Part shown: piece by piece, positions 1 through 64,000 of the stretch
Layout: every line of letters begins with the position of its first letter
Numbering within the stretch: position 1 is the stretch's first letter
Made by a program: the position numbers and the translations under genes
The notes under the pieces: model-generated
Told to the model about the DNA's origin: nothing
Database searches by the model: none
What the model saw: the letters and a program-made list of their open reading frames with translations, nothing else
NCBI GenBank assembly: GCA_019637875.1
Contig: JAHBUW010000001.1
Coordinates: 186,001-250,000 of the forward strand
Origin: Pseudobdellovibrionaceae bacterium
GTDB lineage: Bacteria > Bdellovibrionota > Bdellovibrionia > Bdellovibrionales > Bdellovibrionaceae
Direction of reading: 5' to 3'
DNA length: 64,000 nucleotides

Positions 1-82
1 CGCCTTCGGCGGTGGGGAACTCGATGCAATCGGTGGTGGATCCGCAGGCCAGCATCAGGGTGATCGCGATAACGCTCGTCAT
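1..82 (-). CDS. Lipoprotein N-terminus (partial, runs off left edge)
   Basis: Only the first 27 codons are in the window. They read as a lipoprotein signal: a short hydrophobic stretch followed by the lipobox M-L-A-C at about residues 10-13, then Gly-Ser-Thr-Thr. A strong ribosome binding site (AAAAGGAG) lies 8 bases upstream of the ATG. The gene starts 13 bases after the stop of the XRE regulator gene and is probably its third operon partner. Nothing can be said about the function of the mature protein because it lies outside the window. Confidence 0.6.
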   Translation of the reverse strand, partial: MTSVIAITLMLACGSTTDCIEFPTAEG

Positions 83-95
83 TTCTTTTCTCCTT

Positions 96-332
96 TTAGT
101 CTTCGGTTTCGTCGTCGTCGTCCGGAGTCGCGCCGGGCACGTACTCCAACAGGTCGCCGGGTTGGCAGTCGAGCGCCCGGCAGATTTCTTCCAGCGTTGA
201 AAAACGGATCGCCTTGGCTTTACCGGTCTTCAAAACCGAAAGGTTGTTCAGGGCGATGCCGGTTTTTTCTTCGAGGTCTTTGAGTTTCATCTCCTTCTGC
301 GCGAGGAGCACCGCGAGTTTCACCTTGATCAT
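96..332 (-). CDS. XRE-family helix-turn-helix regulator (YozG-like)
   Basis: A 78-residue protein made almost entirely of a Cro/CI-type helix-turn-helix: KLKDLEEKTGIALNNLSVLKTGKAK spans helices 2-3 and LEEICRALDCQPGDLLEY is the typical last helix of small XRE proteins. The tail is acidic (DDDDETED). The start overlaps the stop of the DUF2975 gene by one base (TGATG), so the two are translationally coupled. Small XRE proteins of this kind are commonly encoded next to DUF2975 membrane proteins (the Bacillus YoaS/YozG arrangement). It probably regulates its own operon through the palindrome upstream of the membrane gene; this is inference. A longer frame starting at 563 is an artefact that overlaps the membrane gene. 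Confidence 0.85.
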   Translation of the reverse strand: MIKVKLAVLLAQKEMKLKDLEEKTGIALNNLSVLKTGKAKAIRFSTLEEICRALDCQPGDLLEYVPGATPDDDDETED

Positions 333-874
333 CAAATCACCTCGGATTCGAAGTTCACCAGGCGCGCCATCTGCGTGTAAAGCACGTAGACCGTGATGGC
401 GTAGATGAACGGCGTCAGCGTGTTCAGACCCATGAGTCCCAAACCGCTGACTTGCAAGGCGTCGCCGATCAGCTCGTTGTCCATGAACGAAAAGTTCGCC
501 GAAAAGATCCAGTGGATCCACGAGGCGAAGCCGATCAGTCCGGTCAAGACGTAGCCGAAGCAAGTCATGTGCATCAGGCGGTCGTTGCGTTCGCGGTTCG
601 CGGCGTTTTTCGTGCGGATCATCGAGAAGATGCCCGCCACCAGAAACGCCAGAAAGGCCTCGCTCAGCGTGCTGACCAAAGTTTTGAATTGGGGCAGCGG
701 CGACATCTGTTCGAGCATCGCGCGTGCCGCCGCGCCCGCGATTCCGGTCGCGCTGGTCAATGAGTGGTATTGGTAAACGGTGACGACCACGCCCACGAGG
801 GCGACCGCCACGGCGAAGGCACCGATCGCGACGAACAGGCGCTCCAGGCTTTTGAGTAAGGTGTTTTGTGACAT
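332..874 (-). CDS. DUF2975-type membrane protein
   Basis: A 180-residue integral membrane protein with four hydrophobic segments (about residues 11-32, 65-88, 103-126 and 143-168). The cytoplasmic loop IRTKNAANRERNDRLM and the four-helix layout match the DUF2975 family. Members are usually paired with a small XRE regulator, as here, where the stop codon shares a base with the regulator start. The biochemical role is unknown; a plausible but unproven model is that the membrane protein modulates the regulator. A perfect palindrome covers the predicted promoter 37-65 bases upstream. Confidence 0.75.
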   Translation of the reverse strand: MSQNTLLKSLERLFVAIGAFAVAVALVGVVVTVYQYHSLTSATGIAGAAARAMLEQMSPLPQFKTLVSTLSEAFLAFLVAGIFSMIRTKNAANRERNDRLMHMTCFGYVLTGLIGFASWIHWIFSANFSFMDNELIGDALQVSGLGLMGLNTLTPFIYAITVYVLYTQMARLVNFESEVI

Positions 875-910
875 GAAGTCCCTCCCTTTGGTTTCAACGA
901 TTCGCCGCTA

Positions 911-939
911 TAATTACATGATAATCATGTAATAATCAA
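911..939 (-). promoter_or_regulatory. Promoter with embedded 21-bp palindrome, candidate XRE operator
   Basis: On the minus strand TTGATT (939-934) and TAATTA (916-911) are spaced by 17 bases, which is ideal for a sigma-70 type promoter. The spacer and part of the -10 are a perfect inverted repeat, ATTACATGAT-A-ATCATGTAAT (913-933). This is an AT-rich island in GC-rich DNA. A dimeric repressor bound here would block RNA polymerase. The adjacent XRE protein is the obvious candidate, so autoregulation is inferred. Confidence 0.5.
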
Positions 940-1039
940 CGATCTTGGTGGAATTTCATACCCCTCCGCTAAGTCCAGGATTTGCGGGTCTTTTTGAAAC
1001 TTCGCGCCGAATTCATGGAAGGTCGGACATGATAAAAGA

Positions 1040-1792
1040 ATGATCGAACTTCTTTTCGCCTTCGTCGTTTCGGCTCCGGCCCAAAATATGGAACACTCCG
1101 CCTACGCGGATTGCTTCGGCTCTCTGGAAAGGTCGTTGGACACGCTTCGTAGCGCCGACGGGGAAAAGCCTTCTCGCCGGTTTCGTACGAATCTTCACGC
1201 TTCGGGGCAGATGGGAATACTGAGTCCCGTCCGTACGGAAGGTCGCGAAGACGTCGTCGATTTCTATCTCGTTGACTGGAAGAAGCGCCCCATCACGGGT
1301 GTGAAGACCGAGCTTCGTTTTCCCACCACGCGGGACATGAAAACCGGCGGGACGGCGGGGGCGAAGCTGGGATCGAACGTCTCGCATGAGATCGTGTTGC
1401 GCAATCAGCCGCAGCAGGAAGACTTCGATCAGCGCGTGAGTCTGCGCTTTTCGCGTTCGTCGGCCTTTGGTTTGATGCTTCAGGGGTTCGGATCGTCCTC
1501 GGGCGGAACGCAGACCACGAAGATCGGTCCGAACGAAACCGAACTCGACGCCGCGAAAATGAAACCTTTGAGCACGACCGAGATCGAAAAACTGATCGCG
1601 GATCAATTCGAGGATATGTCGAAACAAGTGCGGCAACCGATCGGGGCCGCGCGGCCGTGCTTCCGGATCGGAAGTCAGGCTTTCCGAGAGAGGCTTTCGG
1701 CGATCAACGCCAAATACTCGTCTGCGCCCGCGCCCGCGCCCTCTGCCGAACCTGCCGGTTCGCGGAGCGCGGTCGAAGAGGGCACCCGCTGA
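1040..1792 (+). CDS. Exported protein of unknown function
   Basis: A 250-residue protein that I do not recognise. A short hydrophobic N-terminus (IELLFAFVVSAPAQN) could be a signal peptide with cleavage near residue 15. The middle contains PITGVKTELRFPTTRDM and several basic and polar stretches; the C-terminus is rich in Ala-Pro-Ser (PAPAPSAEPAGS). Two cysteines (CFGSLE near residue 25 and RPCFRIGS near 205) could pair in the periplasm. An ATG at 1029 is not usable because it meets a stop after four codons, so 1040 is taken as the start. The gene converges with the exported gene on the other strand, 18 bases away. The codon and GC pattern fits the surroundings. Confidence 0.6.
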   Translation: MIELLFAFVVSAPAQNMEHSAYADCFGSLERSLDTLRSADGEKPSRRFRTNLHASGQMGILSPVRTEGREDVVDFYLVDWKKRPITGVKTELRFPTTRDMKTGGTAGAKLGSNVSHEIVLRNQPQQEDFDQRVSLRFSRSSAFGLMLQGFGSSSGGTQTTKIGPNETELDAAKMKPLSTTEIEKLIADQFEDMSKQVRQPIGAARPCFRIGSQAFRERLSAINAKYSSAPAPAPSAEPAGSRSAVEEGTR

Positions 1793-1810
1793 TCGCGAGC
1801 GCCCCGTCGT

Positions 1811-3007
1811 TTACATCAAATCGTAACCGCGGCGGAACGCGTTCAATTCGTTGACGTAGGTGCGCGAAGGGCCTTGCGTGGACGAGGTCACGACGCACGA
1901 ACCGCTCGAGCAGTCCTTCTTCATCTGGCACGATTGGAAATCGCACGTCATCGAAGTGCCGGTCACCGTCGAGAACGTCGCGGGCAAGACGTTGATGCCC
2001 AGCATGTGCTCGACGACTTTTTTGCGGCAGGACTGACGTTTCAGATCGTCGATAAACGCGGGACAGAACTCGTCGGCGACCATTTCGCTGAAGTCATTCA
2101 GCGAGGGTTTGCCGGTCACGCCCTTCACACCGATGGCGTGGATCAAGCCCTTCGCCATACGACGGTGACAGTCGTTCGTGCCCAAACCGCCGCAGAAGTA
2201 TTTCATGAACGGCAGGGTGCCGCCGTAGCTGCCGTGGCGACCTTGGTAGTTGGAGTTCACGACCTTCAGGCGCATACAGCCGCCTTTGGCGATGCAGGTC
2301 TTCGTTTCGCTGAACGAGATCGGGTTCGTTTTCACCCAGCTGCCGCCCGTCGGGAAGCGACCGGCGTCATGGTAAAACCACTCGCCCGAGCTGTGCAGCT
2401 CTTGGATGTCGGAGTAAGTGAAGGTGCCGGCGGTCGGTACGTTCAGCGCGTTCGCCACCGCGGGCGCCAGGTACCAGCCGGTATTGCAGCCCATCAGACG
2501 CACGATCGCGTCCGCGGACATGCGGTGACGGATCTTCGCGAGCTCTTTCGCGTGCGTCAGGTAGAACCGGTTGTTGTAGTCCTCGAGCGCGAAGCCGAAG
2601 AACGCGCCGTTGTGCCCGACGAAGTCGATCGACTCGATCATGGAGGTGTTCGCGACCGCGAAGATCTGTCCCAGGACTTCGTTCCCGGTCATCGTGCGGT
2701 TGAAGGCCTTCACGTTGGTGTAGCCCCAATTTTTAACCAGGGTGGAGTAGTTGGCGTTTTCGATCGCCGAGATGATCTTGATCTGGCCCAGGCCGCGACG
2801 ATCCTTGAAGATCATCGCTTGGGTGTGGGCGGCGCGCAGCCACTGGTCCCCGACCTCGAGGCCTTTACCGACCACGATCAGGTGGGTGCCGCGACCGGCC
2901 CCGGCGTTCGGATTCGGCACGTCGGCGGTGAAGAAGGCGGCTTTCGCCGAGGCACTGGCGGCGGCCATCAACGAGAAGGCGGCGGCGCGCAGAAGCGAGT
3001 GGTTCAT
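1811..3007 (-). CDS. Exported protein with clan CD (caspase-like) peptidase features
   Basis: A 398-residue protein with a clear signal peptide (MNHSLLRAAAFSLMAAASASAKA) and ribosome binding site AAGGAGG; the frame extends upstream of this ATG, but the extension has no such support. Around residues 110-125 a hydrophobic strand ends in DFVGHNG, and about 50 residues later a second ends in IVRLMGCNTG. A His after one beta strand and a Cys after the next is the layout of the catalytic dyad in clan CD peptidases (caspase, gingipain, C11, C80) and in related inactive domains. The C-terminal third is cysteine-rich (about 16 Cys), which suggests disulfides in the periplasm or outside. Family assignment is inference; the exact His-Gly pair of the clan is His-Asn-Gly here. 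Function unknown. Confidence 0.55.
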   Translation of the reverse strand: MNHSLLRAAAFSLMAAASASAKAAFFTADVPNPNAGAGRGTHLIVVGKGLEVGDQWLRAAHTQAMIFKDRRGLGQIKIISAIENANYSTLVKNWGYTNVKAFNRTMTGNEVLGQIFAVANTSMIESIDFVGHNGAFFGFALEDYNNRFYLTHAKELAKIRHRMSADAIVRLMGCNTGWYLAPAVANALNVPTAGTFTYSDIQELHSSGEWFYHDAGRFPTGGSWVKTNPISFSETKTCIAKGGCMRLKVVNSNYQGRHGSYGGTLPFMKYFCGGLGTNDCHRRMAKGLIHAIGVKGVTGKPSLNDFSEMVADEFCPAFIDDLKRQSCRKKVVEHMLGINVLPATFSTVTGTSMTCDFQSCQMKKDCSSGSCVVTSSTQGPSRTYVNELNAFRRGYDLM

Positions 3008-3188
3008 TTTGTCCTCCTTGGGAGTGACGGACTCCCTTGAGCAAGATCGGCGCCAGGACTTTGGCCTTGGGTTGGAACCCATTCGCACCGGCCGAAGGGC
3101 CCTCTGCGTAGCTCTTAGTCATCTTTGTAAAGAGGTCCAGGTGGGATCCGGACTTAGGGAATTCTTCACGGAATCCGAAAACTTCAAC

Positions 3189-4400
3189 ATGCAACAGAGC
3201 AATATCCTATTCCGTGATTTCAAAGCCGGTGACGTGATCTTCCGCCAGGGTGAGGACGGCAACTGCGCCTACATCATCGAGGAAGGGCGCGTGCAGATTT
3301 CGCTCGAGAAAAACGGCGACAGCTTCCCCGTTTCGATCATGGGCGTCGGCGAGATTTTCGGAGAGATGGCGATCTTGGACGGCCTTCCGCGCGCGGGCAC
3401 CGCGCGTTGCATGGAAGACACGCGTTTGTGCGTGGTCTCCAGCGATCAGCTTTACAACCGCATCCACCAGTCCGACTCGGTGGTGCGTTTGCTCGTTCTG
3501 CTTTTGATCAAACGCACGCGTTCGATGAACGCGAAGCTCGTTTCGTCGCTACAGTCGGCGGGTTCGGATACCGGCAGCGACGAGGGTGGTCAGCCCGGCG
3601 AAGGCAAAAGCGCGATCAATGAAGTGCGCTTCGAGATCGAGCTGCACAAAGCCTTCCAAGAGCGTGAGTTCCGTTTGCATTATCAGCCCATCGTCGACAT
3701 GAAAAATTCCGAGATCCTGGGTTTCGAGGCGTTGATCCGTTGGAACTCGCCGACCCTGGGGCCGATGCGTCCCGATCTTTTCATGAAAGTGGCGGAAGAG
3801 TCGTCCTTGATCGTGCCTTTGGGTCGTTGGATTCAAGAGACCGCCATCGCCGATTTGAAGAAAATCGAAGCGGCGACCGGACGCTCCTTTTTCATGAGCG
3901 TGAACGTGTCGGGTCGTCAATTCATGGATCCCGCCTACTTGAAGAATCTGGAAGAAATCCGCCAGCGCTACGGTGCGACCACGGAGCAGCTCAAACTCGA
4001 GATCACCGAGCGGATCTTCATCGACGGAGCGCGCGCGATCGAAATGGTCGAGCAGTGCCGTCAGCTGGGTTACGGGATCTCGTTGGACGATTTCGGCACC
4101 GGCTATTCTTCGCTGTCGTACTTGAAAAATCTGAAAGTCAGCAATCTGAAGATCGATCAAAGCTTCACCCGGGGCGCGAACTCGGATCCGCGTTCGCACG
4201 CGCTGGTGAAGTGTATGGTGCAGCTGTGTAAGGACATGCGGATCGAATCCGTCGCGGAAGGCATCGAAACCGAAGAGATGGCGAAAGCGATGCGTGAGAT
4301 GGGCTGCCAGTACGCGCAGGGTTATCTGTACGCACGTCCGCAGGCGCTCGACGATCTTTTGAAGTTCCTGGGCGCGGGCTCGCAGCAATCTGCGGCCTAA
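3189..4400 (+). CDS. Cyclic nucleotide-binding domain fused to an active-type EAL c-di-GMP phosphodiesterase
   Basis: A 403-residue cytoplasmic protein. Residues ~8-120 form a cyclic nucleotide-binding domain with the phosphate-binding cassette GEIFGEMAILDGLPRAGTA. Residues ~145-395 form an EAL domain with all usual catalytic and metal-binding signatures: EALIRW, NVSGRQF, EITERIF, DDFGTGYSSLSYL, LKIDQSF, AEGIET and QGYLYARP. It should therefore hydrolyse c-di-GMP to pGpG, probably under control of cAMP, cGMP or c-di-GMP binding at the N-terminus. Start choice is uncertain: the ATG at 3189 has a weak ribosome binding site, while an in-frame GTG at 3141 follows AAAGAGG by five bases and would add 16 residues. 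The gene end overlaps the convergent gene by four bases. Confidence 0.9.
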   Translation: MQQSNILFRDFKAGDVIFRQGEDGNCAYIIEEGRVQISLEKNGDSFPVSIMGVGEIFGEMAILDGLPRAGTARCMEDTRLCVVSSDQLYNRIHQSDSVVRLLVLLLIKRTRSMNAKLVSSLQSAGSDTGSDEGGQPGEGKSAINEVRFEIELHKAFQEREFRLHYQPIVDMKNSEILGFEALIRWNSPTLGPMRPDLFMKVAEESSLIVPLGRWIQETAIADLKKIEAATGRSFFMSVNVSGRQFMDPAYLKNLEEIRQRYGATTEQLKLEITERIFIDGARAIEMVEQCRQLGYGISLDDFGTGYSSLSYLKNLKVSNLKIDQSFTRGANSDPRSHALVKCMVQLCKDMRIESVAEGIETEEMAKAMREMGCQYAQGYLYARPQALDDLLKFLGAGSQQSAA

Positions 4401-5086
4401 ACGAGCCCCATCATTTTCGCTTGAAACCAGATCAGCGCGGGAAAAGCCGCGAGCCACGTCCAGACGAAGCGGTTGAGTCCCAAGATGAACGCGTTCGCGA
4501 TATGGAACGTGAAGGCCAGTCCCAGCGCCACCAGTAGGGATTCGGGGCGTATCAGCGCCAACGGAAACAGCAGCTCGAAAGCCAAGGTTCCCCAGCCCAA
4601 CGCGAACATCAGTCCCGGCCGGTCGCCCCAGGCGCGCCGCGAGTCGCTGACCGGATAGATCGAAGCGCGAAAGATGCGGGCCATGGCCTCACCGTTTCGC
4701 CATTGGGGATCGCGGATTTTCACGAGCCCCGCCATGAAGTACGACAAAACCAGTTGCAGGGCCAGGTAACCGAAAGCGACCTCGCGCACGAGGGGCCAAG
4801 TCGCGAGCTCGCCGATCAGCACCGTCCACAGCACGAGCAGTCCCATACGATCGCTGCCGCCGTTGTAGGGGCCGTCAAATTTGCGCAAACTCTCGATGCC
4901 GAAGATGAACAGCACCGCGGCCGCGACCGGCGCGAAGATTCCGCTCATCAGCCAGAGGCTCGTGAACGCGCGCGCGGCGAAAAAAGCGCGACCATCGCGC
5001 GGACGGTGCAGATGCTCCAGGCTTTGCAGGAAGAACGCGAAGCCCACCAAAATTCCGCACAGGCGTAGCGCCGATTCGAAGGTCAT
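4397..5086 (-). CDS. Multi-pass membrane protein, HTTM / DoxX-like
   Basis: A 229-residue membrane protein with about six hydrophobic segments. The features DRMGLLVLW, LSYFMAGLVKIRDPQWRNGEAM, FELLFPLAL and HIANAFILGLNRFVWTW resemble the HTTM domain seen in vitamin-K-dependent carboxylase-like and lipase-maturation-like bacterial proteins. The Lys/Arg-Trp-Asn-Gly segment after a helix is typical of that fold. The reaction is unknown. The start overlaps the stop of the gene upstream by four bases (ATGA), so the two are coupled. The lipase maturation factor-like protein at 25115 shows the same kind of topology and may be a distant relative. Confidence 0.6.
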   Translation of the reverse strand: MTFESALRLCGILVGFAFFLQSLEHLHRPRDGRAFFAARAFTSLWLMSGIFAPVAAAVLFIFGIESLRKFDGPYNGGSDRMGLLVLWTVLIGELATWPLVREVAFGYLALQLVLSYFMAGLVKIRDPQWRNGEAMARIFRASIYPVSDSRRAWGDRPGLMFALGWGTLAFELLFPLALIRPESLLVALGLAFTFHIANAFILGLNRFVWTWLAAFPALIWFQAKMMGLV

Positions 5087-5487
5087 GACGTTTCCTTGTC
5101 GAAGCGTCGGGCTTCCGAGACGAAAAGCAGGTCGTCATCTTCACGATCGGTCAGACGAAAAATCAGGAAGGGCCGCTTCGGCGGGGGTGGGTCGTAGTCA
5201 TGGATCCGCTCTTGAATGTCGTTGACCGCACGGGCGGACTCTTCGGTCAGCACCTTTTCGGCGCGACCGTACACGTATAGGCGTTCGTTACCGGCGGCAT
5301 TGAGGAAGATGTGGCCCAGCGCCCGCAGCCCCGGCACGCGCGCGGGGCGGGGGCGATACTCGCGCCAAGCGCCCAGATGATCCGCGAGGGGGTGGGGCAC
5401 CCACGCGTACTCCAAACGGATGCCGGTGCCGATGCGGTCGAAAAAACGCCAGGACGGAATAAGGACGGGGGCCAGCCAACGCTTCAT
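5083..5487 (-). CDS. Conserved-looking hypothetical protein coupled to HTTM-like protein
   Basis: A 134-residue protein I do not recognise. It starts MKRWLAPVLIPSWRFFDRIG and contains YAWVPHPLADHLGAWREY, a proline/arginine-rich stretch, NERLYVYGRAEKVL and a C-terminal DREDDDLLFVSEARRFDKE. It is probably soluble or peripheral, with one amphipathic N-terminal segment. The ATG at 5487 is preferred over a TTG ten codons upstream. Its stop overlaps the ATG of the membrane gene downstream (4 bases), which implies the two products act together. Confidence 0.55.
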   Translation of the reverse strand: MKRWLAPVLIPSWRFFDRIGTGIRLEYAWVPHPLADHLGAWREYRPRPARVPGLRALGHIFLNAAGNERLYVYGRAEKVLTEESARAVNDIQERIHDYDPPPPKRPFLIFRLTDREDDDLLFVSEARRFDKETS

Positions 5488-5822
5488 GGATGTGGGATAG
5501 GCTCGCCGGTGATTCAAGGCGAGTCAATTTGTGTCTCATCGTGGGAACGGCCGCCAGTTCTGATCAGTCGAGGTTTGGGTGGGACCCGGGCAGAATGTAT
5601 TCATAGGCAGCGAACTGGAAATAAAGAAGGAGACGAGCACTAGGATTCGGACCACCCACCCTGACGACCCACTTATACGACAGCTTTGTTTTCACAACTT
5701 TGACTCAACGATGAAGAAACAAAATGCCGGTGGCTCGAGTTCTAGTGATCGTGTTCTTAAACTGAAAGAAGGACCAAGTTAGTTAAAACATAATGCATCG
5801 ACAACCTCCCCGAACGAAGCGT
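5488..5822. other. Gene-poor stretch that may hold a short plus-strand transcript
   Basis: This 335-base stretch has lower GC and odd codon content compared with the neighbourhood. No convincing gene is visible. A plus-strand frame from 5711 could encode a 23-residue peptide (MKKQNAGGSSSS...), but it has no good ribosome binding site and uses AGT/TCT/AGT serine codons unlike the neighbours. The stretch ends in a strong plus-strand terminator, which has no other plus-strand gene to serve. A small RNA or tiny ORF is therefore possible. The segments GGGTGGG (around 5576) and CCCACCC (around 5660) could pair. Confidence 0.35.
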
Positions 5823-5854
5823 AAGCCCTCCCTTAACGGGGAGGGCTTTTTTTT
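5823..5854 (+). terminator. Rho-independent terminator
   Basis: Perfect 10-bp stem AAGCCCTCCC / GGGAGGGCTT with a six-base loop followed by eight T residues on the plus strand. It overlaps the last codons and stop of the pentapeptide-repeat gene on the minus strand, so the T-run orientation points to a plus-strand transcript arriving from 5.5-5.8 kb. Confidence 0.75.
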
Positions 5855-6750
5855 GCCAAAAATTCCGAGAGCGCTTTGTTGCCGTCGATCTTCTGATTCG
5901 AGAAGTCGACGTCCTGCCACTTGAAGTCGGAAACTTCGATGTTCCGCAGCTCACAGTTCGTGAAATCGCAACCGCGGATCTGACCGTCGCTCAATTCGAC
6001 GTCGGCCCAAGTCGCGTCCTGGAACTGACCGCCGTGGATCTGCATATCGGAAAGAACGCAGTTCCGCCATTCGGCGCGCGTCCACTGGCAGCCATGGAAC
6101 TGCAGGTCCGAAATTTCGCAGCTTTTGAAGTTCGCGTTGCGCAAGTGGCAGCCGTGCAGCTGGGCATCGTTCAGCTGCGTCGAAGCGAACTCGCTTTTCA
6201 AAAGTTTGCAGCCTTGAAATTTCAGATCGGAAAACTCGGTGTCGTCCAAGGTGACCCCATCCCACGAGCTGCCATTCAACGTCGTATCGGTCATCATCGA
6301 GGCGCGCAGTCCGACATGGGCAAGGGTCGAAGCTTGTAGGCGGTTGTCGCTGAACTCGGAGCCTTCGCTCATTTTGAGTTCCGAGATCTCCGATAGATTG
6401 ATGTCATTGTCGGTGAATTCAAAATCTTCCCCTTCGGGCATCGTGAACTTCGAGGCGTTCACGCGGTTTCCTGCGGCGCCATCGTCGCTGATTTTGATTT
6501 TTGCCGCACCAAACTTCCCGGCCATCGTTCCGATTTTCCCTTTCAGGGCGCCTTGAACGAGGTGTTCGATGAACTCGCCAAGCTTCTCGGTGGAAAACTC
6601 GGGGGATAAGTCTTGGGGATTGTGGGTATCTTTCGCGTCCGTCTTTTCCGCGAGGGGTTCGATCAGCGCGCTCAAAAGCTCGGCGGCTTGCTCTTGCGAG
6701 ATCTTTCCGCTCGCCTGCATTTCAAGAATTTTCTGAATTTCAGCGCGCAT
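5833..6750 (-). CDS. Pentapeptide-repeat-like beta-helix protein with N-terminal SHOCT-like segment
   Basis: A 305-residue protein. Residues 1-30 (EIQKILEMQASGKISQEQAAELLSAL) look like the short SHOCT-like helical segment often encoded with DUF2089 proteins. From about residue 100 the sequence becomes a regular array; the last ~110 residues repeat every 20 residues with SD-x-Q-hydrophobic-HGC at the start of each unit. A 20-residue period equals four pentapeptides, one full turn of a right-handed quadrilateral beta-helix. Such proteins often act as scaffolds or DNA mimics; here the role is unknown. It overlaps the DUF2089 gene by 11 bases and is translated from the same mRNA. Confidence 0.7.
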   Translation of the reverse strand: MRAEIQKILEMQASGKISQEQAAELLSALIEPLAEKTDAKDTHNPQDLSPEFSTEKLGEFIEHLVQGALKGKIGTMAGKFGAAKIKISDDGAAGNRVNASKFTMPEGEDFEFTDNDINLSEISELKMSEGSEFSDNRLQASTLAHVGLRASMMTDTTLNGSSWDGVTLDDTEFSDLKFQGCKLLKSEFASTQLNDAQLHGCHLRNANFKSCEISDLQFHGCQWTRAEWRNCVLSDMQIHGGQFQDATWADVELSDGQIRGCDFTNCELRNIEVSDFKWQDVDFSNQKIDGNKALSEFLAKKSPPR

Positions 6751-7132
6751 CGGACTTTCCTTTCTTAAGAGATTTTAATGCGGTTTCGAAATCGACTTCG
6801 CCCTCGGCCAGTTGATCGAGGACGGTGCGTTCACGCGGCGGTGTCGAGGGCGGTGCGGTGGTCGGTGTGGCCGCGAGCTTCATATTGATCGCGGAAAGCC
6901 GCGCTTTCACGGTCGGGTAGCTGATGCCCAGGGCCTTCTCCATGTCGCGGATACTGCCTTCGCAGTGCAGGAACAGACGCACGAAGTGAAGCTCGTCGCC
7001 GTTCAGAAGCTGCAGAGGATCGGTTTGGAAGTGGGCTTCGACGCTGAGGCCGCAGTCGCCGCACTCCAGGCGGCGGACGGTCAGTGGTGTTCGGCAGTGG
7101 GGGCAATCGGACAGAAGCGGGATGCTTTTCAT
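6740..7132 (-). CDS. DUF2089-family zinc ribbon / HTH protein
   Basis: A 130-residue protein. The N-terminus has a zinc ribbon (CPHCRTPL...LECGDCGL, residues ~9-29). It is followed by LLNGDELHFVRLFLHCEGSIRDMEKALGISYPTVKARL, a helix-turn-helix that is the hallmark of DUF2089. A Pro-rich linker leads to a C-terminal SHOCT-like helix (LDQLAEGEVDFETALKSLKKGK). Members are taken to be transcription factors encoded upstream of their effector gene. The next gene, overlapping by 11 bases, is the pentapeptide-like protein. The ATG at 7132 has GGGGG only one base upstream, a poor spacing, so the true start is slightly uncertain. The AT-rich DNA upstream carries palindromes that could be its operators. 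Confidence 0.8.
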   Translation of the reverse strand: MKSIPLLSDCPHCRTPLTVRRLECGDCGLSVEAHFQTDPLQLLNGDELHFVRLFLHCEGSIRDMEKALGISYPTVKARLSAINMKLAATPTTAPPSTPPRERTVLDQLAEGEVDFETALKSLKKGKSDAR

Positions 7133-7257
7133 GCCCCCAAACTGCGGTCAGATATTAAATAATTCAATATTGAAGTTAAATAAATTAATTATTGAGGGGA
7201 AAAATATTGAATTCAACCCCATTTTCAAGGACTTGATGCGATCAAGCGTGAGGGGGC
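7133..7257 (-). promoter_or_regulatory. AT-rich promoter region with TTGAA-type palindromes
   Basis: This intergenic stretch is strikingly AT-rich. It holds two perfect palindromes, TTCAATATTGAA (7163-7174) and TTGAATTCAA (7207-7216), plus further ATTGA/TTAAAT motifs between them. It must contain the promoter of the minus-strand DUF2089 operon. The paired TTCAA/TTGAA half-sites are good candidates for binding by the DUF2089 HTH protein; this is inference. Confidence 0.45.
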
Positions 7258-8136
7258 CTACGGCAGATTGTTGCGGTTCCGGTAGCAACGCAGGCCCATG
7301 TTCTTGAAGTGCTCGGTCCCCACGCGCACCGAAACGGTCGCCGCGGTATTACTGCGGAACAGGGCTTGGTCGCCCTTCAGCACGATGTAATTGCCGGTCG
7401 TCTTCGACGGATTGCCCGCCGTGATTTCGAGCTTGGGCTTCGGGCGGTTCTCGACCGCCGTGGTGATGACGTACTTGCCGATGGGGCCCATGCGATTGCG
7501 CATGATCCGCACGTGCACTTTGCGTTTCAAGTTCAGCTTGTCGCCGTACACAAACGCCTTGCCGGGCGCTTCGGCCGCCAAGCTGTCCGCGTGTTTTTGC
7601 ACGAGGATCTCGACGATGGGTTGACTCGCCGGAGGGGCTTGGTCACCGGGCGCGTTCGTGCACAGGACGTCGTACATTCCCGACCGATTGACGTTCGACG
7701 ATTTCAGATCCGAACCCTGCAAGAGTCTGGATTGCACGACGGCCGCATTGTAGGTCCGAGCTTCGAAGTAGGCGACGCCGTTCGCGCTTTTCCCGCGTGC
7801 GGGAGAACAGTCGTGACGTTCCCAAGACAGACCGGCCGTCGTGATGCGCACCATCGCCTGAATTTTTACGGAGGACCTCGTCGCGCCACCACAACCGTTG
7901 GTCTCATCGGCCAAGGCGTAGACGCCGAAAGATGTATCCGCGGGTCCCTTCGCTCCGGCGGCGCGATCAACATCGGAATCATCCGAGGGCGGAGGCGGCT
8001 CGACGGGAACGTCGATGCCTTGGTGGGGATCGCCATTGCCGACCGCCGTCTTCAAGGCGTTCGAGAATTGCTGCGAGCAGTTCTGAAATGCGGTCACCGA
8101 AAATAGAATGGATGCGATGACAAGTAGACGCTTCAT
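7258..8136 (-). CDS. Lipoprotein of unknown function with F-Q-N-C lipobox
   Basis: A 292-residue protein with a lipoprotein signal ending TAFQNC (Cys at residue 20). Asn before the cysteine is not the textbook lipobox, but the same F-Q-N-C occurs in the lipoprotein at 37851. The mature part starts with a Pro/Asp-rich linker (VPVEPPPPSDDSDVDR) and then a compact domain with several Cys (ETNGCGG, HDCSPARG, VLCTNAPG, LRCYRN) that may form disulfides. It is likely anchored in the outer membrane. It diverges from a TPR/winged-helix gene, and the paralogue of that gene is also next to an F-Q-N-C lipoprotein. I do not recognise the domain. Confidence 0.7.
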   Translation of the reverse strand: MKRLLVIASILFSVTAFQNCSQQFSNALKTAVGNGDPHQGIDVPVEPPPPSDDSDVDRAAGAKGPADTSFGVYALADETNGCGGATRSSVKIQAMVRITTAGLSWERHDCSPARGKSANGVAYFEARTYNAAVVQSRLLQGSDLKSSNVNRSGMYDVLCTNAPGDQAPPASQPIVEILVQKHADSLAAEAPGKAFVYGDKLNLKRKVHVRIMRNRMGPIGKYVITTAVENRPKPKLEITAGNPSKTTGNYIVLKGDQALFRSNTAATVSVRVGTEHFKNMGLRCYRNRNNLP

Positions 8137-8290
8137 CCGAAATCCCCCGGTCTACAAAGTCTGGCAGACGAAGCCGAATATTTCCAATTTTCCGCGAGGT
8201 TAGCGGGGATTCGTCCCGCCCTGAGACGCGAACTTTTTGACGTCGAAATTTTGTCTACCGTAGCTTCGAGCTGAGCGTTAGCCTTGAGGA

Positions 8291-9766
8291 ATGTCGAAGA
8301 CGCGGGACTGGTCCACCGAGCTGGAAGAACTCGACGCCCAAATTAAGGGCGGCCGGATCGCCGACGTGCAAAATGCCTTGCGCGACATCGAAGCGCCCAC
8401 GGTTCCCGAAGTTCTGCGACACCGGTTCGCCAACTTGTGCCGCCGCGTGGGGCTTGCGCCGCTCGGATTACGGATCCTTTCCGAGAACGTGCTGCTGGAC
8501 GGGGAGCTTCGTCGCGATGCGCTTGCGCAAGATCTGATCGAATACGGCGTCGGGCTTCAGCGCGTGGGCGCCGTGCGTGAAGCGATGGGCATTTTGGGCG
8601 GTATCGACGCGAAGGCGTATCCCGAAGCGGATTTGTATCTCGCCTTCGGGGCGATCGTCTCTTGGGATTACGATGCCGCTTTGGGGTGGATCGATTCTTT
8701 TCTCGCGCGCACGGAAGAAAATCCCGGCGATCCTTACCGTCGCTTGGTCGCGCGCCTGAATCGCCTGGAGTGTTTGTTGATCACGGGACAGCACGATCAT
8801 CTGGAGGCCTCGGCGACTGCGCTCGAAGCGGAGCTGCGCGCGCAGGGGCACACGTTACTTCTAGGTAACGCATACGAGATCCAGGCGCAGAGTCGGGTGG
8901 CGAAAGGACAATTCAACGAAGCGCTCGAGTCCTTGGCCTCGGCGCGTGAGCTGATTCCCGAATCCAACTCGGCGGACTCGTTGTTTATCTCGAAGTGGCA
9001 GGCGATCGCGCGCGCGCGTCGGGATCACTCGATCGAGAATATCCAAGAGGCCCGGTCCGAAGCTTTACAACTTGGCCACTGGGAAACTTTGCGCGATCTC
9101 GATTCGCAAGCGCTGCGAATCGCGCCCACGCAAGAGCTCGCGTGCTGGGTTTATTTCGGCACGCCGTTCGCCAGTTACCGCCGCAATCTGGAGCGCAACT
9201 TACAGTGGACGCCGCCCGCGGAAACCTGGGTCACGACCGATGTCATCATGTCGCGGCCGGCGGCCGAGGGCTTGGACATCGTGCTGGAGGACATCGGCGA
9301 CGGTCGCGCGGGGCTCGCGCACCGCTTGATCTTGCTGCTGGCGAGCGATTACTACCGTCCCTTCCGTGGCGGCGAGATCTTCGCGCGCATCTTCGCCGAC
9401 GAGCGTTTCAATCCGCAAACCTCCATGAACCGCGTGCATCAGCAGATCGGCGAAGCCCGCCAGCTGATCACGGAACTGAAGTGGCCTTTCCGTATCGACG
9501 AGGACGGCGGCCGCTATTCCTTACGTTGGACGGCGCCGGGTCGCTTGTGGGTGCGCAATCAAGAGCTGAATCTGGATGCGGACGCCGTGCAGGTCGCTTT
9601 TTTACGGAAGCATTTCGAGGGCCGCGATTTCGCCACCGCCGAAGCCGCCACCGTCATGGCGAAATCGGCGTCGAGTGCGCGTAGCTGGCTGTCACGCGCC
9701 GTTGAAAAGAATTTGCTGGGCCGCTACGGTAGTGGCGCTTCCATTCGCTACAATTTTCTCGCATAG
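8291..9766 (+). CDS. TPR-rich protein with C-terminal winged-helix-like domain (paralogue of 39470-40897)
   Basis: A 491-residue soluble protein. Residues ~15-280 are helical, with TPR-like hairpins (e.g. LLGNAYEIQAQSRVAKGQFNEALESLASARELIP). Residues ~300-420 hold ACWVYFGTPFASYRRNLE, then YYRPFRGGEIFARIFADERFNPQTSMNRVHQQIGEARQLI, which resembles a winged helix of the OmpR/BTAD type. A last small helical part resembles a second HTH (FATAEAATVMAKSASSARSWLSRAVEKNLLGRYG). The gene at 39470 on the minus strand shares NLCRR, YFGTP..YR, YRP and RVHQ.I..AR at the same places, so the two are paralogues. It is probably a regulator that senses a partner through TPRs. The start is taken as the ATG after CCTTGAGGA. 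Confidence 0.7.
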   Translation: MSKTRDWSTELEELDAQIKGGRIADVQNALRDIEAPTVPEVLRHRFANLCRRVGLAPLGLRILSENVLLDGELRRDALAQDLIEYGVGLQRVGAVREAMGILGGIDAKAYPEADLYLAFGAIVSWDYDAALGWIDSFLARTEENPGDPYRRLVARLNRLECLLITGQHDHLEASATALEAELRAQGHTLLLGNAYEIQAQSRVAKGQFNEALESLASARELIPESNSADSLFISKWQAIARARRDHSIENIQEARSEALQLGHWETLRDLDSQALRIAPTQELACWVYFGTPFASYRRNLERNLQWTPPAETWVTTDVIMSRPAAEGLDIVLEDIGDGRAGLAHRLILLLASDYYRPFRGGEIFARIFADERFNPQTSMNRVHQQIGEARQLITELKWPFRIDEDGGRYSLRWTAPGRLWVRNQELNLDADAVQVAFLRKHFEGRDFATAEAATVMAKSASSARSWLSRAVEKNLLGRYGSGASIRYNFLA

Positions 9767-9821
9767 GCAAAAGTCGAGATTCGGCCCCGGCGCGCGGGTT
9801 TCCCTGCCCAGGCCTTCGCCC

Positions 9822-9847
9822 GGTGGTGAAGATAAAACTTCATCACC
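9822..9847 (+). promoter_or_regulatory. 5' UTR hairpin upstream of the subtilase start
   Basis: GGTGGTGAAG and CTTCATCACC pair over ten positions (one G-U) around the loop ATAAAA. The hairpin ends a few bases before the ribosome binding site GGAGG of the subtilase gene. There is no T-run, so it is not a terminator; it may stabilise or gate the mRNA leader. Confidence 0.3.
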
Positions 9848-9859
9848 CCGGAGGTTCGT

Positions 9860-10885
9860 ATGCGCTTCGCCGTCATTCTTACGTTGCTGGCATTACCTTG
9901 GTTCGCCCAAGCCGACAAATACGTGATCTACGACGATCCCGAACAACCCTTGAGCGAAGAGCTGCACGCGTACCTGCAAGGTGAATCGCGCATCCTGACG
10001 ATGGATCTCACCGCGGAAGAAGCGGACGAGATGCGCGCCGAAGGGATGGTCATCGAGCGCGTCGTGCAATTCAAAGTCACCGGCTGGGTCGACGAAACGC
10101 CCCACGCGGACGCGACGTGGGCGTCGGGCGCGATGAAAGTTCCCGAAGCGCACAAGCTTTCGAACACGAAAGGCGCCGGCAAAAAAGTCTGCGTCGTGGA
10201 TACCGGCATCGACCGCAATCACAGTTTGCTCAAAGGCAAAGTGCACAGCGCGACCAGCAAGGTGCCCGGTTCGAACGAGTACGATCGCCAAGGGCACGGC
10301 ACCCACGTGGCCAGCCTGATCGCGGGTTCGACCGATATCGGTGCGAGTGCGACCTCGGCGAAAATCATTTCGGTCAAAGCTTTGGGTGATGACGGCGTCG
10401 GCGACTCGGATTGGATCGCGCAAGCGGTGGAGTCTTGCGTGAAACAAGGCGCGCACGTCATCAACATGAGCCTAGGTTCGGACTTTCCTTCGGAGGTCAT
10501 GCGCCGCGCGGTTCGTGACGCGCGTTCGGCGGGCGTGATCGTCGTCGCCGCTTCGGGTAACGAGGGCGGCTCGATCAGTTATCCGGCCGCTTATCCCGGC
10601 GTCGTCTCGGTCGGCGCGACCACAAGTTCGAAACAGATCGCGAGCTTCTCGAATCGCGGCGCGGGTCTGGGTTACGTGGCGCCGGGACAGTCGATCCAGG
10701 GCGCGCGGGCGGGCGGAGGCACCGTCAATATGAGCGGCACCAGCATGGCGGCACCGTTCGCGGCGGGCATGATCGCGATGCGTTTGGCGAAAGGAACGAA
10801 GTCATTGGGCGTGAACGATTTGGGATTCTCTTCCAGTTTGCAGGGCGCGGGACAAGTCGACGCGCTGAAGACCGCGGGCAAATAG
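9860..10885 (+). CDS. Secreted subtilisin-like serine protease (S8)
   Basis: A 341-residue exported protease. The signal peptide (MRFAVILTLLALPWFAQA) is followed by a ~95-residue propeptide-like region and an S8 catalytic domain. The full triad is visible: Asp in VVDTGID (~113), His in GHGTHVA (~150), Ser in SGTSMAAPFAAG (~295), plus the oxyanion Asn in ASGNEGG. The start is fixed by GGAGG eight bases upstream. It should be an active endopeptidase in the periplasm or outside the cell. It ends 10 bases before the convergent PilZ gene. The domain is short and lacks C-terminal extras. Confidence 0.93.
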   Translation: MRFAVILTLLALPWFAQADKYVIYDDPEQPLSEELHAYLQGESRILTMDLTAEEADEMRAEGMVIERVVQFKVTGWVDETPHADATWASGAMKVPEAHKLSNTKGAGKKVCVVDTGIDRNHSLLKGKVHSATSKVPGSNEYDRQGHGTHVASLIAGSTDIGASATSAKIISVKALGDDGVGDSDWIAQAVESCVKQGAHVINMSLGSDFPSEVMRRAVRDARSAGVIVVAASGNEGGSISYPAAYPGVVSVGATTSSKQIASFSNRGAGLGYVAPGQSIQGARAGGGTVNMSGTSMAAPFAAGMIAMRLAKGTKSLGVNDLGFSSSLQGAGQVDALKTAGK

Positions 10886-10895
10886 CCCGCGCGAC

Positions 10896-11615
10896 TTATC
10901 CGGGGTTCTTCCCCAGAACCCACTTCCGCAAAAGATCCATGCGGTGACAGGTTTCGATGATCAGGCGTTGTTTCGCGACGCCGTTCGGAGAATCGACCAC
11001 GCGGCACCGCATGACCAACTCCGTTTGATTATGGTTGAGCGTCACGATGACGATCGCGTCCGTCGGGAACGGCACGGGATCTTTGATCTTCATTCCCGCC
11101 AGCGAGATGTCGATCGTTTCGGTCCGGATGACTTTGCCTTTGAAATCGACGGTCGCGGGAATCCTCATCTGGAAACGCGGCAAGATCCGTCCGTCGCGGG
11201 TGAGCGAACGGGTGATCGTTTTCGTTTGGGTCTGCGTTTTTTCGCCGTGGGGGGCGGCTTTCGCGATCGGGATTGCGGGCTGCGTGTCTTCCTCGTAAGC
11301 CTCGGTCATCGGTTTCACGGGGATGGGCGGCAGGTTTTGCAGTTGGCCGGCGTTGTTGATGAACTCCACCAGATCGGGTAGCGGTGACCAGTCCTTCGCG
11401 CCTTCGTACCACACGAACCAATCTTCAAGGCCGGCGAGTGAAAAGCTGCGGACGAGCGCGTTCAACTGCACCAAGCGCAGTCCGTCGATACGGATCTGAT
11501 CGGGGCCCTGGAACAAACTCCAGAAACCGTCTGCGGGTGAGATCTGTTGATCAGGCAAAGTTGAACCTCTCATCTCCAGCAGAAACGATTCGGCTTTCAT
11601 TTTCAACCTGACCAC
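10896..11615 (-). CDS. GYF_2-like plus PilZ domain protein, probable c-di-GMP receptor
   Basis: A protein of about 239 residues. The N-terminal half has GFWSLFQG...LEDWFVWYEGAKDWSPLPDLVEF, which fits the GYF_2 (DUF4339) domain. After a linker, a PilZ domain carries both c-di-GMP-binding signatures: RFQMR (the RxxxR motif, in ILPRFQMRIPATV) and DISLAG (the D/NxSxxG motif). It should therefore bind c-di-GMP. The GTG at 11615 is preferred because AGAGGA lies five bases upstream; ATGs at 11600 and 11570 are alternatives. A terminator separates it from the gene upstream, so it needs its own promoter between 11616 and 11650. Confidence 0.8.
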   Translation of the reverse strand: MVRLKMKAESFLLEMRGSTLPDQQISPADGFWSLFQGPDQIRIDGLRLVQLNALVRSFSLAGLEDWFVWYEGAKDWSPLPDLVEFINNAGQLQNLPPIPVKPMTEAYEEDTQPAIPIAKAAPHGEKTQTQTKTITRSLTRDGRILPRFQMRIPATVDFKGKVIRTETIDISLAGMKIKDPVPFPTDAIVIVTLNHNQTELVMRCRVVDSPNGVAKQRLIIETCHRMDLLRKWVLGKNPG

Positions 11616-11651
11616 GGACTTCCTCTCGACGTACGTCGGGCCACGAATGCA

Positions 11652-11681
11652 AAAGCCCCGTGTCGTACGACACGGGGCTTT
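11652..11681 (-). terminator. Perfectly palindromic terminator
   Basis: AAAGCCCCGTGTCGT followed by its exact complement (15-bp arms, no spacer), with A and T runs on either side. It lies between the DUF1328 gene (end 11741, minus) and the PilZ gene (start 11615, minus) and should stop transcription of the former. Confidence 0.75.
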
Positions 11682-11740
11682 CGGTTCCATCGGTCCGCCG
11701 TTACCGGCGCGTTAATGGAAGTTCTGATTTAAGCTGACCG

Positions 11741-11923
11741 TTACGGTAGAGATTTCGGCGAACGGCCCGAGATCAGACCGATACCGAAGCTGATGATCGC
11801 CAGGACCAGGAAGACGACCAGCAAAGTTTGTCCGATATCAACGGACAGACCGGCCAGGCCTGTGGCTCCCAGAACGTAAGCGACCAATGCCAAGATAAAG
11901 AATGCGAGTGCTGCGCGTACCAT
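11741..11923 (-). CDS. DUF1328 (UPF0391) small membrane protein
   Basis: A 60-residue protein with two hydrophobic helices (residues ~4-24 and ~30-52) separated by a short glycine-rich turn. The opening MVRAALAFFILALVA and the tail FGIGLISGR match the DUF1328 / YtjA family, widespread small inner-membrane proteins often induced by stress. A good ribosome binding site, GGAGG, lies five bases before the ATG. It is monocistronic, followed by a perfect terminator. Confidence 0.85.
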   Translation of the reverse strand: MVRAALAFFILALVAYVLGATGLAGLSVDIGQTLLVVFLVLAIISFGIGLISGRSPKSLP

Positions 11924-12023
11924 GATTTCCTCCAGTGTTTGTTCGTTTTCAAGAACGCCGACTGGAGGCTATTGCAAGGGCAGAACCAAGAGTTCCGCCC
12001 CCTTTTTCAGGAGAAATTCCCCA

Positions 12024-13817
12024 CTACTCCGCGCTACGGCGGGGGAACTTGCGGCGTTGCTGGGACTCTTCACGAAGGCTGGGCCCTGCACCGCCACGTT
12101 TCACGGGACCATCGCCTTCGGTCCGGGCGCCATCGTTTTTACGGAAGGCTTTGCGGGGGCCGGCGGGTTTGGGCGCGTTCGCGTTCCAAGCGCCGGGCTT
12201 GCGGGGACGGCTGTCACCGTCATCGTCAAAGCGGCGCGGGGGACGGCTTTCGCCTTCATCGCGGCGGAAGTAGGGCTTGGATGCGGGACGCTCCGAGCGT
12301 TCACCAGCGGCACCTTCGCGACGGCGCCAGGGCGACGTGCGTTCCGCGGGAGCGTTGTCACCACGGTCGCGGCGAGCGTATCCGCCGCCACTGCCGCCGC
12401 TTCCGCGACTGTAGCGACCGGCCGACGGGCGACGTTCGTCGCGATCCGACGAATCGTCACGCGAGAATTTGCGCTTACCGAAGGGACGATCCGAAGCCGC
12501 CTCCGGAGTGGCGACGGGCGTGGCCTGCATCAGGTCGGGCGAGATCAGCGCGAGCAAGCGCGCCGCGATCTCTTCGCGGGTCATCTCTTTGATCGCTTCG
12601 CCCCAAACGGAGCTGACGCGCTCCAAACCTTCGGGATGAGTTTCCGCGGTTTGGAATTTCAAGAACAACTGCGCGAGTTTCTTTTCTTTGAGGATACGGT
12701 TCGAGGGAATCACACCCTCTTTCATCTTCACGCCCGTGCGCTTTTCGCAGCGGCTGATCAGCTGGCGCTGCGCCGGCGAGACGAGGCTCATCGCGATCCC
12801 GGGCTTCCCGTTCCGCGCGGTCCGTCCGATACGGTGGACGTAGTTTTCGGTCTCGCGGGGGATCGAGTAGTTCACGACGTGAGTGATGTCTTGCACGTCG
12901 ATACCGCGCGCGGCGACGTCCGTGCAGACCAGGATCTGAAGCTTACGCTCACGGAACGAACGCAGCGTGCGCTCGCGCGCTTCTTGCGTTTTATCCCCGT
13001 GCAGACAATCGACTTTGTAACCGCTGTCGACCAGGCGTTGGGTCAAATCCGAAACTTGCACTTTCGTCTGACAGAAAATCAAACCGTAGAAGTCGCCCGC
13101 GTCTTCGATCAGTTTGCCGAGGACGTCGGGTTTATTCGACTCGCGGGTGACGTAGTAGATCTGTTGAAGCGCATCGGGAACTTTGTTTTTCTGAGTCAGC
13201 TCCACGCGCGCGGGCGTGGTCAGGTAGTTGTCGGCGATGCGACGGATTTCGGGCGACATGGTCGCCGAGAACAGCCACAAACGCGACTGACCTTCGGGGA
13301 TCGCTTCCAGAATCGTTTCGATGTCTTCCTGGAAACCCATCGAGATCATCTCGTCCGCTTCGTCGAGGACGAGGGCCTTCAACGAGTCCAAACGCAGGTT
13401 GCCGCTGCGCAAATGATCCAGCAAACGGCCGGGAGTCCCGACGATGATCGGCACGCCCGAGCGCAGCGCGCGCAGCTGGTCCGAATAGCCCGAACCTCCG
13501 TAAACGGCGGCCGCGCGCAGACCCATGTCCTCGCCCAATTTGTTGATCTGAGTCGCGACCTGTAGGGCGAGTTCGCGCGTGGGGCAAAGGATCAAGGCTT
13601 GGAGGGCCTTCATTTTCGGATCGAGATTGTTCAGAAGCGGCAGCGAAAAGGCCGCGGTTTTGCCTGTCCCGGTCGGCGCCAAGCCGATGAAATCACGGTC
13701 GAAATCCTTCAGCAGCGGAATGGACTCCGCTTGGATGGGAGAGGGCTTTTCGAACCCGAGCTTGGACAAGGTCGCAAGAAGGCGTTCGTTCAGGTTGAAG
13801 TCAGCAAATGAATTCAA
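12024..13817 (-). CDS. DEAD-box RNA helicase with long basic low-complexity tail
   Basis: A 597-residue cytoplasmic ATP-dependent RNA helicase. Motifs in order: Q motif (FEKPSPIQAESIP), I (APTGTGKT), Ia (PTRELA), GG (GGSGYSDQ), Ib (TPGRLLD), II (DEAD), III (SAT), IV (LIFCQTK), V (TDVAARGID), VI (HRIGRTARNG). After residue ~430 the tail is low-complexity and rich in Arg, Gly, Ser, Asp and Pro (GSGGSGGGYARRDRG), typical of RNA-binding extensions in DeaD/RhlE-type proteins. The likely role is ribosome assembly or cold-stress RNA remodelling. The start is TTG, because the frame has no ATG before the Q motif and a stop lies eleven codons upstream of the TTG. Confidence 0.93.
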   Translation of the reverse strand: MNSFADFNLNERLLATLSKLGFEKPSPIQAESIPLLKDFDRDFIGLAPTGTGKTAAFSLPLLNNLDPKMKALQALILCPTRELALQVATQINKLGEDMGLRAAAVYGGSGYSDQLRALRSGVPIIVGTPGRLLDHLRSGNLRLDSLKALVLDEADEMISMGFQEDIETILEAIPEGQSRLWLFSATMSPEIRRIADNYLTTPARVELTQKNKVPDALQQIYYVTRESNKPDVLGKLIEDAGDFYGLIFCQTKVQVSDLTQRLVDSGYKVDCLHGDKTQEARERTLRSFRERKLQILVCTDVAARGIDVQDITHVVNYSIPRETENYVHRIGRTARNGKPGIAMSLVSPAQRQLISRCEKRTGVKMKEGVIPSNRILKEKKLAQLFLKFQTAETHPEGLERVSSVWGEAIKEMTREEIAARLLALISPDLMQATPVATPEAASDRPFGKRKFSRDDSSDRDERRPSAGRYSRGSGGSGGGYARRDRGDNAPAERTSPWRRREGAAGERSERPASKPYFRRDEGESRPPRRFDDDGDSRPRKPGAWNANAPKPAGPRKAFRKNDGARTEGDGPVKRGGAGPSLREESQQRRKFPRRSAE

Positions 13818-13945
13818 AAGGATTCTCGTTTCTTCGAAGAGTCAGGCTGGTTTAGCAGATTATGCTGCGTCGTGCTAACAATTCAGATTTGATGAAGGAA
13901 ATACAGCCGTGACCACCGCGCGGGCTTTTGTTTGAATGCGGGCGC

Positions 13946-14191
13946 ATGATCCATAGCACATTCGACGCCTTCGCGCAATTCCTGCACCGGAAATCCGAAG
14001 AAGCGAAACGCCACAGCCTGCGCCTCGTGGGTCCCCGGATGGGGCCTTGGCTCCATTCGACCTTGGTGGCGGTCGTCGTCCTTTTCGTGCTCTATCTTGT
14101 CCTGGTTCTGATCGATACGACGTTTGATCTCGGTCTGTTGCCCTTTCTGACCCGCGCGGTGGAAGCGGCCCCCCAAGGAGGTCCTCGATGA
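13946..14191 (+). CDS. Small membrane protein of unknown function
   Basis: An 81-residue protein with one long hydrophobic segment (STLVAVVVLFVLYLVLVLIDTTF, about residues 37-59) after a basic, histidine-containing N-terminal part (HRKSEEAKRHSLRLVG). The C-terminus is short and Gly/Pro-rich. The ribosome binding site is weak. Its stop overlaps the ATG of the exported protein gene downstream by four bases, so they are co-translated. The promoter must lie in the ~130-base gap shared with the divergent helicase gene. Confidence 0.6.
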   Translation: MIHSTFDAFAQFLHRKSEEAKRHSLRLVGPRMGPWLHSTLVAVVVLFVLYLVLVLIDTTFDLGLLPFLTRAVEAAPQGGPR

Positions 14192-14859
14192 AGCCCCGGC
14201 TGCTGTTCGGACTCGCGCTCGTGGGACTGTGCGGGTTGGCCGCAGGCGCCTGGTGGGCGCAGCGGTCGGCCGGGATCAACCATGTCGTCATTGAAACTCC
14301 GGACGGCACACCCGCGGTAAGCGAAACGGAAGAACTCGCGGACGTTGCGGCCGCGCCCACGGGCGGCGCTCCTCTCACGCCGGAAGAAACGCAGCGCTTG
14401 GTTGAGCTGCGCGGCTGGCTTCGGGAAGAGGCCCGCGCGGTCAATCGGACCGGCGTCGATGAAAACGCGCGCCTGCGCGAGATTCAAAACAAACTGCGCA
14501 AGTTCACGCCGACCGAGTGGGGCGAGGTCGCCCGGCAAATCTTGGATACCGAAGGTCCCGCGAACGAGCGGGTGCTGTCCGCCTTCATGATGGGGTTGGG
14601 AGGCTTCTTCGATCTCGCCGCGGTGGAACGGGTGCTCGACGAAAAGCTGCCGGAAGGCCCCGCTCGTCCGCACAGCGAAGAGGAAGTGCGCCTGATGCGC
14701 GAGCGCAGCCTGCGGTTGATGGTCATCGACGGACTCATCAGCGAGGCGAAAAAAGATCCCTCGAAGCGGGACTTATTAGCGCAAGCGATTCGCCGTATTG
14801 ACGATCCTTATTTGCGCGACTTGGCAAATCAACGCGCCCGGGCTGAAGGGCTCGAATAA
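14188..14859 (+). CDS. Membrane-anchored or exported helical protein
   Basis: A 223-residue protein. The N-terminus (MKPRLLFGLALVGLCGLAAGAWWAQ) is a signal anchor or signal peptide. The rest is polar and predicted largely helical: LTPEETQRLVELRGWLREEARAVN, ARLREIQNKLRKFTPTEWGEVARQIL and a C-terminal HEAT-like stretch. Coupled by ATGA to the small membrane protein upstream (AAGGAGG ribosome binding site). No known family is recognised. Confidence 0.65.
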   Translation: MKPRLLFGLALVGLCGLAAGAWWAQRSAGINHVVIETPDGTPAVSETEELADVAAAPTGGAPLTPEETQRLVELRGWLREEARAVNRTGVDENARLREIQNKLRKFTPTEWGEVARQILDTEGPANERVLSAFMMGLGGFFDLAAVERVLDEKLPEGPARPHSEEEVRLMRERSLRLMVIDGLISEAKKDPSKRDLLAQAIRRIDDPYLRDLANQRARAEGLE

Positions 14860-14973
14860 GTGAGCTCTCGCTCGGAAAGCTGAATTTTCTAACAGAAAGA
14901 TCTTGGCGGCGCGTGCGCACGGTGTTCGTATCTCCGTGCTTCACGTAACGCTTGATCTTATGAGGGGGAATTC

Positions 14974-16362
14974 ATGATCAGGGATGGTCGTTTCGTATCT
15001 TTATTGTTCGTGCTGGTGGTCGGTTTCACGGCTCAAGCCCAGGCGCAAATCTCAATCAATCCGAACCCGGCGAAAGAGTGCATTCCGCAGAGTGAAATGG
15101 CGGCGATCGTCCGCGATTTCCCGCAGTTTCGCAATCTGGCGGGCGGCGACTACTGTCTGGACGGCTCGGAAACCGCGAACCTGATCGACAGTTTGATGTT
15201 CATGCGCAAAACGCGCTTCGAAAACAATATGCCCGTGAGTTCGGATGAGCTCTTCTCGGGCCGTTTCGCGAAGGACTGGTACGGTTACTTCGAACAGCGG
15301 ATCACCGACATCAATATCCAAGGCTCCTGCCCCAAGGGCGTCGGCGCTTTCGTTTATATGTGGGGTTCGACGATGTACGTCTGCCCGATGATGTTGTCGG
15401 CGAATTTCACTTCGCTGGATCGCGCGAGCGTCATGATGCATGAGGCCCGTCACATCGACGGCTATCCGCACGTCACTTGCCGCAAAGGACCCCGTTCGGG
15501 CATCCAGGGCGCCTGCGACACGCGCATCAGCGACGGCGGATCTTACGCGGTCTCGGTCGAGACTTACGCGCAGATCGCACGTTACGCTCCCGACGTCCAC
15601 CCCGCGCTGCGGGCTTACGCGAAGTCGTCGGCTATCACCTACGCGGACGAGGCTTTCGACACGACCGTGCGCGTGGGCCGCGATCCCAAATTCGTTCTCA
15701 TGACGAAGAACAAAGAGTTCGTTTCTTTGGACGCGACTCAAGGTTACGCGACCACGGCGCTGGGCCAGGCTCCCGAGCTGGGCCGTTTGATCATGCGCGC
15801 GCAGCACATGATCCTTTTTCCCGAAGACAAATCGGGCCAAGCCCGTTACGTCTTCGCGCGCGGCGAAGGTGAAATCGCGCAACAGGCCGGCGATATCGCC
15901 GCCGATTACAACTCGCAGTCGCCCGCCGACCGCGCGAAGTGGGTCGACGTTCATATGTCGGCGCAGTGGACGGCGCGCGTGTTCGCGGATCGCGTGCGCT
16001 TCCAGTGCGATCCCCGTAGCGACGCAACTCGCGACGTGACGATCAACGGCGAACGTCCGAAAACTCTGGTCTACCCGAACGGTTACGACCGCGGCGCGAC
16101 CAGCGTTCAACTGCAGATGGAAAGCGGCAAAGTTTACGACCTGACCTGCGAGCGTGGCTCGGGCGTCGTGCGGGCTTCGACCGTGACTCTGGACCGTGTG
16201 TTCAAACGTCTGTACCGCTCGGGCGCCGAGACCCTGGGGCTGGGCGACGACGGTAAGCTGTACCGGGTGGCGAACGGTCAATCGACCGCGATTTCGACGG
16301 CTTTCGACGGTCGCATTCACGACCTGGCTCCGTCGGCGGGTTATTCGTTCTTCGATAACTAA
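14974..16362 (+). CDS. Exported putative zinc metallopeptidase (HEXXH)
   Basis: A 462-residue protein with a signal peptide (VSLLFVLVVGFTAQAQA, cleavage ~residue 25). Around residue 155 the sequence RASVMMHEARHIDGYPHVTC contains HEARH, an HEXXH zinc-binding motif, in a helix. About 40 residues on, SYAVSVETYAQIAR offers a glutamate as a possible third ligand. Several cysteines (ECIPQ, GSCPKG, VCPMM, TCRKG, ACDTR) suggest disulfides. The C-terminal 150 residues are beta-rich. The gene is preceded by a 114-base promoter region and a GAGGGGG ribosome binding site and followed by a terminator. I do not recognise the family, so peptidase activity is inferred from the motif. Confidence 0.65.
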   Translation: MIRDGRFVSLLFVLVVGFTAQAQAQISINPNPAKECIPQSEMAAIVRDFPQFRNLAGGDYCLDGSETANLIDSLMFMRKTRFENNMPVSSDELFSGRFAKDWYGYFEQRITDINIQGSCPKGVGAFVYMWGSTMYVCPMMLSANFTSLDRASVMMHEARHIDGYPHVTCRKGPRSGIQGACDTRISDGGSYAVSVETYAQIARYAPDVHPALRAYAKSSAITYADEAFDTTVRVGRDPKFVLMTKNKEFVSLDATQGYATTALGQAPELGRLIMRAQHMILFPEDKSGQARYVFARGEGEIAQQAGDIAADYNSQSPADRAKWVDVHMSAQWTARVFADRVRFQCDPRSDATRDVTINGERPKTLVYPNGYDRGATSVQLQMESGKVYDLTCERGSGVVRASTVTLDRVFKRLYRSGAETLGLGDDGKLYRVANGQSTAISTAFDGRIHDLAPSAGYSFFDN

Positions 16363-16385
16363 ATTCGGACGACATTCGCGAAAGA

Positions 16386-16411
16386 AAAAAGGAGGGGAAA
16401 CCCTCCTTTTT
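16386..16411 (+). terminator. Bidirectional rho-independent terminator
   Basis: AAAAAGGAGGG and CCCTCCTTTTT pair perfectly around a GAAA tetraloop. It serves the exported metallopeptidase gene on the plus strand, and its A-run can act for the convergent gene on the minus strand. Confidence 0.85.
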
Positions 16412-16440
16412 CTTTTCGGCACGATCGATCTTTCTCGCGC

Positions 16441-16980
16441 CTATTGCAGGCCGTAACGTTCGCCGTGCATGAGGCGGATCTGACTGAACTCCTCCCAGGC
16501 GGCTTCGTTGTCGTCCATCTGCAGGGCCGCGATCACGCGATCGAGCTGGTCCTCCATGGTGGCGAGTTCGCCGCGGAATTCATTCACGACCATGGTGCGG
16601 TCGCTGCCGGTCAATCCCGCCGCCGCGGGGGGCGTTTGCCGATTCAAAATCTGCAATCGCATGGACATGTCGCGGATCAGGCCTTCCGAGTTCATATTCA
16701 TCTCGGGTTCGGTGATCTGTTGTCCCAAACGGATGTAGTTTTCGCGTACGGCGGTCCACTCGCTGTTCAACGCGGCCAACGTGGCGGCGTCGATCGGCGT
16801 GGTCACGCTTCCGGTCGGATTCGACAGAGGCAAGCCCATTCCCGAGTTGAAATCGTTCATCGGAATCGATCGATTGGAATCGATGGTTCCCACCGCCGAC
16901 ATGGCGGTTGTGCCGATCGCGGCCATTCCCAGGCAGAGGGAGCCAGCGATCATCAGTTGTTTGCGACTTAGGTTACTCAC
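16441..16980 (-). CDS. Exported or membrane-anchored protein of unknown function
   Basis: A 179-residue protein with an N-terminal hydrophobic segment (LMIAGSLCLGMAAIGTTAMSAVG) that is either a signal peptide or an anchor. The rest is polar and helical in its second half, with several Met and Gln. The start is GTG, supported by an excellent AGGAGGT ribosome binding site five bases upstream. No domain recognised. It shares the bidirectional terminator with the convergent gene. Confidence 0.65.
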   Translation of the reverse strand: MSNLSRKQLMIAGSLCLGMAAIGTTAMSAVGTIDSNRSIPMNDFNSGMGLPLSNPTGSVTTPIDAATLAALNSEWTAVRENYIRLGQQITEPEMNMNSEGLIRDMSMRLQILNRQTPPAAAGLTGSDRTMVVNEFRGELATMEDQLDRVIAALQMDDNEAAWEEFSQIRLMHGERYGLQ

Positions 16981-17074
16981 TTGACACCTCCTTCTCTCCG
17001 CACATCAACGAAGCAAAGGCGGGTCCTCGAATTGGCAGCCAAAACTCCCCAATTGACGCCGCAAAATCCGACGG

Positions 17075-17686
17075 TCAGCGACGACGAATGAAGCGGTAGG
17101 TGAGGCGGCCTTGCTGGTGAAACTCTTTTTCCACAGCGACCGCCGCATTTGTCCCGTCCAGTTCGTACCACGAGCGATCTTGGCCGTTGCGTGAGCGCGA
17201 ATGGAAGGCGTCGACCCCTTGTTTTTGGTCCAGCTGCACGGGATCACGATAGGGCGTCGAGCGGGCGTGCGGATCGCAGTTGAATTTTTCCTCGAACGCG
17301 AGCGGGTGCTGAATTCCCCCGGAGATCCACTTCGCTTGTTTCTGATCCCAGTAAAGAAGTTCGATGGACCACGGCTGCGGTGACGCGGGATTCGCGTGCG
17401 CTTTCAGGCAGCGCGCGAGATCCGCGATCAATCGGTGGTGCGGCGTTTCGGGAATGGGCTCCCCCGCGGCGTTTCCGTAGGTCGAGGCCATTTCAAATTC
17501 CACGATGTTTCCACGAATGGCGATTACGCGGTAGCGCTCGGAAGAATAGGGCGCGCCCGAAGCTTCGCTGTAATCCCAGATCCATTCTTGCCCGATGCGG
17601 AAGCTCGAAGCCGTGACGGTCGGCAGCGGATTGGTGGCGGGCACGGGGGCGGCGAGGGCGGTGGACAGCAAAAACGAGAAAAGCAC
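17075..17686 (-). CDS. Exported protein of unknown function
   Basis: A 203-residue protein with signal peptide MLFSFLLSTALAAPVPA. The mature part contains FRIGQEWIWDYSEASG near the start and ends TYRFIRRR; it looks like a small beta-rich domain with two Cys (ARCLK, FNCDPH). The start is GTG with AAAGGAG five bases before it. It lies 24 bases downstream of the pirin gene and may be in the same transcript. Function unknown. Confidence 0.65.
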   Translation of the reverse strand: MLFSFLLSTALAAPVPATNPLPTVTASSFRIGQEWIWDYSEASGAPYSSERYRVIAIRGNIVEFEMASTYGNAAGEPIPETPHHRLIADLARCLKAHANPASPQPWSIELLYWDQKQAKWISGGIQHPLAFEEKFNCDPHARSTPYRDPVQLDQKQGVDAFHSRSRNGQDRSWYELDGTNAAVAVEKEFHQQGRLTYRFIRRR

Positions 17687-17710
17687 GGAAACTCCTTTGT
17701 CCGTGAAGGG

Positions 17711-18592
17711 CTAGCGGGGCAGCGGGATGATATCGGTTTCACCGGGAACTTGCGGGAAGCTGCCGTCCGCCCACGCGGCTTTGGCGGCATCGATGAGCGC
17801 GCGGCTGGAGGCGACGAAGTTCCACTCGATGAATCGTTCTTCCGGGAACGCTTCACCGCCGAAGAGCACCACGTGCGCGGGGGCTTGGGCTTTCAATGTC
17901 GTCGAGCCGGTCTCACCTAAAAAGTAACACTCTCCCGCGGTGGCGGTGATCGTGCCGCGCGGGCTTTCGAAGGACACTTCTCCGTCCAAGACGTAGAAGG
18001 CGCTTTCGTGCCCGGGCACTTGCGCGGGGGCGCTGCCGCCCGCTTCGATTTTCACGTCCACGAAATGCAGGGGCGAGTACGCTTTGACGGGCGAACGCGT
18101 CCCTTGAAATTCACCCGCCACGACCCGCAGGTGCGCGCCGGGAATTTTCATTTCGGGAATGGTGTTCGCCGGATGGTGGGTGAAGGAAGGTTCGACCTTT
18201 TCGTGCGCGACGGGCAGCGCAACCCAGAACTGCAAAAGATGCAGATGGTAGGCGCGGTCGCGGAGTTCTTCGGGAGTCTTCTCGGAGTGGGCGATGCCGC
18301 GTCCGGCGGTCATCCAGTTCACATCCCCGGGGCGCAGCACTTGTTTGTAACCGAGCGAGTCGTGGTGCAGGACCGCGCCTTCGAGCAGATAGCTCAAAGT
18401 CGAAAGCCCGATGTGCGGATGCGAGCGCACGTTGAAGCCGTCACCGGCCGCGAAGGGCGTCGACGGAAAATGATCCAAAAAAATGAAGGGGCCGACGGTG
18501 CGCTTTTGCGACCACGGAAGAACGCGTTTGATCTGCGGTCCGCCGACGTGGGCGGTGCGCGGCGGAATGGCATAGGGGATTTCGTTATTCAT
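17711..18592 (-). CDS. Pirin-family bicupin protein
   Basis: A 293-residue protein of the pirin family (iron-binding bicupin; some members have quercetinase activity). The N-terminal cupin carries the metal ligands as RSHPHIGLSTLSYLLEG followed by HHDS, and MTAGRGIAHSEKTP is the classical pirin signature. The C-terminal cupin (residues ~180-285) ends with the family-typical LFGGEAFPEERFIEWNFVASS. It is cytoplasmic, and length is normal. Biological role in this organism unknown. Confidence 0.92.
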   Translation of the reverse strand: MNNEIPYAIPPRTAHVGGPQIKRVLPWSQKRTVGPFIFLDHFPSTPFAAGDGFNVRSHPHIGLSTLSYLLEGAVLHHDSLGYKQVLRPGDVNWMTAGRGIAHSEKTPEELRDRAYHLHLLQFWVALPVAHEKVEPSFTHHPANTIPEMKIPGAHLRVVAGEFQGTRSPVKAYSPLHFVDVKIEAGGSAPAQVPGHESAFYVLDGEVSFESPRGTITATAGECYFLGETGSTTLKAQAPAHVVLFGGEAFPEERFIEWNFVASSRALIDAAKAAWADGSFPQVPGETDIIPLPR

Positions 18593-18671
18593 GCGGGATA
18601 AGCTAGGCGCCCCGCTTTCACGCGGTCAAAGGTCTTGATCGCTGGGCCAGGACGCAGCAAAAAGAAGGTCG

Positions 18672-20261
18672 ATGGATTTACCGCTCTTCTTTCTGTTGGT
18701 GCTGGGCTGCGCGTTGATGGTGTGGGTGCCGCTTGTGCTCGCGCAGATCGACGCGTCACTGCGTCCCGGAGGCGGACTGCGATTTTGGCTTTTGCGGGTG
18801 GCGTCACTGACGGCGATCCTGAGTCTCCTCTTCCCGGCGGGCTCGGCGATTTCGGGAGCGCTCGCGCTCGGTTGGGGACTTCTCGGTCTTTACGCGGCAT
18901 TTGCGGGGGTACGCCGCCTTCTTTTCTGGGGCGTGATCGGTGGCGCGCGCACGGCGGTGGGTTACGGACTGCTCGGACTTGCCGGGGGCGTCGTGTGGTT
19001 CGGGGCCGCGCGCACCGAAGCCGCCTTTCTGGGATTCGATGAGCCTTGGAAAACCCTGACCGCGATTCATTTTCATTACGCGGCGGCGATCCTTCCGCTG
19101 GGCTACGCCTTGATGGTCGCGCGGATCGAGGACTTGGGGCGAGCGGGCCCGGCGCGGGCGGGGGCCCTCGCGCTTTTTGTTTGGTTCGTTGGTTTTGCGG
19201 CCGTCGCTCGCGGCATCAACGGCTCTCCCACGCTCGAAAAGATCGGCGCCGTGCTGATGGCGTGCGCGGGCGCGATCTTGCTGGTGACGAGCCTTCGAGT
19301 TCACCGCGAACTCGCACGGGGAGTGATTTCCAAACTTCTTTTAGGAACCTCGGTTCTTGCGGGAGCCGTCGCGTTGACGCTCGCGGTGCTTTACGCCTTT
19401 CGCACGGGGAAGCTCGCCGAGTTTTCCGCCATGGCGAAGACTCACGGGGTGCTGAACGCTTTCGTGTGGCCGCCCGCGCTTCTTTTTTTGGCGGTTTGGA
19501 ACGGTTGGAGTCTGTCGGAACCTCGCGAACGTCTGCCTTTCGCGCGCTGGTCCGCCGGTCGCAAAGTCGGCGCGGCGTTTTTCGATCCCCACGTGATCGC
19601 GGGACACGCGCGCGGATTGACGGATCGTTTCGCGGAGCTCGCGCGCGCGGAGTTCGATCCCGCTCAAGTCGATCCCGGCGTTCGCGACTTTTACGAGCGG
19701 ACCGCGGACTTCGAGCTGGACGTCACGGCGACCTCGGCGCCGGCCTTCGCGTGGCTCTGGCGCAAAATGGTGGGGCCTTGGTTCGGACGGCGCGAGCAGT
19801 TGCACTTGCCTGACCGTGACAAAAAAATCGCGGGACGTATCGTGACGCTGGACGAATCCCGTGACGGACGCGCGCGTCCGCGCGGTTGGATCCGGACCGA
19901 CGTGGCGACGGGAAAAGCGGTTTACGTCGCGGCCTACGCCGTTCACGCGCGCGAGGGCGCGAGCTATATGAATATCGCCTTCCCTTTGCCTTTCGGAAAT
20001 ATGACGAGCATCCTGTTACCGGTTCATCATCCGGTGAGATCCGGCGGTTTGCGGCTGACCACGCTGAGCGGGGCGCGGCCTTCGGGCGATCAAGGCGTCT
20101 TCGCGGTCGTCCGCGGTCACGGGTTGCGTTTGCCGTTGAACGAGACGATCGACGTTTGGCGCGAAGGTGAAATCTTGTTGGCGGAGCATCGCATGTGGTT
20201 CTTCGGCTGGCCTTATTTGACCTTGAACTACCGGATGCGCACGGGAAAGGAAAAGGCATGA
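18672..20261 (+). CDS. YndJ-like multi-pass membrane protein
   Basis: A 529-residue protein. Residues 1-285 contain about eight to nine transmembrane helices, with TAIHFHYAAAILPL in the middle, a motif typical of the YndJ family. Residues ~300-529 form a soluble domain (GVRDFYERTADFELDVTA...WLWRKMVGPWFGRREQLHLP). The function of YndJ proteins is unknown. The stop overlaps the ATG of dsbD by four bases, so the two are co-expressed, which may hint at a role in envelope biogenesis. Confidence 0.7.
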   Translation: MDLPLFFLLVLGCALMVWVPLVLAQIDASLRPGGGLRFWLLRVASLTAILSLLFPAGSAISGALALGWGLLGLYAAFAGVRRLLFWGVIGGARTAVGYGLLGLAGGVVWFGAARTEAAFLGFDEPWKTLTAIHFHYAAAILPLGYALMVARIEDLGRAGPARAGALALFVWFVGFAAVARGINGSPTLEKIGAVLMACAGAILLVTSLRVHRELARGVISKLLLGTSVLAGAVALTLAVLYAFRTGKLAEFSAMAKTHGVLNAFVWPPALLFLAVWNGWSLSEPRERLPFARWSAGRKVGAAFFDPHVIAGHARGLTDRFAELARAEFDPAQVDPGVRDFYERTADFELDVTATSAPAFAWLWRKMVGPWFGRREQLHLPDRDKKIAGRIVTLDESRDGRARPRGWIRTDVATGKAVYVAAYAVHAREGASYMNIAFPLPFGNMTSILLPVHHPVRSGGLRLTTLSGARPSGDQGVFAVVRGHGLRLPLNETIDVWREGEILLAEHRMWFFGWPYLTLNYRMRTGKEKA

Positions 20262-22234
20262 GGCGTTTGATTTTCGGTCTGGCGATTCTTTGGAGTCTCA
20301 CGATCCACGCGCAAACCGAAATCAAAGGCGAGCACTCGGCCCTGCGCGTGTTCGCTTTGCAGTCGCAAATTCTCGACGGCGATGAGGTCGACCTTGCGCT
20401 GGATTTTAAATTGGATCCCGAGTGGCACATCTACTGGCAAAACCCGGGGGACTCGGGCGCGTCGCCGAAAGTGAATGCCGTCGGCGCCGAAATCCGCAGT
20501 TGGGCTTGGCCCGCTCCGGAGCGGATCCCGATCCCACCGCTGACCAACTACGGTTACAACGAGCGCGTGCTGTTCCCGCTGAAAGTGAAGCCCGCGGCGG
20601 GGGCACGCGAGATCGTCCTGGAGCTGGAGTGGCTCGTCTGCAAGGTCGAATGCATTCCGGTCTTCGGCACGATTCGCTGGCCGTTGAACGTCGGCACCGC
20701 GCGCGCAGAGATGGCCGCGGATCATCCGGACCGCCGACTTTGGAACGAGTTCGCGGCGCGCGTTCCCGCCGCGAGCGGCGGCCCCGCGTTCACGGTCGTC
20801 CGCGCGAATGAATCGGAAATCGTCTATCGCGTCACCGGCATCGAGGGCGCGCGCGAGATCTTCGTCTTCCCGAACGCGCCGCAAATTTTCACGACCCGCG
20901 CGCCTCAGGTCACGGCCGCCGACGGAGGTTTCGAAATCGCGCTGCCGTTCGCGATGAACCGGGACGCGGGTCTTGAGCGGACGAAGCTCACGGTCGTTTT
21001 GCAGGACGGGACCGCGTCCCGCGCCTACGAGACCGAGGTGTCGCTGAGGTCTCCGCCACTCGCGCTCGCGCGCATTCTGCTGTTCGCGTTTTTGGGCGGC
21101 TTGATTTTGAACCTGATGCCGTGCGTGTTCCCCGTGTTGGCGCTGAAGGTGTTCAGCATCGTGCGCGAGCCGGATCGCGCGGCGGTTCGACGCTCAGGTT
21201 GGCAGTACACGGCGGGCGTCTTGCTGTCGTTCCTCGCGCTTGGCGGAGGGTTGATGATCCTGCGCGCGGGGGGCGAGGCCCTGGGCTGGGGTTTTCAACT
21301 GCAGTTCCCGGGCTTCGTGCTCGCGATGCTGATTCTTTTCGTGTTGATGGCCTTGAACTTCGCGGGGCTATTCGAACTCGGGACCGGCGTCATGAATTTC
21401 GCGGGCCGGTTCGCGGGGGGCACGGGTTCGTTCGGCACCGGCGTGCTGGCCGTCTTCGTGGCGTCACCCTGCACGGCGCCTTTCATGGGGTCGGCGCTCG
21501 GCGCGACTTTGCTTTTGCCCGTGCCGGCCGCGCTTTCGGTTTTTTTAACTTTGGGATTGGGCCTCGCCTTCCCGGTGCTGTTGTTCGGTGAAGTCCCGGC
21601 GTTGGGTCGACGTTTACCGAGGGCGGGCGCGTGGATGGAGACCTTCAAACAGTTCATGGCTTTCCCGATGCTCGCGACCGCCGCGTGGCTGCTGTGGGTG
21701 CTGCAGTTCCAAACGGGCCCGAACTTCATGTTGCAGGTTCTTTTCGCGCTGATCTTGATCACCTTCGCGATCTGGTGGGCGGGGCGCGCGCCGCGCACCG
21801 GGGTGAAGCTGGCCGCGACGATCGTGGCGTTGGGCGCCGTCGTCTGGGTCGGCGCGGGCGTGCGCACGGCACGTCCCGTGAGATCGGCAAGTTCCGCGAC
21901 GGACGCACGGGCGAAGTACTCGGCCCAAGCCGTGACCGAGGCGAAGGGAAAAACTCCCGTCTTCGTCGACTTCACCGCTTCGTGGTGCATCACCTGCCAG
22001 GTCAACAAGCTCAACGTTTTGAATACCGACTCGATTCAACAACTTTTCCACACTCATAATGTCAAACTGCTGAAAGCGGACTGGACCGACCGCGATCCCG
22101 AAATCACGAAGGCCCTTGCCGCGTTCGGACGGAACTCCGTCCCGCTGTACGTCTATTATTCAACCTCGGGTGAAGTGAAAGTCTTGCCTGAGATTCTGAC
22201 CCACGACATGATCAACGAACTTTTCGCCCCCTAA
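20258..22234 (+). CDS. dsbD: Protein-disulfide reductase DsbD (ScsB-like)
   Basis: A 658-residue inner-membrane protein that carries electrons from cytoplasmic thioredoxin to periplasmic thiol proteins. It has a signal peptide (MRRLIFGLAILWSLTIHAQ), a periplasmic DsbD-alpha-like domain to about residue 260 with CKVEC, then a central CcdA-like bundle of eight helices with the two redox cysteines (NLMPCVFPV and SPCTAPFMG). It ends in a thioredoxin domain with WCITC. The ATG overlaps the stop of the YndJ-like gene; a longer frame from 20195 is not used. A thioredoxin-like protein follows after nine bases and is the likely substrate. Confidence 0.93.
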   Translation: MRRLIFGLAILWSLTIHAQTEIKGEHSALRVFALQSQILDGDEVDLALDFKLDPEWHIYWQNPGDSGASPKVNAVGAEIRSWAWPAPERIPIPPLTNYGYNERVLFPLKVKPAAGAREIVLELEWLVCKVECIPVFGTIRWPLNVGTARAEMAADHPDRRLWNEFAARVPAASGGPAFTVVRANESEIVYRVTGIEGAREIFVFPNAPQIFTTRAPQVTAADGGFEIALPFAMNRDAGLERTKLTVVLQDGTASRAYETEVSLRSPPLALARILLFAFLGGLILNLMPCVFPVLALKVFSIVREPDRAAVRRSGWQYTAGVLLSFLALGGGLMILRAGGEALGWGFQLQFPGFVLAMLILFVLMALNFAGLFELGTGVMNFAGRFAGGTGSFGTGVLAVFVASPCTAPFMGSALGATLLLPVPAALSVFLTLGLGLAFPVLLFGEVPALGRRLPRAGAWMETFKQFMAFPMLATAAWLLWVLQFQTGPNFMLQVLFALILITFAIWWAGRAPRTGVKLAATIVALGAVVWVGAGVRTARPVRSASSATDARAKYSAQAVTEAKGKTPVFVDFTASWCITCQVNKLNVLNTDSIQQLFHTHNVKLLKADWTDRDPEITKALAAFGRNSVPLYVYYSTSGEVKVLPEILTHDMINELFAP

Positions 22235-22243
22235 GGAGGACAC

Positions 22244-22846
22244 ATGAAGACACTCGTTACCTTGTTGGCCCTGACGCTCGCGATTCCCGCCTTCGCCCAA
22301 ACGGAAATCAAAGTCGATAGCCCCGCTCCCGCGTTCTCGGTGAAGGATGCGAGCGGCAAAGCCCACAGCTTGGCCGACGCGAAAGGCAAGTGGGTCGTTC
22401 TGGAGTGGTACAACAAAGATTGCCCCTACGTCCGCAAGCACTACGATTCTAAAAACATGCAGGGCCTGCAGACCAAATACATGGCTCAAGGCGTGACTTG
22501 GTACACGGTGATTTCGTCGGCGACCGGCAAGCAGGGTTTCCTGGCGAATGCGGAAGTCGCGCCGAACTTCACTAAAGAAGGCGCGAAGCCGACCGCGGTC
22601 CTGATCGACACCGACGGCGCGATGGGTAAGGCGTACGGCGCGAAAACCACGCCCCACATGTACGTGATCAACCCCGAAGGCAAAGTCGTCTACGCGGGCG
22701 CGATCGACGACAACAACTCGGCGAACCCCAAGGTCATCCCCACGTCGAAGAACTTCGTCGCGGCGGCACTGGAAGCCGGCATGGCGGGCAAACCCGTCGA
22801 AACGAAGGCGACCGCGGCTTACGGTTGCGCCGTGAAGTACAACTAG
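22244..22846 (+). CDS. Periplasmic thioredoxin-fold (AhpC/TSA-like) protein
   Basis: A 200-residue exported protein with signal peptide MKTLVTLLALTLAIPAFAQ and a thioredoxin fold of the redoxin/AhpC-TSA group. The active-site stretch WYNKDCPYVRKHY has a single peroxidatic-type Cys followed by PYV, and the second Cys lies near the C-terminus (YGCAVKY). The cis-Pro motif TTPHMYVI is present. It lies nine bases downstream of dsbD with AAGGAGG between them, so DsbD probably reduces it. The likely role is peroxide or thiol reduction in the periplasm. Confidence 0.85.
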   Translation: MKTLVTLLALTLAIPAFAQTEIKVDSPAPAFSVKDASGKAHSLADAKGKWVVLEWYNKDCPYVRKHYDSKNMQGLQTKYMAQGVTWYTVISSATGKQGFLANAEVAPNFTKEGAKPTAVLIDTDGAMGKAYGAKTTPHMYVINPEGKVVYAGAIDDNNSANPKVIPTSKNFVAAALEAGMAGKPVETKATAAYGCAVKYN

Positions 22847-22921
22847 TTCGAATAAAGTGAGGGGCTCGGTCCACCGTGCCAACGCTGTACGGGACGGGGA
22901 CCGCGCCTTAAGCTGGACTCG

Positions 22922-24235
22922 ATGATCCAATTTCTAAAAGACAAACTCGCGCATCGTCCGAAAACCTCTGCCCAAAGCTGGGCGCAGTACTACGCCGCGA
23001 ACGAAGCCCTGTTCGGCTCGTTGATCTTCATCGGCGGTTTCGTTTTCGATATTTTCACGCTCTCCGATTACGATGATCCCTTCGCGCTGATTCAGCAGAG
23101 CGTGTATCTCGTATTGATCGGGCTCTTCATCTATCTCGAGACGCTCGATAACCGACAGTCCCTGACGCTGCCGCCGTGGGCGCAAAAGGCGTGGGTCCTG
23201 CGCGAAATCGGGATGCATTTCCTGCTCGGAAGTTTGCTAAGTCTGTATTCGCTGTTCTTCTTCAAGTCCGCATCGCTCGCGACCGCGCTGATTTTCATGA
23301 TCGCCATGGCCGCGCTGCTCGTCGCGAACGAGTTCCCGCAGCTGCAACGGCGGGGACCGATCATCCGGTGGGCCCTCTGGACCTTGTGTTTGATGTGTTT
23401 CCTGCAAATCCTGATGCCGATTCTGTTCACCTACGTCGGTTTGATCCCGTTCTTGTTCGCATGGACGATTTCGGGACTGGTGCTTGCTTGCGTCGCTTGG
23501 CTGTTGACCCGCGCGTTCACCTCGCAGTTGCGTGAAACGCGTTCGCTGTTGTGGCCCTCGGCCGCGGCGCTCGTGGTTTTCTTGGTTTTGTACATCTTCA
23601 AGGCCGTGCCGCCGGTGCCGATCGTGCTGAAGGACATCGGGATCTTCCATAAAGTCGAAAAAGTGGGCGACGCCTACATCCTGACGGAAGAGCGTCCATG
23701 GTGGAAATTCTGGCATCGCGGCGACCAGGACTTTCAGGCGAAACCCGGCGATCTGATCTACGCCTACTTCGCGATCGCGAGTCCGGGACGCATTCAAGAC
23801 CAGATCAAGCTGCGCTGGATGTTCAAGGATCCGCGCGCGGGTTGGACGTCGATGGATGCGCAGAACATCGCGATCCGTGGCGGTCGCGGCGACGGTTACC
23901 GCGGCTTCGCTTTCAAGAAGAACTATCAAGAGGGGAAATGGCGCGTGCAGGTCGAAACCTCCGACGATCGCGAGATCGGGCGGCTGTCTTTCGAAGTGAC
24001 GAAAGTTCCCGCGCCACCTGCGGGCGAAGCGCCGGCCACGCACTCGCGTTCCGCGCCGGGAACGGGCGATCAGGCGCCCGCCGTTTCGCTCCCCGGCTTG
24101 GCCGAGCCGCCCGCGCCGCCTCCGCCTCCGCCTTCGACCGAGACCGAGACCGAGGACGCGCCCGTGCCCGAGGCTCCGTCCGCGGGGGATGACGTGGATC
24201 CGCTTCCTCCTTCGGTTGAAGAGGTCACGGAGTGA
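22922..24235 (+). CDS. DUF2914 membrane protein
   Basis: A 437-residue protein. Residues 35-235 contain seven or so transmembrane helices; residues ~250-365 form a soluble domain ending RGGRGDGYRGFAFKKNYQEGKWRVQVETSDDREIGR, which is characteristic of DUF2914. The C-terminal ~75 residues are low-complexity, rich in Pro, Ala and Glu (PPAPPPPPPST). Function unknown; the soluble domain probably faces the periplasm. The stop overlaps the GTG start of the transporter gene downstream (GTGA), which suggests co-translation. Confidence 0.8.
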   Translation: MIQFLKDKLAHRPKTSAQSWAQYYAANEALFGSLIFIGGFVFDIFTLSDYDDPFALIQQSVYLVLIGLFIYLETLDNRQSLTLPPWAQKAWVLREIGMHFLLGSLLSLYSLFFFKSASLATALIFMIAMAALLVANEFPQLQRRGPIIRWALWTLCLMCFLQILMPILFTYVGLIPFLFAWTISGLVLACVAWLLTRAFTSQLRETRSLLWPSAAALVVFLVLYIFKAVPPVPIVLKDIGIFHKVEKVGDAYILTEERPWWKFWHRGDQDFQAKPGDLIYAYFAIASPGRIQDQIKLRWMFKDPRAGWTSMDAQNIAIRGGRGDGYRGFAFKKNYQEGKWRVQVETSDDREIGRLSFEVTKVPAPPAGEAPATHSRSAPGTGDQAPAVSLPGLAEPPAPPPPPPSTETETEDAPVPEAPSAGDDVDPLPPSVEEVTE

Positions 24236-25125
24236 TCACGAGCACCCGTCGTCTCGGTTTTCTGCAAGTCGCGCTGTCCGGCGTGTTCTTCGGCAGCCTT
24301 TCGCTTTTCGGAAAGACCGCGTTCGAGGCGGGCGTCCTGCCGGGCGAGTTCCTCGCGCTGCGGTTTCTGGGCGCGGGGATTTTGTTGTTTTTGTGGATCC
24401 TGCTGACCGGCGGAAAACTGCGTTTGAGCGCCAAACACATCGCGATCTGCGCGGGCCTCGGCATCGTCGGCTACGCGCTTTTTTCGTTTCTTTTCTTCCG
24501 TTCGCTGGTGGATTTGTCGTCGGCGTTGTCGGTGCTTCTGCTGTACCAGTATCCGTGGATCGTCGCGGTCGCGGCCTCGCTTTTTCTCGGTGAAAAGATT
24601 CAACCGCGGCAATGGCTGCTGTTTCCGCTTCTTGTTGTGGGTTTGGGGCTGGTGATCGGTTTTGATTACGAGATGCGGTCACCCGTGGGACTGCTTTACG
24701 GGTTCGGGGCGGCGGTTTTTTATTCCGTCTACATTTTGCTCGCGCGTTTCTCGCTGAAAAGCGTTCCGGCTTTGTCGGCGGTCGCGTGGATCCAGCTTTT
24801 CGCGGGCCTGGTGCTGTTCGCCATTCACTTTCGCTCGGAAGAGCGGGTCGTGGAGGTGATGACCGTTTCGGCGTGGCCGCTCGCGCTGACCATCGTGTTT
24901 CCGACCGTGCTGGCGATGTCGCTTTTCATCTCGGGCTTGCAGAAGTTGAAAAGCTGGGAGGTCTCGATCGTGTCGACGCTCGAGCCGCTGACGACCATCG
25001 TGCTGGGCGCGTGGTTTTTGCGTGAATCCCTGGCGCCCTTGCAAAGCTTGGGTTGCGTGGTGCTGATGCTCGCGATGCTGGGACTTGCGCTGACCGAGCG
25101 GAGCGCCCCTAAAATCAGCGGATAA
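24232..25125 (+). CDS. EamA / DMT-superfamily transporter
   Basis: A 297-residue inner-membrane protein with ten hydrophobic helices in two EamA repeats (residues ~8-140 and ~150-290). Typical family features are GVFFGSLSLFGKTAFEAG at the start of repeat one, ALSVLLLYQYPWIVAVAASLFLGEKI at its end, and VSIVSTLEPLTTIVLGAWFLRE in repeat two. Substrates of this family range from amino acids to metabolites, and none can be assigned here. The start is GTG overlapping the DUF2914 stop. The last 11 bases overlap the convergent gene. Confidence 0.9.
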   Translation: MITSTRRLGFLQVALSGVFFGSLSLFGKTAFEAGVLPGEFLALRFLGAGILLFLWILLTGGKLRLSAKHIAICAGLGIVGYALFSFLFFRSLVDLSSALSVLLLYQYPWIVAVAASLFLGEKIQPRQWLLFPLLVVGLGLVIGFDYEMRSPVGLLYGFGAAVFYSVYILLARFSLKSVPALSAVAWIQLFAGLVLFAIHFRSEERVVEVMTVSAWPLALTIVFPTVLAMSLFISGLQKLKSWEVSIVSTLEPLTTIVLGAWFLRESLAPLQSLGCVVLMLAMLGLALTERSAPKISG

Positions 25126-26434
25126 ATTTCTTCAGGCTGTCGGGCGTGAACGGGGCCAGCAGCACGCGAGGTTCGCCCGTGTTCCAGCAGGCGTCGCTCC
25201 CCGGAGTGAACTCGCGCGCGTGAACGCGGAGAAGCCGCGGCGGTTCCTCCCCGAACGGAGATTCACGCAGCAGCGCCATCACGGCGGGCCGCCCTTCGCC
25301 GATGCCGTCCAGAAGGTGCATGAACCAAGGACTGTAGTTCAACCAATCCGCGCTCCGTACCGAGAGCGAAAGAAACCACATCTGCCAGTCGAGTCGCGGT
25401 TGGTGGGGCGCGATCCAAGATCCGCAGTCTTCAGTGCGATCGGGCTTCCATTTGAAGCGGTAAGGTTGCCAGTGGATGCCGTCGCGGGTGCCCTCGATAG
25501 AAACTTCAACCCGTTCGGTCGTCATGACGGCGAACAATCCGTAGCTCGAGTTCACCCGCGTTTCGATGAACGTCATCAGCACCGGGTCCAAGCGCGTGAA
25601 GGCGTCGCTCGCGAAAGGACGTAGGCACCACAGCAGCGATACGACGATCAAAACTCCGCCGGCAGTGCGTGCGAAGAGCGGTGCGATCTCGCCGCGGGGG
25701 CGTTCACGACCGGTTTCCATGAAAGCGAAAAGGGCGAGCGTGGCGCTCAGCAGATTGAAGAAAGCGTAGTTGCCGGTCAGCGCGATCACGACTTGCAGAA
25801 GGATGAAGGAGCCGGCGGCGGTCTGACGGGCGCGTCGACCCAGGAACAGCATGAAGCCTCCGCCGATCTCGAGCGCGAGGGTCGATACGGTCATGAACTT
25901 CTTCACGATGTCCGGAAGCATCTCGAAGAAAGGCGCGAGCGGGGTCGGCAAAGGTTGCGTCCAAAAGTGATAGTGCAGGGCCGTCAGGTCCGCCCAGGTC
26001 GGATCGCCGCTTTGCAATTTCACGCAGCCCGAAAGGAACATGAGTTTGAAAAGCGCGACGCGTCCGGCCCAAACGGGAAACGCGGAATCCAGGCCCCACC
26101 GATCAAGCAGCGCGGCGAGAACGAGCACTTCCAGAAGCAGCGTGTCCCATTGGAAAGACAGAAAGGGCCCGCCTCCGTTCATCAGGATCAACGCGAGTGG
26201 ATAAAAAAGCAGCCAGGCGAAGAAACGAACTCGGGGCAGGAAGGACGCTAGACTTAAACCCACGAGAGTCCACGACAAAGCCCCGACTCCCGCCCCGGGC
26301 GTGAGTCCGAAGATCTCCGGGTAACGTAATGGAGACAGCCCGCCCGAGCCCCAAAGCCCCGGCGCTTGCAGCGCGGCAGAAAGCGCGAAGAAGAAAAGCG
26401 AAGCCGAAACTCCGGCGTAAAACAGGCGGCGCAT
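25115..26434 (-). CDS. Lipase maturation factor-like membrane protein
   Basis: A 439-residue protein with about eight transmembrane helices in the first 280 residues and a periplasmic beta-domain after. Signatures of the lipase maturation factor (LMF1/2) family are visible: [79 protein letters not shown], and the late [14 protein letters not shown]. Bacterial members are of unknown role, possibly in folding of secreted lipases or membrane lipid chemistry. The ATG at 26434 is preferred over a TTG four codons upstream. Confidence 0.85.
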
Positions 26435-26586
26435 ATTCGCTTTCAAGCGTAACGGAATCGGCGCGGAAACTCCTCCATTTTCAACTCGAGCAAGACGTCA
26501 ATTTTTGCCCAAATTGTCGTGACATTTCGCCGCCTGATCCCCAAGTTAGGGGCTCAATTTTTCTGCTCCCGAAAGGACGCCAATCG

Positions 26587-27126
26587 ATGGAAATGACCCC
26601 GATGATGAAGGACCATTTTTCGAAAGAAGATCTTTTGGAGTGCGGGCACGGACGGATGTTCGGCCCCGGAAACGCGAAGCTGCCGCTGCCCCCGATGTTG
26701 ATGGTCGACCGCATCACCAAGATTTCGAAAGAGGGCGGCGCGCACGGCAAGGGCTACCTCGAAGCCGAAATGGATCTGCATCCCGACCTTTGGTTCTTCA
26801 AATGTCACTTCGAAGGCGATCCCGTCATGCCCGGTTGCTTGGGCCTCGATGCCCTTTGGCAGATGGTCGGCTTCTACATGGGCTGGCTGGGACATCCCGG
26901 TGTCGGTCGCGCGCTCGGCGCGGGCGAAATCAAGTTCACGAACCAGGCGTTGCCGCACAACAAAAAGATCACTTACCGTATCGACTTTAAACGCATCCGT
27001 TCGGGCGCGCTCACGATGGGAATCGGCGACGGCACCATGCACATCGATGGCAAACCCGCGTACGTCTGTAACGATTTGAAAGTCGGACTGTTCAAACTTG
27101 AAGAACTTCAAGGAGGCCAAGCGTGA
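26587..27126 (+). CDS. fabA: 3-hydroxydecanoyl-ACP dehydratase/isomerase FabA
   Basis: A 179-residue cytoplasmic hotdog enzyme that dehydrates 3-hydroxydecanoyl-ACP and isomerises trans-2 to cis-3-decenoyl-ACP, the branch point for anaerobic unsaturated fatty acid synthesis. The catalytic His is in [24 protein letters not shown], which also carries the catalytic Asp. Length is close to that of E. coli FabA (171-172). The frame extends upstream to 26329, but that part overlaps the divergent gene and has no support. fabB follows with a four-base overlap, the classical pairing. Confidence 0.95.
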
Positions 27127-28331
27127 GACGCGTCGTCGTCACCGGGATCGGCATCATCTCGCCGATCGGCAATGGTAAAAAAGATGTGACCGAATCGCTC
27201 AAAGCGATGAAGTCGGGAGTCGTGAAATCCGAAACCTACGCGCAGATGGGTATGCGTTCGCAGATCCACGCGCCGATCCACGTCGACTGGGAAAACCTGA
27301 TCGACCGTAAACTCCGCCGCTTCATGGGCCCCGGGATCGCTTACGGCTATCTCGCGGCGAAAGAGGCGATCGAGGATGCGGGACTCACTCCGGAAATGAT
27401 CTCGAATCCCCGCACCGGCGTGATCGTCGGCTCGGGCGGTCCTTCGACTTCGAATCTCGTCGAGGCTTGGGACACGGCTCGCCAACAGAGCGTGAAAAAG
27501 ATCGGCCCCTTCGCGGTGCCGAAAGCGATGTCCAGCGGAATTTCCGCGAACCTCGCGACCGCGTTCGAGATCAAAGGCTACAACTACTCGATCTCGTCGG
27601 CGTGTTCGACGAGCGCGCACTGTATCGGCAACGCGGCCGAAATCATTCAGCTGGGAAAACAGGACATCATGATCGCCGGCGGCTCGGAGGAAGAGCACTG
27701 GACGATGTCCTCGCTGTTCGATGCGATGGGCGCGATGTCCTCGAAGTACAACGACGCGCCGGCGACCGCGTCGCGTCCGTTCGACCGCACCCGTGACGGT
27801 TTCGTCATTTCGGGCGGCGGCGGGATGGTCATTCTGGAAGAGTACGAGCACGCGAAAAAGCGGGGCGCCACGATCTACGCCGAGCTCGCCGGTTACGGCG
27901 CGACGTCGGACGGTTACGACATGGTCGCACCGTCGGGGGAAGGCGCGATTCGCTGCATGAAGATGGCGATCGCGACGGCGACGAAGCCCGTTCAGTATCT
28001 GAACGCGCACGGCACGGCGACTCCGGTCGGCGACATCCAAGAGCTGAAAGCGATCCGCGAGGTCTTCGGTCGTGAACTTCCGTTCGTGAGCTCCACCAAG
28101 TCGATGACCGGCCACGCGCTCGGCGCGGCAGGCGCGAACGAAGCGATCTACACGCTGCTGATGATGAAGGAAGGCTTCCTGACCGGAACGCTGAACCTGA
28201 ACGATCCCGAGGACGAAGTGAAGGACATGCCGCTGCTCCGTCAAACCGAGCAGAAACGCATCGAAGCCGCGCTGTCGAACAGCTTCGGCTTCGGCGGCAC
28301 GAACTGCTCGCTCGTTTTCCAAACGATCTAA
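27123..28331 (+). CDS. fabB: 3-oxoacyl-ACP synthase I FabB
   Basis: A 402-residue condensing enzyme that elongates the cis-3-decenoyl-ACP produced by FabA. The Cys-His-His catalytic set is visible: [10 protein letters not shown] (Cys ~160), [11 protein letters not shown] (His ~297) and [13 protein letters not shown] (His ~330). Start is GTG in the GTGA overlap with the fabA stop, with AAGGAGG just upstream. The neighbouring fabA and the length fit FabB rather than FabF. It is cytoplasmic and dimeric in known members. Confidence 0.95.
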
Positions 28332-28506
28332 CTCGGGAATCCTTTCACGGTGAACGACGTCCGGGCCTGCGGGCTCCGGGCGTAACCCATTGTAAACGCT
28401 CCGCTTGGAGTCTTTACCGGAGCTTAGGATAGCCAAGGCCGGGGAGGTGTCCGGTGGGGAATTTTTGTTTGCCACCCCTTTGATCGGGCGGCTAAAAAGC
28501 CGAGCC

Positions 28507-30375
28507 ATGACTCTACTTCAAAAATCGTCGATCGAGTTTCCGTCCTATTATGCCAACGCAAAACTGAAATCCTGGATCGAAGAGGTCGTCGCCCTGACGG
28601 AGCCTTCCGCGATCCATTTCTGTGACGGCTCGGAAGAAGAGTACGTCCAGCTGTGCGAGATGATGGTTGGCACCGGCACGTTCATCCGCCTGAACCCCGA
28701 GAAGCGCCCGAATTCGTTCCTGGCGCTGTCGGATCCGTCGGACGTCGCGCGCGTTGAAGAGCGCACGTTCATCTGCTCGAAAAATCCCGACGACGCGGGC
28801 CCCACCAACAACTGGTCCGAACCTCTCGCGATGAAAGAGACTTTGCGGGGTCTGTTCAAAGGCGCGATGCGCGGCCGGACGCTTTACGTCGTGCCGTTCA
28901 GCATGGGGCCTGTGGGATCGCCGCTCGCACAGATCGGCGTCGAGCTCAGTGATTCGCCCTACGTTGCGGTGAACATGAAGATCATGACCCGTATGGGGCG
29001 CAAAGTGGTCGAGACTCTCGGCAACGGCGACTTCGTGCCTTGCCTGCACAGCGTGGGCGCGCCACTCGAAGAGGGACAGGCCGACGTGAAGTGGCCTTGC
29101 AATAAAAACGAAAAGTACATCGTCCACTTCCCCGAAGAGCGCGCCATCTGGTCCTTCGGTTCGGGTTACGGCGGCAATGCGCTTCTGGGTAAGAAGTGCT
29201 TCGCACTGCGGATCGCGAGCACCATGGCCCGCGACGAAGGTTGGCTCGCCGAGCACATGCTGATCCTGGGCGTGGAAAACCCCCAAGGCGAAAAGATCTA
29301 CGTCACGGCGGCCTTCCCCAGCGCCTGCGGCAAAACGAACTTCGCGATGCTGGTCCCGCCGAAGGCGATGGATGGCTGGAAGGTCACGACCGTCGGCGAC
29401 GACATCGCTTGGCTGAAGCCGGGCGCGGACGGACGTCTGCACGCGATCAACCCCGAGGCCGGTTATTTCGGCGTGGCTCCAGGCACCTCTTATAAAACGA
29501 ACCCCAACGCGATGGCATCGGTCGAGAAGAACACCATCTTCACGAACGTGGCCCTCACCGAAGACCTCGATGTCTGGTGGGAAGGCATGACGGACGAAGT
29601 TCCCGCGACCCTGACCGATTGGACGGGGCAAGCGTGGACTCCGGATTGCGGTCGTAAAGCCGCGCACCCGAACGCGCGCTTCACCGCTCCCGCTAGCCAG
29701 TGCCCTTCGCTCGACCCCGAATGGGAATCGACCGCAGGTGTTCCGATCAGCGCGGTCATCTTCGGCGGCCGTCGCGGTTCGGTGATTCCGCTCGTCTACG
29801 AAGCCTTCGACTGGAATTTCGGCGTTTATCTGGGCGCGACCGTCGGTTCGGAAACGACCGCCGCGGCCGTCGGCCAAGTCGGCGTCGTCCGCAACGATCC
29901 CATGGCGATGCTACCCTTCGCGGGCTACCACATGGGCGAGTACTTCGCGCATTGGATGAAGGTCGGCGCGGGTTTGACGAATCCTCCGAAAATCTTCGGC
30001 GTGAACTGGTTCCGCAAAGGCGCGGACGGCAAATTCATGTGGCCGGGCTACGGCGAAAACATGCGCGTCTTGCGCTGGATGATGGAGCGCGTGCAGGACA
30101 AAGCGCCCGCGATCACCACGCCCATCGGTCGCGTGCCCGAGTACAAAGACCTCGACTGGCGCGGCCTCGAAGAGTTCTCGAAAACGAAGTACGACCAGGT
30201 CATGACGATCGACGCCGACGAGTGGGAGAACGAGGTGCGCGGGCACATCGGTTTCTTCGACAAGTTGATGTCGCGTCTGCCGGCGCAACTTCTGAAGGTT
30301 CGCGACGAGCTGCTTTCGAACTTCCGTTTCGAAAAGTCGCGTCACGCGCCGAAGCGCCCCGATATCCAAGCCTAA
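28507..30375 (+). CDS. pckG: Phosphoenolpyruvate carboxykinase (GTP)
   Basis: A 622-residue cytoplasmic enzyme converting oxaloacetate and GTP to phosphoenolpyruvate, the entry step of gluconeogenesis from amino acids and TCA intermediates, which makes sense for an organism living on protein-rich food. The P-loop with the reactive cysteine is in [15 protein letters not shown], and the substrate and metal-binding region includes GDDIAWL, FGGRRG and NWFRKG, all typical of the GTP-dependent family. The ATG at 28507 has a poor ribosome binding site and follows a small hairpin (CGGCT-AAAA-AGCCG). The 175-base leader may carry regulation. Confidence 0.95.
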
Positions 30376-30421
30376 GTCGGCGGACTTTGACTGCGCGGTA
30401 GGCCCTCCGTAAGCTGGGAGC

Positions 30422-30799
30422 ATGCTGCTGCTGTTGAACCTCGCCATCGTCCAAGCCGCTTTTCTGAACCCTTTCGGAAGCGGCGATCTCAATTGGAATT
30501 TGTGGAAGCACTATTCGCCCGCGACGAGCTCGCTCGTTCTGTGCGGCGTTTTTCTGGGGCAGATGATCCTGACCCAGGCGTGGCCGAAAGCCGTGCGGGT
30601 CTTGCTTTTCACGGCTTTCGTGACGGCCATGGCGGCGCTGGGACCCTGGGTTCAGCGGGCCTTCGATGTCCGCGGCTCGGGCGCGGCCTCGGTGGCCTTC
30701 TTCCAGCAGACCATCGAGGCGGTGGGGAGTAACCGCTTTTGGATGCTGGTGGCGGGGATTGCGGTCATGACCTTCCTCCGTTCACTGCGCTTTCGCTAA
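30422..30799 (+). CDS. Small membrane protein of unknown function
   Basis: A 125-residue protein with three or four hydrophobic segments (residues ~1-14, ~36-54, ~58-75, ~105-120). The first could be a signal peptide (LLLLNLAIVQAAF). Four aromatic residues and Asn in DLNWNLWKHYSPATSS lie between segments one and two. No family recognised. It sits 46 bases after pckG and may be read from the same transcript. Confidence 0.55.
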   Translation: MLLLLNLAIVQAAFLNPFGSGDLNWNLWKHYSPATSSLVLCGVFLGQMILTQAWPKAVRVLLFTAFVTAMAALGPWVQRAFDVRGSGAASVAFFQQTIEAVGSNRFWMLVAGIAVMTFLRSLRFR

Positions 30800-30903
30800 T
30801 TCGGTAATGCCTATGAAATGAACAGTTTTCAAGGCGGTTTGCCTTATGCGTCAATTTTCGTTATGGGTGCCTGCGTCATCAATCACTGACGAAGGGAAAC
30901 CGA

Positions 30904-32169
30904 ATGCGAATTCATGTGTTAGCAACTTTGCTCCTGCTCGCTTCCACTTCGGCTCAAGCCGCCGTCTGGAATAACCGCAACAACTGGAACTCGTCCTGGG
31001 AAGAGCGTTACGTGAGCTGGGTGCGTAGCTCATGGACCGTGAATGCCCTGACCCAATCGACACTGTCGAACGGCGAGGCGAATCCCTTCAAAGGCATGCG
31101 CGCGGATTGCGCGGACACCGTCTACACCATGCGCTTCGTTTTCGCGTACATGAACAAACTCCCTTTCGCGATCAAAGATCCCACCGGTAGCGGCGTGCTT
31201 TCGAACGCCATGTCCCGCTGGGACGGTCAAAGCGAGCCCGCGAAAGCGCGCGCGTTTTTGAACCTCATCTATAATGTCGGTTCGACCCGTTCGCTGCCGA
31301 ACGACTCCTTCCCCGTGGCGCTCAGCCGCTCTTACGTCAAACCCGGCATCATGCTGCTGGCGACGCAGAAGAACCACCACTCGTGGACGCTGCAGAACAT
31401 GCTGTCCATCGGCGTGCCCCACCTCGTCTTCAACTCGACGATCGGCGCGACTTCGGGCTCGAAGCTGCAAGAGCGGACCTCGTGGCCGAATCCGGGCTGG
31501 GTCTTTGAAGGCGATCAGACGCCGTCCGGACATGCGGGCTTCCGCGCGTTCCGTCCGCTGGCTTACCTGGGTCGCCCTGTGTGGGACGTTCCCGGTTACA
31601 GCGAAGAGCAGTACCGCATTCCCTTGAGCCAATGGACCTCGCGCGCGACCGGCAAACTCGCGACGCAAAAAGAGGGCGACCAAGCGAAGATGGATCGTCT
31701 GATGAAGGCCGCGTGCGACGCCTTCAAACAGCGCGTGAGTTCGGTCAACGAAGGCGTGCAGGCTCGCGCGAGCATCGGTCGTTGCATGACCTACGCGGAG
31801 TACGACACCTACTCGACACCTTCCCGTGACGAGCGTTTGTTCGACGATCTGATGGCTTTGCGCTCAGGATTCAAGAGCGCCTCGAAGATGGATCAGAAGA
31901 CTCTGCGCCGTCTGCGCAAGATCTTCCCGGCCGTCCAAAGTGGTGCCCGCGCGGAAAACCAGGCGATGCGCGCTCAAGGCGTGACCGCGGATTCGTTCTG
32001 CGTGGTTGAGTACCGTCGCGGCGTCAGCATGGACCTCTCCGAGATGAAGCGCCGTCTGTTCGCGGGCGCGGTCTCGAATAACCCGAACGACGACATCCAA
32101 GCGCGCTGGGGTGAACGCCGTGGCTCGAATTCGTGCCAGTCGTGGGGCGAGTGGGCTCCGAATCTTTAA
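30904..32169 (+). CDS. Exported protein with papain/NlpC-like Cys and His motifs
   Basis: A 421-residue protein with signal peptide MRIHVLATLLLLASTSAQA. Near residue 68, MRADCADTVYTMRFVFAYMNKLPFAI has a Cys at the start of a helix preceded by Asp, as in NlpC/P60, CHAP and transglutaminase-like papain folds. About 90 residues on, TQKNHHSWTLQNML could hold the catalytic His. The C-terminal ~170 residues are helical, with further Cys (ACDAF, GRCMTY, SFCVV, NSCQSW). A ribosome binding site (GAAGGGAAA) supports the start. A peptidase or amidase role is an inference from motif order; no family is recognised. One base is shared with the next gene (TAATG). Confidence 0.6.
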   Translation: MRIHVLATLLLLASTSAQAAVWNNRNNWNSSWEERYVSWVRSSWTVNALTQSTLSNGEANPFKGMRADCADTVYTMRFVFAYMNKLPFAIKDPTGSGVLSNAMSRWDGQSEPAKARAFLNLIYNVGSTRSLPNDSFPVALSRSYVKPGIMLLATQKNHHSWTLQNMLSIGVPHLVFNSTIGATSGSKLQERTSWPNPGWVFEGDQTPSGHAGFRAFRPLAYLGRPVWDVPGYSEEQYRIPLSQWTSRATGKLATQKEGDQAKMDRLMKAACDAFKQRVSSVNEGVQARASIGRCMTYAEYDTYSTPSRDERLFDDLMALRSGFKSASKMDQKTLRRLRKIFPAVQSGARAENQAMRAQGVTADSFCVVEYRRGVSMDLSEMKRRLFAGAVSNNPNDDIQARWGERRGSNSCQSWGEWAPNL

Positions 32170-32852
32170 TGAAACTCTCGCGTGCGATCCTTGGTCTGAT
32201 CTTTTTCTGTGGGCTGGCGTTCTTCATTTATAAGAACGTGAAAACGAACCCACCCCAAAACCCAGACCTTCCCCAAGACACCAGCTTGGTCATGGCCAAG
32301 GACTCGCACGATACTTCCGACGACGGCGTGGACGATGAAAACCTGCCCACGCTCGTCGCGGCTACCCCGGCGGCGGCTTTGGATTTGCCGCAAGCTTTTC
32401 AAGAATCGCTGAAGACCTGCGCGCCCGAGCGCGAATCTTCGAGTCTTCCGAGTCTGCTGACCTCTCTCGAATCCGAAAGTGAAGGCCGCAAGGCGACCGA
32501 ATGGCGGACCTATACGCTCACCTGGAGCGACGGCAGCGAGCGTCGGGTGATGGTCACCCCGAAGGACGGGGCGAACACGAAATACGCCTGGGAGGTCAAA
32601 CTCTTCAGCGTGGACGAGGAGGACCTTCCCGTCGTGGAGGAGCTCCCCGAAAACGTTGAAGGCCCCCAGGATTTGGCCCGCCTTTTAAGCATGGGCGAGG
32701 TCCGTGGCTCCTCGGAGGCTTATCAATTGGCGCTCAGTCCCGGCGAAATCCTGATGGTCGAAAAGAAGGACGGGAAAATCTCTGAATTCCAATGGCGGCG
32801 CGGGACGAAAAGCATGCTGTGCTCGGTCGAGCGCTGCAAATGCCTACAGTAG
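32169..32852 (+). CDS. Membrane-anchored protein of unknown function
   Basis: A 227-residue protein with a single N-terminal hydrophobic segment (AILGLIFFCGLAFFIYKNV), then a polar, acidic, Asp/Ser/Pro-rich region and a small beta-rich domain (TEWRTYTLTWSDGSERRVMVTPKDG). It ends in a short Cys-rich tail (SMLCSVERCKCLQ). It is coupled to the putative papain-like protein by the TAATG overlap, so it may be a membrane partner of that exported protein. No domain recognised. Confidence 0.65.
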   Translation: MKLSRAILGLIFFCGLAFFIYKNVKTNPPQNPDLPQDTSLVMAKDSHDTSDDGVDDENLPTLVAATPAAALDLPQAFQESLKTCAPERESSSLPSLLTSLESESEGRKATEWRTYTLTWSDGSERRVMVTPKDGANTKYAWEVKLFSVDEEDLPVVEELPENVEGPQDLARLLSMGEVRGSSEAYQLALSPGEILMVEKKDGKISEFQWRRGTKSMLCSVERCKCLQ

Positions 32853-32885
32853 ACAAGCGCGGGCCGAAGGCCTAAATCCTAGGCC

Positions 32886-34346
32886 ATGAAAAACCTGTTT
32901 GAAGAAGACGATAACGGCCAGTCCGGTTCCGCGGATTTCGGCAAGATGTTCGAAAGCTCCCTCAAAGGCGTCGGCGCCGTTTTGAAGGCGGGCGACAAAA
33001 TCAAAGGCGAGATCCTTTCCATCGGCAAAGAAGAAGCTTTCGTGTCGACGGGCACCGTGAACGACGGTGTGATGGCGCGCGCGGATCTGCCGAAGGACGA
33101 CAACGGCCATCTGACCGTGAAAGTCGGCGACACCTTGGATCTCTTCGTCGTGCAGGTGAAGGGCTCGGAAGTCCGCGTTTCGACCAAACCCACGGCGAAA
33201 AATCTGGCCGACGATCTGGAAGACGCGTTCGACATGATGTTGCCGGTCGAGGGGAAAGTCTCGGAGGTCATCAACGGCGGTTACCGCGTCGTTTTGATGG
33301 GGAAGACCGCGTTCTGCCCCTTCAGCCAAATCGATCTGCGTAAAACCGATTCGCCCGAGGCGCACCTCAACAAAAAGTATTCGTTCCTGATCACGAAGTT
33401 CGAAGGCGGCGGTCGCAATATCACCGTGTCGCGCCGGAAGCTCCTGGAAGAAGAGCAGGGCGCCAGCGCCGCGGCCTTCAAAGAGGACGTCAAAGTCGGC
33501 GACATCGTGAAGGGCACGGTCACGCGCCTGGAGGCCTTCGGCGCGTTCGTCGAACTGAGCCCCGGTCTGGACGGTTTGGTGCACGTCTCGGAAATCGCGT
33601 GGAGCCGCGTTTCGAATCCCGCGGACGCTCTGAAGCCGGGTCAGTCGGTGCAGGCGAAAGTTCTGCGCATCGAAGAGAATGACGGCCGCATGCGGATCTC
33701 GCTTTCGATCAAACAAGCGGGCGAGCAGCCCTGGGACTCGATCAATACTTTGCGCGTGGGTGAGGTCGTCTCGGGCCGCGTGACTCGTTGTATGAAGTTC
33801 GGCTGCTTCGTGGAAGTGAAGCCCGGTATCGAGGGTTTGGTCCCGCTGGGCGAGATGTCCTACACCAAACGTGTCACGAAGTCCGACGAGCTCATGAAGG
33901 AAGGCGAAACCGTCACCGTCATGATCAAAGAGATCAACGAAGAGGATCAGAAGATCCTGCTCTCACTGAAAGATGCGGGCGGCGATCCGTGGTCGCTCGT
34001 GCCGATGAAGATGCCCGTGGGCGCGATCCTGAACGGCAAGGTCACGCGTCGTGAACCTTACGGCATCTTCGTGGAAGTCGCTCCCGGCGTCGTGGGCCTG
34101 ATGCCTCGCGCCCGTGCTTCGGACGTCCCGGACTATCCCTTCGAAAAACTCAAGATCGGCGATGCGACCACGGTCCAAGTCGCCGAACTCAACATCGAAG
34201 ATCGCAAGATGTCTCTGGCCCCTCCCGCCGATCCCGACGCCGAAGCCTGGAAGGACGTGGTCATGCCGACCTCCAAAGCCTCCATGGGCACGCTGGCCGA
34301 CCAATTCAAGCTAGCCCTCGAAAAAGGCGCCTCCAAGAAAAAGTAA
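32886..34346 (+). CDS. Multi-S1-domain RNA-binding protein (ribosomal protein S1-like)
   Basis: A 486-residue protein containing five S1 (OB-fold) repeats at about residues 35-105, 115-185, 200-275, 285-360 and 370-445. Repeats three to five carry the strong signature G-x-V-T-R-x-x-x-x-G-x-F-V-E, for example GTVTRLEAFGAFVELSPGLDGLVHVSEI. It resembles ribosomal protein S1 or the S1 proteins that act as translation or RNA-turnover factors. Bacterial RpsA usually has four to six repeats. Whether this is the essential RpsA or a paralogue cannot be told from the window. It is cytoplasmic and is followed at once by a terminator. Confidence 0.88.
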   Translation: MKNLFEEDDNGQSGSADFGKMFESSLKGVGAVLKAGDKIKGEILSIGKEEAFVSTGTVNDGVMARADLPKDDNGHLTVKVGDTLDLFVVQVKGSEVRVSTKPTAKNLADDLEDAFDMMLPVEGKVSEVINGGYRVVLMGKTAFCPFSQIDLRKTDSPEAHLNKKYSFLITKFEGGGRNITVSRRKLLEEEQGASAAAFKEDVKVGDIVKGTVTRLEAFGAFVELSPGLDGLVHVSEIAWSRVSNPADALKPGQSVQAKVLRIEENDGRMRISLSIKQAGEQPWDSINTLRVGEVVSGRVTRCMKFGCFVEVKPGIEGLVPLGEMSYTKRVTKSDELMKEGETVTVMIKEINEEDQKILLSLKDAGGDPWSLVPMKMPVGAILNGKVTRREPYGIFVEVAPGVVGLMPRARASDVPDYPFEKLKIGDATTVQVAELNIEDRKMSLAPPADPDAEAWKDVVMPTSKASMGTLADQFKLALEKGASKKK

Positions 34347-34354
34347 GCCAAAAA

Positions 34355-34378
34355 AAACCCGCCTCCCGGCGGGTTTTT
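34355..34378 (+). terminator. Rho-independent terminator of the S1 gene
   Basis: Stem CCCGCC / GGCGGG extended by AAA/TTT, four-base loop, then five T residues, starting nine bases after the stop codon of the S1-domain gene. Confidence 0.85.
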
Positions 34379-34405
34379 CATTCCAAAGCTAGCATCTACT
34401 TCGGG

Positions 34406-34458
34406 AGGTACCACGTACCGCGTGCGGTAGATGGTACCGCACGCGGTACGTGGTACCT
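34406..34458. repeat. Nested palindromic element with 24-bp perfect arms
   Basis: AGGTACCACG... (34406-34429) is repeated as an exact inverted copy at 34435-34458 around the spacer GATGG. Each arm itself contains a smaller palindrome, TACCGC-GT-GCGGTA or its complement. The unit is thus two head-to-head palindromes, as in BIME/REP elements. The right arm ends on the first base of the stop codon of the minus-strand gene. There is no T-run on either side, so it is not a simple terminator. Confidence 0.8.
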
Positions 34459-34997
34459 TACGGGCGGGTGTGGGATTGCAGGATGATGGTCATGTAGGTG
34501 CCGTTCAGGCTCTGGTCGTGGCCTTTGACGGCCCAGGGGGCTGTTGCCGCCGCGAACCAGGAGCTGGTCAGCAGGCCGCCTTTGGCGGGGAAGTTCATGC
34601 GGCAGGCTTCGATGGTGCCCATGGGTGTTTCCACGGAGTCTTTGGCCGTGGTCGTCATGATGGTGGGGACGTGCGAGGGGAAGCTTTCGCCGCAACGGGT
34701 GGCGAGAGTCGGGATGAGTTGGTTCTCGATCGCCGCGTAGTAGGCCTCGGGGACCTGCGTGGTTTCGTGGAGCGAGCCGAGGGGCGCGCCCTCCGCGCTT
34801 TGCTCGAAAATCTGCAGCACGGTGTATTCGCGTTTTACGGAGTCGTAAGCCTCCACGCGGATGGTTTTTTTGATGTCGTAAAGGCCGTCAGCCATGAGCG
34901 CTTGGCCCACATAGACGACTTGCTCACCGACGACGGGAAGGGCGAAAGCCGCGGTGGGAGCCGTAATCAGGGCGAACAGCAGGGACAGGATTTTCAT
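34458..34997 (-). CDS. Exported protein of unknown function
   Basis: A 179-residue protein with signal peptide MKILSLLFALITAPTAAFA. The mature part looks like one compact domain with a single conserved-looking Cys pair (ATRCGE, IEACRMNF). Its stop codon shares its last base with the large nested palindrome at 34406-34458, which would form a very stable hairpin at the 3' end of its mRNA. A 29-residue membrane peptide gene lies 17 bases upstream on the same strand. No family recognised. Confidence 0.65.
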   Translation of the reverse strand: MKILSLLFALITAPTAAFALPVVGEQVVYVGQALMADGLYDIKKTIRVEAYDSVKREYTVLQIFEQSAEGAPLGSLHETTQVPEAYYAAIENQLIPTLATRCGESFPSHVPTIMTTTAKDSVETPMGTIEACRMNFPAKGGLLTSSWFAAATAPWAVKGHDQSLNGTYMTIILQSHTRP

Positions 34998-35014
34998 CGA
35001 AACCTCGTGGTTTT

Positions 35015-35104
35015 TTAGATTGTCGAGAACTGAGCGACAACCAAAACCAGAAGGATGAAGAACACAAGCAAAACGCGGTTTGAATCCAGGGACCGGGAAA
35101 ACAT
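35015..35104 (-). CDS. 29-residue single-pass membrane peptide
   Basis: A tiny reading frame, ATG to TAA. The first 11 residues are polar and basic (MFSRSLDSNRV); residues 12-25 are entirely hydrophobic (LLVFFILLVLVVAQ), and it ends FSTI. GGAG lies 8 bases before the ATG. The frame lies in a 230-base gap and in line with the exported gene 17 bases downstream. The all-hydrophobic core, start signal and placement make a real small protein plausible, but no homologue is known to me. Confidence 0.5.
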   Translation of the reverse strand: MFSRSLDSNRVLLVFFILLVLVVAQFSTI

Positions 35105-35230
35105 CTCAAGGCTCCGATTTGGTGTGAAAAAGCGGGCGAGAGTTAACACTGGGTTAGGGTTCCGGCAAGGGCCTCATTGCCGCCCGCGTAAACCCGTTGC
35201 CACAGGCGCTTTCGGGGCCTACCAAGAGTC

Positions 35231-35644
35231 ATGGGGTTTTGGCTTCCCGACGGGTTTATTTTGAGCTGGGGAAATGTGGAGCGACTGCTCGAGTGGGGCG
35301 TCGGCCTGTTCTTCGTTTATTACGCTTTGAACGGCTTTTTCGGCTGGCAGAAGATCCCCCCGCAGTCCCCACGTTTCGAGAAGTTTATTCAGTCGCTTCA
35401 CGCCACGGGCTTTCTGATGCCGGTCGTGAAGTTTCTCGAACTCGTGGCGGGCCTACTTTTGATTCTGGATTGGACCCCTTTGATCGCCACCGCGATTCTC
35501 GCGCCGATCGTTTTCGTGATCGTGAGCGCGCACTTCTTCCTCAACTTCATGCGAGGCTGGCGGATCGCGGCCGCGACCTTCTTCCCCTACGCGCTCTTGG
35601 TGTTCTGCCAACTCGATCGTTGGAAATTTCTGTGGAGCCGCTAG
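35231..35644 (+). CDS. DoxX-like membrane protein
   Basis: A 137-residue protein with four transmembrane helices. GVGLFFVYYALNGFFGWQKIPPQSP at the start, FLMPVVKFLELVAGLLLILDWTPLIATAILAPIV in the middle and FLNFMRG near the end match the DoxX-like group. Members are small inner-membrane proteins of uncertain function. The 3' end overlaps the methyltransferase gene by 13 bases, and the region upstream may hold a weak hairpin (GGCAA/TTGCC). Confidence 0.8.
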   Translation: MGFWLPDGFILSWGNVERLLEWGVGLFFVYYALNGFFGWQKIPPQSPRFEKFIQSLHATGFLMPVVKFLELVAGLLLILDWTPLIATAILAPIVFVIVSAHFFLNFMRGWRIAAATFFPYALLVFCQLDRWKFLWSR

Positions 35645-36258
35645 TCCATCGCGCCTTTCATCAGCCCCAACTGCTGCCACCGGATCCGCGCGCCGCCGCC
35701 TTCCTCGAGGGCGCGGGACCCTTCGATCTCGAGATCGGCTGCGGCGTCGGTCTGCACCCCATCCGCTACGCCCTCGCGAACCCCGAGCGCAAACTCGTCG
35801 CCATCGAACATACGCGCGAGAAATTCGAGAAGTTCGCGCGTCGTTATCAGAATAACGGCGAACCCGCGCAACTTTTGCCCGTGCATGCGAACGCCGTCAG
35901 CTGGGTCCATCAGTTCGCCTCGAATCACCTCTTCGAGCGCATCCATCTTTTGTACCCGAATCCCGAGGTGAAGAACCCGGCGAAACGTTGGATCCGCATG
36001 CCGTTCTTCGGACGTCTGCTGGAGACGTTGAAGCCCGGGGGCGAGGTGATTTTCGCCACGAATCTGCGGGATTATGCCGAGGAGATCCGCGACCACGCCA
36101 CGCGCGCCTGGAATCTGGACGTCGTCGAGTTCCGCGCGTTCACTTTGCCGGACGTCGTCTTGACGAAGCGGGAACCCCGCACACATTTTGAGATGAAGTA
36201 TCTGCAGCGGGGCGAGACCTGTTTCGACGTACGGCTGCGGAAGAAAGGCGAATCATGA
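35632..36258 (+). CDS. TrmB-like SAM-dependent methyltransferase
   Basis: A 208-residue class I methyltransferase most like tRNA (guanine-N7)-methyltransferase TrmB. The SAM-binding motif is FDLEIGCGVGLHPIRYA; motif II follows as KLVAIEHTREKFEKFARR. The region that in TrmB reads F-P-D-P-W-P-K is replaced by LYPNPEVKNPAKRW, and LKPGGEVIFATN is the usual late motif. The changed motif could mean a different substrate. Start is taken as the GTG at 35632, overlapping the DoxX-like gene; a longer frame upstream is the shadow of that gene. The ATG of msrA overlaps its stop. Confidence 0.7.
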   Translation: MEPLVHRAFHQPQLLPPDPRAAAFLEGAGPFDLEIGCGVGLHPIRYALANPERKLVAIEHTREKFEKFARRYQNNGEPAQLLPVHANAVSWVHQFASNHLFERIHLLYPNPEVKNPAKRWIRMPFFGRLLETLKPGGEVIFATNLRDYAEEIRDHATRAWNLDVVEFRAFTLPDVVLTKREPRTHFEMKYLQRGETCFDVRLRKKGES

Positions 36259-36758
36259 GCATCAAATTGGTGACGATCGCGGGCGGTTGTTTCTGGGGCA
36301 TGGAAGAGATCATCCGGACTTTGCCCGGAGTCGTCGAGACGACGGTGGGCTACGCCGGCGGCACGACGGAAAATCCGACGTACAAGGAAGTTTCGCAAGG
36401 AACGACCGGCCACGCGGAAAGTATCCAAATGAAAGTCGAGACCGCGCAATTCGACTTCCGTGATTTCCTGACGAATTGGTTTTTCAAGATGCACAATCCG
36501 ACGACGCCCAATCAACAGGGGAACGATCGCGGCTCGCAGTACCGCTCGGTGATTTTTTATCACGACGGCGAACAACGCCAAACGGCGGAAGAGGTCATCG
36601 CCCAGATCAACGCGGAAAAATTCTGGAAGAAGCCCATCGTGACTGAAGTACGCGAGTACAGAGGCTTCACGCCCGCCGAAGATTATCATCAGGATTATCT
36701 GCGCAAGAACCCGGGCGGCTACACCTGTCACTTCATGCGGACTGCGCCCGAGACGTAA
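36255..36758 (+). CDS. msrA: Peptide methionine sulfoxide reductase MsrA
   Basis: A 167-residue enzyme that reduces methionine-S-sulfoxide in oxidised proteins. The catalytic motif GGCFWG is at residues ~10-15; the family features VGYAGGTTENPTYKEVSQGTTGHAE and PAEDYHQDYL are intact. The second Cys is near the C-terminus (YTCHF). No signal peptide, so cytoplasmic. ATGA overlap with the TrmB-like gene indicates one operon with it and the DoxX-like gene. Confidence 0.95.
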   Translation: MSIKLVTIAGGCFWGMEEIIRTLPGVVETTVGYAGGTTENPTYKEVSQGTTGHAESIQMKVETAQFDFRDFLTNWFFKMHNPTTPNQQGNDRGSQYRSVIFYHDGEQRQTAEEVIAQINAEKFWKKPIVTEVREYRGFTPAEDYHQDYLRKNPGGYTCHFMRTAPET

Positions 36759-36790
36759 AAAAGGCGGCGACCCCGGGGAGAGCCGCCGCC
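36757..36790 (-). terminator. Terminator for the minus-strand lipoprotein gene
   Basis: On the minus strand GGCGGCG pairs with CGCCGCC around a 14-base loop and is followed by six T residues. It lies just after the stop of the lipoprotein gene (36811) and overlaps the end of msrA. Confidence 0.65.
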
Positions 36791-36810
36791 CTTAGACTTA
36801 CGGCATTCAA

Positions 36811-37764
36811 TTATTGGACGAAGCGACGCCTCTCGTAGGAACCGCAGCTTTGGTAGTGCGACCAGGGGTGAACTCCGGCGAGCAGGACATCCGGTTGCTC
36901 CGCCAGGTACTGGTCGATGTTGAAGATCCTCCGGATCGCGGCCCAGTTGCGATTCAGATCGCGACCTTCCACGTTTCCGAATTGATGCCAGTGCGCTTCG
37001 AGCTGCGCGACATTGCCGCGCGTGTAGGCGAGGACGTCGGCGTTACCGGGCACTTCTCCGTACAAACGGAAATCGAAGTTCTTCAAACACTCTTTCGAAA
37101 CGGTTTCGGCCGTTCCCCAGGTGAAAGTGCGCGGTTGGACGCCACGGCAATTGAGTGCCTTGATTTCGGTTTTGCGTCCGGCCGCCACGAGCTGCGGAAA
37201 CAGCTGCGCGTAGTTGTTGACGTAGCGAACGCGCGCCTGCGCTCCGGCGTGGCAGTACGACTTTTGCGAATTGAAATTGGTTTTGCCGATCGCGCAGCAG
37301 CCCGCGTTCTTACTTTCGCAGTAGGCGCGGCATTGCGCTTCGGCGGCGGCGCCCGAATTCAACACGATCCCTGTACCGCCCGCGCACATATGGCCCGCTT
37401 CGAAATCGGCCGTGCAGCTACCACCCGACGGCGTGGTGGAGGATTCGGTCACCACGACGGGCGGCGGGGTCTGCGGAGTTTCGTAGGGGGCATTCGAGTT
37501 TCCGGAGTTCGACTCGGAGTTCGGATTCGTGCTGGAGCCGCCGTTCGATGAGCCCGGTGTCTTCGGGTTCGACGGCGGCGTCACAACATTGGGCGCGCGG
37601 GTCAATGTGGTTTCCGAATTGGCGACCGTGACGTTCCCTTGCCCCAGTTCCGCGCTCTCTTGGGCTTGGACGATTTCGCCGTCGAGGACGCGGAATTCGG
37701 TGGCCGCGCAACCGGTGGTCAGAAGAATCAGCGTCGCACCGATCATGGTTTTCAAGTTGTTCAT
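36811..37764 (-). CDS. Cysteine-rich lipoprotein of unknown function
   Basis: A 317-residue lipoprotein: signal MNNLKTMIGATLILLTTGC with a normal lipobox (LTTGC). The next ~110 residues are a Ser/Asn/Pro/Thr-rich linker (SSNGGSSTNPNSESNS), then comes a cysteine-dense domain (CTADFEAGHMC, CRAYCESKNAGCC, YCHAG) and a C-terminal helical segment with HWHQFGNVEGRD and IFNIDQYLAEQPDV, reminiscent of cell-surface repeats found in other proteins. A GGGGGAAAA ribosome binding site supports the start. Likely surface-exposed or periplasmic; function unknown. Confidence 0.7.
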   Translation of the reverse strand: MNNLKTMIGATLILLTTGCAATEFRVLDGEIVQAQESAELGQGNVTVANSETTLTRAPNVVTPPSNPKTPGSSNGGSSTNPNSESNSGNSNAPYETPQTPPPVVVTESSTTPSGGSCTADFEAGHMCAGGTGIVLNSGAAAEAQCRAYCESKNAGCCAIGKTNFNSQKSYCHAGAQARVRYVNNYAQLFPQLVAAGRKTEIKALNCRGVQPRTFTWGTAETVSKECLKNFDFRLYGEVPGNADVLAYTRGNVAQLEAHWHQFGNVEGRDLNRNWAAIRRIFNIDQYLAEQPDVLLAGVHPWSHYQSCGSYERRRFVQ

Positions 37765-37850
37765 TTTTCCCCCTTGTTCTTTTCCAGAATGCCTCGGGGA
37801 AGGTGGAGTCGCGACTGACATCCGTGAAGCGATCGCCTCAGTTTGGGATG

Positions 37851-39473
37851 TCAGGGCGAAATGAACAGGGGATAACCCAACGAGCGCGCCCGTAGCGGAG
37901 TTTCCTTGAAGGCGGGGCTCAGGACTTCGGCTCCCACCGTCAAGGCGGGGGTCGTGAGCGTGGGGGACAGCGTGATCGAAACGTCGTCATCGTTGCGCAC
38001 GCAACCCGTGCAGAGCGACGGACTCTCGGGGTGCAGGCGGACCAAGACTTCGTTCAATGAGTTTTCGACACGCGTGAAATCCGAATTGACGAGCGAGCCC
38101 CAGAGCGCGCCGTCGTTCGTCAGCAGCGCTTTCTTCCAGCGTGCCGAGAAACCCGGTTTGAACTTGGCATGATCGAGCAAAGAACCGTCCGAGCCAAGGC
38201 GGTAGTAGGTTGCGGTCCGTCCCGAACGATCCGCGAACCCGAGCGCGTAGAATCCACCACCGGGTCGGGCGACAAGCGAGGCGATGACGGCAAGGCCGGA
38301 TTCGTTCGCCGTGCCGTAGCTGCGCGACCACGAAAGATCCCCGGCGCTATCCAGACGTAGCACGAGGGCCTGACTGCGTCCGGTAGAGGAAAACTCGGTG
38401 GAGCCGGCCACGATGAACCCGCCATCGTCGGTCGCGAGGACGGATTCACTTTGCATCGCGATTTGGCGTGTCCATAAAACCTCGCCGGACGAGTTCACTT
38501 TGACGTAAATCGGTTGGCCGTTACCGAGACCCGACAGCAGGAGCGTACCGTCACTGAGCGGAAGCAGATCCGTAAGCACCATGTCTTCGAACCACCGCTG
38601 CGCTTCGATCCGTCCGTCCGCACGCAACCACACGAGGCCCGCCGCCCGTCGCTCGGGAGCGGTACTTAAGGCGCTGGTGGTGGATTCGGCGAACACGGTG
38701 AGCGAGGCGCCCACGAGCAGTCGACCGGCGCCCAAAGGCATCACGCGAGCGAAGCGGAGCTTATGGCGCTCGGGTAAGTCGGCGCCGTACACAAGTGCCG
38801 AGAGGGGAAGGCCCCCATCGTCGAGTTTGACGAGCAGGGCCGGTTCACGACTTTGAAAAGCGGTGGCGAGGTTGAGGTCCGCGGGACTCGCGCTCAGCAG
38901 AAGGCCGTCGGAGGACGACGTGAGGGAAGTGACGATCAAGGAACGTCCCGCGAAGTCGTGGTCGTAAGTTCTGACCCAGCTCGGTTTGCCGGCGTCGTTG
39001 AGGCGGGCCACGACGGGCAGGTGACCCGGCGCCGCGTTCCACACGGTACCGATCGCGGTGAAATCCGCGCCCGCCGCGGCGGCCTTCATTTCCTGAAACT
39101 GCACGTACTGCAAGAGGTACTCTTCGCCTTCGTAGACGAGGATCCGCTTCTCGGCATCATTGAATACCAGCGGCACTTCGAATCTTTCGTCGGCCGAAAG
39201 ATCCCGGCAGTTCTGGCGGATCATGATCCCAACGCCGTTGCGCACGAGGATGCGCGCGCGGACGGGATCGCCGTCCGCGCAGACCCCGCCGACCAGGATC
39301 AAGTTATAGATCTTCCCGTCGTAACCTTCGCCGTTACCGCCGGGGGACTGCGATTCGGCCAACGACAATGAGGACAAATTCGCATCGAGACCGTCGAAGC
39401 CCGTGCAGTTCTGAAAAATCAGCGGAAGCGAGAACGCCAAAATCGAAATGAGGAGGACCCGCCACCGCATCAT
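37851..39473 (-). CDS. Lipoprotein with beta-propeller-like repeats, F-Q-N-C lipobox
   Basis: A 540-residue protein with signal MMRWRVLLISILAFSLPLIFQNC. Mature residues ~140-470 contain repeats of the kind DGGFIVAGS...LVLRLDSAGDLSWSRSYG, as in beta-propeller domains that report paths of logged events. A short C-terminal part has a Cys pair (SLCTGCVRN). Its ATG overlaps the stop of the TPR/winged-helix gene upstream by four bases (ATGA), so the lipoprotein is co-translated with that regulator. The start at 39473 follows from this coupling; a longer upstream frame overlaps the neighbour. Function unknown. Confidence 0.72.
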   Translation of the reverse strand: MMRWRVLLISILAFSLPLIFQNCTGFDGLDANLSSLSLAESQSPGGNGEGYDGKIYNLILVGGVCADGDPVRARILVRNGVGIMIRQNCRDLSADERFEVPLVFNDAEKRILVYEGEEYLLQYVQFQEMKAAAAGADFTAIGTVWNAAPGHLPVVARLNDAGKPSWVRTYDHDFAGRSLIVTSLTSSSDGLLLSASPADLNLATAFQSREPALLVKLDDGGLPLSALVYGADLPERHKLRFARVMPLGAGRLLVGASLTVFAESTTSALSTAPERRAAGLVWLRADGRIEAQRWFEDMVLTDLLPLSDGTLLLSGLGNGQPIYVKVNSSGEVLWTRQIAMQSESVLATDDGGFIVAGSTEFSSTGRSQALVLRLDSAGDLSWSRSYGTANESGLAVIASLVARPGGGFYALGFADRSGRTATYYRLGSDGSLLDHAKFKPGFSARWKKALLTNDGALWGSLVNSDFTRVENSLNEVLVRLHPESPSLCTGCVRNDDDVSITLSPTLTTPALTVGAEVLSPAFKETPLRARSLGYPLFISP

Positions 39474-40897
39474 GCGGGCCTCGCGAGGCTGGCGATTTCG
39501 TAAGTCGTCGCGGGACCGGCGCCGTAGACGTGCAGTGACCGACGCTCCTGCGCCCACCGGGCGAAGCGGCGGAACTGACCCGTGCTCAGCCCCAGTCGAC
39601 CACGGGCCTCACGTGCGGAAAACTCCATACCCGGTCGGAACGATTGCAAAAGCGTGTTCCACCAACGTTCGTGGGGATCGGCAACGTCGGGGGCGGCCCG
39701 CAAAAGCAGCGCCGCTTCGGGGCCACGGAAAAGTTGAAAGCTGCCACCGCGCCCTTCGATCTTCATGTCCAGGCCCTGAGCTTTGAGCTGCCGTCGCGCG
39801 CGGCGGATCAGTTGGTGCACCCGATCCGGAGAGTGGAAGATGTCGAAGTGTTCACGGGGAAACAGTTCCGCGAAGAGGGTTCCGAGCTGAATGGGGCGAT
39901 ACAGATCGCGCGACACCAGATGCAGGACGCGACTGACTTTGTCGGTTCCCGCGAACTCGATCGGTGCGCTTCCCGCTGCGCCGTCCACGTAGTGCCCGTG
40001 CGTCGGCGCCCGCCCCAACGAGGCGACGAGTTTTTCGCGGTACGCGGGGGACGGGGTACCGAAGTAAAGTCGTTCGAAGCGCGTTTCATCAAAGCCCGTG
40101 CGTAAAATCAAATGGTCGATGTCCCTTAGGGTTTCGAAGTGGCGAAGCTCGGCGGCCAGCGCGCGCGTTTCGAGAAGGGGCGTGAGCCGCCCTTCGCGAA
40201 GGGCGACCAGATAGCCGCGCCACTTCTGAATGAAAAGACGATCCAGTCCGCCCGTCAGGATCTTCGCGGCGGCGTCGAGGTCTTCGGCGGCGCGCTCGAA
40301 TTGACCGGAGCGAATGCGCAGCTGCGCGGCCATCTCGAGGCAGTTCCCGTGCAGGCGCAGGGCGTTTCCGGTTTTGGCGATGAGGCTCTCGACCAGGGGC
40401 AGGGCGCGTTCATCTTCTTGGGCGCCGATCAGCGCCGAGGCCAAGTTCACTTCGCCGACGACGCGCGCGTAGGGCGCAAGCTCGCCGTCCAGGTAGGATT
40501 CGAGCTCCGGCACCGCGCGGGCGTAATCCCAGCGCGCGAAGAAACAATAGGCGCGGTAAAGGCGCGTTTCCCAGGGGCCTTGGGAGCGCGGAGACTCTAG
40601 AAGTTCCAAGGCTTCGGCGATGCCGCCCGCCCGTTGCAAGAGCACGGCGTACTCGGCGATCTCGACGGCGGTGGCGGGGGCCGCGCCCACTTTTTCGGGG
40701 TGGATGATCCGGGTCAACAGACGCAAGCCCAAGGTCACTTTACCCGTGCGGCGACAGAGGTTCGCGGCACGGCCGATCAGCTTTCGGGGAATGTCTTTGG
40801 CGGGGATGGAGCTTAAAATCAGCGAGGCCGTGGACATTTGTCCCGCGCGCACGGCGTCCTCGCAGTTTTGCAAGAGATCTTGAACCTTAACCGTCAA
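39470..40897 (-). CDS. TPR-rich protein with winged-helix-like domain (paralogue of 8291-9766)
   Basis: A 475-residue soluble protein. Helical TPR-like repeats occupy residues ~10-250. The shared motifs with the protein at 8291 are, in order, ANLCRRTG, RLYFGTPSPAYREKL, LYRPIQLGTLFAELFPREHFDI, DRVHQLIRRARRQL and a C-terminal HTH-like SAREARGRLGLSTGQFRRFARWAQ. Start is TTG, 4 to 5 bases after GGGGGAA; no ATG occurs before residue 20. It is translationally coupled to the F-Q-N-C lipoprotein downstream. A DNA-binding or signal-transducing role is inferred, not seen. Confidence 0.7.
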   Translation of the reverse strand: MTVKVQDLLQNCEDAVRAGQMSTASLILSSIPAKDIPRKLIGRAANLCRRTGKVTLGLRLLTRIIHPEKVGAAPATAVEIAEYAVLLQRAGGIAEALELLESPRSQGPWETRLYRAYCFFARWDYARAVPELESYLDGELAPYARVVGEVNLASALIGAQEDERALPLVESLIAKTGNALRLHGNCLEMAAQLRIRSGQFERAAEDLDAAAKILTGGLDRLFIQKWRGYLVALREGRLTPLLETRALAAELRHFETLRDIDHLILRTGFDETRFERLYFGTPSPAYREKLVASLGRAPTHGHYVDGAAGSAPIEFAGTDKVSRVLHLVSRDLYRPIQLGTLFAELFPREHFDIFHSPDRVHQLIRRARRQLKAQGLDMKIEGRGGSFQLFRGPEAALLLRAAPDVADPHERWWNTLLQSFRPGMEFSAREARGRLGLSTGQFRRFARWAQERRSLHVYGAGPATTYEIASLARPA

Positions 40898-40975
40898 CGT
40901 TCCCCCGAAACGTTATTCTAACGTAGGAGGGGGCCGACGCGACAGCGGGGCGGAGAAATGTCTCGGAGCGAGACG

Positions 40976-41625
40976 TTACCGCACGCCCGGTTTTACGCAG
41001 TCTTCCGTCTTCGGACGGAGCTCGTGGTTTTTCGCATCGAGCTTCTCTTCTTCGGTGACTTTCAGCTCCAATGTCGCGACCCACGTGGGATGGGCGCAGT
41101 CTTTTGAAACGCCATTGGTTTTTCCGCTGGCGTCGCAAAGGCCGAAGTCGATTTGGTTCAACCCGGCGAAGACCTCGTGGGTCAGCACGGCGTTGGCGCG
41201 GTCCACCTACAGGGTGGGGGTGCTCCAGCGGGTGAGTCCTTTACTGAAACCGCCGCCTTGGCAGGTTTGACGATTCATGACCATCACGGTCGCACCGCTG
41301 GCGACCATATCTTTCAATTCGGGAAGATCGATGGTTTCGCGGGGCGGGCTGATCGTTTCGATCGCGTCTTTTTGCAGAGCCCCTTGGCAGTCATAACGTA
41401 AGGTCCGCGCGGTGCCGCGCACCAGATGCACGCTTTTCTGAATCAGGCGACCGTAACTTCCGCGCGCAGGGTTTCTTCTTCGCCGCGTTTACGTTGTTCG
41501 CCCTGAAGCTGGCGCTCCAGATCGGCGATGCGTTTGTCTTTGGCTTCGAGTTCGTCCTTCGCGGCGGGCGCGCAGGCGACGATTTGCGTGACGGCGATCA
41601 GCGCTAGAATACAGATCTTCTTCAT
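40976..41625 (-). pseudogene. Decayed lipoprotein gene (frameshift plus in-frame stop)
   Basis: Three short frames on the minus strand fit together as one broken gene. The first (41625-41443) encodes a lipoprotein signal with lipobox QIVAC and a coiled-coil stretch (DELEAKDKRIADLERQLQGEQ), then reads into a stop. A second frame continues YGRLIQKSVHLVRGTARTL... to a TAG at 41207-41209, and the same frame goes on as DRANAVLTHEVFAGLNQIDFGLCDASG to 40976. Joining them needs one frameshift near 41443-41490 and one read-through. The intact ancestor would be a ~215-residue lipoprotein. The alternative is a real 60-residue lipoprotein followed by debris. Confidence 0.6.
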
Positions 41626-41964
41626 GATGATTAAGCTCCCTAAACAAAGGTCCCTTAATGAATTCGCTCCTCTGACGCGACTGTTAGAACTTTAGACGGG
41701 CCCTTTTACACGACCTGCGTTTGGTCAAGGTCCCCAACCCATTTTAATTTCTAATAGTGATCCTTGCGATGACACGCCGAAAACATCGACGTTATCGTTC
41801 CATTTGATTTGTACCCCGGCTGGTTTCGTTTCCACGCGAAATCAAGTTCGATTCGATTGATATGCACTATCGAGATTAAGAATTGGGAAGATCCGAAATG
41901 CGGGAGTAGATTGATCTCATCCAGGGGCACTCAATCCCGGGTGCTCTCCGGCAAGGAGGTTCAA
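41626..41964 (+). promoter_or_regulatory. Intergenic region with promoters for hpf and the broken lipoprotein
   Basis: A 339-base AT-richer gap with no gene visible. It must hold the start signals of the minus-strand lipoprotein remnant and of the plus-strand hpf gene. A weak plus-strand promoter pair is TTGGTC (about 41731) with TTTAAT 16 bases later. The last 20 bases hold the AAGGAGG ribosome binding site of hpf. An in-frame extension of hpf back to 41809 exists but lacks start support. Confidence 0.35.
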
Positions 41965-42327
41965 ATGGTGAAGGTCATCTTCAAAAATCTCGAGAAATCC
42001 GAAATGGTTTCTGAGATCGTCCAGGAGAAAGTCTCGCACGTCCTGGCGAAATTTCCCGAGCTCGAGGGCGCGAACGCCACGGTCTCAGTGGAAATGGAAA
42101 ATTCCCCAATTCATGCGGGGAAAGATGACTTCCGGGTGAAACTTGTCGTGACGAATCGTCGCTTCAAACCACTCGTACTACAGAAGGAAGGCCCCAACCT
42201 CTATCAAGCCGCGGCGATTTTGTCGGATCGACTTTTCGAAGTCCTTCACCGCAGCTTAGAGAAAAAACGGGATCAACGCCGCCATTCGCAGCGCCGTTGG
42301 CAAACCGTTCTTCCGCAAGTGGGATAA
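41965..42327 (+). CDS. hpf: Ribosome hibernation promoting factor / RaiA family
   Basis: A 120-residue protein of the HPF/RaiA (sigma-54 modulation) family, which binds the 30S decoding region and stores ribosomes in inactive form when growth stops. Family features: VIFKNLEKSEMVSEIVQEKVSHVLAKFP at the start, the middle beta strands TVSVEMENSPIHAGKDDFRVKLVV and LYQAAAILSDRLFEVLHRSLEKKRDQRR, the basic last helix. It matches the short form, with a ~20-residue tail. An AAGGAGG ribosome binding site is six bases before the ATG. A strong terminator follows. It would suit the attack-phase/growth switch of a predator, which is inference. Confidence 0.85.
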   Translation: MVKVIFKNLEKSEMVSEIVQEKVSHVLAKFPELEGANATVSVEMENSPIHAGKDDFRVKLVVTNRRFKPLVLQKEGPNLYQAAAILSDRLFEVLHRSLEKKRDQRRHSQRRWQTVLPQVG

Positions 42328-42388
42328 TTTAACGGATGGCGAGTCCATCCCCAACCGGTCGGCGCCTCTGAGCGTTCGACCCCTTCCC

Positions 42389-42417
42389 GAGGGCTCCGCA
42401 AGGAGCCCTCTTCATTT
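42389..42417 (+). terminator. Rho-independent terminator of hpf
   Basis: GAGGGCTCC and GGAGCCCTC pair perfectly around the tetraloop GCAA, followed by TTCATTT. Its last base is the first base of the 9-bp direct repeat flanking the MITE-like element. Confidence 0.8.
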
Positions 42418-42418
42418 C

Positions 42419-42635
42419 TGAACTGGCCCCTTTGTGTGCGCTTTCCGATTTCCGGAGCGTTTCTGAAAGATCTTTTCTTCCGCTCACTTGGGGCACGGCC
42501 CTCCTGGCCTCGCCGCAGGGTCTTACGCCATCCAGGCGCTGCGGAGGCTGGCCGCCCGCGACCCCAACTGACCGGAAGAAAAGATCTTTCAGAAACTCCC
42601 CGAATCTGAAAAGCGCACACAAAGGGGCCAGCTCC
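42419..42635. mobile_element. MITE-like element: 217 bp, long imperfect terminal inverted repeats, 9-bp direct repeat
   Basis: The two ends are inverted copies of each other over about 75 bases. Left end TGAACTGGCCCCTTTG... and the complement of the right end GGAGCTGGCCCCTTTG... share runs of 22 and 23 identical bases separated by a 15-base variable part. The centre can pair further (GCCGCAG/CTGCGG). CTTCATTTC flanks both sides (42410-42418 and 42636-42644), as expected for a target-site duplication. No transposase is inside, so it would be non-autonomous. The right copy of the repeat overlaps the stop of the marR gene. Apparent ORFs of 95-120 codons on both strands here are products of the symmetry. 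Confidence 0.7.
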
Positions 42636-42637
42636 CT

Positions 42638-43111
42638 TCATTTCAGGTCGGCTTCGATCAAACGGCCCAGCTGCTCCTTCAATTTTTCGAATGAGGTTTG
42701 TCCCAGGACGGCCGCCTGACGGGCTTCAATCTTTTCGGTCACGCGGATCGCGTCTTCGATCACACGTCGGCCCTTCGCTGTGAAGCGAATCCGTTTCGCG
42801 CGCAGATCGTTCGGATCGGCTTCGCGGCGGCAGAGGCCCCGCTTCTCGAGGTGGGCGAGCTGTTGGCTGATGGCCTGCTTCGTCACGCCCGCCAGGCGCG
42901 CGAGCGTTTGCGCGCTGGAACCTTCCGGCGAGATGAATCTCAAGATATTGAAATCTGTGACCAGTAGATCCCGGTGCCCCCGGGCGTGAAGCTCGGCGAC
43001 GAGTTCGTCTTCGAACTGCCGGAACAGCACGACCAAGTAGCGACCCAAGGGCTGGGCGGAGTTGAGTTCGTCGGCTTCGATGCGAATATCGGGAAGGCGG
43101 GACCGGGTCAC
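42638..43111 (-). CDS. MarR-family transcriptional regulator
   Basis: A 157-residue winged-helix regulator. The DNA-binding region is TLARLAGVTKQAISQQLAHLEKRGLCRREADPNDLRAKRIRFTAKGR (wing: DPNDLRAKRI), flanked by helices that form the dimer. The start is GTG in a GTGA overlap with the stop of the hydrolase gene, with AAAGGAA just upstream; a longer frame is a shadow. It is translationally coupled to the alpha/beta hydrolase, and four inverted half-sites sit over the operon promoter, so autoregulation in response to a small molecule (maybe a hydrolase substrate) is likely. The last codons carry one copy of the 9-bp repeat of the MITE-like element. Confidence 0.88.
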   Translation of the reverse strand: MTRSRLPDIRIEADELNSAQPLGRYLVVLFRQFEDELVAELHARGHRDLLVTDFNILRFISPEGSSAQTLARLAGVTKQAISQQLAHLEKRGLCRREADPNDLRAKRIRFTAKGRRVIEDAIRVTEKIEARQAAVLGQTSFEKLKEQLGRLIEADLK

Positions 43112-43941
43112 GGGGATTTCCTTTCGAGCCATTCGCCGAGAAGCGCGGAAAGCTCCGCCGTGTTCTCTTCGGCGACGAAGTGCCCCACTTGATCGAAGGT
43201 CATCACGCGGGCGTAGGGAAGTTCGGAGCGCCAGCGCGCCAGGTTGCGGGGACCGATCAGGCGATCCTCCAGGCCCCAGGCGATCAGCACGGGAAGTTCG
43301 CGTAGACGTTTCAGGATGTCGTCGTTCCGCCACGCGGGCGCGCCGAAATCGAAAAGCGCGCGCATAAAACCCACGGCCCCTTCGCGATCACGCGCGGTGG
43401 GGAACTGATCCATGTAGTGGCGGTGACGTTCGCGCGTGAGCGGATTTTTGCGACCCCAGGCCATTTTCAAAAGCACGCGGGGCGAGAAGTTGAAGCTCCG
43501 GTAAAGCCAGGGCAGCACACCCCATTGAAGGAGTCGCGCCTGGGACTTCATCTGGGGTTCGGTTTCGATCAAGGGCCACAGCCAGGTGTTCAGAAGGATG
43601 ACGCCGCTCACGACGGGGCGGGGCTCGAGGACGGCGGGCAGAGCGATCACCGCACCGAAGTCGTGGACCAGCAAATGGCAGGCGTCGATCTTGAGCATCG
43701 TCAGCCATTCGCGAAAGCGTCGCCGGTGGGCCGCGAGGGAATAGTCCGCGTCCACGGGTTTGTCCGAAGCGCCGAAGCCGAGGTGATCGAGGGCGAGCAC
43801 GCGGTAGCGATCCTTCAGGCTTTCGATGAGCTTCGCGTATTCGCCCGAGTGGGTCGGGGTGCCGTGGGCGATGACAAGGACCGGTCCTTCTCCTTCGTCA
43901 CGGTAGAAAAGCCGTCCGTCGGAGACTTGAAAATGGGGCAA
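43108..43941 (-). CDS. Alpha/beta hydrolase, haloalkane dehalogenase-like
   Basis: A 277-residue cytoplasmic hydrolase. The nucleophile elbow is LLVHDFGAVIALP, where Asp follows His as in haloalkane dehalogenases and epoxide hydrolases; most lipases have Ser there. The oxyanion loop is HGTPTHS, the acid residue could be in GLEDRLIG and the catalytic His in DQVGHFVAEE. Reaction on halogenated or epoxide compounds is possible, but the true substrate is unknown. Start is TTG with GGAGGT upstream. MarR-type control of the operon would fit a substrate-inducible enzyme. Confidence 0.82.
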   Translation of the reverse strand: MPHFQVSDGRLFYRDEGEGPVLVIAHGTPTHSGEYAKLIESLKDRYRVLALDHLGFGASDKPVDADYSLAAHRRRFREWLTMLKIDACHLLVHDFGAVIALPAVLEPRPVVSGVILLNTWLWPLIETEPQMKSQARLLQWGVLPWLYRSFNFSPRVLLKMAWGRKNPLTRERHRHYMDQFPTARDREGAVGFMRALFDFGAPAWRNDDILKRLRELPVLIAWGLEDRLIGPRNLARWRSELPYARVMTFDQVGHFVAEENTAELSALLGEWLERKSP

Positions 43942-43961
43942 AGTCCACCTCCACCCACATG

Positions 43962-44005
43962 GTCAACGAGCTTGACCAATTTAGTCAATAGAGTTGACTA
44001 AATTG
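43962..44005 (-). promoter_or_regulatory. Double MarR operator (four half-sites)
   Basis: Four five-base half-sites follow one another: GTCAA (43962), TTGAC (43972), GTCAA (43984) and TTGAC (43994), spaced by 5, 7 and 5 bases. The second pair extends to a perfect 12-bp inverted repeat, CAATTTAGTCAA / TTGACTAAATTG (43977-44005). The two dyads are 22 bp apart, two DNA turns, which allows two dimers on one face. The region lies 21-64 bases upstream of the hydrolase start codon and covers its promoter; TAAATT may be the -10. Confidence 0.65.
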
Positions 44006-44936
44006 AGACGAGGGGCCGGAGTTCAAAGCAGACGTGGGGTTTCTGGCGGTGGAAATCCTTGGGGATCGTGCGCGCGGTGATGTCCCGGATCTCGGCGATC
44101 TCGTGCAGTCCGGGCTCCAGTTTGAATCCCTGCTTGTTGGCCGAGAAGTACATCTTCCCGCCGGGCTTCAGCCGCAGCAGGCAACTTTCGATCATCCACG
44201 CGTGATCGCGCTGCGTGTCCAGGACGTCGGTCATCTTTTTCGAGTTCGAAAAGATGGGCGGGTCCATCACGATGAGGTCGAACTCGCGCGCTCCGTCCTC
44301 TTCCAGGTATTTCAGAATATCCGCGCGCAAGAATTCGTGCCGGGCGGGATCGATGTCGTTCAAAGTGAAGTTGCGCTTCGCCCAATCCAGATAGGTCGCC
44401 GACAGATCCACGCTCGTGACGGTGGCGCCCCCAAGCGCCGCCGCCACCGAGATCGCGCCCGTATAGCAGAACAGATTCAGGACGCGCCGGTCCTTCGCTT
44501 CTTTGCGGATCGTTTCGCGCAAAGGCCGGTGATCCAGAAAAAGCCCGGTGTCCAGATAGTCCGTCAGGTTCACCCAGAAGCGCGCGGCGCCCTCGCGGAC
44601 CTCTTTGAACTCTTGGGCGTCGCCGGTCTTTCCGTATTTGTCCGTGCGGGTTTGGGTCATCCGGCGCTTCAGATGCACGCGGGCCTCGGCCGGGAGGCCG
44701 AGCTCGGGCGCGATCAGGGGAAGCGCGGCCAGAATCTCGTCCAGATGCTGGCGGTCGCGGGGCGAAGACTCGAAACCTTTGTCGTAGACCAGGAACTCGT
44801 CTTTATAGAGATCCACGAAGAACGGATATTCGGGGATGTCCCAGTCGTATAACCGGAACGCCTCGAATCCCAAGCGGTCGGCCCAGGGCTTCAGCTGCTT
44901 CAGGTTTTTCGAAAGGCGGTTGGCGATCATCGACAT
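43998..44936 (-). CDS. RlmK-like class I rRNA methyltransferase
   Basis: A 312-residue SAM-dependent methyltransferase that resembles the C-terminal RlmK half of E. coli RlmKL, which makes m7G2069 in 23S rRNA. The N-terminal part (RLSKNLKQLKPWADRLGFEAFRLYDWDIPEYPFFVDLY) has the RlmI/RlmK-type start. The SAM motif is RRVLNLFCYTGAISVAAALGG, and the catalytic-loop motif DPPIFSNSKKM is close to that of RlmK (DPPTFSNSKRM). It is a stand-alone protein without the RlmL half. Its stop codon lies inside the MarR operator of the hydrolase operon. Confidence 0.85.
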   Translation of the reverse strand: MSMIANRLSKNLKQLKPWADRLGFEAFRLYDWDIPEYPFFVDLYKDEFLVYDKGFESSPRDRQHLDEILAALPLIAPELGLPAEARVHLKRRMTQTRTDKYGKTGDAQEFKEVREGAARFWVNLTDYLDTGLFLDHRPLRETIRKEAKDRRVLNLFCYTGAISVAAALGGATVTSVDLSATYLDWAKRNFTLNDIDPARHEFLRADILKYLEEDGAREFDLIVMDPPIFSNSKKMTDVLDTQRDHAWMIESCLLRLKPGGKMYFSANKQGFKLEPGLHEIAEIRDITARTIPKDFHRQKPHVCFELRPLVSI

Positions 44937-44971
44937 TGAGGTCGCGGTCCTTCTGGGTTAGGCAAAGGCGT

Positions 44972-45865
44972 ATGCAAGCGGCCCTGGTCTTACACGAATT
45001 GCGGCGGAAGTCACCGCAGGCCCGTTGGGCCTTCCTGATTCATCAGGGGGTTGTGTTTTTTGCCGGCTATCGGCCGGCGGATTGTTTTGCCGACGATAGG
45101 CCGGCGGATGGGCGCCCGACCTCGGCGGTCCTGAAGCTTCTGCAGGGGATCTTCGATCGTCATCGGGACCACTCGTTCTTCCTGTTGCGTTCCCGGATCT
45201 ATCTGAGCGATCCGCCCGGGCCTATGGAGAAGGGCTTCATCGACCTCGTGGCGAAGCGCTTCAGCGTCGTCGAGGGGGAAGCGGTGGGACGCCTCGAAGG
45301 CCCTCTGGAGTGGCGCGAGGTGGTGCCCCTGGAGGACGAGTACTACGAAACCCAGCTCCCCACGAGCACGGGGCAACTGACCCAACGTAGCTTACGCACC
45401 GAAGAGGAAATCGTCGCGGCGCTGGCGGAGCTTGAAGCGCAGATCCCGCGCGGCGACGTTTTACATGACTACAGTCGACCCATCGGCGCGATCCTCACGC
45501 GCGGTGAGGGCGAGGTCGTGGGCCACGCGCTGCACTCCGGAGCGATCAACAAGACCCGTCACGCCGAGATCGATCTGATTCAGGGACTATTTCGCGCGGG
45601 ATTCACTCCGCAAAAGGACGAGCGCTATACTTTGTACGTCTCGCTGAAGCCCTGCCGCATGTGCGCGGGAACGTGGGCGGAAGTCTTCACGGGTTTTGAT
45701 CTGCAAGTGAGGTATCTGCGGGATGACCCCGGCACGAAGGCGCGGGGGACGGAACTCGAAGCGCGGGGGCTTATTCGCCCTCTTGGCCCGCCAGCTCCGG
45801 AGTCGGCGGAAGGGGATCGCCGCTCGTCTCGAGCTCGTCCGCGTCCGTTCCGGTCGGAGCCGTAA
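44972..45865 (+). CDS. Bd3614-type cytidine deaminase-like protein
   Basis: A 297-residue protein. The C-terminal half has the zinc motifs of the CDA/deaminase fold: HAE in NKTRHAEIDLIQGLF and PCxxC in LKPCRMCAGTW. The N-terminal ~140 residues (LIHQGVVFFAGY...LKLLQGIFDRHRDHSFFLLRSRIYLSD) match the N-terminal domain known from Bdellovibrio Bd3614-like deaminases. Substrate unknown; nucleic acid or nucleotide editing has been proposed for such families. Near residue 30-47 a 9-residue tandem repeat (FAGYRPADC FADDRPADG) is encoded by a 27-base duplication. The ATG at 44972 has AAAGGCG upstream. The 3' end overlaps the convergent lipoprotein gene by 95 bases. Confidence 0.75.
   Translation: MQAALVLHELRRKSPQARWAFLIHQGVVFFAGYRPADCFADDRPADGRPTSAVLKLLQGIFDRHRDHSFFLLRSRIYLSDPPGPMEKGFIDLVAKRFSVVEGEAVGRLEGPLEWREVVPLEDEYYETQLPTSTGQLTQRSLRTEEEIVAALAELEAQIPRGDVLHDYSRPIGAILTRGEGEVVGHALHSGAINKTRHAEIDLIQGLFRAGFTPQKDERYTLYVSLKPCRMCAGTWAEVFTGFDLQVRYLRDDPGTKARGTELEARGLIRPLGPPAPESAEGDRRSSRARPRPFRSEP
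45058..45111 (+). repeat. In-frame 27-base tandem duplication with internal palindrome
   Basis: Two adjacent 27-base units start TTTTGCCG at 45058 and 45085 and differ at four positions. GGCCGGCGGAT is identical in both. They encode nine residues each within the deaminase, and parts pair as GCCGGC-TATCG / CGATA-GGCCGGC. This looks like an inserted or expanded palindromic repeat kept in frame. Confidence 0.7.
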
Positions 45866-46598
45866 CGCCGCCGTCTGTGCCCGTGGGGGCGGTGGGTCCC
45901 ATCTCGGTGTCGGGAGCGGGTGTTGTCAGTTCAGGGACCGTCAGCACGTCGCCCGAGGGCGCCGTCACTCCCGAAGGAGAGGTCTCGCCCGCGACGGGCG
46001 GGACGGTCAGCGAAGCGTCCATGGCTTCCATCTTTTCGATCTGTTTCTGCAGAGTCACGTGATCCAGGTCGTTCTCGAGCAGGGCGCGGCGAACTTGTTT
46101 CAAGTCGCGGTACCAGCCGATGACCAGATACTTCATATCCAAATAGTTGCCTTGATCGTCGTAGAAGTGAAAGGCGACGACGAGATAGTACTTCGAGCAA
46201 GCCGCACCCGCGCACTTCGCGCGGTAAGTGATGACGGGTTCGCCGGGCTTGGTTTCCACTTTTCCCGATTTCACTTTGTCCATCACGGCGTTGGCCGAGA
46301 TCTGGATGCGCTTTTCTTCTTTTTTAGTTTTGTTGTTCAGCGTGAATTCCAGAACGCCGGTCCACGAGGGAACGTTCTCGACGACGCCGTTGTCGCTGAC
46401 CATCAGCGATTTCAAATCGATTTCGAATTGAGCTTTTTCATCGGGCGCGCCGCCCGGCTGTTGCGTCGTGATCTTGAAATCCGGAGTCGTGATCTTGGTG
46501 TCTTTCATGAAGACACCTTTTTCGCACGCGGCGAGAAGGCTCATCATGACGATGGCGCCGACGGTGGTGCGAATCAACTGTGAGTAGCGCAGGTTCAT
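45771..46598 (-). CDS. Lipoprotein of unknown function with Pro/Thr-rich tail
   Basis: A 275-residue lipoprotein: signal ending MMSLLAAC. A beta-rich domain covers residues ~35-165 (VPSWTGVLEFTLNNKTKKEEKRIQISANAV, TYRAKCAGAACSKYYLVVAFHFYDDQG), followed by a helical stretch and a ~75-residue tail of Pro, Thr, Ser and Asp (TVPELTTPAPDTEMGPTAPTGTDGG). GGAG lies five bases before the ATG. The last 95 bases overlap the deaminase gene on the opposite strand, an unusually long convergent overlap. Probably surface-anchored. Confidence 0.7.
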   Translation of the reverse strand: MNLRYSQLIRTTVGAIVMMSLLAACEKGVFMKDTKITTPDFKITTQQPGGAPDEKAQFEIDLKSLMVSDNGVVENVPSWTGVLEFTLNNKTKKEEKRIQISANAVMDKVKSGKVETKPGEPVITYRAKCAGAACSKYYLVVAFHFYDDQGNYLDMKYLVIGWYRDLKQVRRALLENDLDHVTLQKQIEKMEAMDASLTVPPVAGETSPSGVTAPSGDVLTVPELTTPAPDTEMGPTAPTGTDGGVTAPTGTDADELETSGDPLPPTPELAGQEGE

Positions 46599-46758
46599 AA
46601 CAACTCCGGTTCTTCCAGAAGTGGTATGAGCAAGCGGTGTGCCAAAGCGAGACATTTTTAGTCTCGTCTTTTCAGCTAGTTGCGCGGGAGTTGTGAAAGT
46701 GCGCACCCGGGGGATGGGGGGAGGGCAGCGAATTGGGTCACCGCCCCCCAGGGTTTAG

Positions 46759-47772
46759 TCAGATGCCGCTCTGTACAGGAACCTTCGCCAGATACTCCGC
46801 CGGCACGTCGCTGACGGTGAGCGCTTGCGCCTGCTGACGTTCGCTTTCCGCAAGCAGCGTCGAAAGGTAACGCTCCGTCGAGCTCGGCACGATGGCGACG
46901 ATGGTCTTTCCTTGATTCGCGGGATCGGCGGCGACCCGCAACGCGGCGGCGATCGCCGCGCCCGAGCTGATGCCGACGGGAATGCCCTCGGTCTTGATGA
47001 CCTCGCGCGCGGTCTTCAGTGCTTCGTCGGACGAGACCTTCTCGATGCCGTCCACGATGCCTTTATCCATGACGGGCGGAATGAAGCCCGCGCCGATGCC
47101 TTGGATTTTGTGCGGGCCGGGGGCGGCGCCGCTCAAGACGGGGCTTTCGCTCGGCTCGACGGCGATCATTTTCACGGAGGCCTTCTTCGCCTTCAGCACT
47201 TGGCCCACGCCGGTGATGGTGCCGCCGGTGCCGACGCCCGAGACGACGATGTCGACGGCGCCCTGGGTGTCGTCCCAGATCTCGTTCGCGGTGGTGGTGC
47301 GATGGATTTCGGGGTTGTCGGGATTTTCGAACTGACGGGTCAGATAATAGGTCTCGCCGCCCTCGGGTTTATCCGCCAGCGAGAGTGCTTTGGCGATGGC
47401 GCCCTTCATGCCCAGCGGCCCCGGGGTCAGGATCAGCTTCGCGCCGAGCAGGAGGAGCAGCGTACGACGCTCTTGCGACATCGTTTCGGGCATGACGAGC
47501 GTGAGCGGATAACCTTTCGCCGCGCACGCGAAAGCCAGCGCGATGCCGGTGTTGCCGCTCGTGGGTTCAAGGACGGTCATGCCGGGTTTCAGCTGGCCGC
47601 GCTTCTCGGCGCCTTCGATCATCGCGAGGCCGATGCGGTCCTTCACCGAGCTGAGCGGATTGAAGAACTCGAGTTTCAGCAGGATTTTTCCGGGCAGACC
47701 TTTCCCCAGTCGTTGCATTTGGACGAGGGGGGTACGGCCGATGGTTTTCGTGATGTCGGAATAGATGGGCAT
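46759..47772 (-). CDS. cysK: Cysteine synthase A (O-acetylserine sulfhydrylase)
   Basis: A 337-residue PLP enzyme making cysteine from O-acetylserine and sulfide. The PLP lysine is in [11 protein letters not shown], the substrate loop is [12 protein letters not shown], the phosphate-binding glycine loop is [11 protein letters not shown] and the last conserved Ser is in [11 protein letters not shown] ~20-residue C-terminal extension follows the usual end. It starts within a 180-base region shared with a divergent small secreted protein. Cytoplasmic, PLP-dependent. Confidence 0.93.
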
Positions 47773-47952
47773 GGGGACCTCCGGGTCGGAGCCTCGATTG
47801 TACTCCTCTGTCCTCCTCGGTCGCCCGAAAAGCGGGCTCTGACACTCTGATTCATCTGAAGTTTTTGGATAGAGCGCCTGCTCGACGTGCGGTTCTTTTG
47901 CTCCTCGGTCAGCATCGTGTTAGCGACGGCTTATCCATTAGGGGGATTCAAG

Positions 47953-48228
47953 ATGAAGAATTTCGTTTTCGCAGCTGTTGTTCTCGCGTCGGTCAGTCTG
48001 TTCGCTCAAACTTCGTTCCAAGTCGGTGGTCCTGCGGACCAAGACCTGCCTCCGGGCGCGAAAGTGGACTACGTTTCGTGGTGCCAAGGTGACAGCGTGA
48101 TGTCGGAAAACCGTGACGGTGAAGTCGTGCAAAACTTCGACTGCTCGGACATCTCGGAAGGCACTCGCTGCGTGGAAAACTCGGTCCGTAAGGGCGAGTG
48201 GACCATCGTCTCGGCAACCTGCAAGTAA
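47953..48228 (+). CDS. Small secreted four-cysteine protein
   Basis: A 91-residue protein with signal peptide MKNFVFAAVVLASVSLFAQ. The mature ~72 residues have four Cys (SWCQG, NFDCSD, TRCVEN, ATCK) with near-regular spacing, so two disulfides are likely. Polar and acidic overall. GGGGGA upstream supports the ATG. No family recognised; it could be a secreted effector or a periplasmic structural protein. Monocistronic by placement. Confidence 0.65.
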   Translation: MKNFVFAAVVLASVSLFAQTSFQVGGPADQDLPPGAKVDYVSWCQGDSVMSENRDGEVVQNFDCSDISEGTRCVENSVRKGEWTIVSATCK

Positions 48229-48300
48229 TCGCTAGTCCTACGGACGGACGTCCGGCAAGTCACGACCCTCTCCTGCCGATCAGTGGGGGAGGGGGACGAC

Positions 48301-49116
48301 GTGGGAAAAGCCGACAAGTACGGCGACGCATTTGGTACGGCGCGATTTGATCGTGCCGTGCATAGCTTCGCACGTGACCCGGTGCTTGCGCTTCCGTTTC
48401 TCGTTTTCAGTTTCGCGGTTCTCGCGATCTTTCTGCCTCCGACCACGGTCCGTTTGGGCCTCGGTTCTTTCGGTGGCCTGATTTACGGCGCCGTTCTGGC
48501 CGTGGCTTCCGCTCTTTACCTGGGATTTCTGCTGACCTTCGTTTCGCGGTGGCAACTGCGTCTTCTTGAACAAATCGAAAAGGTGGAAAAGCCCGATCCG
48601 CGCCGTTCACTGCGTTCGCTTCTGAGCCCGCGTGAGTTGATGGTGACGGCTCGCTTGGCGCGGACGTCGCTTTTCGCCTTCGTGGGTCCTCTGTCGCGGA
48701 AGTTCTTCGCGCAAGAAGCGCGTTACTCTTTGGAGTTGGTCGGTCGCACCTGGAAGGGCGAATCCGAAGACGGCGCGCGAATCTTCGAACAACACGAAAA
48801 AGAACTGCGCGAGGCCCGCGCGAAAATGCCGCTGATCCCCTTTGAGGTGACCCTGGCCTGGGGCGCGGCCGCGCTGGTCTTCACGCTGCTGCCCCAGTCG
48901 TTCATGACGACGTCAGTCCGTTGGATGTTCTTCCCGCTGATTTTGACCGTGGGCTTTTCGGTGAGCTGCGCGTGGCTGGATTGGGCCGCGATCTGGTTGC
49001 GCCACCGCGAGTGGGCGCGGCAGCGTCTGCTTGCCGAGAAAGAGCGGCGCGCTCCACCGAAGCTCGGTGACATCCGTGGACCGAACTTCCTCGAGTCGCG
49101 CCGTCGCGCGGGCTAA
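48301..49116 (+). CDS. Multi-pass membrane protein of unknown function
   Basis: A 271-residue protein with four hydrophobic segments (residues ~28-50, ~60-85, ~180-200, ~210-232) and an internal soluble loop (SRWQLRLLEQIEKVEKPDPRRSLRSLLSPRELMVTARLART). The tail is basic. Start is the GTG at 48301 after GGGGGAGGGGG; a GTG six codons upstream is the alternative. No domain recognised. A hairpin follows. Confidence 0.6.
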   Translation: MGKADKYGDAFGTARFDRAVHSFARDPVLALPFLVFSFAVLAIFLPPTTVRLGLGSFGGLIYGAVLAVASALYLGFLLTFVSRWQLRLLEQIEKVEKPDPRRSLRSLLSPRELMVTARLARTSLFAFVGPLSRKFFAQEARYSLELVGRTWKGESEDGARIFEQHEKELREARAKMPLIPFEVTLAWGAAALVFTLLPQSFMTTSVRWMFFPLILTVGFSVSCAWLDWAAIWLRHREWARQRLLAEKERRAPPKLGDIRGPNFLESRRRAG

Positions 49117-49120
49117 ACGC

Positions 49121-49146
49121 AAAAAGGCCTCCATCTGTGAGGCCTT
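49121..49146 (-). terminator. Hairpin terminator between convergent genes
   Basis: AAGGCCTC and GAGGCCTT pair around a seven-base loop. The T-run (five) is on the minus strand, so it fits transcripts arriving from the 27-residue frame at 49297-49380, but it can also stop the plus-strand membrane gene. Confidence 0.55.
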
Positions 49147-49172
49147 CGTGCGAGGGCTCCTTCAAGCCCCGC

Positions 49173-49228
49173 CATTCAATCTATCAGATTGTCGATCACG
49201 CATTCCCAAATGCGCGATCAGTTGAATG
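49173..49228. ncRNA. Candidate structured RNA (three-way junction)
   Basis: CATTCAA (49173-49179) pairs with TTGAATG (49222-49228). Inside are two further hairpins: TCT-ATC-AGA and CGCATT-CCCA-AATGCG, the latter extended by GATC/GATC. Read as RNA this folds into a three-way junction. It lies downstream of the 27-residue frame on the minus strand and could be its 3' UTR or a small RNA. No known family is recognised. Confidence 0.3.
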
Positions 49229-49296
49229 CTGATCCGACGACCGCGAATTCCCATGCGGGCGACGGACCCCTCCCATACCTTCACTGTTTTGGATTG

Positions 49297-49380
49297 TTAG
49301 AAGAAAGCGCTCGCGTTCTCAACGATGAGTAAGAGTGAGAGAGCCGCGACAAATGACATGGTCAGATATTTCTTGATCAC
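49297..49380 (-). CDS. 27-residue membrane or secreted peptide
   Basis: A tiny frame: GTG start, TAA stop, protein MIKKYLTMSFVAALSLLLIVENASAFF. Two lysines are followed by a hydrophobic core and ASAFF, which is either a membrane helix or a signal peptide with a cleavage site at ASA. AAGGAG lies eight bases before the GTG. It stands alone in a 680-base region with promoter-like AT-rich DNA upstream. A second tiny membrane protein is at 35015-35104. Confidence 0.5.
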   Translation of the reverse strand: MIKKYLTMSFVAALSLLLIVENASAFF

Positions 49381-49709
49381 TATGAGTCTCCTTCAACGTA
49401 CCGCTATTTGACTCGTACCTTTCTTTACGGTTGGTGGGGCGCCCGACTTTAGTCCGTCGAACTGTTTTACGAATTTTTTGGACTCGTGTCCCAGATCGAA
49501 ACAGGACGCGCGTGAAATTCGCTCTGGATGCGGTTTTTAGGTGATTTTCAGAAGGGAAAGTGGGCTCAGCGTAACCATAGTTTCACTGATGTTCACAATT
49601 ATGAATCACGCTATTTGAGTTTTTTCTTCGAAGCTTTCGACAACACCAAGGACCGCGTCGGTTTCTAAAACTTTCCGTCGCTTCATTTCGTTCTCGCGGG
49701 CCCGCGCGC
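49381..49709. other. AT-richer intergenic region upstream of the 27-residue frame
   Basis: About 330 bases without any plausible gene. The left part should contain the minus-strand promoter of the 27-residue frame. The right part leads to the sigma-54-type promoter at 49710 and may hold activator sites; TTCA-N6-TGAA-like dyad symmetry around 49593-49606 is the only candidate seen, and it is weak. Confidence 0.3.
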
Positions 49710-49725
49710 TGGCACCCCGATTGCC
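49710..49725 (+). promoter_or_regulatory. Sigma-54-type (-24/-12) promoter of the lytic transglycosylase gene
   Basis: TGGCAC (49710-49715) and TTGC (49721-49724) match the RpoN consensus TGGCACG-N4-TTGCA, with the invariant GG and GC separated by exactly ten bases. The lipoprotein transglycosylase starts 78 bases downstream. Sigma-54 control would mean that an enhancer-binding activator switches this gene. Activator sites upstream are not obvious. Confidence 0.5.
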
Positions 49726-49802
49726 CTTAGCTACATCACAAGTGTTTTTACAGTCTGTGAATGTGTTTCTGGCCGCCGGGGGTTGGTGGCCGAGGGGTAA
49801 AG

Positions 49803-50561
49803 ATGAAGTTGTGGATGGGGTTGAGCTTAGTTCTCGCGCTCGGGCTGACCGCGGGATGTAGCTCCGAATATGATGCGTCTTTGAATCTGCCGTCGACGGA
49901 CGGGGACAACAATAACCTGAGCGAAGATCCGAATGAAAACGTGCTCACGCCCACGCCGAATCCGACTCCGGACGACACGCCGGCCTTCGCTTACGAACCG
50001 CTGAGCTGGGAATCCGCGCGCAGCGATTCGAAGCCTTGGTCGACTTACGCGTTCAAAGTGATTCGCGAGGAAGCTTACGACTCTTTAAACAAGGCGATCG
50101 ATGCCGACGTCTTCTGCCCGAACTACCACAACCTTTCGAAAGATCAGCGGATCAACTTCTGGGGCGCGCTGATTTCGGGAATCACGAAGTTCGAATCGGG
50201 CTACAATCCCACGACCCGTTACCACGAGTCGACCATGGGAACCGATCCGATCACGAAGCAACCCGTGTACAGCGAAGGGCTGCTGCAGCTGAGCTATCAG
50301 GACGTGCAATGGGCGAAGTACTGCGAGTTCGATTGGTCGAAAGACAAGAACCTGAAATCGACCGATCCGAAGAAAACGATCTTCGACCCTTATAAGAACC
50401 TGCGCTGCGGAATCAAGATCCTGGCGGCGCAAGTGAACCGCACGAAAGAGATTCTGCTGACGTCGGGAGTGTACTGGGCGGTGATCCGCGAAGGCGGCCG
50501 CTACGAGAAGATCGATGAGATCGCGGTGATCACAAAAAAGCTGACCTTCTGTAAGAAGTAA
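49803..50561 (+). CDS. Lipoprotein lytic transglycosylase-like (lysozyme fold)
   Basis: A 252-residue lipoprotein: signal with lipobox LTAGC, a disordered Asp/Asn/Pro linker (NNNLSEDPNENVLTPTPNPTPDD), then a lysozyme-like domain at residues ~85-250. WGALISGITKFESGYNPTTRYHES carries the catalytic-type Glu in E-S-G-Y-N-P, and YSEGLLQLSYQD matches the G-L-x-Q motif of the SLT superfamily. It should cleave peptidoglycan in the periplasm. The ATG at 49803 follows GAGGGGTAAAG. A sigma-54-type promoter precedes it and a strong terminator follows. In a predatory bacterium this could act on self or prey wall; which is not visible. Confidence 0.85.
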   Translation: MKLWMGLSLVLALGLTAGCSSEYDASLNLPSTDGDNNNLSEDPNENVLTPTPNPTPDDTPAFAYEPLSWESARSDSKPWSTYAFKVIREEAYDSLNKAIDADVFCPNYHNLSKDQRINFWGALISGITKFESGYNPTTRYHESTMGTDPITKQPVYSEGLLQLSYQDVQWAKYCEFDWSKDKNLKSTDPKKTIFDPYKNLRCGIKILAAQVNRTKEILLTSGVYWAVIREGGRYEKIDEIAVITKKLTFCKK

Positions 50562-50575
50562 GTCGGCGAAAAAGA

Positions 50576-50603
50576 AAAACCCGGCTACGGCCGGGTTTTT
50601 TTA
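50576..50603 (+). terminator. Bidirectional rho-independent terminator
   Basis: AACCCGGC and GCCGGGTT pair around a TACG tetraloop with an A-run before and seven T residues after. It lies between two convergent genes and can serve both. Confidence 0.9.
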
Positions 50604-50607
50604 TTTT

Positions 50608-50937
50608 TTAATCACAAGCCAGACTGTTGGACAGAACGTTGTCGGCTTTGGCCTCGCCGATATAACTCAGTTTGCACTGCCAAGGCTGATCCTCGGGTGT
50701 ATCGCTCAAGGGTTGGCTGACCTGCACGACGCCCTCCAGGGTGGTTGCGCCGTTTTCCGGGATCGCGACGATGTGGCCATTCATACATTTGCGCATATTC
50801 AGTTCGTAACCGCCGTTGCTGCCTTCGAGCGCGTCCTCGATCGTTTCGCAGAAGGCGCGGACTTCACCGCGGGTGGCCGCGCGGGCGTAAAGCGAGAGCG
50901 GGGACAAAATCGCGGCGATCAAAATCAGGGCGCGCAT
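50608..50937 (-). CDS. Small exported protein of unknown function
   Basis: A 109-residue protein with signal peptide MRALILIAAILSPLSLYARA. Four Cys (AFCETIED, RKCMNG, QCKLSY, SLACD) suggest two disulfides. The fold looks like a small beta-rich domain. AAAGGAA before the ATG supports the start; the longer frame to 51177 is a shadow of the CPBP gene. No family recognised. Confidence 0.65.
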   Translation of the reverse strand: MRALILIAAILSPLSLYARAATRGEVRAFCETIEDALEGSNGGYELNMRKCMNGHIVAIPENGATTLEGVVQVSQPLSDTPEDQPWQCKLSYIGEAKADNVLSNSLACD

Positions 50938-51017
50938 GGAATTCCTTTCGTGAGGGGCCCCGGCTTTTACCAGAAACCCCGAATCCGTGCCCGTTAACCC
51001 TGCATGAAGTGGGATTG

Positions 51018-51719
51018 TTACACGCTCGCGAACAGGAGCAGGTAACCCAAACTGAGGATGGCGATATCCGCGTAGCAGTGGCTGATCCAGACTCCCCACA
51101 GGGACTGGCGGCGCCGGTATTGAAAGGCCCAGATCGCGCCGGCCACGAACACAAAAGCCGACAGCAGGACGACCCATGCGGCTGAGCTGCCCGGATCCAC
51201 GTACTGGGCGATGACCACGATATGGTGGCCGGTGAATCCCAGCGACGACAGGATCAGCGCGGGCAGAAAACGCATGCGCTTCTCGAGTTCATGGTGCAGG
51301 AAGGCCCGCCAGTAGAACTCCTCGAACAGCGAATGCACCACCGAGATGAAGAGACAAAGCGCCAGGAAGCGGAACGGAGTTCCGGCTCCGAAGGCGTCGA
51401 CCTTGGCTTGGATCAATGGCTTTGCGGCTTGGACGACCGGGAGCTGATGCAGAACGAAGGCGTACAGCGCCCACAATCCCACCAGCATCGCGAAGCCCGT
51501 GGCGATGCCCTCAAGGACGTCGGCTTTGTCCCAGCGCCAAAGGCGGGGTGCGGGTTCCCGAAAAGCGTAGATCCAGATGAAGGGGAGCGCGAGTTGGACG
51601 AGTTTCGAAAGGGCGTAGAACGCGGGGACGGACCCGGGATCCCGGGCCAAGACCATATACGAAAAAACCGAAAGACTCGGGAAGACGCCGGCGAAGAGAA
51701 GAAAGAAGGATTTCGTCAT
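51018..51719 (-). CDS. CPBP (CAAX protease-like) intramembrane metalloprotease
   Basis: A 233-residue inner-membrane protein with about seven helices. The conserved motifs are EEFYWRAFL (residues ~137-145; Glu-Glu-x-x-x-Arg), FTGHH about 30 residues later, and HCYAD near the end, which together bind zinc in CPBP/Abi-type proteases. Members cleave membrane substrates or act in peptide processing and bacteriocin self-immunity. Substrate unknown. Confidence 0.88.
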   Translation of the reverse strand: MTKSFFLLFAGVFPSLSVFSYMVLARDPGSVPAFYALSKLVQLALPFIWIYAFREPAPRLWRWDKADVLEGIATGFAMLVGLWALYAFVLHQLPVVQAAKPLIQAKVDAFGAGTPFRFLALCLFISVVHSLFEEFYWRAFLHHELEKRMRFLPALILSSLGFTGHHIVVIAQYVDPGSSAAWVVLLSAFVFVAGAIWAFQYRRRQSLWGVWISHCYADIAILSLGYLLLFASV

Positions 51720-51744
51720 CGCCGGAAAGAAGTGATTTCTCGGC

Positions 51745-52182
51745 TTACTTTACTTCGAAGCTAGAGTTCGTGAAGTAGCCTTTGGTGTAAGTGGCATCGT
51801 TCGCGGGTTTGCGGCCAGCGACGCGCCAGAAGTAAGGACCGGCTTCGAGAGCGGGAGTCTGGAAGGACTCACCGGTCACGTTGGCGTTGTCGACGACGAG
51901 CCATTTGAAGCGGGGATCTTTCGCGACTTGAACGTGGTAAACGTCGGCGCCGGTGGCGGCGGTCCATTTCAGCGTGACGGTGGCATCGACTTTTGCCAGC
52001 GCTTTGGGCTCGGTCAACGAGACGCGACCGGGAAGGGTCGACTTGGTCAGATCCGCGACGGGTTGGGGAACGCCCACGCTGTGGTGTCCGTCACCGTGCT
52101 CTTCGCCGCCGGCGGCCAGCGCGCCCGAGAAGACTCCCGCCAGAACCATCATAAAAACTGTGACCGAAAGCATCCATTTCAT
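51745..52182 (-). CDS. Exported fibronectin-III-like protein with His-rich segment
   Basis: A 145-residue protein: signal MKWMLSVTVFMMVLAGVFSGALA, then a His/Gly/Glu-rich stretch (GGEEHGDGHHSVG) that could bind metal, and a single fibronectin type III-like beta domain (VTLKWTAATGADVYHVQVAKDPRF...LEAGPYFWRVAGRK). The repeat motif Y-x-V-Q-V-A-x-D-x-x-F is typical of carbohydrate- or cell-wall-associated Fn3 domains. A TAAGGAG ribosome binding site supports the start. Function unknown. Confidence 0.75.
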   Translation of the reverse strand: MKWMLSVTVFMMVLAGVFSGALAAGGEEHGDGHHSVGVPQPVADLTKSTLPGRVSLTEPKALAKVDATVTLKWTAATGADVYHVQVAKDPRFKWLVVDNANVTGESFQTPALEAGPYFWRVAGRKPANDATYTKGYFTNSSFEVK

Positions 52183-52308
52183 GGCGAAAACTCCTTAGCC
52201 GGTGATCTTTTAAGCGGTGAAATCGGGCCTAGATTAAAACCGGTCGGGCGTGAGGATCAACTGGTTTTGCAGGTTGTGGGAAAGGCCATTGCGTGCTATT
52301 TGGGCAGC

Positions 52309-52688
52309 ACGAGTTTTTCGGGCCATCGCCGGTGTTTCTGGGCAACCAGAAGTGCGGGAGGAAAGTCCGGACTCCGCAGGGCAGCGCAGGGGGTAACGCC
52401 CCCCACGGGTGACCGTAGGAACAGTGGAACAGAGAGAAGGTCCAGGGCATTGATCCTTTCGCCGGGAACGGGAGGCGATCGGGGAGCCGCTGGAGTGAAA
52501 ACAGCCAAACTCTGCGCGGAGCAAGATCAAATAGGGTGGCACAGAAAACGCGGCCCGCGTCGAGCCACCGGGTCAGATCGCTTGAGCGGAACAGTAATGT
52601 CTCGCCTAGAGGAATGATGGTCCTTGTTGAAGGCTGAACAGAGAGGCCCCGACAGGACAGGATCCGGCTTACAGAAAAACTCGTTCTA
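52309..52688 (+). ncRNA. rnpB: RNase P RNA, bacterial class A
   Basis: The universally conserved core is visible: GAGGAAAGTCCGGACTCC at the P4/P5 5' side (about 52352) and AGCAAG...AAATAGGGTGG (about 52519-52537), a hallmark of class A RNase P RNA. The ends pair as GAGTTTTTC (52311-52319) with GAAAAACTC (52674-52682), which is P1, and the late GGATCCGGCTTACAG is the usual 3' segment. The length of about 380 bases is normal. It is the catalytic part of the enzyme that matures tRNA 5' ends. Exact ends are estimated from P1. Confidence 0.95.
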
Positions 52689-52695
52689 CTTCTAT

Positions 52696-52754
52696 GCCGG
52701 GTGCGTGAATCCACGCACCCGGCGCCTATAAGCGACCGGCGCCTTCGCGCCGGT
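52696..52754 (+). terminator. Two strong tandem hairpins after rnpB
   Basis: GCCGGGTGCGTG-AATC-CACGCACCCGGC (12-bp perfect stem, 52696-52723) is followed eleven bases later by ACCGGCGC-CTTC-GCGCCGGT (52735-52754). Neither has a T-run. They may protect or help process the 3' end of RNase P RNA, or act as part of the leader of pepF. Confidence 0.5.
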
Positions 52755-52781
52755 GCCAGCAAACAACCGTCTGGGGGGACG

Positions 52782-54635
52782 ATGTCGACAGCTCAAGATT
52801 CCGCAACGAAGTTTCAAGGTCCTGCTTGGGATAACTCCTCCGAATACGCGGGCTTCGATGCTCCGGAATTCGTGGCCGATGTCGAGGCGGTGAAAGCCGC
52901 GGCGACCGAGATTCGCTCCCGGTTGGCGGCCCTTTCGTTCGGCGAAGAAAACCCGGCGCTCGTGAGCGCGCTGCAAGAGATCTCGGCGATTCGTCACCGG
53001 GCCCTCGTCCTCGCCTACAATTTGAACGCTTATTGTAATCTGGAAACGTCCATCGACGCGAAGATCGAGCGTGCCCGCAAAGAGAGCGTGCGCATGCAGG
53101 ATCTGCTGACCGATCTGAGCGCGGCGATCCTGCCGCTGAATCTGTTCCTGAAGAAGTGCTCCGAGGATTTCCTCGAGAAGTATCTCGCGTCGGACGTGAC
53201 CGCGAGCGAAGCCTTCTTCCACGACGAGGGCCGCAAGGCCGTTGCGTACTCGCTGTCGGAAGAAGACGAGATCACCTTGACCCAGTTCCGCAGTCACGGA
53301 CCCACGGCGTGGGGGCGTCTGTACAATCAGCTGGCGGGAACCCTTCAGGCCGAAACCTCCATGGGAAAAATGGGGCTCGCGCAGGCGGGCGGTTATCTGC
53401 GCTCGGTGAATGAAAATGAACGTCGCGAGGCTTGGGAAGGGATCCAGAAAGCTTGGAAGACCTATGAGGAGCCCGTCGCCGGAATCCTGAACAGCCTTTC
53501 GGGCTGGCGCCATGAAGAGTACAAAAAGCGTTCGGCGAAAGCGCCCATGGATTACCTCACCCAGCCCTTGCTGGATTCGCGCATCGAGCGTCGCACCTTG
53601 GACGCCATGATGCAGGCGATCCGCCAGCGTCAGGATCTGACGCAGAAATCTTTGGCGTTGATGGCGCGCGCGCTGGGGAAAGAAAAAGTCGATGCGTGGG
53701 ATCTGCTCGCGCCGGCTCCGGCCTCCATTGGCGCGGGAAAGCTCTATACCTTCGAAGAGGCCATCGCGTTGATCCGTCAGACCTTCGCTTCGTTGAATCC
53801 CGCCATGGCCGAGTTCTTGGACGTCATGGTGAAGAACAACTGGATCGAGGGCCGCGTTCTGCCGAACAAGCGCACGGGCGCGTTCTGCTCGGGCTTCCAG
53901 AAGTCGCGCACCCCGCGCGTGTTCCAGACCTATATGGGTTCGCTGCAGGACGTGTCGACGCTCGCGCACGAGCTCGGTCACGCATTCCACTCGTGGGTGA
54001 TGCGCGATATTCCGTTCTTCGAAACCCGCTACCCGATGACGTTGGCTGAGACCGCGAGCATCTTCTCGGAAACCGCGCTGGCCGACGAACTCGCGCGTAC
54101 GGGCGGCGCTTCGCTTCTGGGTGAGGTCGCTTGGGCCGACGTCAGCGATGCGGTCGCGTTCCTGGCGAACATCCCCGCGCGTTTCGAATTCGAAAAGAAC
54201 TTCTACGAGCGCCGTACGAAGGGCCCGCTGTCACCCCGTGAGCTGTCGCAGCTGACGGACGAGGCGTGGCGCGAATGGTACGGCGATATGCTGTCGGGTT
54301 ACGAGAGCCAGTTCTGGATGACGAAGTTGCACTTCTCGATTCCGAGCGTGAGCTTCTACAACTTCCCTTACAGCTTCGGCTATCTGTTCAGCCTGGCGGT
54401 CTACGGCTACCGCGAAGAGTGGGGCGCGGACTTCTATCCGAAGTACACGGCACTCCTGCGCGACACGGGTCGGATGACGGCGGAAGACTTGGTCGAAAAA
54501 CACCTCGGACAGAATCTGCGCACGGTGGAGTTCTGGCTGAAGCCGCTGGCCGTGGTTGAGAAAAAGGTTCTGCGCTTCGAGCAGCTTTTGGGCGAGGCGA
54601 ATGTACGGCTTAGTGCGCCGGATGCGCGAGTTTAG
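52782..54635 (+). CDS. pepF: Oligoendopeptidase F, M3 family metallopeptidase
   Basis: A 617-residue cytoplasmic zinc oligopeptidase. The zinc site HELGHAFHSWVM is at residues ~393-404 with the third ligand in ETASIFSE. Family marks include GAFCSGFQKSRTPRVFQTYMGSLQDVSTLAHELGH and the C-terminal SVSFYNFPYSFGYLFSLAVYGYREE. The ATG at 52782 follows GGGGGGACG. It cleaves short peptides (roughly 6-20 residues), a useful function for a cell that takes up degraded prey protein. Preceded by rnpB and its hairpins. Confidence 0.95.
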   Translation: MSTAQDSATKFQGPAWDNSSEYAGFDAPEFVADVEAVKAAATEIRSRLAALSFGEENPALVSALQEISAIRHRALVLAYNLNAYCNLETSIDAKIERARKESVRMQDLLTDLSAAILPLNLFLKKCSEDFLEKYLASDVTASEAFFHDEGRKAVAYSLSEEDEITLTQFRSHGPTAWGRLYNQLAGTLQAETSMGKMGLAQAGGYLRSVNENERREAWEGIQKAWKTYEEPVAGILNSLSGWRHEEYKKRSAKAPMDYLTQPLLDSRIERRTLDAMMQAIRQRQDLTQKSLALMARALGKEKVDAWDLLAPAPASIGAGKLYTFEEAIALIRQTFASLNPAMAEFLDVMVKNNWIEGRVLPNKRTGAFCSGFQKSRTPRVFQTYMGSLQDVSTLAHELGHAFHSWVMRDIPFFETRYPMTLAETASIFSETALADELARTGGASLLGEVAWADVSDAVAFLANIPARFEFEKNFYERRTKGPLSPRELSQLTDEAWREWYGDMLSGYESQFWMTKLHFSIPSVSFYNFPYSFGYLFSLAVYGYREEWGADFYPKYTALLRDTGRMTAEDLVEKHLGQNLRTVEFWLKPLAVVEKKVLRFEQLLGEANVRLSAPDARV

Positions 54636-54668
54636 GGTTCTCATCTCCGTTCAAAACGTGAACCTTGA

Positions 54669-54691
54669 CCCACTTCCGAATCGGAAGTGGG
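54669..54691. repeat. 23-bp palindrome next to the HNH gene (copy 1)
   Basis: CCCACTTCCGA-A-TCGGAAGTGGG, perfect 11-bp arms around one base. The same 17-base core occurs at 54932-54948, and the core TCCGA-N-TCGGA again at 55170-55180, both inside the HNH gene. It lies between the pepF stop and the HNH gene end. Confidence 0.7.
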
Positions 54692-54753
54692 CGCTTGATT
54701 CCATCCAGGGGAAGCAGCCTGAAGGCTGCCTGGTTTCAGTTGAAACTTGTGTT

Positions 54754-55731
54754 TCAGAGAGATCGATTTCTGCCACGGTTGTGCGCCGAACAGAGGGCGC
54801 GTAAGTTCTCGGCTTCGTTTCCACCACCTGCGTGCACCGGGCGGATATGATCGATTTGTAAGAGGTGTCGCGAACCGCAGCGTTTTCCGGTGGTTGGATC
54901 GGTGTAGACACAGCCGCGCGGGCTGGACGCTACTTCCGATTCGGAAGTGGATTTTAAGTTCGAAGCTTCATTTTCATTCCTAGGGCCGGGGATCGGAAAT
55001 CTCTTTCGGTCAGAGAATGGCGTGGGGCCACCGCCCAGGAGTCTTTTTCGTAGACTCGGCGCGATCTGGCGGGGATTTCTTGAGCGCTTCCCTTGCGGTG
55101 AGGCGCGTTTGATCTCGATGCGACGGGAGATTTCTTTTTTTGCAAGATAGATGGCCAATTCTGCGTGCCTCCGAGTCGGAATCGAATGAGAGACGAGTTC
55201 ACCCACGCGGCACCAGTCGTGGTACTCCTCTTTGGTCAGAGTCATGGTGAGCGTCACCGAACCGTCGCCATGATGTTGCGTGCGTTCGGTTGCGGCGCCT
55301 TCGACCTTCAGTTCCTTCGCTAGGATCTGCTGGGTTTCCGCGAAACTGCGCGACTCGATTTTTTCGAGCAGCTCTAGTTTATCGGTAGCGTCCATTTTGG
55401 TGCGGAACTCTTTCTCTGCCCGTTGGATGTTTTGCGTGATGAGCGCGATCTGAGAAAGGTTCAATTTCCCCTCTTCGATCTTCGCCGCCACTTCGGGAAT
55501 TTCCCGTAAAAGTCGGGCCGCACTGATGCGTCTTTGCGCCGCCGCCGCGGAATAGCCGTAAACTTGAGTGAGGTACTCAAACAGTGAGGGATAGGCTTTC
55601 TCCAGATAGAGTCGGCGTCGATCCACTTCCGCGATGCACTCCAAAACAAGATGCGTGATCTTCCGCTCGGTTCGAACGAGCTTCGTCAGTCGCTCGACCA
55701 AGCGGGCGTCGGGAAAGGATTCAAGTTTCAT
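54754..55731 (-). CDS. HNH endonuclease domain protein (DUF222-like)
   Basis: A 325-residue protein. The N-terminal ~150 residues are helical (ITHLVLECIAEVDRRRLYLEKAYPSLFEYLTQVYGYSAAAAQRRISAARLL) as in the DUF222-HNH group. The C-terminal HNH domain reads CGSRHLLQIDHIRPVHAGGGNEAENLRALCSAHNRGR, with the His-Asn-His pattern intact, and an earlier Cys-x-x-x..Cys stretch (RGCVYTD...KRCGS) probably holds structural zinc. Bdellovibrio genomes carry several such genes. The gene contains two TCCGA-N-TCGGA palindromes. ATG at 55731 is chosen over upstream in-frame codons. Confidence 0.85.
   Translation of the reverse strand: MKLESFPDARLVERLTKLVRTERKITHLVLECIAEVDRRRLYLEKAYPSLFEYLTQVYGYSAAAAQRRISAARLLREIPEVAAKIEEGKLNLSQIALITQNIQRAEKEFRTKMDATDKLELLEKIESRSFAETQQILAKELKVEGAATERTQHHGDGSVTLTMTLTKEEYHDWCRVGELVSHSIPTRRHAELAIYLAKKEISRRIEIKRASPQGKRSRNPRQIAPSLRKRLLGGGPTPFSDRKRFPIPGPRNENEASNLKSTSESEVASSPRGCVYTDPTTGKRCGSRHLLQIDHIRPVHAGGGNEAENLRALCSAHNRGRNRSL
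54932..54948. repeat. Palindrome ACTTCCGA-N-TCGGAAGT inside the HNH gene (copy 2)
   Basis: Odd-length perfect palindrome sharing all 16 arm bases with the copy at 54669-54691, differing only in the central base. It lies in codons just after the middle of the HNH gene, 260 bases from copy 1. Confidence 0.7.
55170..55180. repeat. Palindrome TCCGA-G-TCGGA inside the HNH gene (copy 3)
   Basis: Shares the 11-base core with the other two copies (centres at 54680, 54940 and 55175) but has no longer arms. Confidence 0.45.
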
Positions 55732-56042
55732 ACATGCCCCCATTCGAATGGTTCCGTCCAAGAAGCTAACACGGGTTTTGAAATCTCGAATTCGGCGTGT
55801 TTTGCGAATGAAGTTGCGATTCCGGAAGCGTGACGAAATGCCACCGAAGCCTTGCTGTTGGCTCTAGAGGAGGCACGAATCAAAAGTACAAGAGGGACCG
55901 TGAATTGCGAGAAGAAGTCTGATCTCGCCGCTCTGAAGGCGCGCGAAATCAGGTCAAGGGGAATTGAAGATGATGCTTCGCGGTCGGATGGAGAGTCAGA
56001 GTTGCGTGAACGTGCCTGAGGCGCGCGCTTAACGGCGCGCCT
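55732..56042. other. Intergenic region with weak coding potential
   Basis: About 310 bases. No gene is convincing. A 39-codon plus-strand frame from the GTG at 55900 to 56019 has AGAGGG three bases upstream, but its codons (AGG, TCA, GGA) are unlike those of the neighbours. Near the end GGCGCGC/GCGCGCC around CTTAACG (about 56022-56042) can form a hairpin that may end the DUF2141 transcript. The HNH promoter must lie at the left. Confidence 0.3.
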
Positions 56043-56477
56043 TCAAAAGTACTTCATCTTCACGTTCGCGGTGCCGCCAGGCACGCGCAACTCGAAGGCC
56101 GACGCCGAAAACGGCGGCGGCCCGAAGCGCAGGCGCGGATCGTTGGAGAAGCCGAAGCCCTCTTTCGGAATGCCGATCAGATTCGTGTCGAGTTTGCCGT
56201 TGTCGTTTTCGTCGTGGATGAAGGCGACCGCGTAGGTGCCGGGCGCGAGATCGCGGAAGACGATCGTCATCTCTCCCGCGCGGGCTTTGACTTTACGGAC
56301 GTGGAGCGCGGCTTCGGGATCGTCGGGGAAACCGTCCGCGCGGTCGTAAAGCGAGACCAAGACCGAGCCCCGGTCGTTACGGATACTGTTGATCTGCAGA
56401 TTGAGCGTCGCGGCTTCGACCGTCGCGGCGCTCATGAGTGTGGCCAAAAGGGCCAGTGTCGGTGTGCCATGGGACAT
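56043..56477 (-). CDS. DUF2141 exported protein
   Basis: A 144-residue exported protein: signal MSHGTPTLALLATLMSAATVEA and the DUF2141 beta-sandwich. The family motifs are LNLQINSIRNDRGSVLVSLYD, LAPGTYAVAFIHDENDNGKLDTNLIGIPKEGFGFSNDP, and a last VKMKYF strand. D-E-N-D-N-G-K-L-D-T looks like a calcium-type loop. Role unknown. GGGAGGGCGT before the ATG. Confidence 0.85.
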   Translation of the reverse strand: MSHGTPTLALLATLMSAATVEAATLNLQINSIRNDRGSVLVSLYDRADGFPDDPEAALHVRKVKARAGEMTIVFRDLAPGTYAVAFIHDENDNGKLDTNLIGIPKEGFGFSNDPRLRFGPPPFSASAFELRVPGGTANVKMKYF

Positions 56478-56523
56478 ACGCCCTCCCGCCCCTAGGAAAG
56501 AGCAAGAAGGCGGCCGGGCGAGA

Positions 56524-56973
56524 TTACCACTCGCGGGGGCTGAAGATGTAATTGACCGCGCCGCAGTTGAGCTCACGGCGAATCATCGTGCCGTCGCCAT
56601 CGTCGTATTCGAAGGAAGCCACGCCCTCTTTCAGTGTCAGCAAATAGGACTCAGCCCAGTAGGCGCCCGGGCGATCGCCCGCGTACTGAATCTGATCCGC
56701 GCCCTCGGTGACTTTCAAGCCTTGAAGATCTTTTTGTGAATACTCGATGACGTTCAACGAAAGCGCGGGCGTGGCCCAGATCAGCTGGAGCTTTGTGATC
56801 ACGTCTTTCTCGACGGTCAGAAAGGTGTGGATGTGCATGGGCTTCGAAGTGTCCGAGCAAGTCAGGCGGTAGAAGTCGGCTTTCTGAATTTCGGCGACAC
56901 TTTTGTACTCGATCGCTTGCGCGAAGGAGTTCAGCGATACGAACAGCAAAGCGACAGGCAGAAAACGCAACAT
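56524..56973 (-). CDS. Exported protein of unknown function
   Basis: A 149-residue protein: signal MLRFLPVALLFVSLNSFAQA. The mature part is beta-rich (KPMHIHTFLTVEKDVITKLQLIWATP, GAYWAESYLLTLKEGVASFEYDDGDGTMIRREL) with two Cys (RLTCSD, ELNCGA). Its stop lies 46 bases before the DUF2141 start, so the two may be co-transcribed. No family recognised. Confidence 0.65.
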   Translation of the reverse strand: MLRFLPVALLFVSLNSFAQAIEYKSVAEIQKADFYRLTCSDTSKPMHIHTFLTVEKDVITKLQLIWATPALSLNVIEYSQKDLQGLKVTEGADQIQYAGDRPGAYWAESYLLTLKEGVASFEYDDGDGTMIRRELNCGAVNYIFSPREW

Positions 56974-57045
56974 GGGGACCTCCCGGAATGAGGCCCGTCT
57001 AGCGGATTTCGGGGGAAAGGCGAGGGGATTCTAGTGTGCGCTGTG

Positions 57046-58128
57046 CTACTGCACTCCTGGCGGTTCTTCGCCGGCGTACATACGCTCCATGATATTGCGG
57101 TCTTTGTCCGCTTGGATACGGGCGTCGCGCTCTTCAATGCCCTTTTCAACGTTCAAGATGCCTTTCGCCGAAATGCCGGACATCCAAAAGTACTGTCGGC
57201 ATGCGTAAGACCGCTTTTCGATCATTTGGGGCTCGTCAAGACGCCCGCGAATGGTGGTCGTAATGCCCGCCAGAGCGAACTTGCCGTTGACCTTGCAATA
57301 GATCGGTCCACCCGAGTCGCCCGGGCAGACGCGGGAGTCGTTGTCGTACACGCCCACGATACTGTTTTCGCGGGCGTTTCCACCGAGGCGAATGTCCTCT
57401 TGGCGTTGTCGGCGCCCATAGCGGAAGAATTCATCGAGTCCATCGTATTCGACATTTTTAACGAAGTTTTCGCTCTTTCTCGGTTGCGTGAACTGCGCCA
57501 CGCGGAGTCGCTCCGAGACGCCGTCATTTTCTTCATTCACGCCGAAGCCCGCGGCGTACAGTCGGCGCTGATCGCAAGATTCGGTCGCCATCCGTATTTC
57601 GGGGTAGTTGTAGGGGCCCGTGTTGACCTTCAAGTTCATGAAATCCATGCGCTGATCGTGAAGAAGGTTGCCCGAGTCGACGGGGACCGTGCGGTACTTC
57701 CTCGTTTTCGGATCGTAAATTTGGACCGCGAGATTGCTTTCAGCGATCCGCACATTGATCGGCTTGCTCCGCGAACCCGAAGAAGAGGTCACGCAATGTC
57801 CCGCCGTCGCGACTTCGCCATTTTTACGGATGACGCCGGTGCAGATCGCGACAAAATTTCCGTTTTGGTCCAAAGACCCGACCTGAACCGTGCGTGCCAA
57901 CATATAGCGATCGAAATTTGACATCTCTTTCGATGGGGGAATCACTTTCGGAACCATGGGACCTTGAAGGGGGGCGGTCACCCGATTGTAAACGCGTTCG
58001 AAAGCGTCGGGCTCTTGTCTTTTTGGCTTTTCGCCCACGACGCGACCGTCAACGACGGCCTGAGCGGAAATTGTGAAGCAAATAAGAAGCGATGAGATGC
58101 CAAGACGACGATGTGGACTCATGTCCAT
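57046..58128 (-). CDS. Secreted trypsin-like serine protease (S1)
   Basis: A 360-residue protein: signal RRLGISSLLICFTISAQAV, a ~70-residue N-terminal part, then a chymotrypsin-type domain. His is in VATAGHCVTSS, Asp most likely in MDFMNLKV, Ser in CPGDSGGPIYC. Cys pairs (ICTGV/GHC, RVCPGD/IYCK) are as expected. The C-terminal ~45 residues are helical and acidic/basic (EKGIEERDARIQADKDRNIMER). It should be exported and active. Start is taken as the first of two close ATGs after CAGGTCAA. Confidence 0.88.
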   Translation of the reverse strand: MDMSPHRRLGISSLLICFTISAQAVVDGRVVGEKPKRQEPDAFERVYNRVTAPLQGPMVPKVIPPSKEMSNFDRYMLARTVQVGSLDQNGNFVAICTGVIRKNGEVATAGHCVTSSSGSRSKPINVRIAESNLAVQIYDPKTRKYRTVPVDSGNLLHDQRMDFMNLKVNTGPYNYPEIRMATESCDQRRLYAAGFGVNEENDGVSERLRVAQFTQPRKSENFVKNVEYDGLDEFFRYGRRQRQEDIRLGGNARENSIVGVYDNDSRVCPGDSGGPIYCKVNGKFALAGITTTIRGRLDEPQMIEKRSYACRQYFWMSGISAKGILNVEKGIEERDARIQADKDRNIMERMYAGEEPPGVQ

Positions 58129-58271
58129 TTGACCTGCAAGCGGCGTACATGTTCCATTTCGAGAAGAAATCGAGCGGTGCGCTCGGAGTTCTTTGTGATC
58201 GTGAGCGTTGTCGGCTTTCACGAGACAGCTGTGTAGATGAATGGCACCTTCATCTTCGCCGGAGTTTCACA

Positions 58272-59396
58272 TCAAGTCCGTCGTTTATTCGCCAGCACGA
58301 AAAGTTCCGAGCCCTGGCGGCGCGGCTCGGATTTCTTCCAGCGGCCCCAGAACTGGAACTGGTAATTCTTCTTCAGGCGTTCGCGCAGCTCCCACTCGGT
58401 GCCGCCGAAGGGCGGGCCCACGGGGCGGTCCATCACGAAAAAGACACCCATCAAATAACCGCCGGGACTCAGTAGACGATTCCAGATCCGCACGAGCTGA
58501 TCCCGTTGGCCGGGATCGATGGCGCAGTAACAGGTGTGCTCGAAGATCACGTCGAACTGACCGTCCCACGCCTGCGGAAGTTTGAAGAGATCGTGCTCGA
58601 CCCAGGTGATGTTCGACAGATGAGCGTAACGTTCGCGACCGGCCTTCACCGCTTCGGGCGAAATGTCGACCGCGGTCACGACGTGACCCGCTTCCGCGAA
58701 GAAGGCGGCATCATTGCCCCGTCCCGCACCCAAAACCAGAACCCGTGATTTCGGCAACTTCAGTCGTGGCATCATATCGACGAGCGCCGGAGCGGGAGCG
58801 TTCAGCTCCCAACCGTCTTTCGCCTGTTGATAGAGTTCGGTCCAGAAGGCGCCGGTGCGGACGTCGGGATCCGCGCTCATCCAGGGTTTGACGGGATAGT
58901 CGACGCCGCCGAACTTCACGCCGTCATCGTCGAAACCGTCGAGCAGATCGAAAAACTGCACCTGCGCCTTGCGCGAAAAAACGTAGGGAATGCCTTGAGG
59001 CGTGCGCCCGTGAAAGCGATCCCACTGATCGACGCTCAACTGCGTGAAATCGAGGGCGCAGCGCACGCCGTAGGGGAAGGTGACCACAAGGACTTCGTCC
59101 CGCGCGCTTTCGAGGCTCACGGGCACCAGGCCGCGCTCGGCGGCGAAAGTCCCCGGTTCGGGGGCGGGCAATTTTTTGAGTTCGGCGAGGGTGTCCACGC
59201 GCTGGACGACGAGGGGCTCATCGAAAGGCTCGAGCGGAAGTTCGTCGTTTTCCCAAAGGCAGGTGAAGGTGCCGCGCTCCTTGCGGACGATGGATTCGAG
59301 AAGGTTCGCGCCGAGCTCTTCGTCGACGATGCGCTTTTCGCCCATCATGAAAAAGCCCTCTTCATCGATGACGAGGGCTTTGTTCGGATCGAGCAT
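58272..59396 (-). CDS. TPMT-like methyltransferase with N-terminal extension
   Basis: A 374-residue protein. The C-terminal ~210 residues are a thiopurine-methyltransferase-like SAM enzyme: FWTELYQQAKDGWELNAPAPAL, SRVLVLGAGRGNDAAFFAEAGHVVTAVDIS, FDVIFEHTCYCAIDPGQRD and PPFGGTEWEL are typical. The N-terminal ~155 residues (NKALVIDEEGFFMMGEKRIVDEELGANLLESIVRK...) are an extra domain I cannot name. Substrate possibly thiols, halides or small toxins. One base is shared with the stop of the exported protein gene upstream (TGATG), so they form an operon. Confidence 0.8.
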   Translation of the reverse strand: MLDPNKALVIDEEGFFMMGEKRIVDEELGANLLESIVRKERGTFTCLWENDELPLEPFDEPLVVQRVDTLAELKKLPAPEPGTFAAERGLVPVSLESARDEVLVVTFPYGVRCALDFTQLSVDQWDRFHGRTPQGIPYVFSRKAQVQFFDLLDGFDDDGVKFGGVDYPVKPWMSADPDVRTGAFWTELYQQAKDGWELNAPAPALVDMMPRLKLPKSRVLVLGAGRGNDAAFFAEAGHVVTAVDISPEAVKAGRERYAHLSNITWVEHDLFKLPQAWDGQFDVIFEHTCYCAIDPGQRDQLVRIWNRLLSPGGYLMGVFFVMDRPVGPPFGGTEWELRERLKKNYQFQFWGRWKKSEPRRQGSELFVLANKRRT

Positions 59397-59956
59397 CAGT
59401 TCTCTGTGGAGTTGCCGACGGGCGGTTGGCCCGGTGTCGGGTTGACGACCGGTGTGGGTGTCGCAGTGGGAGCGCCGGTCGCGGCGTCGACGGGAGCGGG
59501 AGCCGCACCCGCAGTCGGCACGTCGGCGGGCTCTTCGCCTTCACCGGGCGTCACGCGCTGCTCGTCTTGGATGATGAGGGTTTCGCTGGTCATGACCTGA
59601 CCTTCGCGCATTTGCCAGGCCTCGGGGGCGCCGGCTTCTTGGCTGGCCGCGCGCATCAACTCGACTTGGCCGGCGCGTTGAATTTTCGCGTAGGTTCCAT
59701 TGATGTCGGGTTCTTCGAATTCATAGCGGAATTTCACGCGAACCGCGTTGTCCGATAGGCTTTCTGACTTCAGCTCGTGAATAGCGAAGTTCCGGGCGTT
59801 GGGCTTCTCTTTGGACAGCTGAGTCGTAACGATTTGCAGGAGGGTTGCCTGCATGTCCGCATGCGTCTGGTAGGTGACGGCGGGGCGGTTATGCACCACG
59901 ACCCAGGTTCCAACCAGAAGAATTGCAAAGAACACCGCGCTGAAAATCTTCGTCAT
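59396..59956 (-). CDS. Membrane-anchored or exported protein of unknown function
   Basis: A 186-residue protein with an N-terminal hydrophobic segment (KIFSAVFFAILLVGTWVVVHN), a small alpha/beta domain (residues ~30-120) and a Pro/Ala/Thr-rich tail (APAPVDAATGAPTATPTPV). The start after CAAGGACTGGCCTC is weakly supported. It is coupled to the TPMT-like gene. No family recognised. Confidence 0.6.
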   Translation of the reverse strand: MTKIFSAVFFAILLVGTWVVVHNRPAVTYQTHADMQATLLQIVTTQLSKEKPNARNFAIHELKSESLSDNAVRVKFRYEFEEPDINGTYAKIQRAGQVELMRAASQEAGAPEAWQMREGQVMTSETLIIQDEQRVTPGEGEEPADVPTAGAAPAPVDAATGAPTATPTPVVNPTPGQPPVGNSTEN

Positions 59957-59994
59957 GAGGCCAGTCCTTGAATAAAAGCTCAAAGTTCGGTTTG

Positions 59995-60624
59995 ATGCCG
60001 TTCTGCATGAGATTGCGAGATTTTCAGCAAGACATCAATAAGAAGTTCAAGCTTCTCACCGAGACAATGGGTGAGGCGATCGGCGAATTTTCAGAGACGC
60101 TTCAGAGTCCGCGTGCGCGCGCGCTGTTAAGCTCTGCATTAGAGTTCGTGAAGCCCCATCATTTGGCGCTGGGCCTGCGCGTTTCGCGCCTGTCGACGAC
60201 ACGGATCGAAGTGGTCGTGCCTTTGAAGGCCCGCGCCCCGGAAATGCCCACGGGTGAAGCATCTGAGGCGATCATGGATCCGGGAGTGCTCACGACCGCG
60301 GCGAATTTGGGGGCCCAGCTCCTGCTGCGCCGTCAAGATCAGGCCGAGCTTGGGATCGGGCAAATCAGCGAGGCGCATTTGCGTTTCGTCGGCCCCGTCA
60401 CGAGCACGCTGCGCGGACGTTTGGAGTTTTCCAAGATCGCGCAGGAAAGTCTGCGCGCGGAGCTGAAGAAAAACGGCCGCGCCGAGATCGAACTCGTCAT
60501 GGCTTTCTTCGACGATTCTGAACGTCTGGTCGCCGACTGCAGTTTGCAGTATGTGGCGCGCCACTCTGAGCAACTGACCTGGACCGAGAAAGGTTCTGAT
60601 GACACCGCTTCGAACACAAATTGA
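59995..60624 (+). CDS. Hotdog-fold (DUF4442-like) protein
   Basis: About 209 residues. After a helical start ([28 protein letters not shown]) the sequence [27 protein letters not shown]...[13 protein letters not shown] and the later [15 protein letters not shown] and [20 protein letters not shown] fit a thioesterase-like hotdog fold of the DUF4442/YiiD type. A role in acyl-CoA or acyl-ACP turnover is likely but not shown. The start is uncertain: ATG at 59995 or 60007, or TTG at 59968. The last 26 bases overlap mccB, so it belongs to the same operon. Confidence 0.6.
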
Positions 60625-62206
60625 GACCCAGAGCGAAACCTACCGGCAGAACTATGAACAGATGCAAGCGCATCTGAAAGAGTGGCGCCGTCGCGTGGAG
60701 CTCGTGAAGCAAGGTGGCGGCGCCGACGCCGTCGCGAAACACAAATCGCGCGGTAAACTCACGGCGCGCGAGCGTATCGAGGGCCTGCTCGATCCCGGCA
60801 CCGCATTCTTGGAGTTTTCGACGCTCGCGGCGTGGGACATGTACGACAACCAAGCGCCCGGCGCGGGCGTCATCACCGGTATCGGCGTCGTTTCGGGCGT
60901 GGAGTGCGTGATCGTTTCGAACGACGCGACGGTGAAGGGCGGGACCTACTACCCCATGACCGCGAAGAAACATTTGCGCGCGCAGGAGATCGCCCTCGAA
61001 AACGGTCTGCCTTGCATTTACCTGGTGGACTCGGGCGGGGCGTACCTTCCGCTGCAATCGGAAGTCTTCCCGGATCGTGATCACTTCGGTCGCATCTTCT
61101 ACAACCAGGCCCGGATGTCGGCGCGGAACATTCCGCAGATCGCGGTCGTCATGGGCTCGTGCACGGCGGGCGGCGCCTACGTTCCCGCCATGGCCGACGA
61201 GAACGTCATCGTCAAAGACAACGGCACCATCTTCTTGGGCGGACCGCCCCTCGTGAAGGCCGCTACGGGCGAGGAAGTCAGCGCGCAGGATCTGGGCGGC
61301 GCCCACGTTCACTGCGAAGTCAGCGGCGTGACCGATCACTTCGCCGAAAACGATGAGCACGCGATCGCGATCACGAAGTCCATCGTGGCGAACCTCAACC
61401 ATAAACGGGTCGTGAACCTCGCGCAGAAATCCATCGAAGAGCCCCTGTATCCCGCCGAAGAGATCTACGGGATCATCTCGAAAGACACGAAAACTCCCTA
61501 TGACGTGCGCGAGGTGATCGCGCGTCTGGTGGACGGCTCGAACTTCCACGAGTTCAAAGCGTCCTACGGTTCGTCGTTGGTTTGCGGATTCGCGCACATC
61601 TGGGGTTATCCCGTGGGGATCGTCGCGAACAACGGCGTCCTGTTCAGTGAAAGCGCCGTGAAGGGCGCACACTTCGTCGAGCTGTGCGATCAGCGCGAGA
61701 TCCCGCTTTTGTTCTTGCAGAACATCACCGGCTTCATGGTCGGGCAGAAATACGAAAACGAAGGCATCGCGAAACACGGCGCGAAGATGGTCATGGCCGT
61801 CTCGAACGCGCGCGTACCGAAGTTCACCGTCGTCATCGGCGGCTCGCACGGCGCGGGCAACTACGGCATGTGCGGTCGCGCTTACCAGCCCCGCATGATG
61901 TGGATGTGGCCGAACTCCAAGATCTCGGTCATGGGTGGCGAGCAGGCGGCGAACGTTCTGCTGACCATCAAGATGGATCAGATGGCGGCCAAGAAACAGC
62001 AGATGTCGCCCGCCGATCAGGCCGAGTTCAAACGTCCCATCCTGGAAAAGTACGACGAAGAGAGCTCGGCTTATTTCGCCAGCGCACGGATCTGGGATGA
62101 CGGGATCATCGACCCTGCGGACACGCGTCGCGTGATCGCCCTGGGGATCGCGGCCAGCTTGAATTCCAAATGGGACGAGAAAAACCAAGGCGTCTTCCGG
62201 ATGTGA
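60599..62206 (+). CDS. mccB: Methylcrotonyl-CoA carboxylase, carboxyltransferase (beta) subunit
   Basis: A 535-residue acyl-CoA carboxyltransferase. The subunit transfers carboxyl from biotin to 3-methylcrotonyl-CoA in leucine/isovalerate breakdown. Family features: [95 protein letters not shown], and [27 protein letters not shown], which is typical of MCC rather than propionyl- or acetyl-CoA enzymes. Length is the usual 535. liuC and mccA follow after the structured element. Confidence 0.94.
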
Positions 62207-62209
62207 GGC

Positions 62210-62480
62210 AAGGGCCTATCCTAAAACCAATTGAGGATTGAATCGAATGAAAGAGGGACAGATGCAAGGATCGACGACAAGTCATAGTCTCAACTATGGC
62301 GCGGAGGAGAGACGCCGTCAGGTGGCCCTCTTTCATTCGACCCTGCGGGCATGCTGGAAAAAGCCTTGCTCTTCGTTTCCAACGTCTCGAATTGGTCAGG
62401 ACCAGTCCTTCGACGTTGGCGCCTTGATCAAGGCTTTTTCCACCATGTTCAACCCTCAATTGGTTTTAGGATAGGCCCTT
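62210..62480 (+). repeat. 271-bp multi-hairpin element with 27-bp perfect terminal inverted repeats
   Basis: Outer arms AAGGGCCTATCC... (62210-62236) and the exact complement (62454-62480) are perfect over 27 bp and continue for five more pairs after one mismatch. Inside lie a 15-bp perfect stem (TCGAATGAAAGAGGG, 62243-62257, with 62326-62340) that encloses CATAGT/ACTATG, and a 14-bp perfect stem (TGGAAAAAGCCTTG, 62355-62368, with 62429-62442) that encloses CCAACGTC/GACGTTGG. The whole mccB-liuC gap is this element. The right arm carries AGGATAGG, the ribosome binding site of liuC. It is either an inserted palindromic element or a cis-acting RNA. Confidence 0.85.
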
Positions 62481-63253
62481 TGAATACCATTAGCGTCTCT
62501 GAAAAAAACAACGTCCTCGAAGTGCGGTTGAACAAACCGCAGATCCGTAACGCCTTTTCGCCCGAGATGATCCGCGAACTCACGCAGGTCTTCTCGACGG
62601 TGAAAGAAAGCATCCGACTGGTCACCTTGTCGGGCGAGGGCTCGTCGTTCTGCGCGGGCGCGGATCTGAACTGGATGAAGTCCATGGTCGGCTTCTCGCT
62701 GCAAGAAAATGAAAAGGACTCGCTCGAGCTGCACGATCTGTTCGCGAGTATCCGTCAGTGCCCGGCTCCCGTTTTGGGAATCGTGCAGGGTGCGGCCTTT
62801 GGCGGCGGCGTGGGACTCGTGGCGGCCTGCGATTTCGTCGTCTGCACCGAAAAAACTCAGTTCTGCTTCAGCGAAGTGAAGCTCGGCATCGTGCCGGCGG
62901 TGATCAGCCGTTTCGTTCTGGAAAAATCCAGTCCGGGCCTTGTCGGTCCGTGGATGATCTCGGGGCGCGTGTTCAAAGCGGCGCAAGCGCTGAACATGGG
63001 CCTGGTGCACGAAGTGGTCGAAGACGAAGAGCTGACCGAGCGTGCGCAAGAGATCGCGCGCGGTTTCCTGCAAGCGGGGGGCGAGGCCACTCGCGCCACA
63101 AAAAAACTCGTGGTCGACATCGGCGTTTGGGCACCGGCGGAAGCCCGTGTTGAAACCGCGCGTTTGATCGCGAACCGTCGCGCCTCGAAAGAGGGGCAAG
63201 AGGGGATCAAAGCCTTCCTCGAAAAACGGAACCCCAGCTGGAGGCCGGAATGA
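62480..63253 (+). CDS. liuC: Methylglutaconyl-CoA hydratase-like enoyl-CoA hydratase
   Basis: A 257-residue crotonase-fold enzyme, probably converting 3-methylglutaconyl-CoA to HMG-CoA. Features: VRLNKPQIRNAFSPEMIREL, LVTLSGEGSSFCAGADLNWM (first oxyanion strand), VLGIVQGAAFGGGVGLVAACDFVV (second) and CFSEVKLGIVPAVISRFV (the catalytic Glu region). Start is taken as TTG at 62480, after AGGATAGG; the frame from 62351 would cover the hairpin element and has no family support. mccA follows with a four-base overlap. Translation may be gated by the 271-bp element. Confidence 0.88.
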   Translation: MNTISVSEKNNVLEVRLNKPQIRNAFSPEMIRELTQVFSTVKESIRLVTLSGEGSSFCAGADLNWMKSMVGFSLQENEKDSLELHDLFASIRQCPAPVLGIVQGAAFGGGVGLVAACDFVVCTEKTQFCFSEVKLGIVPAVISRFVLEKSSPGLVGPWMISGRVFKAAQALNMGLVHEVVEDEELTERAQEIARGFLQAGGEATRATKKLVVDIGVWAPAEARVETARLIANRRASKEGQEGIKAFLEKRNPSWRPE

Positions 63254-64000
63254 GCCAAACGCGTTTTACCCGCGTCGCCATCGCGAACCGGGGCGAAGTC
63301 GCCGTGCGGATCATTCGCGCCCTGGATGAGATGGGCATCGAATCGGTCCTTCTGCATTCCGAGGCCGACGTCAGGACCCGCGCGTACCGTATGGCGACCC
63401 ACAAGGTTTGCGTGGGGCCCGCCGCGACCGCGCAGAGTTATTTGAATATCGAAGCGAACATCGCGGCGGCGAAGGGCGCGGGCGCGCAAGCGATCCACCC
63501 CGGCTTCGGCTTTCTGTCCGAGAACGCCGACTTCGCCGAAGCCTGCGACAAGGCGGGCGTCGTTTTCGTCGGCCCTCCGGCGGCGGCGATCCGTAAACTC
63601 GGCGACAAGGTTCAGTGTAAAGAGCTGGCGCAAAAGTTGGGACTGCCGCTCGTTCCCGGCTATCAAGGTAAAGATCAATCCATCGATAACCTGATCGGCG
63701 AGGCCGAGCGCATCGGCTTCCCCGTCATCGTGAAAGCGGCGGCGGGCGGCGGCGGGCGCGGCATGAAGGTGTTGCGTTCGCGTGAAGAAGCGCGCGAATT
63801 GATCGAGTCCGCGCAGCGTGAAGCGCAGTCGGCTTTCGGCTCGCCCATCGTCTTCCTCGAAAAATATCTCGAGCGCGCGAAACACATCGAATTCCAAGTC
63901 TTCGCCGACTGCACGGGCCGCGCGGTTCACTTGAATGAACGCGAATGCTCGGTCCAGCGCCGTCACCAGAAGATCATCGAAGAGGCCATGTCGCCTTCGC
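63250..64000 (+). CDS. mccA: Methylcrotonyl-CoA carboxylase, biotin-carboxylase (alpha) subunit, partial
   Basis: The first 250 codons are in the window; the gene runs off the right edge. The sequence is a biotin carboxylase N-terminus: RVAIANRGEVAVRIIRAL, IEANIAAAKGAGAQAIHPGFGFLSENADFAEAC, then the ATP-grasp part with VKAAAGGGGRGMKVLRS and HIEFQVFADCTGRAVHLNERECSVQRRHQK. In a complete gene a biotinyl domain should follow. The ATG overlaps the liuC stop (ATGA). Identity as MccA rather than acetyl- or propionyl-CoA carboxylase rests on the neighbouring mccB and liuC. Confidence 0.9.
   Translation, partial: MSQTRFTRVAIANRGEVAVRIIRALDEMGIESVLLHSEADVRTRAYRMATHKVCVGPAATAQSYLNIEANIAAAKGAGAQAIHPGFGFLSENADFAEACDKAGVVFVGPPAAAIRKLGDKVQCKELAQKLGLPLVPGYQGKDQSIDNLIGEAERIGFPVIVKAAAGGGGRGMKVLRSREEARELIESAQREAQSAFGSPIVFLEKYLERAKHIEFQVFADCTGRAVHLNERECSVQRRHQKIIEEAMSPS

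Follow-up and report, generated by a model that had tools for sequence, protein, structure and literature searches.

Background

Bacterial MITEs such as QMITE2 and Chunjie, reviewed in PMC10969869, are short intergenic elements without a transposase that carry terminal inverted repeats and 7-9-bp duplications, have ends matching an IS, and give rise to transcripts that are predicted to fold. The element described here resembles them in all of these respects. It differs in that complementarity spans nearly the whole element while the match to an IS is confined to the outer part, about 27 bp of it in one subgroup, in that its interior is a three-way junction common to many copies without IS ends, and in that its arms are replaced in concert. 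The REP, BIME and REPIN palindromes with their RAYT transposases are likewise dispersed extragenic palindromes in many copies, but REPs are 20-40 bp long (PMC3733652), whereas the present hairpin is several times longer and has target duplications, IS-type ends and a branched tip. Template-switch hairpins (PMC8794818) share with it compensatory changes of several bases at once and perfect stems that lack G-U intermediates; they were described in RNA genes, whereas here a many-copy mobile family shows near-complete stem turnover at fixed sites. The giant-hairpin family in Bdellovibrio-like bacteria is apparently undescribed: searches of open-access literature found no earlier account of it, Bdellovibrio included.

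The window element and its copies in the same genome

The window is a stretch of 64,000 nucleotides from a Pseudobdellovibrionaceae genome. Between its convergent HPF (S30AE) and MarR-family genes lies a long palindrome, which the original prediction had read from the letters as a MITE-like 217-bp element with a flanking 9-bp direct repeat at the marR stop codon. Both the coordinates and the stop codon were confirmed, with 217 bp between the two copies of the repeat CTTCATTTC (Table 1). The long terminal inverted repeats are also there, pairing along about 75 bases and perfectly so in runs of 22-24, and, as had been claimed, there is no transposase inside: the only ORFs within the 217 bp are derived from the palindrome. 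The mirror-image peptide frames reported on the two strands exist too, but they are a trivial outcome of the element being a palindrome. The predicted fold has an energy of -141 kcal/mol (z = -12.6), which none of 200 shuffles equalled. Comparison with other copies places the ancestral ends at GAAACTG...CAGTTTC, so the ends of the window copy, TGAACTGG and CCAGCTCC, are decayed. The window copy also has a 14-bp insertion, near the positions given in Table 1, that is absent from all other copies in the genome.

Table 1. Parts of the window element and its neighbours (positions in the window).
Feature	Position	Strand	Basis or remark
Whole hairpin element, 217 bp	42419..42635	+	Oriented by core (GGCC-nTCCn-GGCC strand)
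Left 9-bp direct repeat CTTCATTTC, target duplication; tail of terminator-like hairpin 3' of HPF gene	42410..42418	.	Equivalent repeats in 5 other copies
Right 9-bp direct repeat CTTCATTTC; includes MarR-gene stop codon	42636..42644	.	
Left outer arm with IS-type end GAACTGGCCCCTTTGTGTGCGC	42420..42441	+	End type same as IS in L298
Right outer arm, reverse complement of left outer arm; terminal bases decayed	42613..42634	+	
Left inner arm, 24 bases	42459..42482	+	Perfect inverted repeat with 42573-42596
Right inner arm, 24 bases	42573..42596	+	
Apical core, three-way junction	42490..42565	+	
Core hairpin P2, GGCC-CTCCT-GGCC	42497..42509	+	
Core double stem P3/P4: CCGCAG, 7-nt bulge GGTCTTA, CGCC-ATCCA-GGCG, CTGCGG	42513..42544	+	
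14-bp insertion private to window copy	42549..42562	+	Alignment of copies in the genome
Terminator-like hairpin 3' of HPF gene; interrupted downstream by insertion	42389..42410	+	Sequence
HPF-like gene (S30AE domain; ribosome hibernation factor), left neighbour	41941..42327	+	Pfam PF02482
MarR-family regulator gene, right neighbour, start codon approximate	42638..43132	-	Pfam PF12802/PF01047

DNA and covariance-model searches found 14 copies of the hairpin in the genome. All 14 are long hairpins with the same apical core, in which a closing stem, hairpin P2 (GGCC-nTCCn-GGCC) and a bulged double stem P3/P4 (CCGCAG, a 7-nt bulge, CGCC-nTCCn-GGCG, CTGCGG) make up a three-way junction. Most have an imperfectly paired internal loop below the core and an outer stem further down. 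By arm sequence the copies fall into subgroups, 77-82% identical within themselves, and several singletons without mutual resemblance. Direct repeats adjoin the ends in 6 of the 14 (9-11 bp in five, 7 bp in one), and repeats of such length without a mismatch were rare in mismatched controls; outside the window's genome, target duplications showed no excess over these controls. The genome thus holds further copies with matching ends and direct repeats of their own.

The copies favour gene ends. A hexamer gene caller trained on the window puts a stop codon no more than 5 bp from 8 of the 14 copies, whereas 2.6% of intergenic positions are so close to one (P = 5e-10). Regions between convergent genes, 7.7% of intergenic sequence, hold 5 of the 14; regions between divergent genes, 38.5% of it, hold one. 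Thirteen lie downstream of at least one gene, with mixed sense orientation. In several cases the stop codon is carried or rebuilt by the duplication, and the target gene is therefore spared. The stop-codon excess may reflect targeting or survival, which these counts do not separate.

A partner insertion sequence

A pattern search for the hairpin ends led to an autonomous, single-copy IS on contig C8 (locus L298) of the same genome. Its 306-aa transposase ORF, intact and likewise present once in the genome, is bounded by GAAACTGCCCCCTTATGGTGTTGCAAG and GAAACTGCCCCACTAACGTG, and the IS is flanked on both sides by the 9-bp target duplication AATTTCTAA; a related IS in genome G024 has the duplication AGAACATTT. 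In two hairpin copies, L037 and L039, the outer arms on either side of the hairpin closely match the left end of the L298 IS along some 27 bp, and the IS is itself located at a stop codon. The expectation of an IS with matching termini was therefore borne out within the same genome, 9-bp duplication included.

The transposase matched the IS1 NCBIfam model (44.1 bits, E 2e-11, where the curated cutoff is 100); no Pfam match exceeded the cutoff of its family. The partner IS is like the IS1 family in this match and in its 9-bp duplications, and differs in scoring under the curated cutoff and in having a single 306-aa ORF. The end sequence of IS1 differs from the ends of the partner IS as well. 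The transposase would be a distant relative of IS1, and below the family cutoff it is not assigned as a member. Its relatives occur in 30 of 60 related genomes, and several that were examined have IS ends of the same AACTGSCCCC type. One hairpin copy in the genus Bdellovibrio (L332, G075:C4:655900) has IS-type ends, AAACTGGCCCC, on both sides, and mobilisation of the hairpin by this IS group is therefore not confined to the window's genus.

The view that the element is a non-autonomous miniature element gains support from the further copies, their own direct repeats and the IS with matching ends. The genomes searched included no second one of the window's genus, and no empty site was seen. On sequence grounds, we consider it quite likely that the window element qualifies as a MITE on the features that define one, that the IS1-like IS is its probable mover, and that it belongs to a hairpin family. 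In the mechanism that we propose, the IS1-like transposase of the L298 IS would recognise the GAAACTG(S)CCCC ends (GAAACTGSCCCC ends) and would insert the hairpin; each insertion would duplicate 9 bp and often fall on a stop codon, which would spare the target gene.

A family in the Bdellovibrionota

A model built from the copies in the window's genome found the element in 25 of 60 genomes searched, that genome included, with up to 36 matches in a single genome; matches inspected in other genomes were again giant hairpins with the same kind of tip. With a broader model, matches at E <= 1e-4 were found in 63 of the 144 genomes of the class, and matches at E <= 1e-6 in 73 of the 369 genomes of the phylum, counts in which some of the genomes had also supplied training sequences and matches in other classes entered without individual inspection. 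The broader model matched none of 39 control genomes from other groups. An exact pattern scan of genome and viral contig collections gave no match, nor did the phage and plasmid collections. Among 80 loci listed from a looser pattern scan, the model scan identified one clear copy (L192) and one weak edge match (L164), and the remaining listed loci had no model match. These two loci lie on contigs (CALQIT020000010.1 and CALQIT020000061.1) of one MAG recorded as Streptomyces griseus, a label that looks wrong for a MAG with a Bdellovibrionota hairpin at L192.

IS ends were present on both sides in only 7 of 122 elements examined, a set that includes some loci twice, plus the decayed window copy, and the transposase was not found in the hairpin-rich genomes G010, G019 and G052. 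IS mobilisation therefore accounts for the window element and the subgroups, not for the origin of the whole family; it is a side-branch of an older giant-hairpin family. The window element would be one branch of that Bdellovibrionota family, whose architecture we take to be a conserved apical three-way junction on a long, near-perfect stem with arms that change together.

Since most copies have no IS ends, another route of spreading may exist. The tip could be the folded single-stranded DNA substrate of a recombinase or HUH-type enzyme, like attC sites or REP hairpins, a role that would suit the almost strict Watson-Crick pairing, the conserved unpaired bases and a stem that is free in sequence. 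However, the mobile copies share their 9-bp duplications and terminal inverted repeats with a transposase-bearing IS, and no associated recombinase was identified, though no systematic search was made for one; we regard such a substrate as rather improbable.

Several local arrangements were also observed. In G044 (L272, L069) and G019 (L061), partial hairpin copies directly adjoin complete ones, as slipped or template-switched duplication would leave them. Downstream of rplL in G036, G033, G006 and G064 (L351, L348, L357, L347) there is, at the same site, a second kind of giant hairpin, whose apical domain is larger and different (TTCGGACAGTCCTCGC...GCTGNGGAAC) and which may be a distant variant of the same tip. 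At five rplL-rpoB loci in Bdellovibrio genomes (L361, L342, L345, L338, L340), and at L281 in G018, two inverted hairpins face each other about 300 bp apart; in other genomes the rplL-rpoB region has one hairpin, none, or several kb of inserted genes. The idea that such inverted pairs border a cargo element at rplL-rpoB was rejected, because no more than one hairpin is recognised in genomes that carry many inserted genes there.

Arms that turn over while pairing is kept

The arm sequences are unrelated between copies and between species, yet almost perfectly Watson-Crick paired. In an alignment of 59 cores, two-sided changes occur at all 32 pairs, and 641 cells are two-sided while 6 are one-sided; slid or shuffled controls came nowhere near this. 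One-sided changes thus make up 0.9% of the changes in hairpin cores and G-U pairs 0.5% of the standard pairs, with no G-U at all among the copies of the window's genome. RNase P RNA from 23 genomes of one genus (Bdellovibrio), used as a control, has 7.5% G-U pairs and 35% one-sided changes, a comparison in which divergence is deeper among the hairpins and the hairpin alignment is fitted to its model; the absence of intermediates in the hairpin stems is clear despite the unequal data sets. The G-U pairs and one-sided intermediates of an ordinary one-strand structured RNA were thus found in the RNase P control and are nearly absent from the hairpins, and because pairing is kept without G-U intermediates, ordinary one-strand RNA evolution is disfavoured.

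Fixed sites show the same turnover. For the hairpin that ten species of one genus have downstream of rplL, identity is 90% in the tip and 94% in the rplL coding sequence, but 46% and 48% in the two arms (shuffled arms, 33%). Three genomes share a second orthologous site at which both arms have been partly replaced, in concert, and the upstream flank and the tip are unchanged. In some copies an arm appears to extend into neighbouring sequence as an inverted copy, taking in a terminator (G066, G070) or the 3' end of a tRNA gene (L076). At L076 (G025:C57) the tRNA gene adjoins the hairpin and its 3' end recurs in inverted form in the arm opposite; about 500 bp downstream there is another match to the hairpin.

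Replication template switching within a hairpin predicts arm patterns of this kind (PMC8794818). The patterns point to a selected tip around which pairing is renewed in the DNA itself, template switching being the simplest way. In our proposed mechanism the stem would be kept paired by template-switch copying of one arm from the other, and this copying would sometimes reach into flanking sequence.

The subgroups of copies in the window's genome are 77-82% identical and have recent duplications, and one could suppose that the element is an ordinary MITE and nothing else, its tip common by recent descent and its paired arms due to chance or passively kept. This seems to us quite doubtful, because the tip recurs in other families and classes with its helices changed and its unpaired bases constant, and because at orthologous sites the two arms change together around a tip that is kept. 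Given a family with a conserved tip and rewritten arms, the window element is more than an ordinary MITE.

A conserved tip and a transcribed copy

Across the 59 cores, the central T and C of the tip loops are 98-100% conserved and the third C 86-91%, and at the junction a C is conserved at 97% and an A at 100%. Many neighbouring paired positions reach only 54-80%, and outer arm positions about 31-58%. Because the unpaired bases are more constant than their own helices, the folded tip seems to be recognised by something; the pattern suggests a tip under selection and recognised by a protein or nucleic acid. Correspondingly, the proposed mechanism has the near-invariant unpaired bases selected through recognition of the folded tip, by either kind of partner.

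Read on the minus strand, both loops are nGGAn in most copies, with GGA conserved at 86-100% per base, and an nGGAn loop is a CsrA-type motif. The minus-strand loops might therefore be a two-site element with putative binding of a CsrA/RsmA-type regulator, a reading that the skew of the mismatches towards the minus strand would also favour. We hold it to be very unlikely: each element has two sites only, one loop is without GGA in some copies (for example L061), the one known transcript, in HD100, is of the other strand, and the TCC strand is the sense strand in 6 of the 8 copies of the window's genome that have both neighbour genes co-oriented.

That HD100 transcript places one family member in a transcribed region. 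One of the searched genomes is what we take to be B. bacteriovorus HD100, and it has a c-di-GMP riboswitch at 1,073,868-1,073,951 on the minus strand. Its coordinates agree with the published ones, because this riboswitch falls within the published merRNA interval (PMC3627812). The HD100 hairpin copy at 1,339,144-1,339,253 (+) lies within APsRNA6 at 1,338,787-1,339,441 (+), which was published as a small RNA and is an attack-phase transcript driven by FliA (PMC3627812), and therefore at least one copy of the family is in a transcribed region. In the part of the publication drawn on here, APsRNA6 is described as a small RNA with no mention of the hairpin within it, of the hairpin's family, or of an 89-aa ORF (PMC3627812). 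APsRNA6 holds such an ORF (L250 679-948; HD100 1,338,822-1,339,091), which has no Pfam match, and the hairpin is its 3' UTR.

This relative within APsRNA6, the position of 13 of the 14 copies downstream of at least one gene, and the near-invariant unpaired tip bases would also fit a structured non-coding or 3'-UTR RNA, in which the loops would be read by a protein, selection would act on the stem as double-stranded RNA (for instance to stabilise 3' ends or to allow RNase III processing) and movement by the IS would be incidental. Isolated mismatches, skewed to G.U or purine-purine as read on the minus strand, lean the same way. However, G-U pairs and one-sided intermediates are nearly absent, unlike in Bdellovibrio RNase P RNA, the copies of the window's genome are mixed in sense orientation, and the hairpins matched no Rfam family at gathering score; the sole Rfam match at that level was the merRNA riboswitch, which lies elsewhere in HD100. 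An RNA of this kind is possible, and we think it somewhat unlikely. In the mechanism that we prefer, with pairing renewed in DNA, transcription of neighbouring genes would turn the element into a 3'-UTR hairpin.

Significance

We tentatively put forward, as a plausible reading short of a firm one, that these hairpins are a new class of mobile structured element: a selected three-way-junction tip, recognised via its near-invariant unpaired TCC (or GGA) loops, on long palindromic arms that template switching keeps rewriting, found throughout the Bdellovibrionota, often at gene 3' ends, with IS1-like ends acquired in some lineages. In its many copies the family preserves a natural record of the evolution of long DNA palindromes in bacteria. 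At a fixed site its stems turn over almost completely, yet pairing and tip persist, so that the template-switch model of compensatory change can be tested directly on it. The family is also a warning that covariation, commonly taken as proof of a functional RNA, can arise at the DNA level. And since the family includes the model predator Bdellovibrio, with one copy in an attack-phase transcript, the function of the tip can be tested genetically there.
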